Shown: positions 1 through 58,248 of the stretch, piece by piece
Position numbering within the stretch: position 1 is the stretch's first letter
Layout: every line of letters starts with the position of its first letter
DNA from: Chitinophagaceae bacterium
GTDB taxonomy: Bacteria > Bacteroidota > Bacteroidia > Chitinophagales > Chitinophagaceae
DNA: 58,248 nucleotides
Direction of reading: 5' to 3'
Assembly: GCA_024643645.1 (NCBI GenBank)
Contig: JAHEMN010000005.1
Location: forward strand, 1 to 58,248
Program-made: the position numbers and the translations under genes
The notes under the pieces: model-generated
The model's database searches: none
Told to the model about the DNA's origin: nothing
What the model saw: the letters and a program-made list of their open reading frames with translations, nothing else

Positions 1-505
1 CTTTCTTCAATCCCATTGTACGGGTTTTCGCAACAGCAATAGGTTCACGAAGTAAAGCCAGAGCTTTAAAAGTTGCTTTTACAACGTTATGAGGATTAGC
101 AGATCCTAAAGATTTAGCTAAAACGTCAGTTATTCCTGCGCTTTCCAAAACGGCACGCATAGAACCTCCGGCGATCACACCTGTACCATGAGCAGCAGGT
201 TTGATCAATACTTTAGCTGCACCTTCTTTAGCCCACTGATCATGAGGGATCGTACCCTTCATTACCGGAACTTTGATCAGGTTCTTCTTTGCATCATCAA
301 TTCCTTTTGCAATAGCTTCCTGTACTTCTTTTGCTTTACCCAAGCCATGACCTACAATACCATTTTCATTTCCTACAACAACCAGTGCTGAGAAACTAAA
401 TGCACGGCCACCCTTTGTAGTTTTTACTACACGGTTAATGGCTACCACTTTATCTTTCAGTTCCAGGTCTCCGGCTTTCACCTTGTTTACGTTAAACTTT
501 GACAT
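1..505 (-). CDS. rpsE: 30S ribosomal protein S5 (partial, cut by window edge)
   Basis: I translated this from the minus strand beginning at the ATG at 503-505; the reading frame stays open to the window edge, giving 168 codons. The start [19 protein letters not shown] and the later stretch [18 protein letters not shown] are typical of S5: an N-terminal double-stranded-RNA-binding-like domain, then the C-terminal domain with the HGTGVIAGG segment. S5 sits on the small subunit near the mRNA entry channel and affects decoding accuracy. Only a few C-terminal residues should be missing, judging from the usual length of about 170. It follows rplR by 35 bases in the same operon. Confidence 0.96.
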
Positions 506-540
506 TTATTCTTGTAATTAAAAGTTTGAAAGTTGTTTGC

Positions 541-903
541 TTAAAATTTAAGTCCGCCTTCTCTTGCTCCATCTGCTACAGATTTCACACGGCCATGATA
601 TAGATAACCACCACGATCAAATGTAACATCATTGATACCCAACTCAACTGCTTTTTTTGCAATTGCCTCACCTACCATTTTGCTCTTATCAACTTTATTA
701 GCTTTCTGCGCTTTTATTTCTTTATCCTTAGAAGAAGCAGAAGCCAATGTAACTCCACTCAGATCATCAATCAATTGAACATAGATATCGGTATTACTTC
801 TGAATACAGACAATCTTGGCTTTTGAGCTGTTCCTTCACCGATCTTTCTGCGAATTCGGTAACGGATATTTACTCTTCTTTGTGATTTAATTTTTGGATT
901 CAT
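541..903 (-). CDS. rplR: 50S ribosomal protein L18
   Basis: The 120-residue product has a basic N terminus (residues 1-30, [16 protein letters not shown]) and the conserved L18 core with [19 protein letters not shown] and the C-terminal [13 protein letters not shown] segment. L18 binds 5S rRNA together with L5 and anchors it in the central protuberance of the large subunit. Length matches the family. It lies between rplF and rpsE in the spc part of the operon, with a 49-base gap from rplF containing a small inverted repeat. No Shine-Dalgarno sequence is evident, as is common for ribosomal genes in Bacteroidota. Confidence 0.97.
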
Positions 904-952
904 CTTTTTTTATTTTTCATCCTGAAGCTGCCAGGATTCATTTTTTATTTAA

Positions 953-1507
953 TTATTTACCAGCCGCTTTACCTGCTTTCTTACGAACAACCTCACCCAC
1001 ATAACGTACACCTTTTCCTTTGTACGGCTCAGGCTTACGTAAGCCACGAATCTTTGCCGCTACCTGACCGATCAATTGCTTATCAATTCCCTCTAAAGTA
1101 ATAGTAGGGTTTTGACCTTTTTCCTGTGCTGTTGCTACCTTAATTTCTTTAGGAACTTCAAAAATGATATTATGTGAATATCCTAAAGCAAGATCCAGAA
1201 CATTTCCCTGGTTAGCTGCTTTAAAACCTACACCAACCAATTCAAGTTTTCTCTCATAACCATCTGTAACTCCTTTTACAAGGTTTGAAACAAGTGATCT
1301 GTATAACCCATGCATAGCACGGTGACGAATCTGGTCAGTAGGACGGGCAAATGTTATTGTTCCATCATTTACTTCAACAGTAATATCACGGTCAATTGAT
1401 TGTTTTAATTCACCCTTTGGTCCTTTAACAGTAACCACATTATCTTTTCCTACTGTAATTGTAACACCAGCAGGAGCGACAATTGGTTGTTTACCTATAC
1501 GAGACAT
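953..1507 (-). CDS. rplF: 50S ribosomal protein L6
   Basis: The 184-residue product begins MSRIGKQPIVAPAGVTI and contains the two L6 repeats (roughly residues 1-85 and 90-184), ending with the conserved KPEPYKGKGVRYVGE segment followed by a basic KKAGKAAGK tail. L6 lies near the factor-binding site of the large subunit and contacts 23S rRNA helix 97. Length is normal. The 81-base gap from rpsH carries a perfect 12-base palindrome at 1536-1547, CTGACCGGTCAG. Confidence 0.97.
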   Translation of the reverse strand: MSRIGKQPIVAPAGVTITVGKDNVVTVKGPKGELKQSIDRDITVEVNDGTITFARPTDQIRHRAMHGLYRSLVSNLVKGVTDGYERKLELVGVGFKAANQGNVLDLALGYSHNIIFEVPKEIKVATAQEKGQNPTITLEGIDKQLIGQVAAKIRGLRKPEPYKGKGVRYVGEVVRKKAGKAAGK

Positions 1508-1588
1508 AATTTTCTTTTTTTATTTAGTTTAATTACTGACCGGTCAGCTTAGTATAGTTTCAGCTTAATGTATCAGCAACATTTTCAA

Positions 1589-1987
1589 TTAATATATATA
1601 ACAAAGTACTTCACCGCCTACATTCTGCACTTTTGCATCTTTATCTGTCATTACTCCTTTTGAAGTAGACAGAATTGCCACTCCCAATCCATTCTTCACT
1701 CTGCGAAATTCAGAAGGCGAAGCATATTGACGTAAACCCGGACGGCTTACTCTTTCCATACTTTGTATTGCAGGAACTTTTGAAGTTGGATCATACTTCA
1801 AGGCAATTTTGATTATACCTTGCTTGTTATCGTCTTCAAACTTATACTTCAGAATATAACCCTGAGCATATAAGATTTCAGTCATACGCTTCTTTAAATT
1901 AGAAGCAGGAATATCTACTACACGATGGCCTGCCATCTGTGCATTACGTATTCTTGTAAGGAAATCTGCTATAGGATCTGTTACCAT
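1589..1987 (-). CDS. rpsH: 30S ribosomal protein S8
   Basis: The 132-residue product begins MVTDPIADFLTRIRNAQMAG and ends with GVMTDKDAKVQNVGGEVLCYIY, both diagnostic of S8. S8 is a primary 16S rRNA binder of the central domain; in E. coli it also represses the spc operon. The gene lies between rpsN and rplF in the standard spc order. I saw no obvious copy of an S8 target hairpin in the upstream gap, but that was not folded. Confidence 0.97.
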   Translation of the reverse strand: MVTDPIADFLTRIRNAQMAGHRVVDIPASNLKKRMTEILYAQGYILKYKFEDDNKQGIIKIALKYDPTSKVPAIQSMERVSRPGLRQYASPSEFRRVKNGLGVAILSTSKGVMTDKDAKVQNVGGEVLCYIY

Positions 1988-2072
1988 AATAATTTAATAT
2001 TGACTTATAAATATTTATTTTTTCTTCTTTAAGATTCAATAAAAATTATTCAATCTTAAACTTTCATGCTGC

Positions 2073-2342
2073 TTACCAGCTTGCTTTTTTCAATCCAGGA
2101 ATCTTTCCGTTTAATGCCATATCTCTCAGCATAATCCTTGAAATTCCAAAATATCTTACATAACCTCTTGGCCTACCAGTAATCTGACAACGATTTTTCA
2201 AACGCACCTGAGATGAATTCTTTGGCAATTCATCCAAAGCCTTCCAGTCACCAGCTTTTTTAAGCTCAGCTCTTTTTTCAGCATACTGTGCAACCATCTT
2301 CTCTCTTTTTCTCTGCCTTGCAGATATTGATGTTTTTGCCAT
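2073..2342 (-). CDS. rpsN: 30S ribosomal protein S14, zinc-free type
   Basis: The 89-residue product begins [20 protein letters not shown] and carries the conserved [19 protein letters not shown] segment near residues 51-70. It has only one cysteine, so this is the longer zinc-independent (C-minus) form and not the short form with two CxxC pairs. S14 binds the 3' major domain of 16S rRNA in the small-subunit head. It lies 16 bases after rplE. Confidence 0.97.
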
Positions 2343-2358
2343 GTTTATTTAAACTTTT

Positions 2359-2934
2359 TTAGTTTGAAGTATTTTTTGCATTCTTAAATGGTAAACCCAA
2401 CTCCTTTAACAACTCATATGCTTCTTCATCTGTATTAGCTGTTGTTACAAAAGTGATATCCAGTCCGGTAATCTTATTTACTTTGTCAATATCAATTTCC
2501 GGAAATATGATCTGCTCAGTAACACCCATTGTATAATTACCACGACCATCAAATGATTTTTCGCTAATCCCTTTAAAATCTCTAACACGGGGTAGAGCAA
2601 CAGCAATTAAACGATCTAGGAATTCAAACATTTTAACCCCACGCAAAGTAACTCTTGCACCAATTGGCATGTTCTTACGCAGTTTAAAATTTGATATGTC
2701 TTTCTTTGACATTGTTGCTACAGCTTTTTGACCAGAAATTGTAGTTAACTCTTCAAGAGCAATATCAACTAATTTCTTATCTGTAACTGCACCATTAACT
2801 CCACGGTTCAGGCAAATTTTTTCAAGCTTTGGTGCTTGCATTACAGACTCGTAACTGAATTTCTTTACGAGAGCAGGTACAACTTCTTTAGTGTACTTTT
2901 CAGCCAATCTTGGGCTATAATTTTTTGTACTCAT
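2359..2934 (-). CDS. rplE: 50S ribosomal protein L5
   Basis: The 191-residue product has the L5 signatures [14 protein letters not shown] (residues about 37-50) and [17 protein letters not shown], and ends in the domain containing [21 protein letters not shown]5 contacts 5S rRNA and the P-site tRNA in the central protuberance. The ATG overlaps the stop of rplX by one base (TAATG), so the two genes are probably translationally coupled. Confidence 0.97.
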
Positions 2935-3290
2935 TATTTTTTACCTCCCTGGTCTTTTTTTGTTTTGAAAACTCTTTCTGTTTTCCCGTCTTTTCTTACT
3001 CTTGTAACCCTGGCACCAGCTTTTTGAGCTGCATCCCATAGCATTACATTACTGATATGAATCGGAGCTTCAACTTTAATAATACCACCCTGTGTATTTT
3101 GTGCCGAAGGTTTGGTGTGCTTGGTCTTAATGTTTACACCTTCTACAATTACTTTTGCCTCATCAACCAATACTTCTTTAACTGCACGGGGTTTTGATAA
3201 ATCCTTATCATTTCCAGTAATAACCACTACATTGTCTCCTTTACGGATATTGTACTTTGGTTTAAATCTTGCTTTCATGTTGTCTATCAT
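2934..3290 (-). CDS. rplX: 50S ribosomal protein L24
   Basis: The 118-residue product contains a KOW motif near residues 16-40 ([16 protein letters not shown]) and the L24 continuation [21 protein letters not shown]24 is an early assembly protein next to the exit tunnel. An alternative ATG at 3278 ([10 protein letters not shown]) would remove four residues and gives a start closer to typical L24 proteins; the sequence alone does not decide between them. Downstream rplE overlaps by one base. Confidence 0.96.
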
Positions 3291-3315
3291 TATGGGTTTT
3301 AACCCTTTTAATCAA

Positions 3316-3684
3316 TTATAATACTTCAGGAGCTAATGAAACAATTTTCATATACCCTTTATCACGAAGTTCTCTTGCTACAGGCCCGAAAATACGGGTA
3401 CCTCTAGGTTCGTCTGACTGGTTCAAGATAACTACTGCATTGTCATCAAAACGGATGTAAGATCCATCCTTACGACGTAACTTATTAGTAGTACGAACGA
3501 TAACAGCTTTTGCTACTGTACCTTTCTTAATACCGCCTGCAGGCATTGCATCTTTTACAGTTACTACAATCTTATCGCCTATTCTTGCATAACGCTGACC
3601 GCTATTGCCAAGTACACGGATACAAAGCACCTCTTTGGCACCACTGTTGTCCGCAACTTTTAACCGGCTTTCTTGCTGAATCAT
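3316..3684 (-). CDS. rplN: 50S ribosomal protein L14
   Basis: The 122-residue product starts [19 protein letters not shown] and ends [16 protein letters not shown], both hallmark L14 segments. L14 forms part of the intersubunit bridge with 16S rRNA and binds next to L19. Length is standard. The gap between rpsQ and this gene contains an imperfect AT-rich stem described separately. Confidence 0.98.
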
Positions 3685-3706
3685 CTTTTATTATTTAATA
3701 TTTATG

Positions 3707-3752
3707 ATTGATAATTGAACGATTTGCAATGCTGCTTTATTCAATTCTCAAT
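3707..3752 (-). repeat. imperfect inverted repeat in the rpsQ-rplN gap
   Basis: Arms at 3707-3719 and 3740-3752 are complementary at 12 of 13 positions (core AATTGAA / TTCAATT) around a 20-base loop. It would fold in the operon transcript just before rplN. No T-run follows, so it is not a plain terminator. It may be an mRNA processing or stability element, or just a decayed repeat. Confidence 0.45.
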
Positions 3753-3758
3753 ATTCAA

Positions 3759-4016
3759 TTACTTAACTTTCTCAACTACTTCTACCAGTCTCCAACGCTT
3801 AGTTTTACTAAGTGGACGGGTTTCCATAATTCTAACTACATCCCCGATGCTGCATTCATTCTTATCATCATGCGCATGGAATCTTGTTGACTTCTTAACG
3901 AACTTACCATAGATCGGGTGCTTTACTTTTCTTTCAACCTCAACAGTGATGGTTTTTGTCATCTTGTTGCTGGTTACAACACCAATCCTGGTCTTTCTTA
4001 AATTTCTTGCTTCCAT
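3759..4016 (-). CDS. rpsQ: 30S ribosomal protein S17
   Basis: The 85-residue product begins [19 protein letters not shown] and has the S17 segment [19 protein letters not shown] followed by [21 protein letters not shown]17 is a primary 16S rRNA binder with an OB fold. It starts 13 bases after the rpmC stop in the standard rplP-rpmC-rpsQ order. Confidence 0.97.
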
Positions 4017-4029
4017 TTTACTAGCTTTA

Positions 4030-4239
4030 TTATGCTTGTTGTTGCTTTAACTTCAATTCAGTTTTAAGTCGTGCAATATCACGGCGAACAGCACGGATTA
4101 CCATCGGGTTCTCCAAAGGAGAAATAGCCTGAGCAAATTCCAGTTTTTTCAACCGTAATTTATCTTCTTCGATCTTTGCTTTAAGATCCTGCTCATTCAT
4201 CACCCTGATGCTTTTTACAAAATCAGCTTTTTTTGACAT
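4030..4239 (-). CDS. rpmC: 50S ribosomal protein L29
   Basis: This is a small helical protein of 69 residues, with the L29 pattern of an N-terminal helix ([20 protein letters not shown]) followed by [21 protein letters not shown]29 sits at the tunnel exit and helps form the docking site for signal recognition particle and trigger factor. The [13 protein letters not shown] start is slightly longer than the minimal family members. It lies between rplP and rpsQ. Confidence 0.95.
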
Positions 4240-4260
4240 CGTTATTCGATTTATAAATTA

Positions 4261-4683
4261 TTACGCTTTAACTAAATCACGGCGTACCATAAACTTTGTT
4301 TTGATAGGTAATTTACCAGCAGCTAATGCTAAAGAAGCACGGGCAACTTTCTCATCAACTCCATCTACTTCAAAAATGATACGACCTGGTCTTACCACAG
4401 CAGCCCAATATTCAAGGCTACCTTTACCTTTACCCATTCTCACTTCAGCCGGCTTTTTTGTAATTGGCTTGTCTGGAAATATTCTGATCCATACATTACC
4501 TTCTCTTTTCATTTCACGGGTCAATGCCTGACGGGCTGCTTCAATCTGGCGGTCAGTAATCCAATGCTGATCCAGTGCTTTTAATGCATAAGTACCAAAA
4601 GCAATAGTAGTACCTCTTTTAGCTTCGCCTTTCATGCGACCTTTCTGCATCTTCCTGTGTTTCGCTCTTTTCGGTTGTAACAT
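4261..4683 (-). CDS. rplP: 50S ribosomal protein L16
   Basis: The 140-residue product begins [19 protein letters not shown] and has the L16 signature [20 protein letters not shown] near residues 85-106, then [13 protein letters not shown]16 organises the A-site region of the large subunit. Length is normal. The gap from rpsC is 40 bases. Confidence 0.98.
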
Positions 4684-4723
4684 TGTATATAATTTCTAGT
4701 TACTGTAAACTTGTTTATTTCAA

Positions 4724-5491
4724 TTAATTTCTTCTTCCACCACCTCTTCTGTCACCACCACCTCTTCTGTCATCACGACGATCATCTCTTCTTTCTCTTC
4801 TATCTCCACCAGGACCATCATTCTTACCACCTGCAATGATATTTGGATTAAGATCTCTCTTTGCTAATACTTCACCTTTACAGATCCAAACCTTAATTCC
4901 GATTTTACCATAAACAGTCTGAGCAAAAACGTTAGCATAATCAATATCCATACGGAATGTATGAAGTGGTATACGTCCTTGTTTGAACTCTTCGCTACGG
5001 GCAATCTCAGAACCACCAAGACGACCGCTAAGCTTTACCTTAATTCCTTCTGCACCCATGCGCAAAGAAGAAGCGATAGCCATTTTAGTAGCTCTTTTGA
5101 AATTGATACGATTTTCGATCTGACGGGCAATTGTATCACCAACGATCATCGCATCTAATTCAGGTCTGCGGATTTCCAGAATGTTGATCTGTACATCTTC
5201 TTTACCTGTTAATTTCTTTAACTCTTCCTTGATACGATCTACTTCACCGCCACCTTTACCAATGATGATACCAGGCTTTGATGTATGAATCGTAATGATC
5301 AGTTTACCTAAAGTTCTCTCAATAACGATCTTTGAGATACCGCCTTTATTGATACGGGCATTCAGGTATGTTCTGATCTTATGATCTTCGATCAGTCTTG
5401 TAGCATAGTTCTTTTTGTCTGCGTACCAGTTAGATTCCCATCCACGGATGATACCTAGTCTGTTACCAATCGGATTTGCTTTTTGACCCAT
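4724..5491 (-). CDS. rpsC: 30S ribosomal protein S3 with Arg/Asp/Gly-rich tail
   Basis: The 255-residue product begins [18 protein letters not shown] and has a KH domain with the GIIIGKGG loop at about residues 74-81, then the C-terminal S3 domain (RTEF-like region [20 protein letters not shown]). S3 lies at the mRNA entry tunnel and contributes to ribosomal helicase activity. From about residue 215 the protein ends in a low-complexity tail of Arg, Asp and Gly repeats ([16 protein letters not shown] and more), as seen in some Bacteroidota S3 proteins. The tail is probably disordered. Confidence 0.97.
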
Positions 5492-5512
5492 GTTATTGGT
5501 TTATTAATTCGT

Positions 5513-5863
5513 TTAGTTTTTAATTTCTTCTTTAGTATCTACAATCACTGTTACATGATTACTGCGTTTACGTACTCTGTATCCACGACCTTGTGGAGCC
5601 GGACGCATACGTTTTAAAGTTCTACCACCATCAACCATGATAGTTTTTACAACAAGTTGACTTTCGTCACCACCTTCGTTCTTCTGCTTCCAGTTGTTGA
5701 TAGCACTTAATACCAGCTTGCGAAGTGGAACTGCTGAATCTTTAGGATTATGTTCCAATTCTGCCAATGCTTTATCCACTTTCATACCACGGATAAGGTC
5801 AACTAGTAACCGCATTTTACGGGGTGATGTCGGATGATTTCTCAGTTTAGCTACTGCTTCCAT
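5513..5863 (-). CDS. rplV: 50S ribosomal protein L22
   Basis: The 116-residue product begins [20 protein letters not shown] and ends with the [20 protein letters not shown] hairpin region that reaches into the exit tunnel. L22 contacts all domains of 23S rRNA and is a site of macrolide resistance mutations in other bacteria. It lies between rpsS and rpsC. Confidence 0.97.
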
Positions 5864-5880
5864 TGTTATTAATTTCTTTA

Positions 5881-6150
5881 TTAACCTTCTTTTTTAGAGT
5901 GTCCTTTGAAATGACGGGTTGGTGCAAATTCACCTAATTTATGCCCTACCATAAATTCAGTTACATACACCGGGATGAACTTATTACCATTATGAACAGC
6001 AAAAGTGTGTCCCACGAAGTCTGGTGAAATAGTAGAGCGGCGGCTCCAGGTCTTTATTACACCTTTCTTACTTTTACCCTCATTTATAGCCAATACCTTG
6101 TTTTCAAGATTAGATGCTATATAAGGTCCTTTTTTAATCGAACGAGCCAT
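5881..6150 (-). CDS. rpsS: 30S ribosomal protein S19
   Basis: The 89-residue product begins [19 protein letters not shown] and contains the S19 motif [20 protein letters not shown] and the ending [18 protein letters not shown]19 forms a complex with S13 in the head of the small subunit near the A-site tRNA. It follows rplB by 27 bases. Confidence 0.98.
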
Positions 6151-6177
6151 GTTTAAGTCGTTGTATTAGTAATTAAT

Positions 6178-7014
6178 TTATTTCGCCAGCTTTTTTCCGT
6201 CTTTGCGCTGGATAATCATTTTATCGCTTGCTTTACCTTTTGTTCTTGTCTTCAAACCTCTTGAGTATTGACCGTTTCTGCTACGAGGTTGTCCACCTGA
6301 AGCTCTTCCTTCACCACCACCCATCGGGTGATCTACCGGGTTCATAGCTACACCACGAGTTCTTGGTTTGATACCCTTCCATCTGTTACGTCCGGCTTTA
6401 CCCATACTCTGTAAGAAATGATCACTATTACTTACAACACCTACAGTAGCACAACAGTTAACCAAAACTTTCCTTAACTCACCAGATGGCATTTTCAATA
6501 CAGCAAACTTTTCTTCTTTGTTTGTTAACTGAGCAGAAGATCCGGCACTACGGGCTAATTTTCCACCCTGTCCAGGCTGCATTTCAATGTTATGAATATT
6601 AGTACCCAAAGGCATATTCTTCATTGGTAAAGTATTACCAACCTCAGGTGCCACATTAGTTCCACTTTCGACAGTAGCTCCAACCTGAAGACCTTGAGGA
6701 GCCAGGATGTAACGTTTCTCACCATCAGCATATACTACTAATGCAATGAAAGCAGTACGGTTTGGATCATATTGTATTGATTCAACTGTTGCAACACCTT
6801 CCTTATTTCTTTTAAAGTCAATTATACGATACTTCTTTTTGTGTCCACCACCTCTGTAACGCATTGCCATTCGACCTGTAGAAGTACGTCCACCAGTTCT
6901 TGGTTTCGCTTCAACCAGGCTTTTTTCCGGAACATTAGTTGTTACTTCAGCGTAAGCATTTCCGATTCTCCAACGAGTTCCGGCTGTAACAGGTTTAAAT
7001 TTTCTTAATGCCAT
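6178..7014 (-). CDS. rplB: 50S ribosomal protein L2
   Basis: The 278-residue product begins [19 protein letters not shown] and carries the conserved L2 C-terminal region [20 protein letters not shown], which includes the histidine near the peptidyl transferase centre. L2 is a primary 23S rRNA binder needed for subunit association. The N-terminal OB-like and central SH3-like domains are intact. The 88-base gap from rplW contains a 16-codon ORF of doubtful meaning. Confidence 0.98.
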
Positions 7015-7102
7015 TTTAATTTTCTTTTTCTAATTCTTATCCCGTTTTAAGGGAAAATTCCAACACTTCGCGGCGGTTGATTGCCATACTTAACTAAAGG
7101 AT

Positions 7103-7402
7103 TTATAAACTTGAATACAAATCAATATTCTCACCTTCAGCTACGGTTACATAAGCTTTTTTATAAGCAGGTTTGCGACCTGATAATACGCCGGCTTTTG
7201 TAAAACGGCTTTTATTTTTTCCTGGAGAAACTGATGTATTTACATTAGTAACAGTTACACCGTAAAAGCTTTCAATCGCTTTTTTAATTTCCAGTTTGTT
7301 TGCTTTTCTGGCAACTTTGAAAGCATAGCGACGCAAAGTATCTTGTTGAGCATTCGCCTTTTCAGTCAAAATTGGTTTTATTAAAACGTCAGAAGGATTC
7401 AT
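7103..7402 (-). CDS. rplW: 50S ribosomal protein L23
   Basis: The 99-residue product begins MNPSDVLIKPILTEKANAQQ and contains FKVARKANKLEIKKAIESFY and VNTSVSPGKNKSR, typical of bacterial L23. L23 lies at the tunnel exit and is the docking site for trigger factor. It lies between rplD and rplB as in the classical S10 operon. Confidence 0.97.
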   Translation of the reverse strand: MNPSDVLIKPILTEKANAQQDTLRRYAFKVARKANKLEIKKAIESFYGVTVTNVNTSVSPGKNKSRFTKAGVLSGRKPAYKKAYVTVAEGENIDLYSSL

Positions 7403-7427
7403 TTTCTTTACTTTAAAATATTTTTAA

Positions 7428-8063
7428 TTATGCTTCTGCTTTTTCTTCTTCAGAAAAAATCTTTGCAGCACTCTCAGTTAATACCAACACCTCAGAATTT
7501 ACAATATCGTATGTATTAATATCGCTAAGCAATACACTCAATACTGAAGGAATATTACGCATTGACAATTGTACATTCTCATTATTCTCGGGCATGATGT
7601 ACATTGCTTTTTTATCAGCAATTTTCAAACTGCTCATGATATCCATGAAGCTTTTTGTTTTTGGCGAATCCATAGAAATGTCTTCAACAACAACAATAGC
7701 ATTGTCTTTTGCTTTATAGCTAAGCGCTGAAATTTTTGCAAGGTCTTTTACCTTACGATTCAACTTAATGTCATAACCGTGAGGCTTTGGACCGAAGATC
7801 GTACCACCACCCTTATATAAAGGATTACGGATATTACCCTTACGGCTACCACCAGTACCTTTTTGACGATGTAACTTTCTGCTGGCACCTTGAACTTCTG
7901 CACGGGTCTTTACTTTATGAGTACCCTGACGTTGTGCAGCCAGGTATTGCTTTACTGCCAAATAAATCACATGATTATTTGGTTCTACACCGAATATATC
8001 TTCTGGCAATTCCACCGATCTACCGGTTTCTTTTCCTTTTATATTTAAAACTTGAACTTGCAT
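7428..8063 (-). CDS. rplD: 50S ribosomal protein L4
   Basis: The 211-residue product has the L4 tunnel loop around residues 50-90 (KVKTRAEVQGASRKLHRQKG then GSRKGNIRNPLYKGGGTIFG) and a Rossmann-like globular domain. L4 lines the exit tunnel with L22. In E. coli it also represses its own operon through a leader RNA; whether anything similar happens here is unknown. It starts 45 bases after the rplC stop. Confidence 0.97.
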   Translation of the reverse strand: MQVQVLNIKGKETGRSVELPEDIFGVEPNNHVIYLAVKQYLAAQRQGTHKVKTRAEVQGASRKLHRQKGTGGSRKGNIRNPLYKGGGTIFGPKPHGYDIKLNRKVKDLAKISALSYKAKDNAIVVVEDISMDSPKTKSFMDIMSSLKIADKKAMYIMPENNENVQLSMRNIPSVLSVLLSDINTYDIVNSEVLVLTESAAKIFSEEEKAEA

Positions 8064-8108
8064 TTTATTTTCTTTTTATCCCTCGTTATACTCGGGATGA
8101 CTTGAAAT

Positions 8109-8726
8109 CTATTTCTGAATTAATACAATTGATCCGTTATGTCCTGGTACAGAACCACTAACAAGGATATAGTTCTTTTCAGCAAAAATCTTTACAACAC
8201 TTAATCCTTTCATTTTTACACGGTCATTACCCATACGACCGGCCATTTTCATTCCTTTCATAACTCTTGCAGCATCTGAAGAGTTACCTAAAGAACCCGG
8301 GGCTCTCTGACGATCATGCTGACCGTGAGACTGCTGTCCTACACCATGGAAACCATGACGCTTTACAACACCCTGAAAGCCTTTACCTTTTGTAGTACCA
8401 ACTACTTCAACAGATTCACCTTCTGCGAAAATGTCAACAGTAATAGTTTCACCAATATTTTTCTCAATGGAATAGTTACGGAATTCCTTTGTGAATTTCT
8501 TTGGAGCAGTTTGTGCTTTAGCGTAATGATTAACTTCTGCTTTTGTGGAGTGCTTTTCTTTTTTATCACCAAAAGAAAGCGAAAGAGCATTGTACCCATC
8601 AGATTCGGTTGTTTTAACCTGGGTAACAACACATGGGCCAGCCTCAATTATCGTACAGGCGGTTTGTTTGCCCGAAGGATCGAAGACACTGGTCATCCCA
8701 ATTTTTTTCCCAATAATACCTTTCAT
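8109..8726 (-). CDS. rplC: 50S ribosomal protein L3
   Basis: The 205-residue product begins [20 protein letters not shown] and has the L3 central loop segment [20 protein letters not shown] that reaches toward the peptidyl transferase centre, including the conserved glutamine that is methylated in some bacteria. L3 is an early assembly protein of the large subunit. A 240-base gap separates it from rpsJ, which is long for this operon and described separately. Confidence 0.98.
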
Positions 8727-8966
8727 TGTTGTTCAATTTATGCCTGCAAGGTTATTGGGACATTCCCGCTTAAAGCGAGACTTCAATCCCCGTTTGCCAC
8801 CGACCTTTTCCTTTATGGGGAAGTACCGGCAGTAAACAAACCCTGAATGGCTTGTTTTATGTTTATCGGCCAGAGCTCTTTTTTCGTACCAAGGGCAGAT
8901 TGAGAGTTAGCTAAATTTTTAAATTCAATATATAAGAACTAATGAGGCAGAGCCTCTTTCTTTTTT
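8727..8966 (-). promoter_or_regulatory. candidate structured leader between rpsJ and rplC
   Basis: The 240-base gap contains three hairpins on the transcribed strand: a 5-bp stem at 8944-8956, a 9-bp stem with arms 8834-8842 and 8849-8857, and a 6-bp stem at 8765-8779. The last two each include one G-U pair that exists only on the minus-strand RNA and would be an A-C mismatch on the other strand, which supports folding as part of this transcript. No long ORF or consensus promoter was seen. A ribosomal protein binding leader is one explanation; I recognise no known family. Confidence 0.45.
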
Positions 8967-9272
8967 CTACGCTTTGATTTCCACCTCAACGCCACTAGGC
9001 AGATCTAACTTACTTAGAGCATCCACCGTTCTTGAACTTGACGTGTATATATCCAGCAAACGCTTATGCGTAGCAAGCTGAAACTGCTCACGGCTTTTCT
9101 TGTTAACGTGTGGTGAACGTAATACAGTAAAAATCTTACGGCGGGTAGGTAAAGGAATTGGACCTGTAACTACTGCACCAGTACTACGTACCGTTTTGAC
9201 GATCTTTTCAGCTGATTTATCAACCAGGTTATGATCGTATGACTGTAATTTTATTCTGATTCTTTGCGACAT
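8967..9272 (-). CDS. rpsJ: 30S ribosomal protein S10
   Basis: The 101-residue product begins [20 protein letters not shown] and contains [20 protein letters not shown], the S10 signature. S10 lies in the head of the small subunit and also partners NusB in antitermination. I chose the ATG at 9270-9272: an in-frame upstream start at 9305 would lie inside the operon's -7 promoter element (9303-9310) and so cannot be on the mRNA. This is the first gene of the operon. Confidence 0.97.
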
Positions 9273-9302
9273 GTGTGAAAACCCAATTTTCTTTTGGGAG
9301 TG

Positions 9303-9334
9303 CAAAGGTAAGTGTGTGACCTATTCCGTCCAAA
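9303..9334 (-). promoter_or_regulatory. S10 operon promoter
   Basis: On the minus strand TTTG (9334-9331), a 20-base spacer and TACCTTTG (9310-9303) match the Bacteroidota housekeeping promoter (TTTG, 19-21 bases, TAnnTTTG). Transcription should begin near 9299, giving a leader of about 27 bases before rpsJ. Confidence 0.85.
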
Positions 9335-9431
9335 TAGTTATCAAATAATTTTCAGTCTGTGGACAAACTAATTATTAAATTCAAAATTCTTATGTATCAG
9401 ATTGATTTTCAACGTTATTTTACAATATCAA

Positions 9432-10331
9432 ATGGATACTTCAGAAAAGAAAAATACTTCAAAGGCTAATTGGGTAAAGTTACTGCTTAAAATTGCTGTT
9501 TCTGTGGCTTGTTTATGGTATGTTTTCTCAAAAATAAACTTCTCCGATGCAGTAGAAAGTATAAAACAAGCTAACCCACTTTGGCTTATTGCAGCCTTGT
9601 TAATTTATTCAGTTTCAAAATTTATCGGAGCTCAGCGCCTTTCAATCAATTTTAATAATATAGGTATTCACTTACCTCAAAAGCAAAATGTAAAACTGTA
9701 TTGGCTGGGAATGTTTTACAATCTTTTTCTACCAGGTGCAATAACAGGTGATGCTTATAAGGTGATCCTGCTTTCCAGGAAATATAAAACTTCCTATAAA
9801 AAAACTACTGCAGCCGTTATACTTGATCGATTCAGTGGTTTATTAGCCCTCGGTTTACTCGTCGCTATGTATAGTTTTTTTGCTATAAAAGAAACATGGA
9901 TTATATCAATTTTAGTAGTTGGATCATTAGCTGCGATTCCAATTTTATATTACTTCATCAAATTTTTATTCGCTGATTTTTTACCCGGCTTTTGGCCAAC
10001 TTTTATTTTAGGTGCTATAGTACAATTAACTATTCTGATTTGTGTATATTTTATAATAGCATCACTTAATATAAATGAAGACATAGCAATTCTGGTCTTC
10101 ATTTTTCTTGTTGCAGTCATTGTATCAGTTTTACCAATTTCAGTAGGCGGAGGATTAGGTGTAAGAGAATTTGCTATCATTGAAGGCGCCAAGTTTGCAG
10201 GATTGGGATTACAAGGCCAACATAATGCACTTATTCTAAGCTTACTTTTCTATCTAATAACCGTAATTTGTTCTTTGGCAGGAGTGATCTTTGTGATCAA
10301 CGATCCTTTCAAAATAAAAACAACATCTTAA
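9432..10331 (+). CDS. YbhN/LPG synthase-type integral membrane protein
   Basis: A hydrophobic protein of 299 residues from the ATG at 9432, with about eight membrane segments, resembling the transmembrane domain of lysylphosphatidylglycerol synthase (YbhN/AglD family). Typical features are LFLPGAITGDAYKVILLSRK near residues 93-112, the conserved DRFSGLLAL segment, and the PISVGGGLGVREFA motif. The cytoplasmic lysyl-transferase domain of MprF is absent, so lipid transport or flipping is more likely than lipid lysylation; the substrate is unknown. An upstream TTG at 9402 is a less likely start. The next gene follows after 8 bases, so they form an operon. Confidence 0.85.
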   Translation: MDTSEKKNTSKANWVKLLLKIAVSVACLWYVFSKINFSDAVESIKQANPLWLIAALLIYSVSKFIGAQRLSINFNNIGIHLPQKQNVKLYWLGMFYNLFLPGAITGDAYKVILLSRKYKTSYKKTTAAVILDRFSGLLALGLLVAMYSFFAIKETWIISILVVGSLAAIPILYYFIKFLFADFLPGFWPTFILGAIVQLTILICVYFIIASLNINEDIAILVFIFLVAVIVSVLPISVGGGLGVREFAIIEGAKFAGLGLQGQHNALILSLLFYLITVICSLAGVIFVINDPFKIKTTS

Positions 10332-10339
10332 ATCATTAT

Positions 10340-10978
10340 ATGACAAATGCGCTTATAAAAAGGAAAGTATTAAATACCGGAGCGTTATGTATCAGTTATT
10401 TAAAATTAATTCCAGATCTATTCAGACTTGGTAAAAACTCATTAGTTATTGATTGTGGTGCAAACGTTGGGCACATATCAAAACTCCTTGGATCTACAGG
10501 TGCAAAAATTATTTCGTTTGAACCTGACCCTTTAGCTTTTAAATATTTAACTAAAAGATGTGGACAAAAAAATAATATAACCCTTATTCAAAAAGGTGTT
10601 TGGGATAAAAATGCAATTATTGAATTATATACACATATAGATGCAACCGAAACTGATTCAAGTTACACAGTTGGATCTTCCATTAAATCAGATAAGATAA
10701 ATGTGAATATTAATAAAGTTCATAAAGCAGAAGTAATTGACCTGATACTTTTTATGCAAGAACAAAAACAAAGAATAAATCTGGTAAAAATGGACATTGA
10801 AGGAGCAGAAATAGAAATCCTTTATAAGATCCTTGAAACAGAAAGCTGGCACTTATTTGATCGAATGTATGTGGAAACACATGAAACAAAGATTCATTCA
10901 CATGTTAAAGAACTGGATAATATTAAAAAGTTGATTAAGCAAAAAGGTATTAAGAATATAAAACTTAACTGGATCTAA
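10340..10978 (+). CDS. FkbM family SAM-dependent methyltransferase
   Basis: The 212-residue product begins MTNALIKRKV at an ATG eight bases after the upstream stop. It contains the SAM-binding motif VIDCGANVGHIS (about residues 36-47), the acidic SFEPDPLAFKYL strand end, and the FkbM motif LVKMDIEGAEIEIL near residues 151-164. FkbM enzymes methylate sugar or polyketide hydroxyls. Pairing with a YbhN-like membrane protein suggests a role in envelope lipid or glycan modification, but that is inference. An in-frame TTG start at 10268 would lie inside the previous gene and was rejected. Confidence 0.87.
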   Translation: MTNALIKRKVLNTGALCISYLKLIPDLFRLGKNSLVIDCGANVGHISKLLGSTGAKIISFEPDPLAFKYLTKRCGQKNNITLIQKGVWDKNAIIELYTHIDATETDSSYTVGSSIKSDKINVNINKVHKAEVIDLILFMQEQKQRINLVKMDIEGAEIEILYKILETESWHLFDRMYVETHETKIHSHVKELDNIKKLIKQKGIKNIKLNWI

Positions 10979-10980
10979 AA

Positions 10981-11012
10981 ATAAGGACTCTATATCGAGT
11001 CCTTATTTTTTT
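10981..11012 (+). terminator. intrinsic terminator of the YbhN-FkbM pair
   Basis: A perfect 10-bp stem, ATAAGGACTC (10981-10990) with GAGTCCTTAT (10997-11006), has a 6-base loop and is followed by a run of seven T. It begins three bases after the FkbM stop codon. Confidence 0.9.
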
Positions 11013-11118
11013 AATCTTTTGTTTTTCATTGATGCATAATGTTGCTTAGGATTCCTAAAACGAGTTTTTTAAAAACTCAATTATTGAACAAATAAAATGC
11101 CAGAAAAACTATTTTGCC

Positions 11119-11158
11119 AAAAAAAAAATCCCATGAATTTTACAACTTCATGGGATTT
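11119..11158 (-). terminator. fusA intrinsic terminator
   Basis: A perfect 12-bp stem with arms 11126-11137 and 11147-11158 (AAATCCCATGAA) has a 9-base loop; on the minus strand it runs into ten T. It lies 23 bases after the fusA stop, so fusA transcription ends here and does not run into the ribosomal operon. Confidence 0.9.
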
Positions 11159-11180
11159 CTATATTTAAGTCAATAATGTT

Positions 11181-13325
11181 TTATGCACTCACTTTACCTT
11201 TCACCTTTGCAATAACTTCCTCAGCAATATTGTTTGGTGCCGGGTTATAATGAGAGAATTCCATTGTAGATGAAGCACGGCCCGAACTCAAAGAACGTAG
11301 TTGAGTTACATAACCAAACATTTCACTCAATGGAACTTTTGCTTTAATTACTTCTGCACCAGCACGGGTATCCATACCTTCTAACATACCACGACGACGG
11401 TTAAGGTCTCCGGTAACATCACCCATATACAAAGCAGGAGTAATTACTTCTACCCGCATGATTGGCTCCAGTAAAACCGGTTTAGCTTTTCTGGCGGCTT
11501 CACGGAATCCTTGCTTAGCACATAATTCAAACGACATTGAGTCAGAGTCAACAGCGTGGAAACTACCATCAAATACACGGATCTTCATATTGTCTACTGG
11601 ATAGCTGGCCAATACTCCTGTTGTCATTGATTGTTCAAAACCTTTTTGAATTGCAGGAACAAATTCACGGGGAATAGATCCTCCAAAAAGATCATTGACA
11701 AACTGATAATGCTTATCTGGGTTTTCTGCTTTCCAATCTGCATCAACAGGACCAAGACTAAATTGTATATCCGCAAACTTACCACGACCACCCGTTTGCT
11801 TTTTCAAAGTTTCACGGTGTTCTATTGTTGACTGGAAAGCTTCTTTATAAGCAACCTGTGGTGCACCCTGATTAACTTCAACTTTAAACTCACGACGCAT
11901 ACGATCAATGATGATCTCCAGGTGTAATTCACCCATTCCACGTAAAATGGTTTGACCAGTTTCCTCATCGGTATTAACACGAAGTGTAGGATCTTCTTCA
12001 ACAAGTTTAGCGATTGCCATACCCATTTTATCTACGTCAGCCTGTGTTTTTGGTTCTACAGCCACAGCAATTACCGGTTCTGGAATAAACATATTCTCTA
12101 ATGTGATCGGATGATTCTCATCACACAAAGTATCTCCTGTTTTAATCTCTTTAAAACCAACAGCAGCTCCAATATCACCTGCTTCAATAAAATCAATAGG
12201 ATTTTGCTTATTTGCAAACATCTTCATGATACGACTGATCCTTTCTTTTTTACCGCTTCTTACATTCAATACATAAGAACCTGCATCAAGATGGCCAGAA
12301 TAGCACCTGAAGAATGCTAATCTTCCAACAAAAGGATCTGTCATGATCTTAAATGCCAAAGCAGCAAATGGTGCTTTTGGATCTGGTTTACGAGTGATCT
12401 GTTCTCCGGAATCCGGATGAGTACCAACTGTATCCGGAATATCAAGCGGAGAAGGTAAATAACGACAAACTGCATCCAAAGCAGTTTGAACTCCTTTATT
12501 TTTAAATGAAGATCCACACATCATCGGTACAATACTTAAATCAACCGTTGCTTTACGGATAGCTTCGTGAATCTCATCTTCAGAAATTGAATCAGGATTA
12601 TCGAAGAATTTCTCCATTAAATTATCATCATATTCAGCTACTGCTTCTACCAGGTTAGCTCTCCATTCTTTTGCCTCTTCCAACATATCAGCAGGGATTT
12701 CAATTTCATCAAAAGTCATACCCTCTGTTTCCATATGCCAGATGATCCCCTTCATTTTAATAAGGTCAACTACCCCTTTAAAATCATCCTCAGCACCAAT
12801 TGGTAATTGAAGCGGAACAGCTTTAGTTCCTAACATATCTTTTACCTGCTTAACAACCATCAGGAAGTCAGCTCCGGCACGGTCCATTTTATTTACAAAA
12901 CCAATACGGGGAACACCATAACGATTAGCCTGGCGCCAAACTGTTTCTGATTGTGGCTCTACACCATCAACAGCAGAAAACAATGCAATCAAACCATCTA
13001 AAACCCTCATTGAACGTTCTACCTCAACGGTAAAGTCAACGTGACCGGGAGTATCAATGATATTAAAAGAGTAAGGTTTAGTATCAGCAGTTGCTTTGCC
13101 TTTATCTGTTGGGAAATTCCACAAACAACTTACAGCAGCAGAAGTAATTGTAATACCTCTTTCTTTCTCTTGTTCCATCCAGTCAGTAGTAGCGGCACCA
13201 TCATGTACTTCACCAATACGGTGAATCATACCTGTATACCTTAAGATACGTTCTGTTGTAGTCGTTTTTCCGGCATCGATATGAGCCGCAATACCAAAGT
13301 TTCTTTGAAATTTTAAGTCTGCCAT
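11181..13325 (-). CDS. fusA: elongation factor G
   Basis: The 714-residue GTPase catalyses ribosomal translocation. The G1 motif AHIDAGKTT is at residues 14-22, G3 DTPGH at 91-95 and G4 NKMD at 145-148; the downstream EF-G domains II-V are present, including the domain IV region with the conserved GSFHAVDSD loop. Full-length for the family. Unlike the usual arrangement, no rpsG lies upstream and two plus-strand genes separate it from rpsJ. It has its own -7 promoter element and terminator, so it is probably a single-gene transcript. Confidence 0.98.
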
Positions 13326-13387
13326 GACTGCTTTATTTTCAGTTGTTTAATACTAATTAATAATAAAACCTAACGGTTTTGGAGGCG

Positions 13388-13395
13388 CAAAGGTA
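13388..13395 (-). promoter_or_regulatory. fusA promoter, -7 element
   Basis: TACCTTTG on the minus strand (13395-13388) matches the Bacteroidota -7 consensus 62 bases before the fusA start. No TTTG occurs at the standard 19-21 base spacing, so the -33 half is weak or absent. Confidence 0.55.
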
Positions 13396-13475
13396 GGGAA
13401 TATTGATGGATTATTTTAGACTTACAAATTCTTTGGGGTCTGTGTGGATAAAATAAACTGTGCTTATATGATATG

Positions 13476-13508
13476 AAAAAAAATGTCCCGGATAGCTCCG
13501 GGACATTT
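13476..13508 (-). terminator. terminator of the OmpA-like gene
   Basis: A perfect 12-bp stem with arms 13481-13492 and 13497-13508 (AAATGTCCCGGA) has a 4-base loop and on the minus strand is followed by a T-run. It lies 24 bases after the stop of the OmpA-like gene. Confidence 0.92.
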
Positions 13509-13531
13509 CATTATTATTATCAATTTTTAAA

Positions 13532-14872
13532 TTATTTGTAATAACTCAACGTTAATTCTGAACGACGGTTTTGCTGACGACCAGCTGCAGTTTTATTGTC
13601 TGCAATTGGCATAGTTTCTCCAAAACCTTTTGAAGTAATGCGGCTTTCATCAATTCCTTTACTTACAATATAGTTTTTAACAGAAGCAGCACGGTTTTCA
13701 CTCAATGTCTGATTCAATTCATCACTACCCTGGCTATCTGTATGTCCTTCGATATAAAGTAACATTTCAGGATTTGATTGCATAATTGCTACAACATCAT
13801 TCAATCCTTTATATGACTTTGTCTGAAGTTTTGCACTTCCTGTAACAAACAAGATATTCTTAGCAGCAACTTCGACTTTCTTTTTATCTTCTGCTTTAAT
13901 TTCAGGGCAACCGAAATTAGCAACGGTTCCTTTCAATTTTGGACACTTATCTTCTTCGTCATTAACTCCATCTCCATCAGTATCCGGTATAGGACAGCCC
14001 TGATAACGGGCAAGACCAGGAACAGTAGGACACTTATCTTCTTCATCATTGATACCATCACCATCAGTATCAGGTATAGGGCAACCCTGATAACGGGCAA
14101 GACCAGGAACTGTTGGACATTTGTCTTCTTCATCATTGATACCATCTTTATCAGTATCTGGAATAGGACAACCCTGATATTTTGCCAATCCTTTCACAGT
14201 TGGACATTTATCTTCAGTATCAATGATACCGTCACCGTCAGTATCTACTGGTGGCGGAGGAGGAGGCGGCGCAATAACAACGGGTTCTTTTTTCTTACCA
14301 ATACTTCCAGCTATCCCAATACTATGTTGTAAATGATAATTGGCAGTTTCGAGTGTAAGTGGAACTCTATAAGTTGATGTTATGAAAAGATGTGTTTCAT
14401 CAAAAACATTCACTTTAAGTCCTAAACCTAATGGCATAAAAGCTCCATAATAAGACTGATATTTATGTCCGCCAATGCCAAAAGAAATATAAGGTTGAAC
14501 AATATATTCTTCGGAGGTCATTTTAAGGTTTACGGAAGCATTGGCTTCAACTAACAGTTTATCACTAGAAAATGATTTGTTAGGCATTGGATACTTAATA
14601 AAAGAACCTCCAAGAGTTGCTGCAAAATCAACATGCTTCCTCAACCCTTTAAAATAATTGATCGCAATACCCGGAGACATCTCATTAAATTTAGCCATCG
14701 ATTTATTGCTAAGAACTTGTGATAAAGATGTAGAACGAATACGATCTGGAGATTTAAAATCATTAGTAAAGAAACTGATGCCTAATAATTTTGGCAGCGT
14801 TTCATCTTTTTGAGCATAACCAGATGGTAACAAAAGGTACAGGGCAAATAACAAGATTAATATCTTCTTCAT
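13532..14872 (-). CDS. OmpA-family outer membrane protein with thrombospondin type 3 repeats
   Basis: The 446-residue product starts at the ATG at 14870-14872 with a signal peptide (MKKILILLFALYLLLPSGYA). An N-terminal domain of about 200 residues, probably a beta-barrel, is followed by a proline run, four calcium-binding thrombospondin type 3 repeats (DTDGDGI.DTEDKCP) and a C-terminal OmpA domain with GHTDSQGSDELNQTLSENRA that binds peptidoglycan. It likely ties the outer membrane to the cell wall. An ATG at 14962 would add 30 residues ahead of the signal peptide and lies upstream of the likely promoter (-7 TATTTTTG at 14908-14901), so it was rejected. Confidence 0.92.
   Translation of the reverse strand: MKKILILLFALYLLLPSGYAQKDETLPKLLGISFFTNDFKSPDRIRSTSLSQVLSNKSMAKFNEMSPGIAINYFKGLRKHVDFAATLGGSFIKYPMPNKSFSSDKLLVEANASVNLKMTSEEYIVQPYISFGIGGHKYQSYYGAFMPLGLGLKVNVFDETHLFITSTYRVPLTLETANYHLQHSIGIAGSIGKKKEPVVIAPPPPPPPVDTDGDGIIDTEDKCPTVKGLAKYQGCPIPDTDKDGINDEEDKCPTVPGLARYQGCPIPDTDGDGINDEEDKCPTVPGLARYQGCPIPDTDGDGVNDEEDKCPKLKGTVANFGCPEIKAEDKKKVEVAAKNILFVTGSAKLQTKSYKGLNDVVAIMQSNPEMLLYIEGHTDSQGSDELNQTLSENRAASVKNYIVSKGIDESRITSKGFGETMPIADNKTAAGRQQNRRSELTLSYYK
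13940..14250 (-). repeat. tandem 87-base repeats encoding calcium-binding linker
   Basis: Four consecutive copies of a 29-codon unit (core IPDTDGDGINDEEDKCP then TVPGLARYQGC) lie within the OmpA-like gene. The middle copies are nearly identical in DNA, whereas the first and last have drifted, indicating recent duplication or gene conversion of the inner units. Confidence 0.85.
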
Positions 14873-14900
14873 AAAGAGATAGTTTGGTTTTAAAACTGGA

Positions 14901-14931
14901 CAAAAATAGCAGCTAAGTTTAATATCAGAAA
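14901..14931 (-). promoter_or_regulatory. promoter of the OmpA-like gene
   Basis: TATTTTTG at 14908-14901 on the minus strand matches the -7 consensus; TTTC at 14931-14928, 19 bases away, is a 3 of 4 match to the -33 element. The transcript would start about 26-32 bases before the chosen start codon. Confidence 0.6.
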
Positions 14932-15018
14932 ATAAATTATTAAATGGGGATAATATCTGCATTTTGACATATCAACCGGGAAAAAATAAGGAAATAATTG
15001 ACCTTTGTCAGACCTTAC

Positions 15019-16713
15019 TTATTTAGCAGCAAAATACTTTTCCCTTAACATCTTATCATCTCCATATATATCATTAAAAAACAGGATATTCCCGTTTTTA
15101 CCTTCACAGGTAATATTCCGTATAAAAAGAGGCATTTTATTCTTAAAAGATATATTCCTTTTTTGCTTTTTTGCAAGCCAGGTCTTAATTGAGTCGGTTA
15201 GTGAATAGCTATTATTTTTACTACTTATGCTATCATTACGCAATAAATAAAAAGCTAATTCCTGCCATTGCTGTACCCTTACACAACCATGGCTTAAAGA
15301 TCTCATTGCATTTGAAAAAAGATATCGTTGGTTTGTGTCATGTAAGTAGACTGAGTATTTATTATCAAAGTAAAACTTCATAATTCCTAAAGAATTTGCA
15401 TCTCCGCTACCCTGTACAATTTTATATGGAATGTTCTTTGAATATTTCGACCAATCGACAGAATAAGGGTCTATTTCATTTCCATTATAATCCCAAAGAC
15501 TAAATCCTTTACGAGCCAGGTAACCTGGGTTTTTCTTAACTGCAGGTAAAATCTCTTTTCCAACAATACTTGCAGGTGGAACCCATTGAGGATAAGTTAT
15601 AACTACAGAAACAGCACTATTCAACATTGGAGTTCTTGTCTTAGGTTTACCTGAAATAACTTTTGATGATAATTTCACTTTTTCGTCTTCGATTACTTTC
15701 AAATAATTTGCTGATGTATTTACCCAGATATATTTATCAGGCATTTCTTCCGGGAGTAGTTTATACTTATCTAAACTTATAGCTATACGAATAAATTTCT
15801 CCTTATCATTTTCATTCAACATTCTAATTGTTTCTGACCCCACTCTGCCATCAATTATTATTCCTTTATCTTTTTGAAAAAGTTTGACTGCATTTGATAA
15901 CTGAGTTGAATCAGCCGCTGTACTATCAAAACCTATATAACCACCTTCATATAATCGCTTCTGCAATGCTTCCTCAAATTTTTGGATATTCGCAATTGGA
16001 TATGGAACGATTGTATATTCCCTGTAATCTGCCTTTTCTAAAAAACTTTTAATCCCTTCTTTTAATAAAGCATATTCCGGTTGTTTAGGTTCAAGCGAAT
16101 GAATTACTATAGACAACCCATTATTTAATACATCTTTTAATTTTTGTTGATAAAACTGATCAGAAAGTGTCGAATCTTTGCGAAGGGAAACACTATCATC
16201 CGGAAGCCTGCCAAGTTTTACATCTTTTACGATCTGTATAAACGCATCAGTCATCAATATATCTGCCTTTGCCCATAATGAAGCGTCTTTTTTATCCATT
16301 TCACTAAGGCTATCAGCAATAAATCTATTTCTGATCGAATTTATTTTTTCAATATGGTAATCTTCAGGAAATAAACCATACAGCTTAGCTTGTTTAATAA
16401 AATTAAACAAAGAATCTCCGGCTGAGAGCCATTGTTCTTTATCACACCAATTAGCAGTGTACCCATTTTGAGAGTATAAGAAACGGGTTATATCTTTTTG
16501 ATTCAACTGAAATGAAGAATCATTCAGAAAGACTTGCGTTGAAGATTTATTTTGAAAAAAACTTTTAATCAAACCTTTAGTTTTTTCGCTAAGCTCCAAA
16601 GGCGTTTCAGAGAAGTGTTCACTTTTCTTTTCTTTACTCTTACATGAAAGTAAAAAAAACAAACATAAATAAGAAGCGACTTTTATAGGGTACATTAGTT
16701 TTCTAATATTCAT
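15019..16713 (-). CDS. lipoprotein L,D-transpeptidase (YcbB/LdtD-like)
   Basis: The 564-residue product starts at the ATG at 16711-16713. Its signal peptide ends in a lipobox (FFLLSC, Cys about residue 24), so it is a predicted lipoprotein. A peptidoglycan-binding domain 1 lies near residues 275-320 (AVKLFQKDKGIIIDGRVGSET), followed by the YkuD catalytic domain with the SHGCVRV motif (catalytic Cys about residue 477). The arrangement matches the long YcbB class that makes 3-3 peptidoglycan cross-links. The further upstream in-frame start at 16749 is a TTG and is unlikely. Confidence 0.9.
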   Translation of the reverse strand: MNIRKLMYPIKVASYLCLFFLLSCKSKEKKSEHFSETPLELSEKTKGLIKSFFQNKSSTQVFLNDSSFQLNQKDITRFLYSQNGYTANWCDKEQWLSAGDSLFNFIKQAKLYGLFPEDYHIEKINSIRNRFIADSLSEMDKKDASLWAKADILMTDAFIQIVKDVKLGRLPDDSVSLRKDSTLSDQFYQQKLKDVLNNGLSIVIHSLEPKQPEYALLKEGIKSFLEKADYREYTIVPYPIANIQKFEEALQKRLYEGGYIGFDSTAADSTQLSNAVKLFQKDKGIIIDGRVGSETIRMLNENDKEKFIRIAISLDKYKLLPEEMPDKYIWVNTSANYLKVIEDEKVKLSSKVISGKPKTRTPMLNSAVSVVITYPQWVPPASIVGKEILPAVKKNPGYLARKGFSLWDYNGNEIDPYSVDWSKYSKNIPYKIVQGSGDANSLGIMKFYFDNKYSVYLHDTNQRYLFSNAMRSLSHGCVRVQQWQELAFYLLRNDSISSKNNSYSLTDSIKTWLAKKQKRNISFKNKMPLFIRNITCEGKNGNILFFNDIYGDDKMLREKYFAAK

Positions 16714-16874
16714 AATATCAGTAAAATGAATAATAAATGAATTAGCCAATATGAAAAATATTTATTTCAGAATTGAATACTAATATATGTAAGTTTTATT
16801 GAAAGAATTGATAAGTAATACTCAACTTCTTAACATCGAAAAATAATCATCAGTCAAATAAAAAAAGGAAAGAA

Positions 16875-17174
16875 TTATAACGCAATTACATCAATAACTG
16901 CATCAATATTAATAGGTCCATAAATATGAGGAAAAGTATCAGCTGTTGATTTAGACCAATCAAATACATATTTACTTGTCAGATTATCTGTCTCAATGAC
17001 AAGTTTTACAAGGTTTCCCTTTTCATTAAAGTATCTCTCCAATACACCAGCAACCTGATGTTCCTGAGAGCAATGAATAAAACCCTCTGCTTGTAAAGAA
17101 GGATGGTAATATAAACCCTTTTGTTTAGCTGCTTCCCAATCTTCAAGTGTAGTTACATGATAAATAACCGGCAT
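16875..17174 (-). CDS. DUF952 family protein
   Basis: A 99-residue protein beginning MPVIYHVTTLEDWEAAKQKG, with the family's GFIHCSQEHQV segment near residues 31-41 and a C-terminal FPHIYGPINIDAVIDV. The biochemical function of DUF952 is not established as far as I know; the fold resembles ADP-ribosyltransferase-like proteins in some annotations, which I cannot test here. Its ATG overlaps the aroC stop by one base, so it is probably translated by coupling and is the last gene of the aromatic operon. No clear terminator follows. Confidence 0.85.
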   Translation of the reverse strand: MPVIYHVTTLEDWEAAKQKGLYYHPSLQAEGFIHCSQEHQVAGVLERYFNEKGNLVKLVIETDNLTSKYVFDWSKSTADTFPHIYGPINIDAVIDVIAL

Positions 17175-18166
17175 TATAAAACTTTTTTAATTTGTTGTTC
17201 TAATAACATAAAGTCAGCTATTACAATTGCAGTAGCTGCTTCCACTATTACTGGAGCACGGAGTGCTACACAAAGATCATGTCTTCCTTTTATTGAAAAA
17301 TCTTCTGTAATACCTGTGTCCCAATTCAAGCTATTCTGTTCTTTTGGTGTTGATGAAGTTGGCTTCACAGCAATTCGAAACACAATTTCATTTCCATTAC
17401 TGATACCTCCAACAACTCCACCGGCATGATTTGTTTTAGTTTCACCCTCCATATTCTTAATAGTATCATTATGCTGACTACCAAACATTTTTGCTGCAGC
17501 AAAACCGGTACCGAATTCAACACCTCTTACAGCAGGAATAGAAAACAGTATTTGTGATAATACCGATTCAACTGAATCGAAATAAGGTTCTCCAAGACCT
17601 GCCCGCAATCCATTCACCCGACACTCAATTATTCCACCAACAGAATCTTTTGCGTCAATAGCTTTTTGTAACCCTTTCTCAATATCGCTTTCCCCTCCCA
17701 CTTCAATTACTTCTGCTTTAATAGTTACATCTTTCATCAGCATTTTTGCAATGGCACCAGCGGCTACAATCCCAGCAGTTAATCTTGCACTGAAATGACC
17801 CCCACCCCGATAATCTTCATTGCCTCCGAATTTCTGATGAGCCACCCAATCTGCATGCCCCGGCCTTGGAATACTTCTTTGCTTTGTATAATCTTCGCTA
17901 CGGATATTCTTATTCTCGAATAAAATTGTGATCGGAAAACCGGTTGTTTTTCCATTAAATACACCGCTTTTAAAAATGGGAAAGTCTTCTTCCTGTCTTG
18001 GTGTTGTACCTTTTTGTTTGCCACCTTTTCTTCGCTCCAGATCAGGCAATAGATCTTCCGGTGATAAAACTAAACCTGCCGGACAACCGTCAACAGTAAT
18101 CCCAACACATTCGCCATGTGATTCTCCAAAAATTGAAATACGAAATATGCGGCCGAAACTATTCAT
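17174..18166 (-). CDS. aroC: chorismate synthase
   Basis: The 330-residue enzyme converts 5-enolpyruvylshikimate-3-phosphate to chorismate with reduced FMN. Signatures are the N-terminal GESHGECVG (residues 14-22, with the conserved His17), the RPGHADW segment, the YRGGGHFSAR segment near 120-129, and the GRHDLCVALRAPVIVEA ending. At 330 residues it is shorter than the common 350-390 but has the core motifs. It overlaps aroA by 8 bases and the DUF952 gene by one. Confidence 0.97.
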   Translation of the reverse strand: MNSFGRIFRISIFGESHGECVGITVDGCPAGLVLSPEDLLPDLERRKGGKQKGTTPRQEEDFPIFKSGVFNGKTTGFPITILFENKNIRSEDYTKQRSIPRPGHADWVAHQKFGGNEDYRGGGHFSARLTAGIVAAGAIAKMLMKDVTIKAEVIEVGGESDIEKGLQKAIDAKDSVGGIIECRVNGLRAGLGEPYFDSVESVLSQILFSIPAVRGVEFGTGFAAAKMFGSQHNDTIKNMEGETKTNHAGGVVGGISNGNEIVFRIAVKPTSSTPKEQNSLNWDTGITEDFSIKGRHDLCVALRAPVIVEAATAIVIADFMLLEQQIKKVL

Positions 18167-19457
18167 AAAGTTTGAACTTATTATTTAAAGATACATCAGC
18201 GCCAAGTTTTTCCAAATCATTATAAAAATCAGGATAGGATTTTTTAACTGCTCCCGCCTCATCAATAATCGTTTCTCCTTCCGCTTTTAAAGCTGCCACC
18301 GCACAAGCCATCGCAATTCTGTGATCATGTCTTGAATGTACAGTTGCTCCTTTTACACCTTCGCCACCATGAATTATCATTTCATCATCTTTCAATTCAA
18401 TCCTCACTCCCATTTTACCAAATTCTTCCTGCAATGTAATTGCCCTGTTACTTTCTTTATGAGTTAGCCGGGTAACCCCTTTAATAGTAGATACACCATT
18501 ACAATAAGCAGCTAATGTAACCAATGGAGGGAATAGATCCGGACAATCAGTTGCATCAAAATAAAAAGAGGACATCAGTGCCGGATGGATCTTTATACCT
18601 TTTGCTTCAACAGCAATTGCTGCATTCGCAGCCATCAACGCATCGATAATCTTTTTATCAGCCTGTGTTGACGTTAGATCTAAACCTCTTATAGTAATTG
18701 GCCCCGCAATTGCTCCAGCCACTAATAAAAATGCACCGCCACTCCAATCACCTTCAATAGTGTAATGAACAGATGTGTGAGTTGATTCTAAAACAGGTTC
18801 TGCACTAAAAAAAAATTCCTCATAGTTTTTATTTTCCGGTACTTTAAACCCAAACTTACTCATCACATCCAATGTAAGATCTATATAAGGTTTGCTTTTC
18901 AGGCCTTTCACTTTTATACTTAGATCTTTTGCATCTGCAGCAGCATATGCCAATAATAATCCAGTTAAAAACTGTGAGCTTAATGATCCATCGATTTCAA
19001 TATTTGCCGGAACTAAAGGGCCCTGAATCTCAATTGGCAGTTTACCCTCATTTGTTTTCACTTTTATATTCAAACCGGGTAAAATCTCATCAAAAAAATT
19101 CATAGGCCTGGTCAACAAGCTGCCAGATCCACTAATAGTAATTCTTTTATCACTTAATGCTACAAGTGGTGTAAACATTCTAATCCCTAATCCGCTTTCC
19201 CCACAATTAATTTCTGTTGAACCAGGATTTACTCCTGTACTGTTTATTAAAAGATCATCTCCCCTTTTTTCAATTTTTGCCCCAAGCTTTTGTATTATTT
19301 CTAATGCCGCCAGATCATCATTTGAATGTCCGGGATTATAAATAGACGTTTCACCTGTGTTTAATAAAGCCGCTGCAAGAGCCCTTTGCATGGAACTTTT
19401 TGAAGCAGGAGCTTTAATGCTACCTTTTAATTGAGATGGACGAATAGTAACTTTCAT
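18159..19457 (-). CDS. aroA: 3-phosphoshikimate 1-carboxyvinyltransferase (EPSP synthase)
   Basis: The 432-residue enzyme joins phosphoenolpyruvate and shikimate-3-phosphate. Seen are KGSIKAPASKSSMQRALAAA near residues 10-29, NCGESGLGIRMF, the SSQFLTGLLLA segment, the LTHKESNRA segment and DHRIAMACAVAAL near the C terminus. Length is normal. The start lies one base after the aroB stop, consistent with coupled translation. Confidence 0.97.
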   Translation of the reverse strand: MKVTIRPSQLKGSIKAPASKSSMQRALAAALLNTGETSIYNPGHSNDDLAALEIIQKLGAKIEKRGDDLLINSTGVNPGSTEINCGESGLGIRMFTPLVALSDKRITISGSGSLLTRPMNFFDEILPGLNIKVKTNEGKLPIEIQGPLVPANIEIDGSLSSQFLTGLLLAYAAADAKDLSIKVKGLKSKPYIDLTLDVMSKFGFKVPENKNYEEFFFSAEPVLESTHTSVHYTIEGDWSGGAFLLVAGAIAGPITIRGLDLTSTQADKKIIDALMAANAAIAVEAKGIKIHPALMSSFYFDATDCPDLFPPLVTLAAYCNGVSTIKGVTRLTHKESNRAITLQEEFGKMGVRIELKDDEMIIHGGEGVKGATVHSRHDHRIAMACAVAALKAEGETIIDEAGAVKKSYPDFYNDLEKLGADVSLNNKFKLYE

Positions 19458-19458
19458 T

Positions 19459-20478
19459 TTACAAATCCTGAATGACTTTATCTAATTGTTTTAATGAAAT
19501 TGATTTAACAATTCCTTTTCCGATTTTTTTCAATAAAACATAATTCATATCGCTTTTCTCTCGCTTCTTATCCATCTTTAAAACATTAAAAACTTTTTGC
19601 TTATCGAAAGCTGCATAAGTAGGTAAGTTGTATTTTTCCAATAAACTGATAACTCTTTCTGTTTCTCTGAACCCAACCAAATGCTCTGAGATATGACAGG
19701 CATACGTCATACCAATTGAAATGGCCTGACCATGCGATAATTCATATTGATTTTCTAATGCATGACCCAGTGTATGTCCAAAATTCAACAATCTCCTTTC
19801 GTCTTTTTCAAACTCATCCTTTTGGACCACTTTCATTTTAAGCAAAGCATTTTGTTGTACCAGTTCACAAATTGATATTTTTCTTCCCTGGTATTTTTTC
19901 AATGTGTTGTTTTCGAGAGACTCAAACATTTTTAAATCCTTGATGCAGGCATGCTTGATAATTTCTGCAAATCCATTTTCCCATTCAATTTGAGGCAATG
20001 AATTCAGAAAAACCATATCGTGTAAAATAAAGGACGGCTGCATAATAACACCAACCATATTTTTATAAACTCCTACATCAATTCCATTTTTACCACCGAT
20101 AGAAGCATCTACTAATCCTAAAACTGAAGTTGGTATAAATCCAAATCGCAACCCACGCATATATATGGAAGCTACAAAACCGGTTATGTCTGTTACAACT
20201 CCGCCACCGACACCAACTAATGTTGTTTTACGGTCAACTTGCATTTCAATTAACTGCTCAACAATAGCATCTACTGTAGCTTGTATCTTAAAATCTTCTC
20301 CCGGCTTTAATACTATTGTATCCCAACCCTTAAATCTTTTAGTATGTGCTTTATAGATATTTTCATCAGTGATCAAGACAGCAGACTTTGTATCAGTTAC
20401 CTTTTTTAGATGACTGATACCATGAGCCAGATAAATATCTGTTGAAGAATTAGTGAAATTAAAAGTTTGCTTTTTCAT
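19459..20478 (-). CDS. aroB: 3-dehydroquinate synthase
   Basis: The 339-residue NAD-dependent enzyme performs the second shikimate step. It shows the glycine-rich LVGVGGGVVTDITGFVASIY segment, NGIDVGVYKNMVGVI, and the metal-ligand segment RLLNFGHTLGHALEN followed by LSHGQAISIGM. I chose the ATG at 20478 (MKKQTFNF); another in-frame ATG at 20493 would add five residues and cannot be excluded. It is about 100 bases downstream of the DAHP synthase fusion gene. Confidence 0.95.
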   Translation of the reverse strand: MKKQTFNFTNSSTDIYLAHGISHLKKVTDTKSAVLITDENIYKAHTKRFKGWDTIVLKPGEDFKIQATVDAIVEQLIEMQVDRKTTLVGVGGGVVTDITGFVASIYMRGLRFGFIPTSVLGLVDASIGGKNGIDVGVYKNMVGVIMQPSFILHDMVFLNSLPQIEWENGFAEIIKHACIKDLKMFESLENNTLKKYQGRKISICELVQQNALLKMKVVQKDEFEKDERRLLNFGHTLGHALENQYELSHGQAISIGMTYACHISEHLVGFRETERVISLLEKYNLPTYAAFDKQKVFNVLKMDKKREKSDMNYVLLKKIGKGIVKSISLKQLDKVIQDL

Positions 20479-20591
20479 TATACCACAACCCATAATGGGA
20501 AGATTTTATTTTTTTGCTTTCTGATTTCTTTATATCATATAATATTTTCATTCAAAGAAAAATATTGCACCGTTCACATTTACAATGTCCT

Positions 20592-21677
20592 TTAACTATC
20601 CAAAATCTTCTTTTGATGATTGATACTTTCCATATGTACCGCATCAAAATATTTTGTAATGAACTCTTTGCTCAATCCAATCTTTTCACCTTTTGCACTG
20701 GCCCTTTCGATGATCTCATTCCAGCGATTGGTTTGCAATATGGTAATATTATTTTCCTTTTTGAACTTACCGATCTGTTCAGCAATTTTCATTCGCTGAC
20801 TTAATACCTGCATTAATTCATCATCAAGATGATTGATCTGTTGCCGTAATTTTTCCAATGCAGCATGATACTCTTCAGAATTAACATCTTCTTTTCTCCA
20901 GATGATCATTTCAAGCATTTCATTTAATACCTCCGGAGTTACTTGCTGCTTAGCATCACTCCATGCATTATCAGGATCTATATGACTTTCAATCATCAAA
21001 CCATCATAATCAAGATCTATAGCTTTTTGCATTACTTCCAATAATATATCTCTACGGCCGCAAATATGTGAAGGGTCGTTTATCAATAACATCTCCGGAT
21101 GTTTCAACTTCATATCAATTGCAAGATGCCACATAGGAGCATTTCTATATTCTGTATTTCCGTAAGAACTAAAGCCCCGGTGAATAAGACCAATATCTTT
21201 AACACCTGCCCTTGCAACTCTTTCAACAGCACCACTCCATAATTCAAGATCAGGATTGATAGGATTCTTAATTAAAACAGGAACATCAACACCCCGTAAA
21301 GCATCAGCAATTTCCTGTACACTAAATGGATTTACTGTTGTTCTTGCACCTATCCATAATACATCAACATCAAAAGTTAGTGCATCCTGAACTTGTTTAC
21401 CGGTAGCAACCTCAACAGTTGTAGGCAACCCTGTTAACTTTTTTGCCTGCTGTAACCATGGCAACCCTTTGGCACCAATACCTTCAAACATACCAGGCTT
21501 AGTTCTTGGTTTCCATATACCTGCTCTCAGCATATTTATTTTACCGGTTGCAGCTAAGCGTTGTGCTGTTGCCAATACCTGTTCTTCCGTTTCTGCACTG
21601 CAAGGGCCGCTGATGATTAGCGGACGTTTTTTCCAGACGGATTGTATTGTTTCGTTTGATTGTTCTGTTGCTTGCAT
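20592..21677 (-). CDS. bifunctional DAHP synthase / chorismate mutase
   Basis: The 361-residue protein joins two enzymes of aromatic synthesis. Residues about 1-255 form the beta-type DAHP synthase barrel (ISGPCSAETEEQV, RAGIWKPRTKPGMFEGIGAK, LINDPSHICGRRDIL), the committed step from PEP and erythrose-4-phosphate. Residues about 265-361 are an AroQ-type chorismate mutase (EKLRQQINHLDDELMQVLSQ, RMKIAEQIGKFK). In such fusions prephenate or chorismate binding to the mutase domain often inhibits the synthase; that is family knowledge, not seen here. It lies between tyrA and aroB. Confidence 0.95.
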   Translation of the reverse strand: MQATEQSNETIQSVWKKRPLIISGPCSAETEEQVLATAQRLAATGKINMLRAGIWKPRTKPGMFEGIGAKGLPWLQQAKKLTGLPTTVEVATGKQVQDALTFDVDVLWIGARTTVNPFSVQEIADALRGVDVPVLIKNPINPDLELWSGAVERVARAGVKDIGLIHRGFSSYGNTEYRNAPMWHLAIDMKLKHPEMLLINDPSHICGRRDILLEVMQKAIDLDYDGLMIESHIDPDNAWSDAKQQVTPEVLNEMLEMIIWRKEDVNSEEYHAALEKLRQQINHLDDELMQVLSQRMKIAEQIGKFKKENNITILQTNRWNEIIERASAKGEKIGLSKEFITKYFDAVHMESINHQKKILDS

Positions 21678-21785
21678 TTTACAAATTTAAATTATTAAAC
21701 CATCGATAAAATTCATTATAAATCTTCTTTAACATCTCACTCCTGTCATTATTTGGGATCATGTTCATGAGTAAAATGTATTTTA

Positions 21786-22634
21786 CTATTTTAATATCTT
21801 TCTTATCTTATTCGCTTCTTCAATCAATCTTAACAAATATTCATTATCATTTTTTTCAATACTTTCTTTGAACCTGGTTAACTGAGAAATATGTTCTTTC
21901 AAAACATCCAGCACATTTTCTTTATTCTGCATAAATATCGGCACCCACATGGCCGGATTACTTTTTGCCAATCGAACGGTACTTTCAAAACCGGCAGAAG
22001 CCAATTCGAAAATTGCCTGCTGCTCTTTTTCCTTCTCCAATACTGTATTTGCTAATGCAAATGAAGTAATATGAGAAATATGGCTTACATATGCTGCATG
22101 CAGATCATGTGCCTTCGCCTCCATTTCCAATAAATGCATCCCAATTTTTTTATACATGGCCTTTACCCATTCTAAAGCATCAGCATCACTTTCCTCCGGA
22201 TTACAAATAATTACAGCCTTATTTTCAAAGGCACCTTTTACAGCGGCTTCCGGTCCGCTATACTCAGTACCCCACATAGGATGTGTAGCTACAAATCGGC
22301 CTCTTTTCGGATGTGTTTTGATCGCATTAATTGATTGCAATTTTGTAGAACCCAGATCAATTACAATCTGATCTTTTATTTTATTCAATATTGCCGGTAA
22401 CAATTCAACTACAATATCCACAGGAATTGCTAGAAAAATAATGTCTGATTGATTGATAGCCTCATCCAATGAAACTACTTCATCAACCAATTCAAGTTCT
22501 ACAGCTTTTTTTGCATGAACAGGATTGACATCCACACCAATCAGTTTTGACGATATTTTTTTTTCATGTAACTGAATGGCTAATGATCCCCCGATCAAAC
22601 CAACACCTACAATTGCTATCCGTTTTCTTTCCAT
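21786..22634 (-). CDS. tyrA: prephenate dehydrogenase
   Basis: The 282-residue enzyme makes 4-hydroxyphenylpyruvate for tyrosine. The NAD-binding motif GVGLIGGS is at residues 10-17, and the substrate-site segment THPMWGTEYSGPEAA and the YVSHISHITSFAL helix are typical of TyrA. There is no C-terminal ACT domain. It starts three bases after the aminotransferase stop and is followed by a 108-base gap before the DAHP synthase gene, in which I saw only a weak -7-like sequence at 21682-21689. Confidence 0.94.
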   Translation of the reverse strand: MERKRIAIVGVGLIGGSLAIQLHEKKISSKLIGVDVNPVHAKKAVELELVDEVVSLDEAINQSDIIFLAIPVDIVVELLPAILNKIKDQIVIDLGSTKLQSINAIKTHPKRGRFVATHPMWGTEYSGPEAAVKGAFENKAVIICNPEESDADALEWVKAMYKKIGMHLLEMEAKAHDLHAAYVSHISHITSFALANTVLEKEKEQQAIFELASAGFESTVRLAKSNPAMWVPIFMQNKENVLDVLKEHISQLTRFKESIEKNDNEYLLRLIEEANKIRKILK

Positions 22635-22637
22635 TAA

Positions 22638-23786
22638 TTATTTTTTAATTCGTTGTATCGCTTCTAGTATTCTTTCTTCTGTTGAGCACAAACTGATTCT
22701 AATATACTTTTTGCCTTGATTTCCAAAAATTCCACCGGGAGTAATAAATACATCAGACTCATATAAAACTTCATCACTCAATTGATATGAGTCTTTATAT
22801 CCTTTTGGAATTCCCGCCCATACAAACAAACCTGCCTGATCCTTAGAGAAACTACATCCCAATAGTTCTAACAATTCAAAAACTTTTTCTCTTCTATATC
22901 TATAAACCTTATTTAAAGAATCATACCAATCTTTACCTAATGTCAATGCCTTTGCGGCAGCTAACTGGACCGGTAAAAACATACCACTATCCATATTACT
23001 TTTAAATCGCAATACATCCGCTATTCGTTCTTTTGCTCCACATAAAACACCAACCCTCCAACCAGCCATATTATGACTTTTGCTTAATGAATTCAGCTCA
23101 AGCACATAATCTTTTGCTCCATCAATTTCCAATATACTTTTAGGCTCATTATTAAGAATAAATGAATACGGATTATCATGAACTATAAGAATATCATGCT
23201 TCTTCGCAAATTTTATAAGATCAATAAACAATTCTTTTGAAGGCAGCTTACCTGTTGGCATTTGCGGATAGTTTACAAACATCAGCTTTACTTTCTTAAG
23301 CTTTGTCTTTTCCAAACTCTTAAAATCCGGTTCGTAATTATTTTTTTCATTTAATTTATAGTCGACACAAACTCCACCCGCAAGTTTTACAGCACTACTG
23401 TAAGTAGGGTAACCCGGGTCAGGCACTAAAACTTTGTCACCATTATTCAGGTAGGTCATACAAATATGCATGATACCTTCCTTACTTCCCATCAATGGCA
23501 ATATTTCATTATCAGCATCTAACAATACATTATACGCTTCTTTATACCACTCACTTATTGCTTTTCTCAATATCGGAGATCCTTTATAAGATTGATATGC
23601 ATGAACAGACGGCCTGACACTTTCTTCCTGTAATATTTTTATTACATCCGGATGAGGAGGAAGATCGGGGCTGCCTATTCCAAGATTAATAATATCCTTG
23701 CCTGAATTTCTAAGCTGCTCTATTTCTCTCAATTTATGAGAAAAATAATATTCGCCAATCCCTTTTAATCTTTTACTTGTCTTCAT
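22638..23786 (-). CDS. class I/II pyridoxal-phosphate aminotransferase, probably aromatic
   Basis: The 382-residue protein belongs to fold type I aminotransferases: NYPQMPTGK near residues 172-180, VHDNPYSFI with Asp204, and the PLP lysine in SLSKSHNMAGWRVG (Lys236). By sequence it resembles the AspC/alanine/LL-DAP-like group. Its position between pheA and tyrA strongly suggests it transaminates phenylpyruvate and 4-hydroxyphenylpyruvate, but that is inferred from context. The ATG at 23786 follows a good ribosome site (AAGGA); the longer in-frame start at 23804 is a TTG. Confidence 0.9.
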   Translation of the reverse strand: MKTSKRLKGIGEYYFSHKLREIEQLRNSGKDIINLGIGSPDLPPHPDVIKILQEESVRPSVHAYQSYKGSPILRKAISEWYKEAYNVLLDADNEILPLMGSKEGIMHICMTYLNNGDKVLVPDPGYPTYSSAVKLAGGVCVDYKLNEKNNYEPDFKSLEKTKLKKVKLMFVNYPQMPTGKLPSKELFIDLIKFAKKHDILIVHDNPYSFILNNEPKSILEIDGAKDYVLELNSLSKSHNMAGWRVGVLCGAKERIADVLRFKSNMDSGMFLPVQLAAAKALTLGKDWYDSLNKVYRYRREKVFELLELLGCSFSKDQAGLFVWAGIPKGYKDSYQLSDEVLYESDVFITPGGIFGNQGKKYIRISLCSTEERILEAIQRIKK

Positions 23787-23807
23787 GATTTCCTTATTAA
23801 ACAACTA

Positions 23808-24632
23808 TTATTTCCATATCCCTTTTTTATATACACCATAAATTCTAAGCTCTGTTGTTAGTTTTTTTATTTGATCAATCACTTTATAAAACTGCTCTAT
23901 TGAATTAAATTCCATATCCGCATGAAAACTATATTTGAATTCACTCCCGGGAATTGGAAAACTTTGTAGTTTACTTAAATTGATATCAGAATCTGCAATT
24001 TTTGTCAATACTTTAGCGAGGCTTCCCTTTGAATGGTCTGTATGAAAATTTAATGAAGCCTTATTTGAATTTTCAATAGCATCCACATCATCATTTCTCT
24101 GTAAGATCAAAAACCTTGTATAATTATTCTTTAAAGTATGAATATCTGCTGCAATAATTTTCAGATCATATAAGTCAGCTGCCAGTTTACTGGCAATAGC
24201 TGCCAAATGTTTGCTTTTGTATTGATGAATATGTTTTGCACTTAAAGCTGTATCATCTGTTTCTACCAGTTTCCATTTATATTTATCTAAATAATCATAA
24301 CATTGTTGCAATGCCATTGAATGGGAATGAACTTCTTTGATATCTTCCAGTTCTACATCATGATTTACTAATAAGTTTTGTTTGATGTGCAGATAAACTT
24401 CTCCGGTTATTTTCAGATCACTTTTTTTAAGCAGATTATAATTAGGTAAAATACTTCCAGCAATTGAATTCTCTATTGCCATTACTCCGGCATCAGTTTC
24501 TTTTTCATCAGTAACAGAACTTATTACTTCTTTAAAAGTATTGCATGGTACAACCGAAACATCTTTACCAAAGAACAATTCTGTGGCAACCTGATGGAAT
24601 GACCCCTCATATCCTTGTATTGCTATATTCAT
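23808..24632 (-). CDS. pheA: prephenate dehydratase
   Basis: The 274-residue enzyme converts prephenate to phenylpyruvate. The catalytic TRF motif is at residues 172-174 (NNYTRFLIL) and the ENSIAGSILPNYNLL segment near 54-68 is typical. Residues about 191-270 form an ACT domain that in relatives binds phenylalanine; the usual ESRP motif is here LQSFP, so feedback binding may differ. It is the first structural gene of the aromatic operon and is preceded by the Phe/Tyr-rich leader ORF and a strong hairpin. Confidence 0.95.
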   Translation of the reverse strand: MNIAIQGYEGSFHQVATELFFGKDVSVVPCNTFKEVISSVTDEKETDAGVMAIENSIAGSILPNYNLLKKSDLKITGEVYLHIKQNLLVNHDVELEDIKEVHSHSMALQQCYDYLDKYKWKLVETDDTALSAKHIHQYKSKHLAAIASKLAADLYDLKIIAADIHTLKNNYTRFLILQRNDDVDAIENSNKASLNFHTDHSKGSLAKVLTKIADSDINLSKLQSFPIPGSEFKYSFHADMEFNSIEQFYKVIDQIKKLTTELRIYGVYKKGIWK

Positions 24633-24647
24633 ATTTGTTATTATAAC

Positions 24648-24678
24648 AGAAATCCCGGCCAGTTTGGCCGGGATTTCT
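24648..24678 (-). terminator. GC-rich hairpin in pheA leader, putative attenuator
   Basis: A perfect 14-bp stem with arms 24665-24678 and 24648-24661 (AGAAATCCCGGCCA) and a 3-base loop. On the minus strand the stem ends ATTTCT and continues GTTATAATAAC, so the T-tract is short and partly inside the stem. It ends 15 bases before the pheA ATG. It could act as transcription attenuator, translation block, or end for the upstream helicase transcript. An upstream segment, GCCGGG at 24729-24724, is complementary to CCCGGC in its first arm (24672-24667). Confidence 0.8.
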
Positions 24679-24698
24679 TATGTTGATTTTTAGTTGTA

Positions 24699-24788
24699 TT
24701 AATTTGTTTTCAACAAAAGCATGCCCGGCTTCTTTTGATAAAAGAAGTAAGTAAAATAAAAACTAAAATATAACCTGGTTGCTTTCAT
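24699..24788 (-). CDS. Phe/Tyr-rich leader peptide of the aromatic operon
   Basis: A 29-codon ORF from ATG at 24788-24786 to TAA at 24701-24699. Residues 7-17 read YFSFYFTYFFY: five Phe and four Tyr in eleven codons. Within it an 8-bp stem forms (24747-24740 with 24736-24729, CTTCTTTT / AAAAGAAG), covering the last aromatic codons, and the codons just after carry GCCGGG, which can pair with the terminator arm downstream. A consensus promoter lies directly upstream and the terminator-like hairpin begins 20 bases downstream. The layout matches amino acid attenuation leaders such as pheL, though those are best known in Proteobacteria. AT-rich DNA favours Phe and Tyr codons, so conservation must be checked. 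Confidence 0.75.
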   Translation of the reverse strand: MKATRLYFSFYFTYFFYQKKPGMLLLKTN

Positions 24789-24795
24789 TAGATTC

Positions 24796-24826
24796 CAAAT
24801 ATAACTTTCTTGTTTTGCATTTCAAA
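24796..24826 (-). promoter_or_regulatory. promoter of the aromatic operon
   Basis: TTTG (24826-24823), a 19-base spacer and TATATTTG (24803-24796) on the minus strand match both halves of the Bacteroidota promoter exactly. It starts 12 bases after the helicase stop. Transcription should begin near 24792, only a few bases before the leader ORF's ATG, so the leader peptide would be translated from an almost leaderless end. Confidence 0.85.
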
Positions 24827-24837
24827 CCTTTTCGGAT

Positions 24838-26520
24838 TTATTTTCTTCGGCCACCGCCAGAATCTGCATCATTCATTCTTATTTTTCGTCCCCTGTAGTT
24901 CTTTCCATCAATAGCACTGATCATTTTTTTGCCTGCTGCAGGTTCAATTTCAATCCAGCTTGTCATTTCCTTCATATCGATTTTTCCTAAAACTTCTTTT
25001 TTCAGATCACTCATATCCAGGATAAACTGCAAAAAGCTTGCTTTATAAAATCCATCTTTAGTTCCAAGGTTTACAAACAAACGCTGATAACCACTGCCAC
25101 CACTAAATTTCCTGCCTTTTGTATCTCTGTCTCTTTCTCTAGAAGATGGTTGTCTGTCACTCCTTTCATTTCTTCTATCACTTTTTCTTTCTTCTCTGAT
25201 ATTCAAATCAGGAGCATTTTCATAATATTTCAGGAATCGGTCAAATTCAAGTGCGGCAACTCTCTGCAAGATCTCTTCCTTATCCACTTCAGCAAACTTT
25301 TCCTTCAAAGTAGGTAAATAAGCTTCGTATTCCCCATGACTGATATCCGCATTTAACATCTTATCAATAAAATGGAAAAATTGCTTTCGGCAAACATCCT
25401 TACCGGTAGGAATATCCATTCTATGCGCCTTAGTATTTATTATTCGTTCTATTTGACGAAGACGGTAAGTTTCTTTTGGCGTAACGATAGAAACTGATAC
25501 CCCACTTTTTCCTGCTCTGCCCGTACGACCACTTCTATGCGTATAAACTTCAACATCATCAGGTAATTCATAATTGATAACATGGGTAATTCCAGTAACA
25601 TCAATTCCCCTAGCTGCAACATCGGTCGCAATCAATAATTGAATGCTTTTATCCCGGAAAAGACCCATTACTTTATCTCTTTGCTGTTGTGTCAGATCAC
25701 CATGTATAGCATCAATATCATAACCTTCTCTTGTAAGTCTTTCAGCAATATCCTGTGTATCAGCTTTTGTTCTGGCAAATACAATTCCATAGATCCCCGG
25801 ATTGAAATCAATGATCCTTTTTAATACTTCATACCTGTTATGGTGTTGAGTAGCATAATATTGGTGGTCAATTGTAGCAGCACTGGCATTAGTCTTGCCA
25901 ATAGTGATCTCAAATGGCTTATCCATGTACTTCTTACTTACCTGACGAATTCCGGTAGGCATAGTAGCGCTGAACAACCATATACTTTGCCGATTCGGAG
26001 TGTTTTTAAGAATAAACTCAATATCCTCTTTAAATCCCATATTCAACATTTCATCAGCTTCATCTAAAACAACATAATGAATCTGCTCAAGATTAATCGC
26101 TTTTCTTTCAATCAGATCAATCAATCGTCCGGGTGTTGCTACTACTATATGAGTACCTCTTCTTAAATCTCTTATCTGCATTGATATAGATGTACCACCA
26201 TATACTGCAGTAACAGAAATATTCTCTTTTTTGCCTTTAAAAGTTGATAGATCGTTAGTTATTTGCAAACACAATTCCCTGGTAGGGCACACTATTAATG
26301 CCTGAGGGAAACGATCTCCTTTATTTATTAATTGAAGAAGAGGCAAGCCAAAAGCTGCTGTTTTGCCTGTTCCGGTCTGTGCCAGACCTATAAAATCTTT
26401 GGTTCCCTGTAATAGCACAGGTATTGCTTTTTCCTGGATGGGAGTTGGTTCTATAAAGCCTAACTCCTTAATGGATTGAAGTAAACTTTCTTCAATTCCT
26501 AATGATTCAAATGTGGACAC
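24838..26520 (-). CDS. DEAD-box RNA helicase, DeaD/CsdA-like
   Basis: The 560-residue protein has helicase domain 1 with the Q motif PTPIQ, Walker A AQTGTGKT (residues 47-54), DEAD (153-156) and SAT (184-186), and domain 2 ending in HRSGRTGRAG. After a charged Arg-rich linker near residues 440-470 comes a DbpA-type RNA-binding domain (about 475-550) and a GGGRRK tail. It probably remodels rRNA or structured mRNA. Translation starts at a GTG (26520-26518). It is transcribed toward the aromatic operon but has its own promoter. Confidence 0.95.
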   Translation of the reverse strand: MSTFESLGIEESLLQSIKELGFIEPTPIQEKAIPVLLQGTKDFIGLAQTGTGKTAAFGLPLLQLINKGDRFPQALIVCPTRELCLQITNDLSTFKGKKENISVTAVYGGTSISMQIRDLRRGTHIVVATPGRLIDLIERKAINLEQIHYVVLDEADEMLNMGFKEDIEFILKNTPNRQSIWLFSATMPTGIRQVSKKYMDKPFEITIGKTNASAATIDHQYYATQHHNRYEVLKRIIDFNPGIYGIVFARTKADTQDIAERLTREGYDIDAIHGDLTQQQRDKVMGLFRDKSIQLLIATDVAARGIDVTGITHVINYELPDDVEVYTHRSGRTGRAGKSGVSVSIVTPKETYRLRQIERIINTKAHRMDIPTGKDVCRKQFFHFIDKMLNADISHGEYEAYLPTLKEKFAEVDKEEILQRVAALEFDRFLKYYENAPDLNIREERKSDRRNERSDRQPSSRERDRDTKGRKFSGGSGYQRLFVNLGTKDGFYKASFLQFILDMSDLKKEVLGKIDMKEMTSWIEIEPAAGKKMISAIDGKNYRGRKIRMNDADSGGGRRK

Positions 26521-26543
26521 TGATATATAATTTGATAAGTCGG

Positions 26544-26575
26544 CAAAGGTAGCCTTAAATAAGAGGACAGTCGAA
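26544..26575 (-). promoter_or_regulatory. promoter of the DEAD-box helicase gene
   Basis: TACCTTTG (26551-26544) on the minus strand is a full -7 match, with TTCG (26575-26572) at a 20-base spacing matching three of four -33 bases. The leader would be about 20 bases. Confidence 0.7.
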
Positions 26576-26604
26576 TGAATTTTTGAGTAGTTTGTATATA
26601 AATT

Positions 26605-26630
26605 AAAAGACCTTCCCTACTGGGAAGGCC
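26605..26630 (-). terminator. terminator of the small lipoprotein gene
   Basis: Arms 26609-26617 and 26622-26630 (GACCTTCCC / GGGAAGGCC) pair with one weak position around a 4-base loop, and on the minus strand run into TCTTTTAATTT. It lies 25 bases after the lipoprotein stop. Confidence 0.82.
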
Positions 26631-26655
26631 TAATAATATTGCTTGCCTAAAACTC

Positions 26656-26844
26656 TTACATTTTTGTAGTAGTATCAGCAGCTGGAGCCATTGTAGTGGT
26701 ATCAGCTGGAGCCATTGTAGTAGTATCAGCTGGTGCGATTGTTTCAGTAGCAGTTGTATCAGCAGGTGTTTCTTTGTTCTCAGCGCTGTTGTTACAAGCT
26801 ACGAATGCTGTAGCGATAACTGCAATTGCAAAAAATTTCTTCAT
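26656..26844 (-). CDS. small repeat-containing lipoprotein
   Basis: A 62-residue product with a lipoprotein signal peptide (MKKFFAIAVIATAFVAC, lipobox FVAC, Cys17), then a short polar segment and three copies of an eight-residue unit APADTTTM. After cleavage only about 46 residues remain, nearly all Ala, Pro, Asp and Thr, so it is probably a disordered surface or periplasmic tether. I recognise no named family. Many Bacteroidota encode such PADTT-rich lipoproteins. It is monocistronic with its own terminator and is divergent from the sigma factor gene. Confidence 0.78.
   Translation of the reverse strand: MKKFFAIAVIATAFVACNNSAENKETPADTTATETIAPADTTTMAPADTTTMAPAADTTTKM
26668..26741 (-). repeat. 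24-base tandem repeats in the lipoprotein gene
   Basis: Three adjacent 24-base units encoding APADTTTM-type octapeptides, nearly identical in DNA. The first and last units have one or two changes. Unit number could vary between strains by slippage. Confidence 0.75.
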
Positions 26845-26982
26845 TTTGATGTAATTTTTGTTATTTATTGAAATATTTCATTGTTAATACCAGAATCAAG
26901 AAAAGGTAACCTTCTTTTTTAATTTTTTTTTTCAGATGGTCTAGGGTTACTATTTTTAATTTTTCGTATTAAATAAAGGAAT

Positions 26983-27564
26983 GTGAAAGATCAGTTCGAA
27001 GAGATTGCATTATTGAAAGGATTAGCTACTAATGATAAGAAAGCAGTAGAAACGATTTATCAGGAGAACTTTAATATGGTTCAATCGTTGATAATCAACA
27101 ACAACGGTTCATCTGATGACGCTAAGGATATTTTTCAGGAAGCCATGATAGTGCTTTATGAAAAAGCAAGATCCGGAACTTTTGAATTGAATTGCCAAAT
27201 TAAAACCTTTGTTTATTCAGTTTCCAAAAGATTGTGGCTCAAACGTTTGCAACAGCAAAACCGATATACTGCTACAAGTGATAATCTTGAAGATGTGGTT
27301 CCGGTGGAAAATGAATTAGAGGAACATGAAAAGATAAATGCTGAGTTTAATTTGATGGAAAAAGCCCTGAATAATTTGGGTGAACCATGCAAAAGTCTTT
27401 TAGAAGCATATTATTTAAAAAAACAAAATATGCAGGTTATAGCATTGAATTTTGGATATACAAATGCTGATAATGCAAAAAACCAAAAGTATAAGTGCCT
27501 GATGAGGTTGAAAAAAATATTTTTTACGGATTACAAAAATGGTAAAGAGGATGGAGGATACTAA
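26983..27564 (+). CDS. ECF-type RNA polymerase sigma factor
   Basis: The 193-residue product has sigma region 2 (about residues 25-90, with DDAKDIFQEAMIVLYEKA binding core polymerase and the -10 region) and region 4 (about 125-180, LLEAYYLKKQNMQVIALNF then a helix-turn-helix). Translation starts at GTG 26983-26985, preceded by an AAAGGA ribosome site; the overlapping ATG at 26981 is followed at once by TGA. The downstream membrane protease gene overlaps its 3' end, so the two are translationally coupled and probably functionally paired. Confidence 0.9.
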   Translation: MKDQFEEIALLKGLATNDKKAVETIYQENFNMVQSLIINNNGSSDDAKDIFQEAMIVLYEKARSGTFELNCQIKTFVYSVSKRLWLKRLQQQNRYTATSDNLEDVVPVENELEEHEKINAEFNLMEKALNNLGEPCKSLLEAYYLKKQNMQVIALNFGYTNADNAKNQKYKCLMRLKKIFFTDYKNGKEDGGY

Positions 27565-28651
27565 ACTTTTAGACATAGTTGAACGATACATCAAGGGTGA
27601 AATGAATCCTGATGAGAGACTTCATTTTGAAACACTAAGGAAATCGAATGCTGAAATTGATCAGTTAGTGGTAGAACATACCTTGTTTTTACAACAAATG
27701 AACCGATTTGGTGAATGGAAAAAATTCCGATCATCTTTAAATGATGTGCATACTCAATTGACTGAGCAAGGTAAAATAGATTCTACCCGACTAAAGGGCA
27801 AAGCAAAGGTTATTTATCTTGTTAAAAGATATAAAAGAGTAGCTGCAATAGCTGCAGTGATTGCCGGTGTTACTACCATTACCATATCAGCACTGGTAAA
27901 TACTTTTAATCCAAAAGTTGATAATGCACAAATTACTTCACTAAGCAGAGACATTCAGTACATTAAGCAGAAACAGAATGTACAAACCAATGAAGTAAAT
28001 CAGCTTAAGAATAAAATAACAACTACCCAGATTCCATTTAAAGCAGGAGGTTCAGGATTTCTTATTGATGGAAAAGGATACCTGGTTACCAATGCACATA
28101 TCATCCGCAATTCAAAAAATATTGTTGTCATCAATAATAAAGGTGACCAGTTTAAGGCAATCATTGCTAAAATCTTTTTTGATAAGGATATTGCGATCTT
28201 AAAGATCGAAGATGATACCTATAAACAAACCGGATCACTACCTTATGGAATCCGCAAATCATCTACAGATGTTGCTGAACCTATATTTACACTTGGCTAT
28301 CCGAGAAATGAAATTGTATATAGTGAAGGCTATCTGAGTGCAAAAACTGGATTTAATGGCGATACATTAAGTTGTCAATTAGGTATTGCAGCCAATAGAG
28401 GAAACAGTGGTGGTCCTGTTTTTAACCATGATGGTGAAATTATCGGTATCATCAGTTCAAAAGAAATGGCAGCTGAAGGAGTAGCATTCGCTATACAGTC
28501 AAAATATATTTATTCTGCAATTGATGATCTGAAAAAGGATACAACTTTTCAATCAATAAAAGTACCTGCTAAATCATCTGTTCGTGGTATGGACAAAAAG
28601 CAACAGGTAAAGAAAATACAGGATTTTGTCTTTATGGTAAAAGGAGACTAA
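27551..28651 (+). CDS. membrane-anchored trypsin-like serine protease with anti-sigma-like N terminus
   Basis: The 366-residue product has a cytoplasmic N-terminal part of about 90 residues (MEDTKLLDIVERYIKGEMNP), resembling the start of anti-sigma factors, one membrane helix near 97-116 (VAAIAAVIAGVTTITISALV), a short coiled-coil-like segment, and a trypsin/S1C domain. Counted from this start, the triad is His183 (VTNAHII), Asp213 (DKDIAI) and Ser286 (NRGNSGGPV). No PDZ domain follows. An ATG at 27539 would add four residues. Overlap with the sigma gene by 14 bases suggests that the protein controls that sigma factor, combining anchor and protease in one chain; this is inference. Confidence 0.85.
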   Translation: MEDTKLLDIVERYIKGEMNPDERLHFETLRKSNAEIDQLVVEHTLFLQQMNRFGEWKKFRSSLNDVHTQLTEQGKIDSTRLKGKAKVIYLVKRYKRVAAIAAVIAGVTTITISALVNTFNPKVDNAQITSLSRDIQYIKQKQNVQTNEVNQLKNKITTTQIPFKAGGSGFLIDGKGYLVTNAHIIRNSKNIVVINNKGDQFKAIIAKIFFDKDIAILKIEDDTYKQTGSLPYGIRKSSTDVAEPIFTLGYPRNEIVYSEGYLSAKTGFNGDTLSCQLGIAANRGNSGGPVFNHDGEIIGIISSKEMAAEGVAFAIQSKYIYSAIDDLKKDTTFQSIKVPAKSSVRGMDKKQQVKKIQDFVFMVKGD

Positions 28652-28669
28652 TTAAATAATTTCCCTATT

Positions 28670-28702
28670 AAAAAGCTATCCGGGCAACCAGATAGCTTTT
28701 TT
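28670..28702 (+). terminator. terminator of the sigma-protease operon
   Basis: An 11-bp stem with arms 28670-28680 and 28691-28701 (AAAAAGCTATC / GATAGCTTTTT) has a 10-base loop and ends in T. It lies 18 bases after the protease stop and just before the convergent nucleotidyltransferase gene, so it may serve both strands. Confidence 0.88.
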
Positions 28703-28710
28703 GTTGGAAC

Positions 28711-29604
28711 CTAGTTCCAAAGATTTTCGGGATATTCACCCTCTTTAATAAGCTTATCAAGAGAATTTTTCACAAATGGCGCATCTTCTTTATAGGTTAC
28801 TCCAAACCATAATGAAGTTGTTGGTATAACATCTATTTTACCACCATCTTTAATAAATTCATCAGCAACAATCGGAATAAAGAACTCCGATTTAAGCTCA
28901 GTCCCATAATCTTTCAAGAAACCATTGAACAACTTTTCTGTAAAAGAGAAAAACGAAGTGTCAAAACACCAGAAATTCATTGAAACTTTTGTATTCTCTG
29001 ACAATTCTTTAGGTTCAAGCCCATCATCACAAATGATCTTCTCCCCTTTCTTAGCAATATTTATGCGTTCAGTAATTGAAACGAGGTTTCCTTTATTTAA
29101 TGTGCAAACTCCTCTGTTAACAGTTCCGTGGTCAGATAATGTTTTTAAAAGATCATAACCTACTATGGCAAAATTCTTTTCATTACAACCCACTTTTAAA
29201 AAAGAAGCTGCATTATTAAAAGCATTGCTTCCATAAAAATCATCAGCATTAATTACAGCGAAGGGTTCTTTAACTTCATTTTTTGCACATAAAACAGCAT
29301 GGGCCGTTCCCCAGGGTTTAGTTCTTTCAGGATTCCTTTCAAATCCATCTGTAAACATATCCAGTTCCTGAAAAACATACGCTGTCTCTATTCTATTCTT
29401 CAACTTTGGTTCAAAAATTGATTTAAAATTATCAGCATATTCATTTCGTATAATAAATACAACTTTTCCAAACCCTGCACGGATGGCATCAAAAATAGAA
29501 TAGTCCATAATTGTTTCCCCATTTGGTCCAAATGCTTCAACTTGTTTCATACTGCCATAACGGGATGCCATACCGGCTGCTAATATCACTAAAGTTGGTT
29601 TCAT
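28711..29604 (-). CDS. sugar-phosphate nucleotidyltransferase-like protein
   Basis: The 297-residue product begins MKPTLVILAAGMASRYGSMK, the nucleotide-binding signature of the NTP_transferase family, and has the FAVINADDFYGSNAF segment near residues 115-130 that holds the metal-binding Asp. It probably activates a sugar phosphate or related substrate with an NTP, but the substrate cannot be told. No partner sugar-biosynthesis gene is adjacent. It is convergent with the protease operon and divergent from the deaminase-like gene. Confidence 0.88.
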   Translation of the reverse strand: MKPTLVILAAGMASRYGSMKQVEAFGPNGETIMDYSIFDAIRAGFGKVVFIIRNEYADNFKSIFEPKLKNRIETAYVFQELDMFTDGFERNPERTKPWGTAHAVLCAKNEVKEPFAVINADDFYGSNAFNNAASFLKVGCNEKNFAIVGYDLLKTLSDHGTVNRGVCTLNKGNLVSITERINIAKKGEKIICDDGLEPKELSENTKVSMNFWCFDTSFFSFTEKLFNGFLKDYGTELKSEFFIPIVADEFIKDGGKIDVIPTTSLWFGVTYKEDAPFVKNSLDKLIKEGEYPENLWN

Positions 29605-29692
29605 TGAATTATCATTTATTAAAAACGCTGATCACTAAATTAGTGTAGAGGCGAAATTAAAGTAAATTCGCTTCTTTGTTATTCAATTTTAA

Positions 29693-30583
29693 ATGCAACT
29701 CATAAACTCTGAAAATATTACAATTGATAATTTATCATTTCCTGGTAATTCTGATGAAAATATTAATGCATCTGTTTTAAGATTAGATAAAATACACCCG
29801 GTCATATCTGGTAATAAATGGTTCAAACTCAGGTATTATCTTGATGAAGCAAAATATCTTAATAAAAAGACAATAGTTACTTATGGTGGTGCATGGTCAA
29901 ATCATATTTTAGCTACAGCTGCTGCTTGTAAAATAAATGAATTTAATAGCATAGGAATTATTAGAGGAGAAGAAATTGAGAATTTATCTTCGACTTTGTT
30001 ACAAGCAAAAGATTTTGGGATGAAGATCGTATTCATGAATCGAAATGACTATCAAAACAAGATAATTCCATTAGAAATAAATACAGATGAATGTTACATG
30101 ATTGCAGAAGGAGGATATGGGAAAAAAGGAGCTATAGGCGCATCAACTATTCTGAAAAATTTTACTGTAGAAAACTATACACATATTTGTTGTGCCGCCG
30201 GAACAGGTACAATGGCAGCCGGTTTATTAAATGGATTATCTGCTGATCAAAAACTGATAGCCATCAGTGTATTAAAAAATTACCTCGAAATAGAAAATAA
30301 AATAAAAGCACTATTAGAAACACATACAAAAAACCTAACTGTAATTCATGATTATCATTTTGGCGGATATGCTAAATATAAACCTGAACTTATACAGTTT
30401 ATGAATGATTTATATACCCACTCAAATACTCCAACAGACTTTGTATATACAGGTAAGCTTTTCTATGCAATTTCAGATCTTATTAAAAAGAATTATTTTC
30501 CAAAAGAAAGCAAGTTATTAATAATTCACAGTGGTGGATTACAAGGAAACAGATCATTGAACAAAGGAAAGTTAATATTTTAG
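29693..30583 (+). CDS. PLP-dependent ACC deaminase / D-cysteine desulfhydrase family protein
   Basis: The 296-residue product shows the family's PLP-lysine segment SGNKWFKLRYYLDEAKY (Lys near residue 43) and TYGGAWSNHILATAAACK near 63-80, and a phosphate-binding CCAAGTGTMAAGL loop near 160-172. Relatives are 1-aminocyclopropane-1-carboxylate deaminase and D-cysteine desulfhydrase, which cannot be separated by reading alone. The enzyme is monocistronic. Its length of 296 is slightly shorter than the 330-340 common in the family. Confidence 0.88.
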   Translation: MQLINSENITIDNLSFPGNSDENINASVLRLDKIHPVISGNKWFKLRYYLDEAKYLNKKTIVTYGGAWSNHILATAAACKINEFNSIGIIRGEEIENLSSTLLQAKDFGMKIVFMNRNDYQNKIIPLEINTDECYMIAEGGYGKKGAIGASTILKNFTVENYTHICCAAGTGTMAAGLLNGLSADQKLIAISVLKNYLEIENKIKALLETHTKNLTVIHDYHFGGYAKYKPELIQFMNDLYTHSNTPTDFVYTGKLFYAISDLIKKNYFPKESKLLIIHSGGLQGNRSLNKGKLIF

Positions 30584-30602
30584 ATTATATACTCTCCTAT
30601 CT

Positions 30603-30610
30603 TATCTTTG
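30603..30610 (+). promoter_or_regulatory. -7 promoter element of the secreted hypothetical gene
   Basis: TATCTTTG matches TAnnTTTG, 46 bases before the ATG at 30657. Only T-rich sequence, no clear TTTG, lies at the -33 position. Confidence 0.5.
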
Positions 30611-30656
30611 TGCCATCTTTGTAAACGAATCCAATATTTATTTCGTTCTATACAAT

Positions 30657-31418
30657 ATGAGAAAACTGGTCATTCTTACTTTATTGATTCCGTTTCTTTG
30701 TGTTTGCAAATTAAATGCACAGGATACACTTCCAAACTTTTCATTAATTAATGTAGGTAATAAAAGGATCATTGTTGGCTGGGTAAATAGCTTACCTAAC
30801 GTAAAACAAATAAGCATACAACGTTCTTTTGACAGCCTATCAGGATTTAAGACAATTCTTACAGTTCTTGATCCTACACTACCTCAAAATGGTTATGCAG
30901 ATATGAATGCAACCAATGAGTATATGTTTTACCGGTTATATATCATGCAGGATCAGGGTAAATATCAGTTCAGTAAAACTATGAGGCCTGTAAAAGATAC
31001 AGCGAAAGTTACCGTCAAACCACAAGTAGATAATCTAACTCCCCAAGGTGATTCAGCAAAGCCAGCTAATCCATTTGTACTATATCTTGGAGGCTTTCCC
31101 GGAACTGACTCTGTTTCAACACCAAACCCTGTAGCAGTAAAAAATAAACCTACTGGCTTCATGCCATCGCTTTATGTATATACTTTCAGAGACGGGAATG
31201 TACGCATCAGCCTCCCAACTGAAGAAAAACCAAAAAAGTATTCAATCAAATTCTTTGAGGAAGAAGGTGATTTCCTTTTTGAATTAAAAGATATCAAAGA
31301 AAAAAAATTCAAAATTGACAAATCCAACTTTTTTCATGCAGGGTGGTTCAAATTTGAATTATATGAAGATGAAAAGCTTATTGAAAAACATAAGTTTTAC
31401 TTAGAGAAGGATTTCTGA
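30657..31418 (+). CDS. secreted hypothetical protein
   Basis: A 253-residue product with a signal peptide ([20 protein letters not shown], cleavage likely after LNA). Residues about 27-110 look like a fibronectin-type beta domain ([20 protein letters not shown], then [18 protein letters not shown]); after a Pro/Lys/Val-rich linker a second beta-rich region (about 170-253) ends in [12 protein letters not shown] recognise no named family or catalytic motif. The two-part structure suggests an envelope or periplasmic binding role. Its 3' end overlaps lipB on the opposite strand by 18 bases. Confidence 0.8.
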
Positions 31419-32153
31419 AACTAATTGCACATTAAATACTTTTTCAAACTTTCTTTTTACTATCTCTTTAACTTCTTTTTCATCCGCTTTATATCCTAAT
31501 TCCTTTTCTAAAGAAGTAACTTGTTTATTGTTGATGCCACATGGAATGATGTGATTGAAATAAGACAAGTCTGTATTTATATTAAATGCAAACCCATGCA
31601 TTGTGATCCAACGACTACAACGAACCCCTATTGCACAAATCTTTCGTTCTCTTCCTGCAATAGCAGTATCAATCCATACACCAGTCTCTCCACTTGATCT
31701 TTCTCCTTTTATGCCATATTCCTTCAATGTTAGAATGATCACTTCTTCCAGGCTTCGTAAATAGCGACCGATGTCTGTATAAAAATTTTCCAGATCCAGT
31801 ATAGGATAGCCAACTAACTGATCCGGTCCATGAAAAGTAATATCTCCTCCCCTGTTCGTATTAAAAAATTGAATATTTTTTTCTTCTAACTCATGGTCAT
31901 TCAATAATATATTTTCTTTGTTTCCACTTTTACCCAGTGTATAAACTGCAGGATGTTCTACAAATAATAGATAATTGGAAGTTGATTTGTCCATATTTAT
32001 TTCACCATTGGATAACTCATTCTCATTTTTTGTGCCATTAAATTCTTCCGATTTGATCTTAACATTTTCCTTCAATAATTTTTCCTGGTAATCCCATGCT
32101 GCCTGGTATTCCATTATTCCCAGATCCCTGAATATGACTGTCTGTTTTTCCAT
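31401..32153 (-). CDS. lipB: octanoyltransferase LipB
   Basis: The 250-residue enzyme moves octanoate from acyl carrier protein to lipoyl domains. Signatures are [20 protein letters not shown] near residues 97-116, and the catalytic Cys in [10 protein letters not shown] with the conserved preceding [10 protein letters not shown] segment. An insert of about 40 residues rich in Asn and Glu lies near residues 30-60, longer than in E. coli LipB. It is divergent from rluD with both -7 elements in the 51-base gap. Confidence 0.95.
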
Positions 32154-32161
32154 TAGAATTA

Positions 32162-32196
32162 CAAATCTACCAACAAAACTTCAACCATTACCTTTG
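32162..32196. promoter_or_regulatory. back-to-back -7 elements for lipB and the RluD-type gene
   Basis: TAGATTTG at 32169-32162 (minus strand) precedes lipB by eight bases and TACCTTTG at 32189-32196 (plus strand) precedes the pseudouridine synthase start by eight bases. Neither has a good TTTG at -33. Both mRNAs would have leaders of about five bases or less. Confidence 0.6.
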
Positions 32197-32204
32197 CATA
32201 AATT

Positions 32205-33263
32205 ATGGAAGAAGATTTAAAAAATACAGAACTGGAACAGGGTGAGAGTAATGATGAAATGTTCGAAAGGTTTTCCATCACAATCGATAAAGGACAAGAC
32301 CCTCTTCGCATTGATAAATTTCTTATGCAAAGAATTGAAAATGCAACCAGAAACAAATTGCAAAGAGCAATTTCGATGGGAATGGTTCTGGTAAATGGAA
32401 AAGAGATCAAGTCAAACTATAAAATCAAACCGCTGGATTCCATCATCGTTTATTCAGATATGAGTCCGGACCAAACCGATGTTGTTCCTGAAAAAATGGA
32501 TCTGAATATCGTATATGAAGATGACGATATCATGATCATCAATAAACCGGCAGGTATGGTAGTGCATCCGGGAAGTGGTAATTATACCGGCACTTTATTA
32601 AATGGTGTTTCTTATTATTTACAACAACAAAATCCTGAATTAACAGATGATGTGTTACCCCGATTTGGCCTGGTACATCGTATTGATAAAAACACAAGTG
32701 GTTTATTGGTATTAGCCAAAACAGATATTGCTATGCGAAACCTTGCGAAGCAATTCTTTGATCATACGATCAGCCGGAAATATGTGGCTTTGGTTTGGGG
32801 CGATGTTGAGAAAGATTCAGGGACAATCGTTGCTCATGTTGGCAGAAACCAACGATTCAGGAAATTATTTGAAGCTTATCCCGAAGGCGATCATGGAAAA
32901 GACGCCACTACCCATTATAACGTTTTAGAGAGATTTGGATATGTTACACTGGTACAATGTATATTAGAAACCGGTAGAACACACCAGATCAGAGTACATA
33001 TGAAATATATAGGACATCCTTTATTCAATGATGATTTTTATGGTGGCGATAAAATTGTAAAAGGAACAGTATATGCCAAATACAAGCAATTTGTAGATAA
33101 TTGTTTTAAGATCTGTCAAAGACAGGCTCTACATGCTAAAACTTTAGGATTTATTCATCCAACAACGGGTAAGGAAATGTTTTTCGAAGCTGCTTTACCG
33201 GAAGATATTGAACAGGTAATTGAGAAATGGAAAAAATATGGTAAGCAAAAAATTGAGTTATAG
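32205..33263 (+). CDS. RluA/RluD family 23S rRNA pseudouridine synthase
   Basis: The 352-residue protein has an N-terminal S4 RNA-binding domain (about residues 32-85, LRIDKFLMQRIENATRNKLQ) and the RluA catalytic domain with LVHRIDKNTSGLLVLAK, Asp161 being the catalytic residue, and GRTHQIRVHMKYIGHPL later. Domain order and length fit RluD, which modifies helix 69 of 23S rRNA, although related RluC-type enzymes share the layout. The -7 element ends eight bases before its ATG. Confidence 0.93.
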   Translation: MEEDLKNTELEQGESNDEMFERFSITIDKGQDPLRIDKFLMQRIENATRNKLQRAISMGMVLVNGKEIKSNYKIKPLDSIIVYSDMSPDQTDVVPEKMDLNIVYEDDDIMIINKPAGMVVHPGSGNYTGTLLNGVSYYLQQQNPELTDDVLPRFGLVHRIDKNTSGLLVLAKTDIAMRNLAKQFFDHTISRKYVALVWGDVEKDSGTIVAHVGRNQRFRKLFEAYPEGDHGKDATTHYNVLERFGYVTLVQCILETGRTHQIRVHMKYIGHPLFNDDFYGGDKIVKGTVYAKYKQFVDNCFKICQRQALHAKTLGFIHPTTGKEMFFEAALPEDIEQVIEKWKKYGKQKIEL

Positions 33264-33300
33264 AAACTCACTATAACTCTTTTAAGAAATCATTACAGTT

Positions 33301-33882
33301 TTACTTTCCAGAAAAAGACATCTTATAGTCAACCGATACTTTACCTTTTGTAATATCATTTAACTTTCCTTTCATCAACTTTCGTTTCAATAAGGAAATA
33401 TGATCGATAAATAATTTACCTTCTATATGATCATACTCATGTAAGATAACCCTTGCTGTAAGTCCTGTAAATGTTTTTGTGTGCTTTTCAAATTTTTCAT
33501 CATTATAAGAGATCGTAACACTTTGCTGACGATAAATATCTTCTCTGATCTTTGGAATACTTAAACAACCTTCATTATAAGACCATTCATCACCTTCCAA
33601 TTCTTCAATCTCAGCATTTATAAAAACAATTTTTTCTCCAGGTGCATCTTCATATTCAGCTTGTTCTTCTTCGTTCATAGTCTTAAACATCTGTTCTGTA
33701 TCAATAACAAACAACCTGATTGCTTTATTTATTTGAGGGGCGGCTAAACCAACTCCATTGCTTGCATACATGGTTTCCCACATATCTTCTACCAATTTAT
33801 CCAATTGAGGAAAATCTGTATTAATAGGTACTGCTACTTTTCTTAAAACCGGATGTCCGTATGCTACAATAGGAAGAATCAT
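33301..33882 (-). CDS. def: peptide deformylase
   Basis: The 193-residue metalloenzyme removes the N-formyl group from new proteins. The three motifs are GVGLAAPQI (residues 43-51), EGCLSIP with metal ligand Cys106, and HEYDHIEG with His148 and His152. Full length for the family. A candidate -7 element TAATTTTG lies upstream at 33919-33912. It is transcribed away from the RluD gene with no terminator visible between the two convergent ends. Confidence 0.97.
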   Translation of the reverse strand: MILPIVAYGHPVLRKVAVPINTDFPQLDKLVEDMWETMYASNGVGLAAPQINKAIRLFVIDTEQMFKTMNEEEQAEYEDAPGEKIVFINAEIEELEGDEWSYNEGCLSIPKIREDIYRQQSVTISYNDEKFEKHTKTFTGLTARVILHEYDHIEGKLFIDHISLLKRKLMKGKLNDITKGKVSVDYKMSFSGK

Positions 33883-33962
33883 TATTAATTTTTGAATAAA
33901 TATTTAATCGGCAAAATTACAAATTTTTGAGCTTTTATATTGACATAAAAACATAAAATAGA

Positions 33963-34373
33963 TCAAAAATTTCTTAAATACTCCTGAAGCATTATTGTTG
34001 CAGCTATTTCATCAACCAAGGCCTTATTTCTTCTGTCTTTTTTCTTCATACCCATTTCCAGCATGGCATCTTTCGCCATTTTCGAAGTATATCTTTCATC
34101 AACCTTTTTAACAGGAATAGCTGGAAAATGTTTGTTCAGATCCCTGATACATTTTTCAACTAAAGGAGTTGCATGGGTACTGGAGTCGTCCCAATTCGTA
34201 GGCCAACCGATCAGGATCAACTCAACAGGTTCTTTTGTAAAATAATCTTTCAAAAAAGGAATTAAATCTTTTGAGTGCAGCGTAGTTAATCCTGTTGCAA
34301 TTATCTGTAACGGATCTGTAACAGCAATACCAGTTCTTTTTAATCCAAAATCAATTGAAAGTATTCTTGCCAA
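33963..34373 (-). CDS. ruvX: putative Holliday junction resolvase / pre-16S rRNA nuclease YqgF
   Basis: The 136-residue protein has the RNase H-like fold of the RuvX/YqgF family: ILSIDFGLKRTGIAV with catalytic Asp8, LIGWPTN near residues 75-81, VDERYTSKMAKDAM near 108-121 and the DEIAATIMLQEYL ending. In E. coli it helps mature the 16S rRNA 5' end. It starts nine bases after the ubiA-like stop, in the same operon as that gene and the methyltransferase. Confidence 0.94.
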   Translation of the reverse strand: MARILSIDFGLKRTGIAVTDPLQIIATGLTTLHSKDLIPFLKDYFTKEPVELILIGWPTNWDDSSTHATPLVEKCIRDLNKHFPAIPVKKVDERYTSKMAKDAMLEMGMKKKDRRNKALVDEIAATIMLQEYLRNF

Positions 34374-34382
34374 AAGAAAATA

Positions 34383-35291
34383 TTAATGAATGAATAAATC
34401 TGATATTACAAAGATGGCGAAAACAACGGATGCAATTCCATTGGCTGTCATAAATGCCAGGTTTACTTTTCGTAGATCATTAGGTTTCACTATTGAATGT
34501 TGATAGACCAGCATACCTATAAAAACGGCTACACCAATCCAATACAACCAACCAAAACCTCCATACCTGCCGGCAATGAAAACAGCGGCTGCACTAATTC
34601 CATGAAATATTTCTGAAATTCTTAATGCTTTTGCTTTACCCAACCATGCAGGGATAGAATATAATTCCTGTGATTTGTCAAACTCTTCATCCTGCAATGC
34701 ATAAATTATATCAAAACCACTTACCCAGAAAATAACTGCGATGGAAAAAAGAATCGGCAATAAATCAAAATGACCAGTTACAGCCAGATAAGCTCCTATT
34801 GGCGCTAATGCCAGGCCTACTCCTAAGATCAAATGACATAGTGGGGTAAAACGTTTAGTATAACTATAACCTAATACCACAGCTAATGCAACAGGAGATA
34901 AGTAAAAACAGATCGAATTAATAAAATAAGTACATACAATAAATAAAATACATGCTGCAATCGTAAATGCAAATGCATTTTTGGGTGTAATTATGCCTTT
35001 GGGGATTTCTCTTATCGCTGTTCTTGGGTTTTTCGCATCAATATTTCTATCGAGATAACGATTAAAAGCCATGGCTGCACTACGGGCAAAGACCATGCAA
35101 AGAAATACCAGTACAAACAGTAATCCTAATCTTTCCCAATCAAACTGAGGGGAGAAAATTTTTCTATGCCATCCAGGAATTAAAGACGAGAACTCAAACA
35201 CACCCAATGCAAATCCGATCAATGCAAATGGCATTGCAAAAATGGTATGTGAGAATTTTATAAGACTTAAATAACTTTTTACTTTACTCAT
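34383..35291 (-). CDS. UbiA-type prenyltransferase
   Basis: A 302-residue membrane protein with about eight helices. The aspartate-rich motifs are NRYLDRNIDAKNPRT (first, about residues 78-92) and YALQDEEFDKSQEL (second, about 197-210), which bind magnesium prenyl diphosphate. The family member annotated as 4-hydroxybenzoate octaprenyltransferase-like in Bacteroidota is often tied to menaquinone synthesis by the futalosine route; this genome's route is not visible here. It starts one base after the methyltransferase stop. Confidence 0.9.
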   Translation of the reverse strand: MSKVKSYLSLIKFSHTIFAMPFALIGFALGVFEFSSLIPGWHRKIFSPQFDWERLGLLFVLVFLCMVFARSAAMAFNRYLDRNIDAKNPRTAIREIPKGIITPKNAFAFTIAACILFIVCTYFINSICFYLSPVALAVVLGYSYTKRFTPLCHLILGVGLALAPIGAYLAVTGHFDLLPILFSIAVIFWVSGFDIIYALQDEEFDKSQELYSIPAWLGKAKALRISEIFHGISAAAVFIAGRYGGFGWLYWIGVAVFIGMLVYQHSIVKPNDLRKVNLAFMTANGIASVVFAIFVISDLFIH

Positions 35292-35292
35292 T

Positions 35293-35820
35293 TTATATTT
35301 TTTGTCGAACCAATTCCCACAACACTACACCTACCGCTGTTGCAATATTTAATGAATGTTTCATTCCTAATTGTGGAATTTCCAGGCAACCTTCACTTAA
35401 ATGAATCGTTGATTGCTCCACACCTGATACTTCATTTCCAAATATCACCGCTATTTTCTCATCTTCATCAAATCCAATAGCATTTAATTTATAACTGCCT
35501 TCAGCCTGTTCTACAGCATATACATTATAACCATTTGCCTTTAACTCAGTTATTGCTTCTGCTGTTGTTGCAAAATGTTTCCAACTTACAGATTCTTCTG
35601 CGCCAAGGGCTGTTTTTTTAATTTCTTTATGAGGAGGAACTGCAGAATAACCGATAATATAAATGGCTTCAACCAGAAATGCATCTGCCGTACGAAATAC
35701 ACTACCGATATTATAGGCACTGCGGATGTTTTCCAGAACAATAATCACCGGATTTTTTTTTGACTCCTTTACTTCTTCTATGGATTTTCTGCCCAATTCA
35801 TCCATACTTAATTTTCGCAT
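35293..35820 (-). CDS. SpoU/TrmH family RNA 2'-O-methyltransferase
   Basis: The 175-residue product starts at the ATG at 35818-35820 (MRKLSMDELGRKSIEEVKES). It has the SPOUT knot motifs NIRSAYNIGSVFRTADAFL near residues 30-48, FGNEVSGVEQSTI near 122-134 and the SLNIATAVGVVLWEL ending. The target is a tRNA or rRNA ribose. A -7 element TACCTTTG ends only four bases before the ATG, so the mRNA is probably leaderless; the longer in-frame start at 35871 is a TTG and lies upstream of this promoter. Confidence 0.93.
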   Translation of the reverse strand: MRKLSMDELGRKSIEEVKESKKNPVIIVLENIRSAYNIGSVFRTADAFLVEAIYIIGYSAVPPHKEIKKTALGAEESVSWKHFATTAEAITELKANGYNVYAVEQAEGSYKLNAIGFDEDEKIAVIFGNEVSGVEQSTIHLSEGCLEIPQLGMKHSLNIATAVGVVLWELVRQKI

Positions 35821-35824
35821 CGGG

Positions 35825-35856
35825 CAAAGGTAAGCTAAGAGGTTAAACGAGTGAAA
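35825..35856 (-). promoter_or_regulatory. promoter of the TrmH-ubiA-ruvX operon
   Basis: TACCTTTG at 35832-35825 on the minus strand, with TTTC at 35856-35853 at 20-base spacing (3 of 4 for -33). Transcription should start at or within a base or two of the ATG at 35820. Confidence 0.7.
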
Positions 35857-35917
35857 GAGAAAAGGAGACAAAATAGAATAATCTGTTTATCTCCATTTCT
35901 CTCATTTACTCTAAGCC

Positions 35918-37642
35918 CTATTTTAAATTCACAATCCTCTTATCCTTCGGATACTTTACTATATAACTAAACCTTACTTTTTTACTTTCCCCGGGCTTCA
36001 GGTCAATTTTCCAGGTAAGCACTCCGGTTTCATTATTCACCATAGCATCACCATCATCATCCAGTTTTATTTCTACCTCTTTTATTGTACTTAGTGGATA
36101 TTGATCTTTCAGTAACAGATTTACATCCGTCAATTTATTATTCTTAACAATGATCTCATAAGTGAATACCTGTTTGCTATCTCTACCGGAGGTCTTAATA
36201 CTACTTAGTTCTTTAACCAATGATCGTTTAACAGCAATTCTCTTATCCCTGCCCAAAGAAAGATTTAGCGTATCAGCAGTAGTGATCGGATCAATAACTG
36301 ACTTTCCGATATAAGTATCATCCATAATTATGTTTGCATCACCCGGCAATAGATCAAGATTTTGCCAGTCAGCTACTTCTGCTAACAGGTAAGCTTCTTT
36401 ATCAACTCTTGGAACAGCGTAATTTTTTAAAGTGCAGGTTATCTCCTGGTCTTTAATCGTGACGCTATGCAATTGCCCATCACTTTCAATATCATAAGGC
36501 AAGTCGATTTCGAAATTGGTATTCAATTGACCTTCATTTAGTGTTGTATATTGTTGTAGGGTACTCGGATCAATTGTATTATCCTTTAATTTCTGTTGTT
36601 TATATGAGCCATCCAATCCTGTAACTACCACTTCAGCTAGAACTTTATCTTCAGAATAGGACTGGATCATATTTCTGGTCGCATTACCCTGGGCTGCTCT
36701 TTTTTGCAGATCTGTATAAATGCCGGGAACATATAATTGAAGGTACCACGGTGTTAATACCGGTGCATTTACTCCGAAATTGGGAGTACCGGTACTTAGG
36801 GTAAGTTTTGTATTCTTCCAGTCAATACCCGTTGTTTGTGTAAGTGACGCTTTGTAGACCATCTTCACTTTATTTGTTTTTGAATTTACCCGTATATCAT
36901 AAATAGCAGTCCATCCTGCATTGGAAGTATAATATGATAGCTCTACAGGTATTTCGCCAGAACTTTTACACATAACTTGTAAAAATACCTGGCCATATGG
37001 TTTTTCTTTTATTGGCATTTTTAAAGTCAGCAGACTTATTTTTTTCCGGTAATCTGAAATTCGTTCATTATAAGTATTAATGGTTTGATTGTGATTATAT
37101 ATGCTGGTTTTTGATTTTTCAATCTTGGAGTTATAATATTCGAGCAACTTCAATAATTCAGCACTGGTAATTTCTTTATTACCATTCGACTTTATTGTAG
37201 TTTCTATCAATAATCCTGTTTTATTCAAAATTTCATTATCAATTGCGATAAGATTATTTACCCTTCCAATTTCCTTTTGTACTAATATTATACTGTCTTC
37301 CAATCTTTCTGCTTCTTTTGGCTTTTCCGGTATTGTTGCCACCGGATAAAACACTTTAAATTTATGCGACATCAGGGCTACATCTTCTGGTACACTGATC
37401 TGCAAACTGTTAATATCAATATTTGTACTTAGTTGACTGATAACAATTGTTTTGGTTTTTGCATCAACTTTTATTTTGGATTGATGTGTTAACTCTGCCC
37501 CATAACCAAAATAAACAGTAGCACTGGGTATCGTAGCATTTGCCTTTACTGTATCATTATTTTCTTTTGATATACTCTGAGCAGTACTGCTAAATTGCAC
37601 ACAAAGGATCATCATCCAAAAAATCCGGATTTTTTTTATCAT
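35918..37642 (-). CDS. DUF4139 family (mucoidy inhibitor MuiA-like) protein
   Basis: The 574-residue product has a signal peptide (MIKKIRIFWMMILCVQFSST), an N-terminal DUF4140-like domain with a helical coiled segment (about residues 95-190), and a C-terminal beta-rich DUF4139 domain (about 215-574, VELSYYTSNAGWTAIYDIRV and the ending FSYIVKYPKDKRI). Domain order matches MuiA-like proteins, of unknown mechanism. It is periplasmic or surface-located by its signal peptide, with no catalytic motif that I recognise. It stands alone, divergent from mutS. Confidence 0.88.
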   Translation of the reverse strand: MIKKIRIFWMMILCVQFSSTAQSISKENNDTVKANATIPSATVYFGYGAELTHQSKIKVDAKTKTIVISQLSTNIDINSLQISVPEDVALMSHKFKVFYPVATIPEKPKEAERLEDSIILVQKEIGRVNNLIAIDNEILNKTGLLIETTIKSNGNKEITSAELLKLLEYYNSKIEKSKTSIYNHNQTINTYNERISDYRKKISLLTLKMPIKEKPYGQVFLQVMCKSSGEIPVELSYYTSNAGWTAIYDIRVNSKTNKVKMVYKASLTQTTGIDWKNTKLTLSTGTPNFGVNAPVLTPWYLQLYVPGIYTDLQKRAAQGNATRNMIQSYSEDKVLAEVVVTGLDGSYKQQKLKDNTIDPSTLQQYTTLNEGQLNTNFEIDLPYDIESDGQLHSVTIKDQEITCTLKNYAVPRVDKEAYLLAEVADWQNLDLLPGDANIIMDDTYIGKSVIDPITTADTLNLSLGRDKRIAVKRSLVKELSSIKTSGRDSKQVFTYEIIVKNNKLTDVNLLLKDQYPLSTIKEVEIKLDDDGDAMVNNETGVLTWKIDLKPGESKKVRFSYIVKYPKDKRIVNLK

Positions 37643-37697
37643 AGCTAATATTTTTTTAACAGATGCAGAATAAAAGAAGGTTACATAAACACTTTCT

Positions 37698-37705
37698 TAT
37701 TTTTG
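37698..37705 (+). promoter_or_regulatory. mutS -7 promoter element
   Basis: TATTTTTG matches the -7 consensus and ends six bases before the ATG at 37712. No TTTG lies at the standard upstream spacing. The mRNA would be nearly leaderless. Confidence 0.5.
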
Positions 37706-37711
37706 TTCATA

Positions 37712-40351
37712 ATGGCGAAAACGAAGACATCTGAAACACCAATGATGCAGCAGCATAAGGCTATAAAGCAGAAGTATCCTGATGCCATTCTGCTGTTTCG
37801 GGTTGGAGATTTTTATGAAACCTTTGGCCAGGATGCTGTAATAGCCTCCGGAGTACTGGGAATTACCCTTACAAAAAGAAATAATGGCGCTGCTTCCTCA
37901 TCAGAACTGGCAGGATTTCCACATCATGCATTGGACACCTATTTACATAAATTGGTAAAAGCCGGGCATCGTGTTGCTATTTGTGATCAATTGGAAGATC
38001 CTAAACAAGCTAAAGGAATTGTGAAAAGAGGTGTTACAGATATGGTAACACCAGGTACTACTGTTAATGATAAACTATTAGAGCATCATAGCAATAATTT
38101 TCTGGCTGCCATCCATTTTGCCCCTAATGAAGAATTTGGTCTCGCTTTTTTAGACATTTCTACCGGTGAATTTTTTATTGCAGAAGGTGACAGAGAATAT
38201 GCGGATAAGCTGTTACAAAGTTTTAAACCGGCAGAGGTAGTATTTCAAAGGCATCAACAAAAAAAATTCAAAGAATTTTTTAGCAGTAAGATCTATACCT
38301 ATACTTTGGACGAATGGATTTTTGACAATACCTATGCTGAAGATATTCTTTTAAAACATTTTCAAACACATTCCTTAAAAGGATTTGGTGTTGATGATTT
38401 GAAAAATGGCTTAAATGCTGCAGGTGCGATTCTACATTATTTAAAAGATACCGAACATCCGAATCTGCAACACATCACATCCCTTCAGCGGTTGGACCGG
38501 GAAGATTTTTTATGGATGGACCGGTTTACGATCCGAAACCTGGAACTAGTGACAGGTAATTCAGATGGCAACCATACACTTTTAAGCGTATTAGATAATA
38601 CAGTTTCCCCAATGGGTGCCAGACTATTGAAACGCTGGATCGTTTTTCCTTTAAAAGATATTCAAAAGATCAATGAACGTTTAGATACCGTTGAATACTT
38701 AATTAAAGAAACAGAATTAAGAAATAAAATAACACAGCATTTAAAACAATGTGGAGATATTGAAAGACTTGTTTCCAAGATTCCCTTGAAAAAAATTAAC
38801 CCCAGAGAAGTATTACAATTAGCCAGAGGCTTAAAACAAGTTGCCGATATCAAACAAATTTGTTTAACAACAGATAACCAATATTTAAAAAGACTCGGTG
38901 ACGCTTTGAACCCTTGTCCATATATAGCTGAAAAAATAGTTAAGGAAATAGTTGAAAATCCACCAGCAATTGCTGCTAAGGGTGGTATAATGAATAGCGG
39001 AGTCAGTCAGGAACTAGATGAGCTTCGCAAAATTTCTCATAGTGGAAAAGAATATCTCACACAATTACAACAAAAAGAAGCAGAACGAACAGGTATCAGT
39101 TCACTTAAAATAGGATTCAATAATGTATTTGGCTATTACCTGGAAGTAACAAATTCGCATAAAAATAAAGTGCCCCAGGAATGGATGCGAAAACAAACAC
39201 TAACAAATGCAGAAAGGTATATCACTGCTGAGTTAAAAGAATATGAAGAAAAAATAACGGGTGCAGAAGATAAAATCCTAAAAATTGAACTGGAACTTTT
39301 TGAAGCATTACTAAATGAATTGAATGATTATTTAGCTCCTGTACAGATCAATGGTAATTTATTGGCCATACAAGATTGCCTTTGCTGTTTTGCCAATAAT
39401 GCAATTCAATATCAATATAAAAAACCGCAAATACATAAAGGTGATGAACTGACAATAACTGAAGGCCGACATCCGGTAATTGAAAGAAATTTGCCTATTG
39501 GAGAATCCTATATAAGTAATGATATTGAATTAAATAAAACAGAGCAACAACTCATCATATTGACCGGGCCAAATATGAGTGGAAAATCTGCTTTACTCCG
39601 GCAAACTGCTTTAATTACTTTAATGGCACATACAGGTTCTTTTGTTCCGGCAAAAGAAGCTAAGATCGCCTTAACAGATAAGATCTTTACCAGAGTTGGA
39701 GCATCTGATAATTTAAGTGGCGGAGAGTCAACTTTTATGGTTGAGATGAACGAAACTGCATCCATCATAAATAATATTTCAGATAAAAGCCTGATACTTT
39801 TAGATGAAATAGGCCGGGGTACATCCACTTATGATGGTATTTCGATTGCCTGGAGTATAGCTGAGTATTTACATCAATCTCCACACCAACCTAAAACATT
39901 ATTTGCCACCCATTATCATGAATTGAATGAATTAGAGGAAAAGTTTCCCCGTGCAAAAAACTTTCATGTAACTAATAAGGAAGTTGGAAATAAAATCATA
40001 TTCCTTAGAAAGTTAGCCCGTGGAGGCAGTACCCACAGCTTTGGAATCCATGTGGCTAAAATGGCCGGAATGCCACCAACATTAATTGAAAGGGCAAATG
40101 AAATACTCCAACACCTGGAGAGTATTCATGATAGTGGAAAAACAGATAATAATGACCCGAAAGCCAATACCCAGGGATTGAAAGAAGCGGTCAAAAATAT
40201 ATCAACATCTAAAATGCAGCTTTCTATTTTTGATGCTCATTCCGAAACTTTTGATGAAATCCGAAAAATACTGGAAAGTACAGACATAAACCGTCTTACA
40301 CCCGTTGAAGCATTATTAAAGCTTCAGGAAATCAAAAACAGGCTTAAATAA
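37712..40351 (+). CDS. mutS: DNA mismatch repair protein MutS
   Basis: The 879-residue protein recognises mismatches. The N-terminal mismatch-binding domain has FRVGDFYETFGQDA (the Phe-x-Glu mismatch wedge); the connector, clamp and ATPase domains follow. Walker A TGPNMSGKS is at about residues 618-626, Walker B LILLDEIGRGTSTYDG near 697-712 and TLFATHYHEL near 728-737. Length is typical of MutS1. I chose the ATG at 37712 (MAKTKTSETP) because the longer start is a TTG inside the promoter. Confidence 0.97.
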   Translation: MAKTKTSETPMMQQHKAIKQKYPDAILLFRVGDFYETFGQDAVIASGVLGITLTKRNNGAASSSELAGFPHHALDTYLHKLVKAGHRVAICDQLEDPKQAKGIVKRGVTDMVTPGTTVNDKLLEHHSNNFLAAIHFAPNEEFGLAFLDISTGEFFIAEGDREYADKLLQSFKPAEVVFQRHQQKKFKEFFSSKIYTYTLDEWIFDNTYAEDILLKHFQTHSLKGFGVDDLKNGLNAAGAILHYLKDTEHPNLQHITSLQRLDREDFLWMDRFTIRNLELVTGNSDGNHTLLSVLDNTVSPMGARLLKRWIVFPLKDIQKINERLDTVEYLIKETELRNKITQHLKQCGDIERLVSKIPLKKINPREVLQLARGLKQVADIKQICLTTDNQYLKRLGDALNPCPYIAEKIVKEIVENPPAIAAKGGIMNSGVSQELDELRKISHSGKEYLTQLQQKEAERTGISSLKIGFNNVFGYYLEVTNSHKNKVPQEWMRKQTLTNAERYITAELKEYEEKITGAEDKILKIELELFEALLNELNDYLAPVQINGNLLAIQDCLCCFANNAIQYQYKKPQIHKGDELTITEGRHPVIERNLPIGESYISNDIELNKTEQQLIILTGPNMSGKSALLRQTALITLMAHTGSFVPAKEAKIALTDKIFTRVGASDNLSGGESTFMVEMNETASIINNISDKSLILLDEIGRGTSTYDGISIAWSIAEYLHQSPHQPKTLFATHYHELNELEEKFPRAKNFHVTNKEVGNKIIFLRKLARGGSTHSFGIHVAKMAGMPPTLIERANEILQHLESIHDSGKTDNNDPKANTQGLKEAVKNISTSKMQLSIFDAHSETFDEIRKILESTDINRLTPVEALLKLQEIKNRLK

Positions 40352-40435
40352 CAAGCTTTCACTCTTTATTTTTTCTTTTATTGAAAAATATTGCCATATA
40401 GAAAAACTCCTTATTTTTACTATAAATTCGCTTAT

Positions 40436-40909
40436 ATGAAATTAATAAAACTAACTGCTTTACCTATTTTGTTATTTGTTTCGCTATTAATGCTTTCTTC
40501 TTGTGAGCCAGATGCCGAACTTAAAAAAATTACTGATTTCCAAAAATCCGGTATAGTAATGAGTGGGGCCCAGGAAACACCTGCAGTAGCTTCTAGTTCT
40601 CTTGGAACATTGAATGTTTTTTATACCCGTGAAACCAGAATTTTAAGTTACACGATTAACTGGTCAGGATTATCTGGAAATCCAACTGGCATGCATGTAC
40701 ATGGACTAGCTCCTTCCGGTTATGCAGCAAGCGTTGTTCAAACGATTTCAACAAGTGGTTTAACTACTTCAGGATCTAAGTCGGGAACAATGCTGGTTGA
40801 TGGAGTTGTGATAAAAGAGAATGACCTTTTAAATGGATTTTATTATATAAATATTCATACCGCAGCTTATCCTGGCGGTGAGATCAGAGGTCAGATCAAA
40901 TTTCAATAA
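40436..40909 (+). CDS. CHRD domain lipoprotein
   Basis: The 157-residue product has a lipoprotein signal peptide with lipobox LMLSSC (Cys about residue 22), then a CHRD domain (about residues 40-157): VMSGAQETPAVASSSLGTLN, GMHVHG and the PGGEIRGQIKF ending. CHRD domains are beta-sandwich folds first described in chordin and common in secreted bacterial proteins; the function here is unknown. The ATG at 40436 is used because the longer start is a TTG and would lengthen the signal peptide. Confidence 0.87.
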   Translation: MKLIKLTALPILLFVSLLMLSSCEPDAELKKITDFQKSGIVMSGAQETPAVASSSLGTLNVFYTRETRILSYTINWSGLSGNPTGMHVHGLAPSGYAASVVQTISTSGLTTSGSKSGTMLVDGVVIKENDLLNGFYYINIHTAAYPGGEIRGQIKFQ

Positions 40910-40931
40910 ATCTAATTTTCAATAACATATT

Positions 40932-40966
40932 AAAACCGTATCGCATTAAACGATACGGTTTTTTAT
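40932..40966 (+). terminator. terminator between CHRD and SET-domain genes
   Basis: A perfect 12-bp stem with arms 40932-40943 and 40951-40962 (AAAACCGTATCG) has a 7-base loop and a T-run after it. It lies between convergent genes and could act for both, since the minus side also ends in T. Confidence 0.9.
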
Positions 40967-41346
40967 TTTGCAGCAAACCACAAAGGCGTATCATCATCCC
41001 AGTCACCATTATAATTTATCAATAACTCCTCCCCTGCTTTTATCATTCTTACTGTGGTTATACTAATTTGTTGATCCTTATAATTCATTACGTACTCACA
41101 ATTGCTTTGATAAGAATGATTGTATACAGGCACATACCCCATCGCCATACAGCATTGGTCATTATTTTCACCCCATTCAAAAATATAGTCATGTAGTTTA
41201 GTTTGATCTAATAATTTTCTCTCATCCTGACTCATTACAATCACTGGTGATAATTCAATAACAGTTTCAGAAGGTATTTCCTTAGTTGTAAATACTCCAC
41301 GACCCATTAAAGAAGTTGGCGCTATGAATAAATAAGAACTTATCAT
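40963..41346 (-). CDS. SET domain protein
   Basis: The 127-residue protein is essentially one SET domain: APTSLMGRGVFTTKEIPSET at the start, YNHSYQSNCEY near residues 75-85 (matching the NHSxxxN motif that binds SAM), and KAGEELLINYNGDW near 104-117. SET proteins are lysine methyltransferases, mostly eukaryotic, but short single-domain forms occur in bacteria. No partner suggests the target. The post-SET cysteines are absent. Confidence 0.85.
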   Translation of the reverse strand: MISSYLFIAPTSLMGRGVFTTKEIPSETVIELSPVIVMSQDERKLLDQTKLHDYIFEWGENNDQCCMAMGYVPVYNHSYQSNCEYVMNYKDQQISITTVRMIKAGEELLINYNGDWDDDTPLWFAAK

Positions 41347-41435
41347 TTATAAACTTTTGTAAATGTGCCAGATCAAAGTTATTTAATATCAGGATTATAT
41401 TGAATTTGCTGAATCATTTCTCACAACAGACTTCG

Positions 41436-41443
41436 TATTTTTG
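41436..41443 (+). promoter_or_regulatory. mgtE -7 promoter element
   Basis: TATTTTTG ends four bases before the mgtE ATG at 41448, predicting a leaderless mRNA. No TTTG occurs at 19-21 base spacing, so the -33 half is missing or degenerate. Confidence 0.5.
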
Positions 41444-41447
41444 AACT

Positions 41448-42836
41448 ATGTCTACTGAACTGGAAGAACCAACGCTGCAAGAACAGTTTGAATCTATAAT
41501 TCAAACTGAAGATAAGTTAATTATCAAAAAATTTCTTGATGATCAGAACATCAGTGATGTTGCTTCCCTTATTTATGATTTTACAGATTATGATAGTCAG
41601 ATAATAGCTAATATGTCGGTACACCGTGCCGCTAGTGTATTTAAGATTCTTGATCTGTCAGAACAAAAAAAAATTATCCAGGAATTACCTGCAAATACAA
41701 CTGCTAATTTATTAAATGAATTGCCAGCGGATGACCGTACTGACTTTCTTGAAGAACTACCTAGTAATGTAGTAAGGGAGTTGATCAAGTTAATGGATCC
41801 GGAAGAAAGAAAAGTTACATTATCATTATTAGGATATCCGGAAAACAGTATTGGACGATTGATGACACCGGACTATGTGTATGTATATCCCTGGAATACG
41901 ATAGAAGAAGTTTTTTCTACTATACGGAAATATGGCAAAGACAGTGAAACCATAAATGTAATTTATGTTATTAATGAAAAAGGAGAATTACTTGATGATA
42001 TCAGGATCAGTGATTTTATTTTAAGTGCTCCGGATAAAAAAGTTTCTGAATTAATGGATGAAAGGTTTATTTCATTACGAGCGGAAGATGATCAGGAGAC
42101 TGTTTCAGAAATATTCAAAATGAATAACAGGGTTGCATTGCCGGTTATTAGCCAATCTAATAAATTGCTGGGCATCGTTACTATCGATGATATATTGTGG
42201 GTAGCAACTGAAGAATTCAGTGAGGATATGCAAAAAATGGGAGGTACATCTGCGTTAGAAGAACCATATCTGGATATACCTATTTTCAGGTTATATAAAA
42301 AAAGGATCATCTGGCTGATCATTCTTTTTGTTGGGGAAACGATGACCATTGCAGCTATGTCCAGTTTCCAGAAAACATTAGAACAAGTCCTGGTTTTGTC
42401 AACGTTCATTCCACTAATTATCTCGAGTGGGGGCAATAGCGGTTCGCAAGCTGCCACATTAATTATACAAGCCATGGCTTTGGGAGAAGTAACTGTTATC
42501 GATTGGTGGCAAATAGCAAAAAGGGAAATAAAGTCCGGATTAATGATGGGAATCACATTAGGAGTGTTTGGATTTATAATTGTTTATGGCGGATCTTTGG
42601 TTTTTAATTTATTCGGAGAACATTACATTAGAATAGGATTTGCAATTGGTACTGCGATCATAGGTGTAGTGTTATGGGGTACAATCATGGGTTCGATGCT
42701 TCCACTCTTATTAAAACGTTTAGGAGCTGACCCTGCTACTTCCTCTACTCCATTTATTGCAACATTAGTAGACGTAACAGGATTATTGATATACTTTGGT
42801 ACAGCTTTTTTAATGTTAAAAGGTGTTTTACTATAA
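41448..42836 (+). CDS. mgtE: magnesium transporter MgtE
   Basis: The 462-residue protein has an N-terminal helical MgtE_N domain (about residues 30-135, with LPADDRTDFLEELP), two CBS domains (about 140-260, YVYPWNTIEEVFSTIRKYGK onward) that sense magnesium, and a C-terminal channel domain with five membrane helices (about 285-462) bearing LIISSGGNSGSQAATLII. Residues of the pore signature are intact. No magnesium riboswitch was recognised in front, and any leader is only a few bases long. Confidence 0.95.
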   Translation: MSTELEEPTLQEQFESIIQTEDKLIIKKFLDDQNISDVASLIYDFTDYDSQIIANMSVHRAASVFKILDLSEQKKIIQELPANTTANLLNELPADDRTDFLEELPSNVVRELIKLMDPEERKVTLSLLGYPENSIGRLMTPDYVYVYPWNTIEEVFSTIRKYGKDSETINVIYVINEKGELLDDIRISDFILSAPDKKVSELMDERFISLRAEDDQETVSEIFKMNNRVALPVISQSNKLLGIVTIDDILWVATEEFSEDMQKMGGTSALEEPYLDIPIFRLYKKRIIWLIILFVGETMTIAAMSSFQKTLEQVLVLSTFIPLIISSGGNSGSQAATLIIQAMALGEVTVIDWWQIAKREIKSGLMMGITLGVFGFIIVYGGSLVFNLFGEHYIRIGFAIGTAIIGVVLWGTIMGSMLPLLLKRLGADPATSSTPFIATLVDVTGLLIYFGTAFLMLKGVLL

Positions 42837-42894
42837 TAAAAAACACCATTTTCACACTATTAATTATGCAATGAGATGCATATTTTGAAATCAA

Positions 42895-42902
42895 TACCTT
42901 TG
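42895..42902 (+). promoter_or_regulatory. glmS -7 promoter element
   Basis: TACCTTTG matches the -7 consensus 55 bases before the glmS ATG. No clear -33 element. No glmS ribozyme fold was recognised in the 50-base leader, and none is expected in this phylum. Confidence 0.5.
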
Positions 42903-42957
42903 ACGCAATTTTTACTTTTATCTACTTTAATATTGAAAATAAAAAATTGAAAAATAT

Positions 42958-44796
42958 ATGTGCGGAATAGTAGGATATACCGGACCAAGGGAAGCTTACC
43001 CTATCATAATTAAAGGATTAAAAAGACTGGAATATCGGGGGTATGATAGCACAGGAGTAGCTTTACAAAACAGCACAGGTCTGAAAGTGTACAAGAAAAA
43101 AGGGAAAGTAGCGGAGCTAGAAGAAAATATTGTTGGCAAAGACTTACATGCAAATGTTGGTATAGGACATACAAGATGGGCAACACATGGTGAACCAAGT
43201 GACAGAAATGCCCACCCTCATCAATCTGCCAGCGGTAAATTAGCTATGATACATAACGGAATCATAGAAAATTACACCCAACTAAAAAAAGAACTGCTAA
43301 ATAAGGGCTATACATTTACCAGCGATACAGATACAGAAGTGCTGTTGAATTTTATTGAAGAAATTCAAAAGAACAACTCCTGCACTCTAGAGGAGGCTGT
43401 AAGAGTAGCGCTAAAGAGAGTAACCGGTGCTTATGTAATATTATTACTTGATGCAGATAATCCAGATACAATTATTGCTGCAAGAAAAGGAAGTCCGTTA
43501 GTAATTGGTGTTGGAAAAGGTGAACATTTTCTGGGATCAGATGCATCCCCAATGTTAGAATACACTAAAGAGGTAGTATATGTAAATGATTATGAACTGG
43601 CGATCATAAAACCTGATGAGTTAATTCTAAAGAACCTGGGTAATGAAAAAATAACTCCTTATGTACAAAAGCTGGATTTGGAACTGGCAGCGATTGAAAA
43701 AGGCGGTTATGAGCATTTTATGCTCAAAGAAATTTTTGAGCAACCACAAACAATTTATGATTGCTTAAGAGGCAGATTGGATGCCGAAGCAGGTACTATT
43801 ACAATGAGTGGCATTCAACAATATGCTGATCAGATAGTAAATACTAATCGTATTATTATGGTGGCTTGTGGAACAAGTTGGCATGCCGGTCTTATTGCAG
43901 AATATATTTTTGAAGAGCTATGCCGAATCAATGTAGAAGTTGAGTATGCATCTGAGTTTCGATACAGAAATCCCGTTATAAATAAAGGCGATGTCATCAT
44001 TGCTATTTCGCAAAGTGGTGAAACTGCTGACACTTTAGTAGCAATAGATAATGCAAAAGAAAAAGGTGCAATAATATTAGGAGTTGTCAATGTTGTTGGC
44101 TCATCAATTGCCAGAACAAGCCACGGAGGTGCATATACACATGCAGGACCAGAAATAGGAGTGGCTAGTACAAAGGCATTTACAGCTCAACTTGCAGTAC
44201 TTACCATGATAGCCTTGAAGATTGGTTATATAAAAGGAACAATATCACAGGAACGATATTTCCATTTACTTAAAGAATTAAACGATATTCCTGAAAAAGT
44301 TGCCTGGACATTAAAGCAAAGTGAATCTGTTAAAGCATTAGCTGAAAAATATAAAGATGCCCGTGATTTTCTATACCTGGGCAGAGGTTATAATTTTCCA
44401 GTTGCACTGGAAGGTGCATTGAAGTTGAAAGAAATTTCATATATACATGCAGAAGGTTATCCTGCTGCAGAAATGAAACATGGACCTATTGCATTAGTTG
44501 ACGAAAATCTTCCGGTTGTTTTTGTAGCAACCAAAGACACCTACCATGAAAAAGTAGTGAGCAATATGCAGGAGATCAAAGCAAGAAAAGGAATTGTAAT
44601 TTCAGTAATAACTGAGGGTGATGAAATATCCAGAGATCTATCGAATGATGTAATGATCGTACCTGAAGCGGATGAAATTCTGGCACCAATGTTAAGTGTG
44701 ATACCCTTGCAATTATTATCCTATTATATCGGAGTAGCTAAAGGTTGTGATGTTGATAAGCCAAGAAATCTGGCAAAATCTGTAACGGTAGAATAA
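42958..44796 (+). CDS. glmS: glutamine-fructose-6-phosphate aminotransferase
   Basis: The 612-residue enzyme makes glucosamine-6-phosphate for peptidoglycan and LPS. The N-terminal amidotransferase begins MCGIVGYTGPREAYPI with catalytic Cys2; the GIGHTRWATHGEPSD segment is at about 68-82. Two SIS sugar-isomerase domains follow (MVACGTSWHAG, then FLYLGRGYNFPVALEGALKL) and the protein ends KPRNLAKSVTVE with the conserved C-terminal Lys-Ser-Val-Thr-Val-Glu. Length is normal. The DUF4954 gene follows after only five bases. Confidence 0.98.
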   Translation: MCGIVGYTGPREAYPIIIKGLKRLEYRGYDSTGVALQNSTGLKVYKKKGKVAELEENIVGKDLHANVGIGHTRWATHGEPSDRNAHPHQSASGKLAMIHNGIIENYTQLKKELLNKGYTFTSDTDTEVLLNFIEEIQKNNSCTLEEAVRVALKRVTGAYVILLLDADNPDTIIAARKGSPLVIGVGKGEHFLGSDASPMLEYTKEVVYVNDYELAIIKPDELILKNLGNEKITPYVQKLDLELAAIEKGGYEHFMLKEIFEQPQTIYDCLRGRLDAEAGTITMSGIQQYADQIVNTNRIIMVACGTSWHAGLIAEYIFEELCRINVEVEYASEFRYRNPVINKGDVIIAISQSGETADTLVAIDNAKEKGAIILGVVNVVGSSIARTSHGGAYTHAGPEIGVASTKAFTAQLAVLTMIALKIGYIKGTISQERYFHLLKELNDIPEKVAWTLKQSESVKALAEKYKDARDFLYLGRGYNFPVALEGALKLKEISYIHAEGYPAAEMKHGPIALVDENLPVVFVATKDTYHEKVVSNMQEIKARKGIVISVITEGDEISRDLSNDVMIVPEADEILAPMLSVIPLQLLSYYIGVAKGCDVDKPRNLAKSVTVE

Positions 44797-44801
44797 GTAC
44801 C

Positions 44802-47006
44802 ATGAACAATATTATAAAAAGACCAATCTCTTCACTCGGATATGGCTTCATTGCTAAAGAATTTATTCCTAAGGGCAAGAATGAATATCACCTACGCAAT
44901 ATTCAGAACAGAAGCAATATTAAATACAGAAAAATTACAGAGGCGGAAATAAATGTTCTTGAAGAGAATGGTAACACTTCTGATGATTGGAGCAAATTCC
45001 ATGTAGCCGATAAATTCGATCCTGAATTAGTTAAGAATTGTTCATTTTATGGATTAATAAGAGTTGGCAATATGGAGCCTTATTTTGTTGAATTTAACAA
45101 TCTGAGGATGCCCGTAGGATTATATAATAGTACCATAATCAGTTGTGATATCGGAAACAATGTCTCTATTGACAATGTCGCTTTTATGAGCCATTACATT
45201 ACCGGTGATGATGTAATGCTTATCAACATCAACGAACTGGCAGCAACTGATCATGCAAAATTTGGAAATGGTGTTTTGAAAGAAGGAGAAAAAGAATCAG
45301 TTCGGATCTGGATGGAAATTTGCAATGAAAACGGTGGCAGAAGTGTTCTTCCCTTTAATGGTATGCAACCAGGCGATGCTTGGCTTTGGTCAAAAAACAG
45401 AGCCGATGAAAAGCTTTTAGAAAAATTCAAAGAATTCACAGATCAAAAGTTTGATACCCAAAGAGGATATTATGGTAAGATCGGAGATCGAACAGTTATT
45501 AAAAATTGTAAGATCGTAAAAGACACCTGGATAGGAAGTGATGCCTATTTGAAAGGTGCAAATAAAATAAAAAATATCACTATCAATTCCTCACCAACAG
45601 CAAAGTCACAGATAGGTGAGGGTTGTGAATTAGTGAATGGAATAATTGGATTTGGTTGCCGCATTTTTTATGGAGTAAAGGCTGTTCGCTTTTTAATGGG
45701 TGATAATTCTCAATTAAAATATGGGGCACGGCTTATTAATTCTTACCTGGCAGACAATTCTACAATATCCTGTTGCGAAGTATTGAATTCGTTAATTTTT
45801 CCATCACACGAACAGCACCATAATAACTCATTCCTATGTGCTGCTACTGTATTAGGGCAAAGTAATATGGCAGCAGGAGCTACAATTGGATCTAATCACA
45901 ATTCAAGAAGTGCAGACGGTGAATTAATGGCCGGTCGAGGCTTTTGGCCAGGTCTATGTGTTAGTTTAAAACATAATTCCAAATTTGCTTCCTTTACAAT
46001 TATTGCAAAAGGCGATTTTCCGGCTGAATTAAATATTCCAGTTCCATTTTCTCTGATAAGCAATGATGTAAGCCGTGATAAATTAGTAGTGATGCCGGGC
46101 TATTGGTTTATGTATAACATGTATGCACTGGCCCGTAATGCGGGTAAATACTCTGTAAGGGATAAACGAACTGACAAATCCCTCATCCTCGAATATGATT
46201 TTCTTGCTCCTGACAGTATTAACGAGATGACAGAGTCTCTCCGTTTATTTAAAATTTTGGCTGCGAAAGCTTACGCAAATAAAAAGAAGATTTCAATTGC
46301 TGATAAAGATCTCCTTAAAGCAGGAGAAGACCTTTTAGAAAATCAAATTGCCGAATTCAAGAACCTGGAAATAGTCGCTGAAGCATTTGAGAATTCCAAG
46401 AGAAAGGTTGAACTGGTAAAAATGCCAGAAGCATACACCCTTTTCAAAGAATTGATCACTTACTATGGCATCAATGAACTAATTCATTTTATCGAAGAAA
46501 AAAATATCAATAGCTGGCAAAAACTTTTAAAAGCATTGCCTTCAAAACCTGAACGAATTAGCTGGATAAATACCGGAGGGCAATTAATTCCGGAAGCATC
46601 AATTCTTACATTGAAACGAAATATTAAGTCGGGCAAGGTGAAAAGCTGGGATGAAATCCATGCTTATTATAAAAGAAAAAGTCTGGAATATACAAATGAC
46701 AAATTCAAACATTCTTTTGCAGCTATGCTTGAAGTTTTAAAACTAAGCCCCAAAAGATTTACAAAAAAACTATTCTACCAATTATTAGAAAATGCAGTTG
46801 TTACAAAAGAATGGATGAGTAAAGGAATTTATACCTCCAGAGAAAAAGATTATACTAATCCTTTCAGGAAAATGCTTTATGATACGGAAGAGGAAATGGA
46901 GAAAGTGATCGGAAAGCTATCTGATAATAGTTTTATCATCCAACAAAAAGATGAATTGGATAGGTTAAAAACAAAAGTCAACAACCTAAAAGAGCTATTC
47001 CATTAA
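44802..47006 (+). CDS. DUF4954 family protein with left-handed beta-helix region
   Basis: The 734-residue protein matches DUF4954, conserved in Bacteroidota. Residues about 70-400 show repeated short beta-helix-like hexapeptide coils typical of acyl- and nucleotidyltransferases of the GlmU type (SIDNVAFMSHYITGDDVMLI, NCKIVKDTWIGSDAYLKGAN, NSQLKYGARLINSYLADNST). The C-terminal part from about 450 is helical. It may modify a sugar or act on a UDP-GlcNAc-related metabolite, as the glmS neighbour suggests, but no catalytic residues are assigned. The five-base gap to glmS means one operon. Confidence 0.82.
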   Translation: MNNIIKRPISSLGYGFIAKEFIPKGKNEYHLRNIQNRSNIKYRKITEAEINVLEENGNTSDDWSKFHVADKFDPELVKNCSFYGLIRVGNMEPYFVEFNNLRMPVGLYNSTIISCDIGNNVSIDNVAFMSHYITGDDVMLININELAATDHAKFGNGVLKEGEKESVRIWMEICNENGGRSVLPFNGMQPGDAWLWSKNRADEKLLEKFKEFTDQKFDTQRGYYGKIGDRTVIKNCKIVKDTWIGSDAYLKGANKIKNITINSSPTAKSQIGEGCELVNGIIGFGCRIFYGVKAVRFLMGDNSQLKYGARLINSYLADNSTISCCEVLNSLIFPSHEQHHNNSFLCAATVLGQSNMAAGATIGSNHNSRSADGELMAGRGFWPGLCVSLKHNSKFASFTIIAKGDFPAELNIPVPFSLISNDVSRDKLVVMPGYWFMYNMYALARNAGKYSVRDKRTDKSLILEYDFLAPDSINEMTESLRLFKILAAKAYANKKKISIADKDLLKAGEDLLENQIAEFKNLEIVAEAFENSKRKVELVKMPEAYTLFKELITYYGINELIHFIEEKNINSWQKLLKALPSKPERISWINTGGQLIPEASILTLKRNIKSGKVKSWDEIHAYYKRKSLEYTNDKFKHSFAAMLEVLKLSPKRFTKKLFYQLLENAVVTKEWMSKGIYTSREKDYTNPFRKMLYDTEEEMEKVIGKLSDNSFIIQQKDELDRLKTKVNNLKELFH

Positions 47007-47042
47007 TAGTTGAAACTCCGGTTTAACGGGAAATTTCTACTA
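47007..47042. terminator. imperfect hairpin between DUF4954 gene and der
   Basis: TAGT-GAAA-TCC in 47007-47019 pairs with GGA-TTTC-ACTA in 47029-47042 with small bulges. It sits between convergent gene ends and could be a weak bidirectional terminator; T-rich DNA follows on the plus side. Confidence 0.4.
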
Positions 47043-47045
47043 TTA

Positions 47046-48359
47046 CTATTTTTTCCTGAAGTATAACCGCACCGGAACTCCTGATAAATCAAAATTTTCT
47101 CTCAATTTATTTTCGAGGTAATTTTTATAAGGTGTCTTTACATCATCAGGAAAATTACAGAAGAAGGCAAAAGATGGAACCGCTGTTGGTAGCTGTGTTA
47201 CAAATTTTATTTTCACTGCATGCCCACGTACAACTGGTGGATGATAGGCTGCTATTGCTTTTAAAATTGTATCGTTTAGTTTAGAAGTAGTAATCCGCTG
47301 ATTACGATTCTCATAAACCTGTAAAGCAATTTCAATCGCCTTAAATATTCTTGTTTTTTCCTTTGCAGAAACGAACAAAATAGGCACATCATTAAATGGT
47401 GCCAGTTTCTTCTTCAACATGGCTTCATATTCTTTAGCAGTGTTGGTTTCTTTTTCCATCAGATCCCATTTGTTCACCAGTACTACAATCCCTTTTCCTT
47501 TTTTAACTGCAAGGCTGTATATATTCAGATCCTGAGCTGCTATTCCTTTTTCGGCATCGATCATCAACAAGCAAACATCAGCTTCATCAACGGCTTTAAT
47601 TGCACGGATAACGGAATAAAATTCAAGATCTTCATGCACCTTCGCTTTCTTACGTATACCAGCAGTATCTATCAAAACAAATTCTTTCTGGAATAAATTA
47701 TAATGTGTATGAATGGAGTCCCGGGTGGTTCCCGCAATATCACTCACTATCGTTCTTTCTTCACCAACCAAAGCATTCAATAATGAGGACTTACCTGTAT
47801 TTGGCTGACCAATAATTGAAATTTTCGGTAATGCATCGATTGCTTTTGCTTCTTCAGAATCATCTTCTGTAATCAATTCAGCAACTGCATCCAATAACTC
47901 ACCGGTACCACTTCCACTTGCAGCAGCAATAAAAAATATATGTTCAAAACCAAGACTGTAAAACTCAGATGCTTCCAGCATTCTGTCATTATTATCAACT
48001 TTATTTACCGTAAGGAAAACAGGTTTCGTACTTTTTCTTAATACGGAAGCCATTGCATCATCAAGATTTGTCATTCCCGTAGAAGCATCAACCATAAAAA
48101 TGATAGCATTTGCTTCTTCAACAGCGATCAATACCTGCTTGGCAATCTCTTTTTCAAATACATCCTCACTACCTGAAACAAATCCTCCCGTGTCGATAAC
48201 ATTATAAGTTTTACCGTTCCAGTCTGTAACTCCATACTGACGGTCACGGGTAACACCACTTTCATCATCTACGATGGCTTTTCGCTCCACCAATAAACGA
48301 TTAAAAAGTGTACTTTTTCCTACGTTCGGACGACCAACTATTGCAACTGTAAAACTCAT
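47046..48359 (-). CDS. der: ribosome assembly GTPase Der (EngA)
   Basis: The 437-residue protein has two tandem GTPase domains. The first P-loop GRPNVGKST is at residues 9-17 and its G3 DTGG follows near 56; the second P-loop GQPNTGKSS is at about residues 183-191, with DTAGIRKKAKVHEDLEFYS. A C-terminal KH-like domain ends in LSGVPVRLYFRKK. Der is needed for 50S subunit maturation. It lies downstream of era on the same strand after a 151-base gap, in which I saw no strong terminator. Confidence 0.97.
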   Translation of the reverse strand: MSFTVAIVGRPNVGKSTLFNRLLVERKAIVDDESGVTRDRQYGVTDWNGKTYNVIDTGGFVSGSEDVFEKEIAKQVLIAVEEANAIIFMVDASTGMTNLDDAMASVLRKSTKPVFLTVNKVDNNDRMLEASEFYSLGFEHIFFIAAASGSGTGELLDAVAELITEDDSEEAKAIDALPKISIIGQPNTGKSSLLNALVGEERTIVSDIAGTTRDSIHTHYNLFQKEFVLIDTAGIRKKAKVHEDLEFYSVIRAIKAVDEADVCLLMIDAEKGIAAQDLNIYSLAVKKGKGIVVLVNKWDLMEKETNTAKEYEAMLKKKLAPFNDVPILFVSAKEKTRIFKAIEIALQVYENRNQRITTSKLNDTILKAIAAYHPPVVRGHAVKIKFVTQLPTAVPSFAFFCNFPDDVKTPYKNYLENKLRENFDLSGVPVRLYFRKK

Positions 48360-48510
48360 ACTTTAAATCCCTGACGGGACCAATATGTTCCTCTTTTATA
48401 GCTCACTCACACTTTTCAAAAAAATCTATAAATCTGAAACTGATTATAAAACAATTTAATAAATCTAAAATATTTAACTCCCAGGTTCCCTCTCAAGGGA
48501 TATTGGAAAC

Positions 48511-49377
48511 TCAATAACCATATTCTCTCAACTGCATATCATTCTCTCTCCATTTTGGTTTTACTTTCACAAATAATTCCAAAAACACTTTTCTGTCAAT
48601 GAATGCTTCAATATCTTTTCTGGCTTCAGTTCCAATCCTTTTTATCTTCTCTCCTTTTGAACCGATCAAAATAACTTTTTGCGTTTCCCGGTGAACAATT
48701 ATATCGGCTACAATTTTCACCAATGTTGTTTTTTCCTGATACTCTCTAATTAAAACAGCCGTATGATATGGAATTTCATCCTGCGCCAACTCATAGATCT
48801 TTTCCCTTATTATTTCACTCACAAAAAATCTTGTATTCAAATCACTGATATCATCACCTTCATAAAAGCGTTCTCCTTCAGGTAAAAATTCAAGGAATGC
48901 ATTTACCAGTTTCTTTTTATTTATACCTGATAATGCAGAAATTGTAATTACTTTTTTACAATATGATTTAGCAGAGAAATATTCAATCGCTTCTTTTATT
49001 TTTTCTTCACTTGCCAGATCAATTTTATTGATAGCAACTATTGCAGGTACTTTCAATTTCAATGCTGAAAAGATTGCATCAGCTTCCTCCCAGTTTTCTT
49101 TTACATCCACCAGCAAGAGAGCAACATCTGCATCTTCCAAAGCCCCTTTTACAGCCTGCATCATTTTTTCATGCAGTTTGTATTTAGGTTCAATGATTCC
49201 CGGAGTATCAGAAAAAATTACCTGGTAGTCCTTTTCAGTAATGATACCTTTTATACGGTGCCTGGTTGTCTGCACTTTATGGGAAACGATAGCTAATTTT
49301 TCGCCCATTAATGCATTCAGTAAAGTGCTTTTACCTGCATTTGGCCGTCCAAATATGTTTACAAAACCTGATTTCAT
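48511..49377 (-). CDS. era: GTPase Era
   Basis: The 288-residue protein starts at the ATG at 49375-49377 (MKSGFVNIFGRPNAGKST), with P-loop at residues 10-18, DTPG near 57-60 and NKID near 119-122. The C-terminal KH domain (about 200-288) includes KVILIGSKGEKIKRIGTEAR. Era binds the 3' end of 16S rRNA in small-subunit maturation. The longer start at 49413 is a TTG. Together with der it forms a pair of ribosome-assembly GTPases. Confidence 0.96.
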   Translation of the reverse strand: MKSGFVNIFGRPNAGKSTLLNALMGEKLAIVSHKVQTTRHRIKGIITEKDYQVIFSDTPGIIEPKYKLHEKMMQAVKGALEDADVALLLVDVKENWEEADAIFSALKLKVPAIVAINKIDLASEEKIKEAIEYFSAKSYCKKVITISALSGINKKKLVNAFLEFLPEGERFYEGDDISDLNTRFFVSEIIREKIYELAQDEIPYHTAVLIREYQEKTTLVKIVADIIVHRETQKVILIGSKGEKIKRIGTEARKDIEAFIDRKVFLELFVKVKPKWRENDMQLREYGY

Positions 49378-49469
49378 ATAAAATTGCCTGAAAATGCATA
49401 TTTCAGCCAGCAAGAAGAGAGGAGGTAGTCAGTCCTTGCCAGTTGAAAGTGCAACTGTTTCGGAAAATT

Positions 49470-49503
49470 AAAAGAGCCATCCGCCTCAGCGGACAGCTCT
49501 TTT
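49470..49503 (-). terminator. terminator of the tRNA-fMet gene
   Basis: Arms 49470-49477 and 49496-49503 (AAAAGAGC / GCTCTTTT) enclose an inner CCGC/GCGG stem. On the minus strand TTTTAATTTT follows. It lies five bases after the tRNA 3' end. Confidence 0.85.
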
Positions 49504-49508
49504 GTTTG

Positions 49509-49580
49509 TTGCGAAGGGGAGGATCGAACTCCCGACCTACGGGTTATGAGCCCGTCGAGCTACCGCTGCTCTACTTCGCG
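49509..49580 (-). tRNA. initiator tRNA-Met (CAT anticodon)
   Basis: The minus strand folds as a 72-base cloverleaf: acceptor GCGAAG/CTTCGC with an unpaired C1-A72 mismatch, D arm GAGCAGCGGTAGCTC, anticodon arm GACGGGCTCATAACCCGT with CAT and three consecutive G-C pairs next to the loop, and T arm with GTTCGATCC. The C1-A72 mismatch and the GGG/CCC anticodon stem are the marks of the initiator tRNA. The CCA end is not encoded (CAA follows A73). Confidence 0.95.
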
Positions 49581-49583
49581 GTG

Positions 49584-49615
49584 CAAAGGTAGTCGTATGA
49601 AGATTACCTACCAAA
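49584..49615 (-). promoter_or_regulatory. promoter of the initiator tRNA gene
   Basis: TTTG (49615-49612), a 20-base spacer and TACCTTTG (49591-49584) match both halves exactly. The -7 element ends only three bases from the mature tRNA 5' end at 49580, so the transcript should begin at or very near the mature end. Confidence 0.85.
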
Positions 49616-49651
49616 GAAAAAACGTTCAGATTTTAAGAATCTGAACGTTTT
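49613..49651 (-). terminator. terminator of the DUF2807 gene
   Basis: A perfect 14-bp stem with arms 49619-49632 and 49638-49651 (AAAACGTTCAGATT) has a 5-base loop and on the minus strand is followed by TTTCTTT. It lies 25 bases after the DUF2807 stop and its tail overlaps the tRNA promoter's -33 element. Confidence 0.9.
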
Positions 49652-49676
49652 AATATCATTTATTTAAAATAAGAAT

Positions 49677-50384
49677 TTATACTTTTCTTACACTGCTGGC
49701 ACCGCTGCTCTTCATTTCACGAATCATGCCACTCCCTTTATATTTTACATCACTTGCACCTGTAGCCTGTGCTGACAATTCTTTATTGACCGTAATCTTT
49801 ATATCACTTGCACCACTGGCTTTAGCATTACATATATCTGTTACCAGGTCAAATCCCTTAAAATCACTTGCACCGCTGGCTTCCACATTCAATTGAGTTG
49901 CAGAGCCTGTTATAGTAATATCAGAAGCTCCACTAAGATCGATCTTCAGTTTACCAATTTCTACTCTCCCTTTTACGTCGCTGGCACCAGATTGATTAAT
50001 TGACAGATCCGATGCTTTCAAAGTACCGGCAATAAATACATCGCAAGCACCACTTATGGTCATTGCATCGATCTGCTTAACAGATATATAAGCCTTTAGT
50101 TTTTTCTTTCCGCTACTCCACAATTTACCTTTACCTCCGTAAGAAATAAACAATACTCCATTCTTCACTTCTGTTATTATATCATCCTGGTATTTTTTTT
50201 CAGCTGCACTTACAGCAACAGCTTCTTCATTACTCTGAGAAATAAATACATCAAATGCATTTGAAAGATTTATTGCATGAAAACTACTGACTTTTCTGAC
50301 CTCTGCATTTGGATCATTGATTTTTTGAGCCTTTAATCCGGTAATAAAAAGGATTCCAATTAAAACAAATATTATTTTTTTCAT
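49677..50384 (-). CDS. DUF2807 (GIN domain) secreted protein
   Basis: The 235-residue protein has a signal peptide (MKKIIFVLIGILFITGLKAQ) and a beta-helical adhesin-like DUF2807 domain. Seven copies of a (S/T)GA(S/C)(D/S) turn recur at roughly 17-22 residue spacing from residue about 109 to the end (SGACDV, SGASDV, SGASDI, SGASDF, SGASDI, TGASDV, SGASSV), as in related proteins. It is exported, probably to the periplasm or outer surface; function unknown. It is divergent from the TPP riboswitch. Confidence 0.88.
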   Translation of the reverse strand: MKKIIFVLIGILFITGLKAQKINDPNAEVRKVSSFHAINLSNAFDVFISQSNEEAVAVSAAEKKYQDDIITEVKNGVLFISYGGKGKLWSSGKKKLKAYISVKQIDAMTISGACDVFIAGTLKASDLSINQSGASDVKGRVEIGKLKIDLSGASDITITGSATQLNVEASGASDFKGFDLVTDICNAKASGASDIKITVNKELSAQATGASDVKYKGSGMIREMKSSGASSVRKV

Positions 50385-50455
50385 AACCGATGGTTTAATA
50401 TGTTATACGTATGTTCTGATTGAAAAGTTACAGTTTCAACTAATTAAATCTTCCT

Positions 50456-50463
50456 TATTTTTG
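50456..50463 (+). promoter_or_regulatory. promoter element for the riboswitch-receptor transcript
   Basis: TATTTTTG matches the -7 consensus, with GTTT at 50433-50436 near the right -33 position (3 of 4). Transcription would begin near 50467. An AGCCTTT/AAAGGCT hairpin (50475-50494) lies between this start and the aptamer. Confidence 0.55.
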
Positions 50464-50507
50464 CACCAGTTCTTAGCCTTTGATTATAAAGGCTTTAGTT
50501 TTCCATG

Positions 50508-50606
50508 TTTCCGGGGTGTTTGTTAGTATGCTTAAAACTTAGCTTCTAATGATCTGAGATCAAACCCGTAGAACCTGGTCAGGGTAATGCCTGCGAAGGG
50601 AGTGAT
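50508..50606 (+). ncRNA. TPP riboswitch (THI element)
   Basis: The sequence has the conserved TPP aptamer pieces in order: GGGGTG (50513-50518), CTGAGA (50554-50559), ACCCGTAGAACCTG (from 50564), CAGGGTAATGCC and GCGAAGGGA (to 50601). They bind thiamine pyrophosphate. A 7-bp hairpin, TGATAAC/GTTATCA (50603-50625), follows but lacks a T-run, so control is more likely at translation or by another fold. It precedes the TonB-dependent receptor at 50688 by about 80 bases and should switch it off when TPP is plentiful. Confidence 0.93.
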
Positions 50607-50687
50607 AACTGTTATTCTGTTATCATCAATATACCTTTCTCAATTGCATTTCCCTCTTATTTTTTAAACTTTTTAAATTATTAAAAA

Positions 50688-52856
50688 ATGAAGAGGATTT
50701 TTATGCTTGGTTGTTTTTTGGCTTTTACAACTTTAGTTTTTTCACAGATCAAACAACCATTAAATCAGGAAAAGGATAGCTTTTATCTGCTAACGCCTAT
50801 AGAAGTAATGGCTATAAGAGCAGGAGAAAACTCTCCTTTCACTAAAACAAATATTTCTAAAAAGGAAATTGTAAAAACAAATCTTGGACAGGATATACCG
50901 TTTCTGCTCAATCAAACACCTTCCGTAGTTATAAATTCTGATGCAGGAAACGGAGTAGGTTATACCGGCATTCGAATAAGAGGGACCGATGCCACAAGGA
51001 TCAATGTTACGCTGAATGGCATCCCTTACAATGATGCAGAAAGCCAGGGAACTTTTTTTGTGGATCTGCCAGATTTCAGTTCTTCAACCGGAAGTATTCA
51101 AATTCAAAGAGGTGTTGGTACTTCTTCCGTAGGGGCAGGATCATTTGGAGGGAGTATAAATTTCAGTACTAACGAAGTAATAAAAGAACAATATGCTGAA
51201 ATAAACAATAGCGTTGGCTCTTTTAATACATGGAAACATACCATTAAAGCAGGTACTGGTTTGGTAAATGGATTTACTACTGATATCCGCTTCTCTAAAA
51301 TTAATAGTAGTGGATTCATTGACAGAGCTAGCAGTAATCTGAAATCATTTCATTTTTCTACAGCTTATATAAAAGAAAAGACCAGTTTAAGAATCAATGT
51401 ATTTTCCGGTAAGGAAAAAACGTACCAGGCCTGGTATGGAATCTCAGAGTCAGATCTAAGATCCGGAAACAGAACAGTCAATTATGCCGGTACAGAAAAA
51501 CCTGGCGATCCTTATGATAATGAAACGGATAATTATACACAAACTCATTACCAATTATTCTTTAATCAACATTTGAATAAAAAGCTGACATTTAATACCG
51601 CCTTATTTTTAACAAAGGGCAAAGGCTATTACGAACAATACAAAGCTGATCAGGCATACTCAAAATATAATATGCCCGATCCACCGTATATTAATTTGCC
51701 TGTTACTAGTTCAGATATGATACGCCAATTATGGTTGAATAATGATTTCTATGGAAATATTTTCTCCCTTCAATTAAAAGACAAACAAACTGAAGCAACA
51801 TTAGGTGGAGGCATTACCCGATATAATGGATTACACTATGGAAAAATAATATGGGCTGAAAAAGGATTAACAAGTAATGATAACTGGTATGACCTCGGCG
51901 CCGATAAAGATGATTTTAATATATATCTGAAACAACAAACAAAATTCTCTGATTACTGGAGCTTGTTTTATGATGCACAATACAGGTTTGTAAATTATTC
52001 CATTGACGGATTCAGAGATAATCCAAAATTGGATGTAAATAAAAAATTCAATTTTTTTAATCCAAAAGCCGGGATCACTTATCTTAAAAATGGCTGGAAA
52101 GGATATCTGTCTTATAGTGTTGCCAATAAAGAACCAAACAGAGAAGATTTTGAAGCTGCTACTTTACAACAACCTCTCTCAGAACAATTACATGATATAG
52201 AAACGGGAATTGAAAGAACAACCAGCCATTACAACTGGTCTGCTACGGTTTATTATATGAATTATAAAAATCAACTTGTTTTAACCGGAAAAATCAATGA
52301 TGTAGGAGCCTATACAAGAACAAACATACCCAAAAGTTATAGAGCAGGTATTGAACTGCAGGGTGGTTTAAAGCTAAATCATTGGATGAACGTTTTGGGA
52401 AATATCTCACTAAGTGAAAACAAAATAAAAAACTTTACAGAATACATAGATGATTATGATAATGGAGGACAAAAAACAAACAATTACTCACTTTCTGATA
52501 TTGCATATTCTCCTTCTCTTGTAGGTGGAGCAACATTAAATTTTTTACCTATCAAGCATACAGAGCTTAGCTTATTGAGTAAATATGTGAGTAAACAATA
52601 TCTTGATAATACAGAAAATGATAACCGAACCTTATCGGCTTTTTTTGTGCAGGATGTAAGAGCTATTTATACTATAAAAAATAAAGTAGCTAAAGAAATA
52701 AACATTATTGCACAGGTGAATAACCTTTTTAATAGAAAGTACGAACCGAATGGCTATACGTTCAGTTATATAGCAGGAGGAGAAAGTATAACTGAAAATT
52801 ATTATTTTCCGATGGCCGGAATTAATTTTATGATAGCCCTGAATATTAAATTATAA
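50688..52856 (+). CDS. TonB-dependent receptor, probably for thiamine
   Basis: The 722-residue product has a signal peptide (MKRIFMLGCFLAFTTLVFSQ), a plug domain (about residues 50-160, with IRIRGTDATRINVTLNGIPY and RGVGTSSVGAGSFGGSINFS) and a 22-strand barrel ending with an aromatic-rich strand. There is no carboxypeptidase-like N-terminal extension and no SusD partner. The TPP riboswitch in front indicates that it imports thiamine or a precursor, as for OMPthi in Bacteroides; this substrate is inferred from the riboswitch, not the protein. It is not followed by other thiamine genes. Confidence 0.9.
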   Translation: MKRIFMLGCFLAFTTLVFSQIKQPLNQEKDSFYLLTPIEVMAIRAGENSPFTKTNISKKEIVKTNLGQDIPFLLNQTPSVVINSDAGNGVGYTGIRIRGTDATRINVTLNGIPYNDAESQGTFFVDLPDFSSSTGSIQIQRGVGTSSVGAGSFGGSINFSTNEVIKEQYAEINNSVGSFNTWKHTIKAGTGLVNGFTTDIRFSKINSSGFIDRASSNLKSFHFSTAYIKEKTSLRINVFSGKEKTYQAWYGISESDLRSGNRTVNYAGTEKPGDPYDNETDNYTQTHYQLFFNQHLNKKLTFNTALFLTKGKGYYEQYKADQAYSKYNMPDPPYINLPVTSSDMIRQLWLNNDFYGNIFSLQLKDKQTEATLGGGITRYNGLHYGKIIWAEKGLTSNDNWYDLGADKDDFNIYLKQQTKFSDYWSLFYDAQYRFVNYSIDGFRDNPKLDVNKKFNFFNPKAGITYLKNGWKGYLSYSVANKEPNREDFEAATLQQPLSEQLHDIETGIERTTSHYNWSATVYYMNYKNQLVLTGKINDVGAYTRTNIPKSYRAGIELQGGLKLNHWMNVLGNISLSENKIKNFTEYIDDYDNGGQKTNNYSLSDIAYSPSLVGGATLNFLPIKHTELSLLSKYVSKQYLDNTENDNRTLSAFFVQDVRAIYTIKNKVAKEINIIAQVNNLFNRKYEPNGYTFSYIAGGESITENYYFPMAGINFMIALNIKL

Positions 52857-52866
52857 AGCATATTTA

Positions 52867-52905
52867 AAAAGCCGGAAGAATACTTGAAGATTCGATCCGG
52901 CTTTT
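52867..52905. terminator. terminator shared by TonB receptor and rhodanese genes
   Basis: A 10-bp stem with arms 52867-52876 and 52896-52905 (AAAAGCCGGA / TCCGGCTTTT) lies between convergent gene ends. T-rich on both sides, so it probably works in both directions. Confidence 0.82.
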
Positions 52906-52910
52906 ACAAT

Positions 52911-53222
52911 TTATGTTGTACCATACTTTTCCTTCCATTCCAACATCCCCCCCACCAGGTTTTTTGTATTCTTATAACCCATAGCATCCAAAAACATACA
53001 TGCTTGTCCGCTACGATTACCACTTTTACAATAAATAATAAGTTCTTCATCTTTCAGATCTTCGATTTCATCGATTTGCATCGTCTGAACTTTTCCTAGC
53101 GGAATTAAAGTTCCATTGATGTTGAATTCTGCATATTCATGAGGTTCTCTTACATCAATAAGATTTATTTTTTCTCCGGCATCAATCCTTGTCTTTAATT
53201 CTTCTACAGTAATATTTTGCAT
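52911..53222 (-). CDS. rhodanese-like domain protein
   Basis: A 103-residue single rhodanese domain: NLIDVREPHEYAEFNINGTL near residues 20-39 and the active-site loop IYCKSGNRSG with catalytic Cys65. Such small proteins shuttle sulfane sulfur or act as thiosulfate sulfurtransferases. Its start lies nine bases after the PASTA gene stop on the minus strand, so it is the last gene of that group. Confidence 0.92.
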   Translation of the reverse strand: MQNITVEELKTRIDAGEKINLIDVREPHEYAEFNINGTLIPLGKVQTMQIDEIEDLKDEELIIYCKSGNRSGQACMFLDAMGYKNTKNLVGGMLEWKEKYGTT

Positions 53223-53231
53223 AGTTGTTTA

Positions 53232-54038
53232 TTATAATTCTGAATTTATTTTAGTACTATCAGTTAGCGGTTTATCTATTTGCAACCAAACGTCAATTGT
53301 TTGTCCCGAACGAATCTTTTGTATCCTCTTTTCATCATCAAATCTTTCCGGATTTTGCCTGTATATCCAGGCTCCAGATGTATCTGTAACATTGGCATCT
53401 GTTACAATTGCACCAATAACAATACCGTTTTCTTCCAATATTCTTTTTGCATCACTAAAAACCATTCCGGTTATTACTGGTACTGAAAATTCTTTATTCC
53501 CTACCCCATCTCCCAATACCAATGAAATAACACTCCCTTTCCTAATTTGAGTGCCCGGTGAAATTATAGCACCATTATATATTTGTTCTAGAATTGCATT
53601 TTTTGCAAAATCAGGTTTATACGTTGTATCGCCGATCTTAAGATCCATATTTTTCAATACCATTTCTGCATTTCTTAGGCTATACCCAATTAAATTCGGC
53701 ATTTCTATCAATGGAGGAACAGACCTGCTGATAACAAGAAAAACAGTTCTGTTAGACTTTACAATTTCATCTGCTTCAGGTATCTGTTTTATTACTGATA
53801 ATGGCCTGGCTGTATCTATATAAACAGAATCTTGTATTTCAACATCAAAACCTGCCTTTTTTAAAATCGACTTAGCTTCTGCGTAATCTTTACCTGCAAC
53901 AGATGGTACCGTTGCAGATTTACCATGGTCTGTCAACCAGTTTAGCGATAATAAAAAAACAGAAAATATACCAATAGCCAGAATAATGCCAACCAAAACA
54001 TTTATCAATAAAGGCCGGTTTGTAATAAATTTAAACAT
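53232..54038 (-). CDS. membrane-anchored PASTA domain protein
   Basis: The 268-residue protein has one N-terminal membrane helix (about residues 12-34, LLINVLVGIILAIGIFSVFL) and three PASTA domains (about 41-110, 112-180 and 184-255), recognisable by VPSVAGKDYAEAKSILKKAG and MPNLIGYSLRNAEMVL. PASTA domains bind muropeptides in other proteins. No kinase or transpeptidase domain is present. The neighbouring ddl gene supports a cell wall role. Common in Bacteroidota as a stand-alone anchor protein. Confidence 0.9.
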   Translation of the reverse strand: MFKFITNRPLLINVLVGIILAIGIFSVFLLSLNWLTDHGKSATVPSVAGKDYAEAKSILKKAGFDVEIQDSVYIDTARPLSVIKQIPEADEIVKSNRTVFLVISRSVPPLIEMPNLIGYSLRNAEMVLKNMDLKIGDTTYKPDFAKNAILEQIYNGAIISPGTQIRKGSVISLVLGDGVGNKEFSVPVITGMVFSDAKRILEENGIVIGAIVTDANVTDTSGAWIYRQNPERFDDEKRIQKIRSGQTIDVWLQIDKPLTDSTKINSEL

Positions 54039-54065
54039 TCGTAAAATTATAAGTTATCGATTCAA

Positions 54066-55064
54066 TCATTGAATTTTTACAAGACATTCCTGTATCAATT
54101 TTGTATAAAATTCTTGAAGATCCCATCCCATTGCTCTTACTTGCTGAGGAATAATACTGGCCTCACTTTGTCCGGGTACTGTATTAACTTCCAACATATA
54201 TGGCTTGCCATCTGCTTCATTATAAATAAAATCTATCCTTACTACTCCACCACAATTAAAAACAGTATAAACTTTGCCTGCAGCATCTCTGATCTTCTCT
54301 GCTATACTTTCATCTACAATTGCCGGAGTCACTTCGTCCGATTTGCCGTGATATTTTGCTTCAAAGTCAAAAAAATCTTTATCACTATGTGCACTTACTT
54401 CAGTTAATGGTAATACAATTATTTCACCCTCGGATTTAAAGACACCCACTGTAAATTCCCTACCGGATATCATTTCCTCAACAAGAACCTGATCATCCTC
54501 TTTAAATGCTTTTTCAATTGCAAGTCCCAATTCATCTGATGGTTCATTAACTTTTGACATACCGATACTGGAACCACCATTATTTGGCTTAATAAAAACC
54601 GGGAACTTTAATGATTTTACAATTTCATCTGGGCTTTTAAAATTCTTTTTAATGAGAAGTATTGAATTAGCCACAGCTATACCAGCCATACCCGCTACAG
54701 CCACAGCATATCTTTTATTGAATGTTAACGATGAAGTGGCAGCATCACATCCGGTGTATGGTATTTTTAAGATGTCAAAATAACCCTGCAATTTTCCATC
54801 TTCGCCCGGTGTACCATGCATGCCTATAAAAACAGCATCAAAAATAATTTTCTGATTATCTAAATGAAGTGAGAAATCATTCTTATCTATTTCTACTTTT
54901 CTGCCATCCGGCATATCATACCACCAACCATCTTTTTTAATATCTATTATATAAACGTTGAATAGTTCACGGTTAAGATTATTATTTATTGTAATTACAC
55001 TTTTGTAAGAAATAACTGCTTCGCCTGAAAAGCCGCCAGTTAAAAGTGCTATGTTTTGCTTCAT
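54066..55064 (-). CDS. ddl: D-alanine-D-alanine ligase
   Basis: The 332-residue ATP-grasp enzyme makes D-Ala-D-Ala for peptidoglycan. Motifs are FIGMHGTPGEDGKLQG near residues 81-96, FPVFIKPNNGGSSIGMSKVN near 155-174 and the metal-binding MLEVNTVPGQSEASIIPQ near 292-309. It precedes the PASTA gene by 27 bases in the same transcript. Length is somewhat shorter than the 360 of VanA-type ligases and matches DdlB-type. Confidence 0.96.
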   Translation of the reverse strand: MKQNIALLTGGFSGEAVISYKSVITINNNLNRELFNVYIIDIKKDGWWYDMPDGRKVEIDKNDFSLHLDNQKIIFDAVFIGMHGTPGEDGKLQGYFDILKIPYTGCDAATSSLTFNKRYAVAVAGMAGIAVANSILLIKKNFKSPDEIVKSLKFPVFIKPNNGGSSIGMSKVNEPSDELGLAIEKAFKEDDQVLVEEMISGREFTVGVFKSEGEIIVLPLTEVSAHSDKDFFDFEAKYHGKSDEVTPAIVDESIAEKIRDAAGKVYTVFNCGGVVRIDFIYNEADGKPYMLEVNTVPGQSEASIIPQQVRAMGWDLQEFYTKLIQECLVKIQ

Positions 55065-55249
55065 CTGTTTTGTGTGGTAGGTTATGTTTCCGTTTCAACG
55101 GGATTAACTCTGCAAATATTGCAGAAATTTCTAAGATGCCCAACGTATTTTGCTGTAATCGGATAGCATTAACATAAATTGGTATAAACTTTAAGTAATT
55201 CGATTGATTTGATCTAAATCAGTATTGTATACATAAAATGAAGACAGGA

Positions 55250-55340
55250 AAATAAGAAAGGTGAAGGCCGTTTCTCCTTCACCTTTTTACGACGGGAAAT
55301 ATCACCCGCCACTAGTTGAGCAGCTTTCGCTGCTATATAC
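55250..55340 (-). ncRNA. candidate small structured RNA of three hairpins
   Basis: On the minus strand three hairpins follow each other: AGCAGC-GAAA-GCTGCT (55334-55319, a GNRA tetraloop), GGCGGG/CCCGTC (55310-55291, with one G-U pair that only forms on this strand) and the 11-bp terminator-like hairpin (55286-55257). The set could be a separate small RNA or the 3' end of the ferredoxin mRNA. No promoter was recognised. I do not recognise an Rfam family in it. Confidence 0.4.
55257..55288. terminator. strong hairpin with T-rich flanks
   Basis: An 11-bp perfect stem, arms 55257-55267 and 55276-55286 (AAAGGTGAAGG / CCTTCACCTTT), has an 8-base loop. A T5 run follows on the plus strand and a CTTATTTT tract on the minus strand. 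As no plus-strand gene lies upstream, it probably ends a minus-strand transcript. Confidence 0.6.
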
Positions 55341-55423
55341 TTTGAAATATATCCTAAGTTACAAAAAAAATCTCTCTAATGATCAGATTTTCCTGGAAAT
55401 TATGCACACTGAAAGCACAAAAC

Positions 55424-55771
55424 TTAAATATGCAATAACTCCTTTTTAGACATCAATTGCTCAACCGTTTCAACATACATTTCATCTGGTACACAACAAT
55501 CTACAGGACAAACAGCTGCACATTGAGGTTCTTCATGAAAACCCTGACATTCTGTACACTTATTTGGAGTTATGTAATAAATATCAACTGCCACTGGTGC
55601 ATTTTTTTGATCTGCATCCACAACAGATCCATCCAACAGTGTAAAATTTCCTTTTACGGAGGTTCCATCAGATATTGCCCACTCAACACCACCCTCATAG
55701 ATAGCATTGTTAGGACATTCAGGTTCACAAGCTCCGCAGTTGATACATTCTTCGGTAATCTTAATAGCCAT
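55424..55771 (-). CDS. 2[4Fe-4S] ferredoxin
   Basis: The 115-residue protein begins [20 protein letters not shown]. The first cluster is bound by Cys9, 12, 15 and 19 and the second by Cys72, 75, 84 and 88 with the longer CxxCx8CxxxC spacing typical of Alvin-type ferredoxins. It is a low-potential electron carrier in the cytoplasm. The start at 55771 is used because the longer start at 55816 is a TTG inside its promoter. It is divergent from the acyl-CoA reductase gene. Confidence 0.92.
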
Positions 55772-55800
55772 AGTATTATTTAATTTAAAAGGTTGTGAGT

Positions 55801-55844
55801 TACTTTTGTGCCACAAAAATAATAGTCAGGAATGAATTTACAAC
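55801..55844. promoter_or_regulatory. overlapping divergent promoters of ferredoxin and acyl-CoA reductase
   Basis: TACTTTTG at 55801-55808 (plus strand) and TATTTTTG at 55821-55814 (minus strand, with GTTG at 55844-55841 at 19-base spacing) both match the -7 consensus. The two promoters overlap within about 45 bases, so the genes may compete for polymerase. Confidence 0.6.
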
Positions 55845-56830
55845 ATCGAATTGATTTATTAGATGAGCTGGGTAAATATATTTTATCTGATGATCCGGCC
55901 TGGGTAGCCGCAAAGGATCGAGCCACTTATGAAAATGGCTGGTTTATATCTGAATTTGTAACGGATGCTTCCCAAAATATTGCAAAAGAATTCCTTGTAA
56001 AAGAAAAATTAATCAGTTGGTCAAACAGATATCAAATAAAAAATACAATTGAGCATTCAAAAAAAATTGGAATTGTAATGGCAGGCAACATTCCGCTGGT
56101 TGGATTTCACGATTTTTTATGTGTTTTCATAAGCGGACATAAAGCTATTATGAAACCTTCCTCAAAAGACTCAGTACTTATCAGGCATCTGGTTGAAAAA
56201 ATAAATGAATGGGAGCCTGAAACAGTTTCCTATACCTTATTTGCAGAAATGTTAAAGGATTGTGATGCTTATATCGCTACCGGTAGCAATAACTCTTCCC
56301 GTTATTTTGAATATTACTTTTCCAGGTTTCCGAATATTATTCGTCGAAACAGAACTTCGATTGCAATATTGAAAGGAACAGAAACAAAAAAGGAGTTGGA
56401 ATTATTAGCTGATGATGTTTACAATTATTTTGGATTGGGTTGTCGCAATGTAACCAAGGTCTATATTCCTCAGCATTATGATTTTTTACCCCTTTTAGAT
56501 GCTTTTAATAAATACGAACATCTTGCTGATCATCATAAATACAAAAACAATTACGATTATAACCTTGCACTGCATATTCTTAACAAGGTAATATATATGA
56601 CCAATGGATCAATAATATTAGTTGAGGATAAGAATCTCTTTTCTCCTATCAGTCAATTAAATTATGAATATTATACATCTGAAAGCCTGGTGATGGAGAC
56701 CTTAAAAAATAATGACGAATTACAATGTATTGTTGGTTCTGCACATATACCTTTTGGTGCAGCCCAATGCCCTGACGTAAGTGAATATGCAGATGGAATT
56801 GACACAATGTCTTTTTTGACTTCTTTGTAA
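55832..56830 (+). CDS. LuxC-like acyl-CoA reductase
   Basis: The 332-residue protein matches the acyl-CoA reductase (LuxC) family of the aldehyde dehydrogenase superfamily: VMAGNIPLVGFHDFLCVFIS near residues 82-101, KAIMKPSSKDSVLI, and the likely catalytic Cys204 in FGLGCRNVTKVYIP. These enzymes reduce fatty acyl-CoA to aldehyde with NADPH. No luciferase genes are nearby, so the aldehyde would serve another purpose. It is divergent from the ferredoxin, which may supply the same pathway or be unrelated. Confidence 0.85.
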   Translation: MNLQHRIDLLDELGKYILSDDPAWVAAKDRATYENGWFISEFVTDASQNIAKEFLVKEKLISWSNRYQIKNTIEHSKKIGIVMAGNIPLVGFHDFLCVFISGHKAIMKPSSKDSVLIRHLVEKINEWEPETVSYTLFAEMLKDCDAYIATGSNNSSRYFEYYFSRFPNIIRRNRTSIAILKGTETKKELELLADDVYNYFGLGCRNVTKVYIPQHYDFLPLLDAFNKYEHLADHHKYKNNYDYNLALHILNKVIYMTNGSIILVEDKNLFSPISQLNYEYYTSESLVMETLKNNDELQCIVGSAHIPFGAAQCPDVSEYADGIDTMSFLTSL

Positions 56831-56965
56831 ACTGACACTAAAATTTTGACAATTATACCCTCTTTTTCATGTTGATTTTTAGTAATTTTATAGCAATATT
56901 TAAGTACGAAGACCTTAGTAAATATTTGTTAAACTAGGCGGACGGTCAACTAACTTGAATGACAG

Positions 56966-56999
56966 TTTGTTATTTTGTATTGTAAAGGCATATTTTTTG
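56966..56999 (+). promoter_or_regulatory. possible promoter of the HtrA gene
   Basis: TTTG at 56966-56969 is followed after 21 bases by TATTTTTTG (56991-56999), one T longer than TAnnTTTG. The rest of the 207-base gap 56831-57037 shows no other motif. Confidence 0.4.
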
Positions 57000-57037
57000 A
57001 TATCAATGCTTTATTCTACTAACTTTTTTTAAAAGAA

Positions 57038-58248
57038 ATGAATACTATGAAACTTAAACAAATTTTACTGATCGTAGCAATTAGTGCAGCATCTGCACTG
57101 ACCAGTGTCTGGATCTATGGAAAATTTAATCCTGGACAAAACAGTTTTTCTCAATCGATCAATGGTGATATTCCTGCAAACTATGCAGGTTTCTTTGATG
57201 GAAAATCAGGCGCCGGAGAACCAGTGGATTTCACCAAAGCTGCAAATTCGGCAGTTCCTGCAGTCGTTCACATAAAAACAAAGATACCTGCCCGAAAGGT
57301 CAGCAACCAGCTTCCAAGAAACAGAAATAACAGTATGGAAGATCTTTTCGAACAATTCTTCAATAATAATTTCGGACCACAAATTCAACCAGAGCAAAGA
57401 GCATCCGGTAGTGGTGTTATTATAAGTGATGATGGTTATATCATTACCAATAACCATGTGGTATCGGACGGTGGTGACGGAGTTGCATCTGAAATTACAG
57501 TTACACTTCACAATAAAAAAGAATTCAAAGCAAGAGTTATTGGCCGTGACCCAAGTAGTGATATCGCAGTGCTAAAAGTAGATGGTACAGGATTTCCATT
57601 TTTACTTTATGGTAATTCCGATGAAGTTAAATTAGGTCAATGGGTATTAGCAATAGGTTATCCGCTAACTTTAGAAACAACTGTAACAGCAGGAATTGTA
57701 AGTGCTAAAGGACGGAATATTGGTATTAACCGCCGGCAGAGTGAAACCCCAATTGAATCTTTTATTCAAACTGATGCTGCTGTAAACCAGGGAAACAGTG
57801 GTGGCGCCTTAATAACTACAAGTGGGCAATTGGTAGGCATCAACTCAGCGATTTATGCACCAACCGGTACCTATGCAGGTTATTCATTTGCTATTCCGGT
57901 AAACCTGGTAAAGAAAATTGTTAATGATCTTATCAAATTTGGTGATGTTAAAAGACCTTACCTGGGAGTATCTGTAAACCGTGAAAAATTTGATGCCGGT
58001 GATGGTGCACATATTGGAGAAGTTGCAAAAGATGGTGCAGCTAATGATATAGGATTGAAAAGCGGTGATATCATTACTAAGATCAATGATGTGCCTATTT
58101 TTTCCTGGACAGAATTACAGGCTACAGTTTCCTCTTATAATGCTGGTGATAAAATAAATATCACTTATAAAAGGAACGGTAAAGAATTTACCACTGCAGC
58201 AACTCTAACAGCAAAAACTGGTACTTACGAGTCCTTAGGCAAGACGAT
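57038..58248 (+). CDS. HtrA/DegP-like periplasmic serine protease (partial, cut by window edge)
   Basis: I translated this from the ATG at 57038; the frame is open for 403 codons to the window edge. The protein starts MNTMKLKQILLIVAISAASA, a signal anchor, and has a trypsin domain with His140 (ITNNHVV), Asp175 (DPSSDIAVLK) and Ser254 (NQGNSGGAL). A PDZ domain begins near residue 305 (LGVSVNREKFDAGDGAHIGE) and ends near the edge. HtrA proteases degrade misfolded periplasmic proteins. The remaining part, probably a second PDZ domain, lies outside the window. Confidence 0.93.
   Translation, partial: MNTMKLKQILLIVAISAASALTSVWIYGKFNPGQNSFSQSINGDIPANYAGFFDGKSGAGEPVDFTKAANSAVPAVVHIKTKIPARKVSNQLPRNRNNSMEDLFEQFFNNNFGPQIQPEQRASGSGVIISDDGYIITNNHVVSDGGDGVASEITVTLHNKKEFKARVIGRDPSSDIAVLKVDGTGFPFLLYGNSDEVKLGQWVLAIGYPLTLETTVTAGIVSAKGRNIGINRRQSETPIESFIQTDAAVNQGNSGGALITTSGQLVGINSAIYAPTGTYAGYSFAIPVNLVKKIVNDLIKFGDVKRPYLGVSVNREKFDAGDGAHIGEVAKDGAANDIGLKSGDIITKINDVPIFSWTELQATVSSYNAGDKINITYKRNGKEFTTAATLTAKTGTYESLGKT

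Follow-up and report, generated by a model that had tools for sequence, protein, structure and literature searches.

One of the closest described counterparts of the locus presented here is the pheL attenuator of Escherichia coli, in which a short Phe-rich leader is likewise followed by an antiterminator/terminator pair and then by pheA. The pheL peptide codes for Phe and contains no Tyr. In other E. coli leaders, those of thrL and ilvGMEDA, a single leader carries codons for more than one end product. In Corynebacterium glutamicum, the AroR leader carries Phe-Tyr-Phe and responds to Phe, not to Tyr (Neshat et al. 2014, as described in PMC11802643). Naville and Gautheret (2010; PMC2965389) were aware of no leader-peptide system demonstrated, prior to their study, in bacteria other than Proteobacteria and Actinobacteria, with the exception of ermC. 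A structured 5' element of pheA without an Rfam hit has been reported in Flavobacterium psychrophilum, and in other genera of Flavobacteriaceae as well, and the same paper describes hints that amino acid operons are attenuated through leader peptides (PMC9723704). Further, the long 5' UTRs of Bacteroides thetaiotaomicron contain leader-like short ORFs (PMC7366714). Leader peptides produced from leaderless mRNAs are represented by leuL, trpL and ilvL of Streptomyces lividans (PMC8079986) and by the poly-Cys leaderless ORFs of mycobacteria (cited in PMC13236596). Among the titles, abstract openings and passages that full-text literature searches brought up, none describes a Phe/Tyr leader in Bacteroidota.

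The locus lies on contig JAHEMN010000005.1 of the Chitinophagaceae bacterium assembly GCA_024643645.1. The window, by which the whole stretch of 58,248 nucleotides analysed is meant, carries the feature on its minus strand (Table 1). A preliminary description had listed a promoter, a 29-codon ORF with an aromatic run, an 8-bp hairpin, a GCCGGG segment, a 14-bp hairpin and pheA; all of these were found where it had placed them, the GCCGGG segment at 24729-24724 and the pheA ATG at 24632. Along the minus strand, TATATTTG is followed after 7 nt by the leader ORF, which is separated by 20 nt from the 14-bp hairpin and by 66 bp, counted from its stop codon, from pheA. The intergenic gaps of the operon range from -8 to 108 bp, including gaps of 108 and 98 bp, and a scan of the window sequence revealed no exact match to the Bacteroidota promoter within the operon. 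The eight-gene run is presumably co-transcribed, in which case the genes beyond pheA would also be controlled by the leader. At the 3' end of the operon, the DUF952 gene (PF06108, 16875-17174) overlaps the end of aroC.

Table 1. Features of the leader region and the downstream aromatic amino acid operon, in window coordinates
Feature	Position	Strand	Remarks
Promoter TTTG-N19-TATATTTG	24796..24826	-	Bacteroidota primary-sigma type by sequence; predicted start 24791
Leader peptide ORF MKATRLYFSFYFTYFFYQKKPGMLLLKTN*	24699..24788	-	29 codons; conserved ahead of pheA
Control codons, residues 7-17	24738..24770	-	Nine Phe/Tyr (5 Phe, 4 Tyr)
8-bp hairpin CTTCTTTT-ATC-AAAAGAAG	24729..24747	-	Over the last aromatic codons; candidate pause hairpin
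Antiterminator 5' arm GCCGGG..CTT.TGTTGA	24710..24729	-	Inside the leader ORF, codons K-P-G-M-L-L-L-K
Antiterminator 3' arm TCAACA.AAG..CCCGGC	24667..24686	-	Shares 12 nt with the terminator 5' arm
Intrinsic-terminator hairpin	24648..24678	-	14 bp, 3-nt loop, -24.5 kcal/mol, short U-tract
pheA, prephenate dehydratase (PF00800)	23808..24632	-	Pfam; first gene of the operon
Aminotransferase, tyrA (PF02153), DAHP synthase-chorismate mutase, aroB, aroA, aroC, DUF952	16875..23804	-	Pfam

One way to account for this arrangement without any regulation is to regard the hairpin as the mere terminator of a DEAD-box helicase gene, which lies on the same strand and has its end at 24838, upstream of the hairpin, and the ORF as a chance product of AT-rich DNA, the window having a GC content of 35%. 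The base composition had also been raised in the preliminary description as a source of Phe and Tyr codons, a concern that the shuffles dispel. When the 205-bp intergenic region was dinucleotide-shuffled 20,000 times, nine aromatic residues of 11 never arose, and eight arose once. Among the 887 ORFs of 15-60 codons that the two strands of the window contain, the leader ORF is the sole one with more than seven Phe/Tyr in 11 residues. The 162-nt leader folds with a z of -5.1, and 0 of 200 shuffles folded equally well. As for the hairpin, a promoter and an ORF sit between it and the helicase gene, and the same arrangement precedes pheA in most of the class loci examined. At another locus with the leader (L047, discussed below), the upstream gene is not a helicase by its translation; it is presumably pdxA. 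The conservation of the arrangement ahead of pheA already refutes the helicase-terminator reading, and hardly any credence is left for the combined account.

Conservation was assessed with a leader rule that calls for an in-frame ORF with at least seven Phe/Tyr/Trp in 11 residues, located within 480 nt upstream of pheA. Four draws of genomes or loci, which overlap, were used. The first comprised 58 relatives, 24 of which had a match, the window among them, and the second consisted of 24 named loci. The third covered 147 genomes of Chitinophagaceae, 106 with pheA, which yielded 107 loci. The fourth extended to 296 genomes of the phylum, 258 of them with pheA; here, 81 loci were taken from the better-scoring matches listed, and nine more were added. 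The 81 phylum loci fall into nine from the family, five from the order (counting L021), 38 from other orders of the class and 29 from other classes, the last being a subset of a longer listing. In the other orders of the class, 55 genomes have pheA; 47 were covered and eight (f23, f29, distant PheA) were left out.

Whether the aromatic codons and the hairpin are kept in relatives had been set beforehand as a refuting test of the attenuation model. Both are kept: the rule-based ORF scan detected a leader at 101 of the 107 family loci, and 183 of 194 leaders, compared with 4 of 194 shuffled sequences, have a terminator behind them, defined by a hairpin of -8 kcal/mol or better with at least 5 U of 12. 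The controls for the leader rule gave 3 of 225 on the antisense strand and 20 of 1450 in Markov shuffles. Two of the misses (L038, L022) have little sequence upstream of pheA, another (L177) is the second pheA copy of its genome, and L152, L168 and L193 carry weaker leaders with 6 of 11 residues aromatic. A leader was also present at 23 of the 24 named loci and in 16 of 23 further relatives, namely 14 of 15 from the same genus and 2 of 8 from other families of the order. Culturable relatives that carry it are Chitinophaga filiformis DSM 527 (L043) and Lacibacter (L030, L032). The distribution in these other families is patchy, with leaders at 5 of 12 loci (3 of 4 in the phylum draw, 2 of 8 in the relatives draw). 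In the other orders of the class, leaders precede pheA at 43 of 47 loci among the matches listed (35 of 38 plus 8 of 9), and the four loci without one (L183, L196, L247, L203) all belong to family f27. At L183 and L196, the DNA upstream of pheA resembles the end of a coding gene abutting pheA.

Outside the class, the leader is found at 5 of 29 loci among the matches listed. The PheA proteins at these five loci (L085, L091, L182, L191, L205) are unusually window-like, with scores of 208-368 bits, and L204, with a PheA of 201 bits, has no leader. As the presence of the leader coincides with window-like PheA in other classes, the leader tracks that PheA lineage. This suggests that leader and operon move together.

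The T-tract of the terminator in the window had been flagged as short, and it indeed has 6 U in 12 nt, the count starting 3 nt ahead of the stem end; U-tracts are longer in many relatives. The hairpin matched the strict terminator pattern on the plus strand only. The preliminary description had further proposed that GCCGGG is complementary to the first arm of the terminator. The pairing exists, but the real duplex is longer, comprising 15 bp instead of 6: positions 24729-24710 pair with 24686-24667 at -22.6 kcal/mol (z -5.4). The codons that follow the aromatic run, which read PGMLLLK in Chitinophagaceae, thereby double as the 5' arm of the antiterminator. Of the 187 of 194 leaders used for antiterminator counts, 155 have a duplex with z < -2, and in 183 it shares at least 5 nt with the terminator arm.

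Covariation was examined in an alignment of 41 of 53 reference leaders, Chitinophagaceae only. The antiterminator is paired in 88.9% of the cells of this alignment, compared with 27-53% for slid versions, although its short middle helix is paired in 67.8%. Double changes occur at 6 of the 15 pairs, a value as high being reached in 0 of 500 shuffles; the signal is weak when further pair types are counted, a measure by which 36 of 500 were as high. In other lineages, different sequences make the same antiterminator pairing. Arms were also swapped between dissimilar leaders among the 172 distinct peptides whose terminator scores -8 kcal/mol or better, the set that also underlies the composition, promoter and model counts given below. 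Swapping weakened the pairing, the median being -21.9 with the own arm versus -16.1 with swapped arms. The own arm beat 95% of swaps in 83 of the 172 leaders and 90% in 115.

These results bear on the proposal that the ORF encodes a hydrophobic microprotein with a function of its own, or acts in translational coupling or reinitiation, and has no role in attenuation. The ORF has 29 codons and is conserved in sequence, and reinitiation after leader ORFs has been proposed, with a peak in Bacteroidetes at 11-14 bp from the gene (PMC4833913). The leader stop of the window, however, is not within 11-14 bp of pheA. Further, apart from the aromatic codons it is the pairing of the RNA with the terminator that is kept, and the C-terminal peptide varies by lineage (PGMLLLK, SSRVVFAK, RSEDCAMVI) while this pairing persists. 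A microprotein or coupling role in place of attenuation is thus considered very improbable. The attenuation model first put forward for this DNA has, by contrast, gained the support of a conserved leader, a conserved terminator and a covarying antiterminator.

Less can be said for the 8-bp hairpin. Its outer four pairs are present in 91.5% of cells and its inner four in 59.8%, which amounts to 75.6% overall, and slid controls are nearly as good at 46-70%; the hairpin is only partly conserved. It had been cast together with the antiterminator as a pair of competing structures (1:2 and 2:3); because the two share one base only, they are probably not alternatives. A candidate anti-antiterminator helix between the ORF start (AAAGCA) and UGCUUU received no support from the comparison.

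The position of the promoter relative to the ORF is another conserved property. The motif TAnnTTTG has been placed at -12 to -5, and in F. psychrophilum the median 5' UTR is 24 nt and 5.5% of mRNAs are leaderless (PMC9723704). Of the 172 leaders, 118 have an exact -7 box at a distance of up to 40 nt from an in-frame AUG, and 54 have no exact box. On the basis of predicted starts, the implied 5' UTR is 0-4 nt in 93 of these 118, with a median of 3 nt; that of the window is 3 nt. The distance from the -7 box to the leader ATG is conserved in relatives, and the leader mRNA is accordingly predicted to be leaderless, or nearly so. Genome comparison has in this way brought out the ORF, the aromatic codons, the terminator, the antiterminator and the promoter spacing, along with their conservation.

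In Chitinophaga and its kin (L041-L045, L049, L167, L170), two leaders and two terminators occur in series before pheA. Tandem leaders are also seen in family f28, at L088 and L089, the first hairpin of L089 being detected in one terminator search only. A Trp codon is conserved in the first leader of the Chitinophaga pair. Its second leader occurs in four distinct versions (L041, L044, L045, L170), all of which lack the exact promoter box, so they are probably on one transcript with the first leader. Locus L104 is also picked up twice by the leader rule; the hairpin after its first ORF reaches no more than -7.0, and this ORF is probably due to chance.

Collectively, the element is with high confidence taken to be a ribosome-mediated transcription attenuator through which the charging state of tRNA-Phe, and probably that of tRNA-Tyr too, controls the operon that makes the two amino acids. 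Translation of the leader, stalling of the ribosome and termination would then be linked as follows. The RNA would start about 3 nt before the leader AUG, and a ribosome would load on the near-leaderless 5' end, which would hold it close behind the polymerase. When both Phe- and Tyr-tRNA are charged, the ribosome would pass the aromatic codons and cover the PGMLLLK codons, masking the antiterminator arm. With this arm masked as the terminator arm emerges, the terminator would fold and the polymerase would halt before pheA. When either tRNA is scarce, the ribosome would wait at codons 7-16 and leave the antiterminator arm free; the free arm would pair first, capture the terminator arm and allow transcription into the operon.

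A nascent-RNA model, in which the ribosome masks RNA to 14 nt beyond the start of the A-site codon and capture is scored at P > 0.5, is consistent with this scheme. For the window, the model gives a probability of terminator-arm capture of 0.59-0.61 for stalls up to codon 16, 0.39 at codon 17, 0.14-0.15 at codons 18-19 and 0.01 from codon 20 onwards. Over the 172 leaders, capture exceeds 0.5 in 99.4% when the ribosome is at the first aromatic codon, in 100% at the middle one, in 84% at the last and in 0 at the stop codon, although this 0 of 172 is largely geometry and a shuffled linker still gives capture in 40%. When the full-length window leader is folded to equilibrium, the terminator prevails wherever the ribosome is stalled, which means that the antiterminator has to act kinetically. 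Without a ribosome, the model predicts antitermination in 90% of leaders, unlike classical trpL. The model can be read as describing a kinetic two-state switch, simpler than trpL, in which translation itself would be the off signal.

The composition of the leaders addresses which amino acids are sensed. The preliminary description had considered that one leader sensing both end products would be unusual. Mixed leaders turn out to be the rule in this group, and AroR of C. glutamicum offers a mixed precedent. Phe and Tyr occur together in 171 of the 172 distinct leaders, and the core holds two or more Tyr codons in 169, up to 7; core medians are 5 Phe and 3.5 Tyr codons. The 1823 core residues of these leaders include 922 F, 595 Y, 39 W and no Leu. 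As the core was selected for F/Y/W, the informative point is the identity of the remaining residues.

Tyr sensing by the leader is suggested by this codon conservation, but the leader might instead be a Phe-only attenuator in which Tyr codons are tolerated neighbours. The latter is a genuine possibility, though it is rated below an even chance. AroR sets a precedent for it, as its Phe-Tyr-Phe leader answers Phe and not Tyr (PMC11802643), and the excess of Phe over Tyr in the cores as well as the persistence of Tyr codons in genomes without a window-like TyrA (see below) point in the same direction. However, drift from Phe should yield Leu, Ile, Val and Cys, and these were seen 0, 2, 1 and 9 times in the 1823 residues. 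Nearly every leader also has at least two core Tyr codons. Further, Tyr/(Phe+Tyr) over whole leaders is alike whether computed for the family (0.37, n=98) or for the remaining families of its class (0.39, n=37).

A further argument against Phe-only sensing is that the sole Tyr-free leader coincides with the loss of the neighbouring tyrA. This leader, MLKSLFSFGFSFFRFFQSGPGEVCA (L047, contig JAISGX010000018.1), precedes a pheA whose next gene is that for DAHP synthase-chorismate mutase, with neither the aminotransferase gene nor tyrA in between. The aminotransferase gene comes directly after pheA in 98 of the 103 loci with enough flank, and the exceptions are L047 and L023-L026, the latter without a leader. 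No TyrA above the cut-off was found in the L047 assembly (15.7 versus 26.5 bits), whereas 14 of 14 control genomes were positive; an aromatic hydroxylase was searched for in the same assembly and not found. It should be noted that L047 is one case and that its contig ends about 0.6 kb after the DAHP synthase gene. The record is labelled Verrucomicrobiota, and 5 of 17 genomes of its family have a match, the other four being 28-35% identical. Given the label and these dissimilar family matches, the contig of L047 and L246 may be transferred or mis-binned.

The genomes that retain Tyr codons without a window-like TyrA count against Tyr sensing. A window-like TyrA was not found (E up to 1e-3) in the near-complete genomes G278, G296, G318, G333, G408 and G454 of family f22 and in G255, all of which have pheA and the leader; the leaders read (L184, L186, L190, L198, L243-L245) keep Tyr. 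PF02153 scores 23-29 bits in these genomes, above the 26.5 cut-off in three, with ORFs mostly of 420-470 aa. An aromatic-hydroxylase-like protein of about 600 aa is present in all seven, as it is in the TyrA-bearing G204, G325 and G364. A route from Phe to Tyr in the f22 genomes and G255 is therefore possible. G131 (L122) likewise keeps its Tyr codons with no TyrA found; its pheA lies 973 bases from the contig end, so tyrA may simply be absent from the assembly.

The widest formulation of these observations is that, over most of the class, the Phe/Tyr pathway stands under one leader that reads both tRNAs on a near-leaderless mRNA, with an ORF-borne antiterminator arm, a two-state design and occasional doubling, and that the sensed set follows the pathway, Tyr codons being lost when tyrA leaves. 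Taken with all its parts, this proposition is as open to doubt as to belief.

A related leader may exist for histidine. A frame with at least four His occurs upstream of hisG in 7 of 7 hisG-bearing genomes among 28 searched (L229-L235), the H-rich frame of L229 being less clear than that of L230. The latter belongs to the genome of the window itself (G000:C216, hisG 8738-9202), where MNNYTHNHHHFLLHQSRP and a hairpin precede hisG. This His-rich peptide with its hairpin makes it probable that leader attenuation covers histidine too.

If the proposed mechanism is true, it would be a main control of how a large class of environmental bacteria makes Phe and Tyr. It would also allow the logic 'Phe or Tyr short' to be put to a sharp test in a mixed leader; AroR, the one mixed Phe/Tyr leader met in the literature covered, responds to Phe alone. 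The near-leaderless start raises the question of whether attenuators in bacteria that do not depend on Shine-Dalgarno sequences use leaderless starts to hold ribosome and polymerase in step. On a practical level, the aromatic operon can readily be annotated by the conserved codons of its leader, and Rfam could be extended by a Bacteroidota Phe/Tyr leader family. The Rfam model RF01859 (Phe_leader) matches the window over its full length with 35 bits and E 0.001, leaving the gathering threshold of 55 unreached. Membership of RF01859 was considered and rejected: of 20 relatives, four (L112, L114, L134, L192) gave sub-threshold matches of 34-41 bits and the others none (E up to 0.05). The matches at L112 and L192:137-268 (-) score 39-41 bits against the same threshold. 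A T-box riboswitch was likewise dismissed, none being among the 17 Rfam matches (E up to 5) in 24000-25400.

Measured against E. coli pheL, the present element belongs to a different phylum and has Tyr codons two thirds as frequent as Phe codons, a predicted 5' UTR of about 3 nt, an ORF that spans the antiterminator arm and an operon that makes both Phe and Tyr. The thrL and ilvGMEDA leaders concern other amino acids and contain no Phe/Tyr pair. AroR is similar in combining Phe and Tyr codons with ribosome-mediated attenuation ahead of a DAHP synthase operon. It differs in preceding aroF instead of pheA and in occurring in Actinobacteria, whereas the type in the window is conserved over much of its class. 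The leaderless leaders of Actinobacteria come from another phylum, with another promoter type and other amino acids, and the start in the window is predicted from the promoter. The pheA element of F. psychrophilum is very likely the same element as that of the window; the portion of its description compared here gives no leader sequence, codons, antiterminator or range past Flavobacteriaceae. Thus, the element is very probably an attenuator of a known kind, and what is new is that it is mixed for Phe and Tyr, is predicted to be near-leaderless, carries an antiterminator arm inside its ORF, extends over most of the class and is sometimes doubled.
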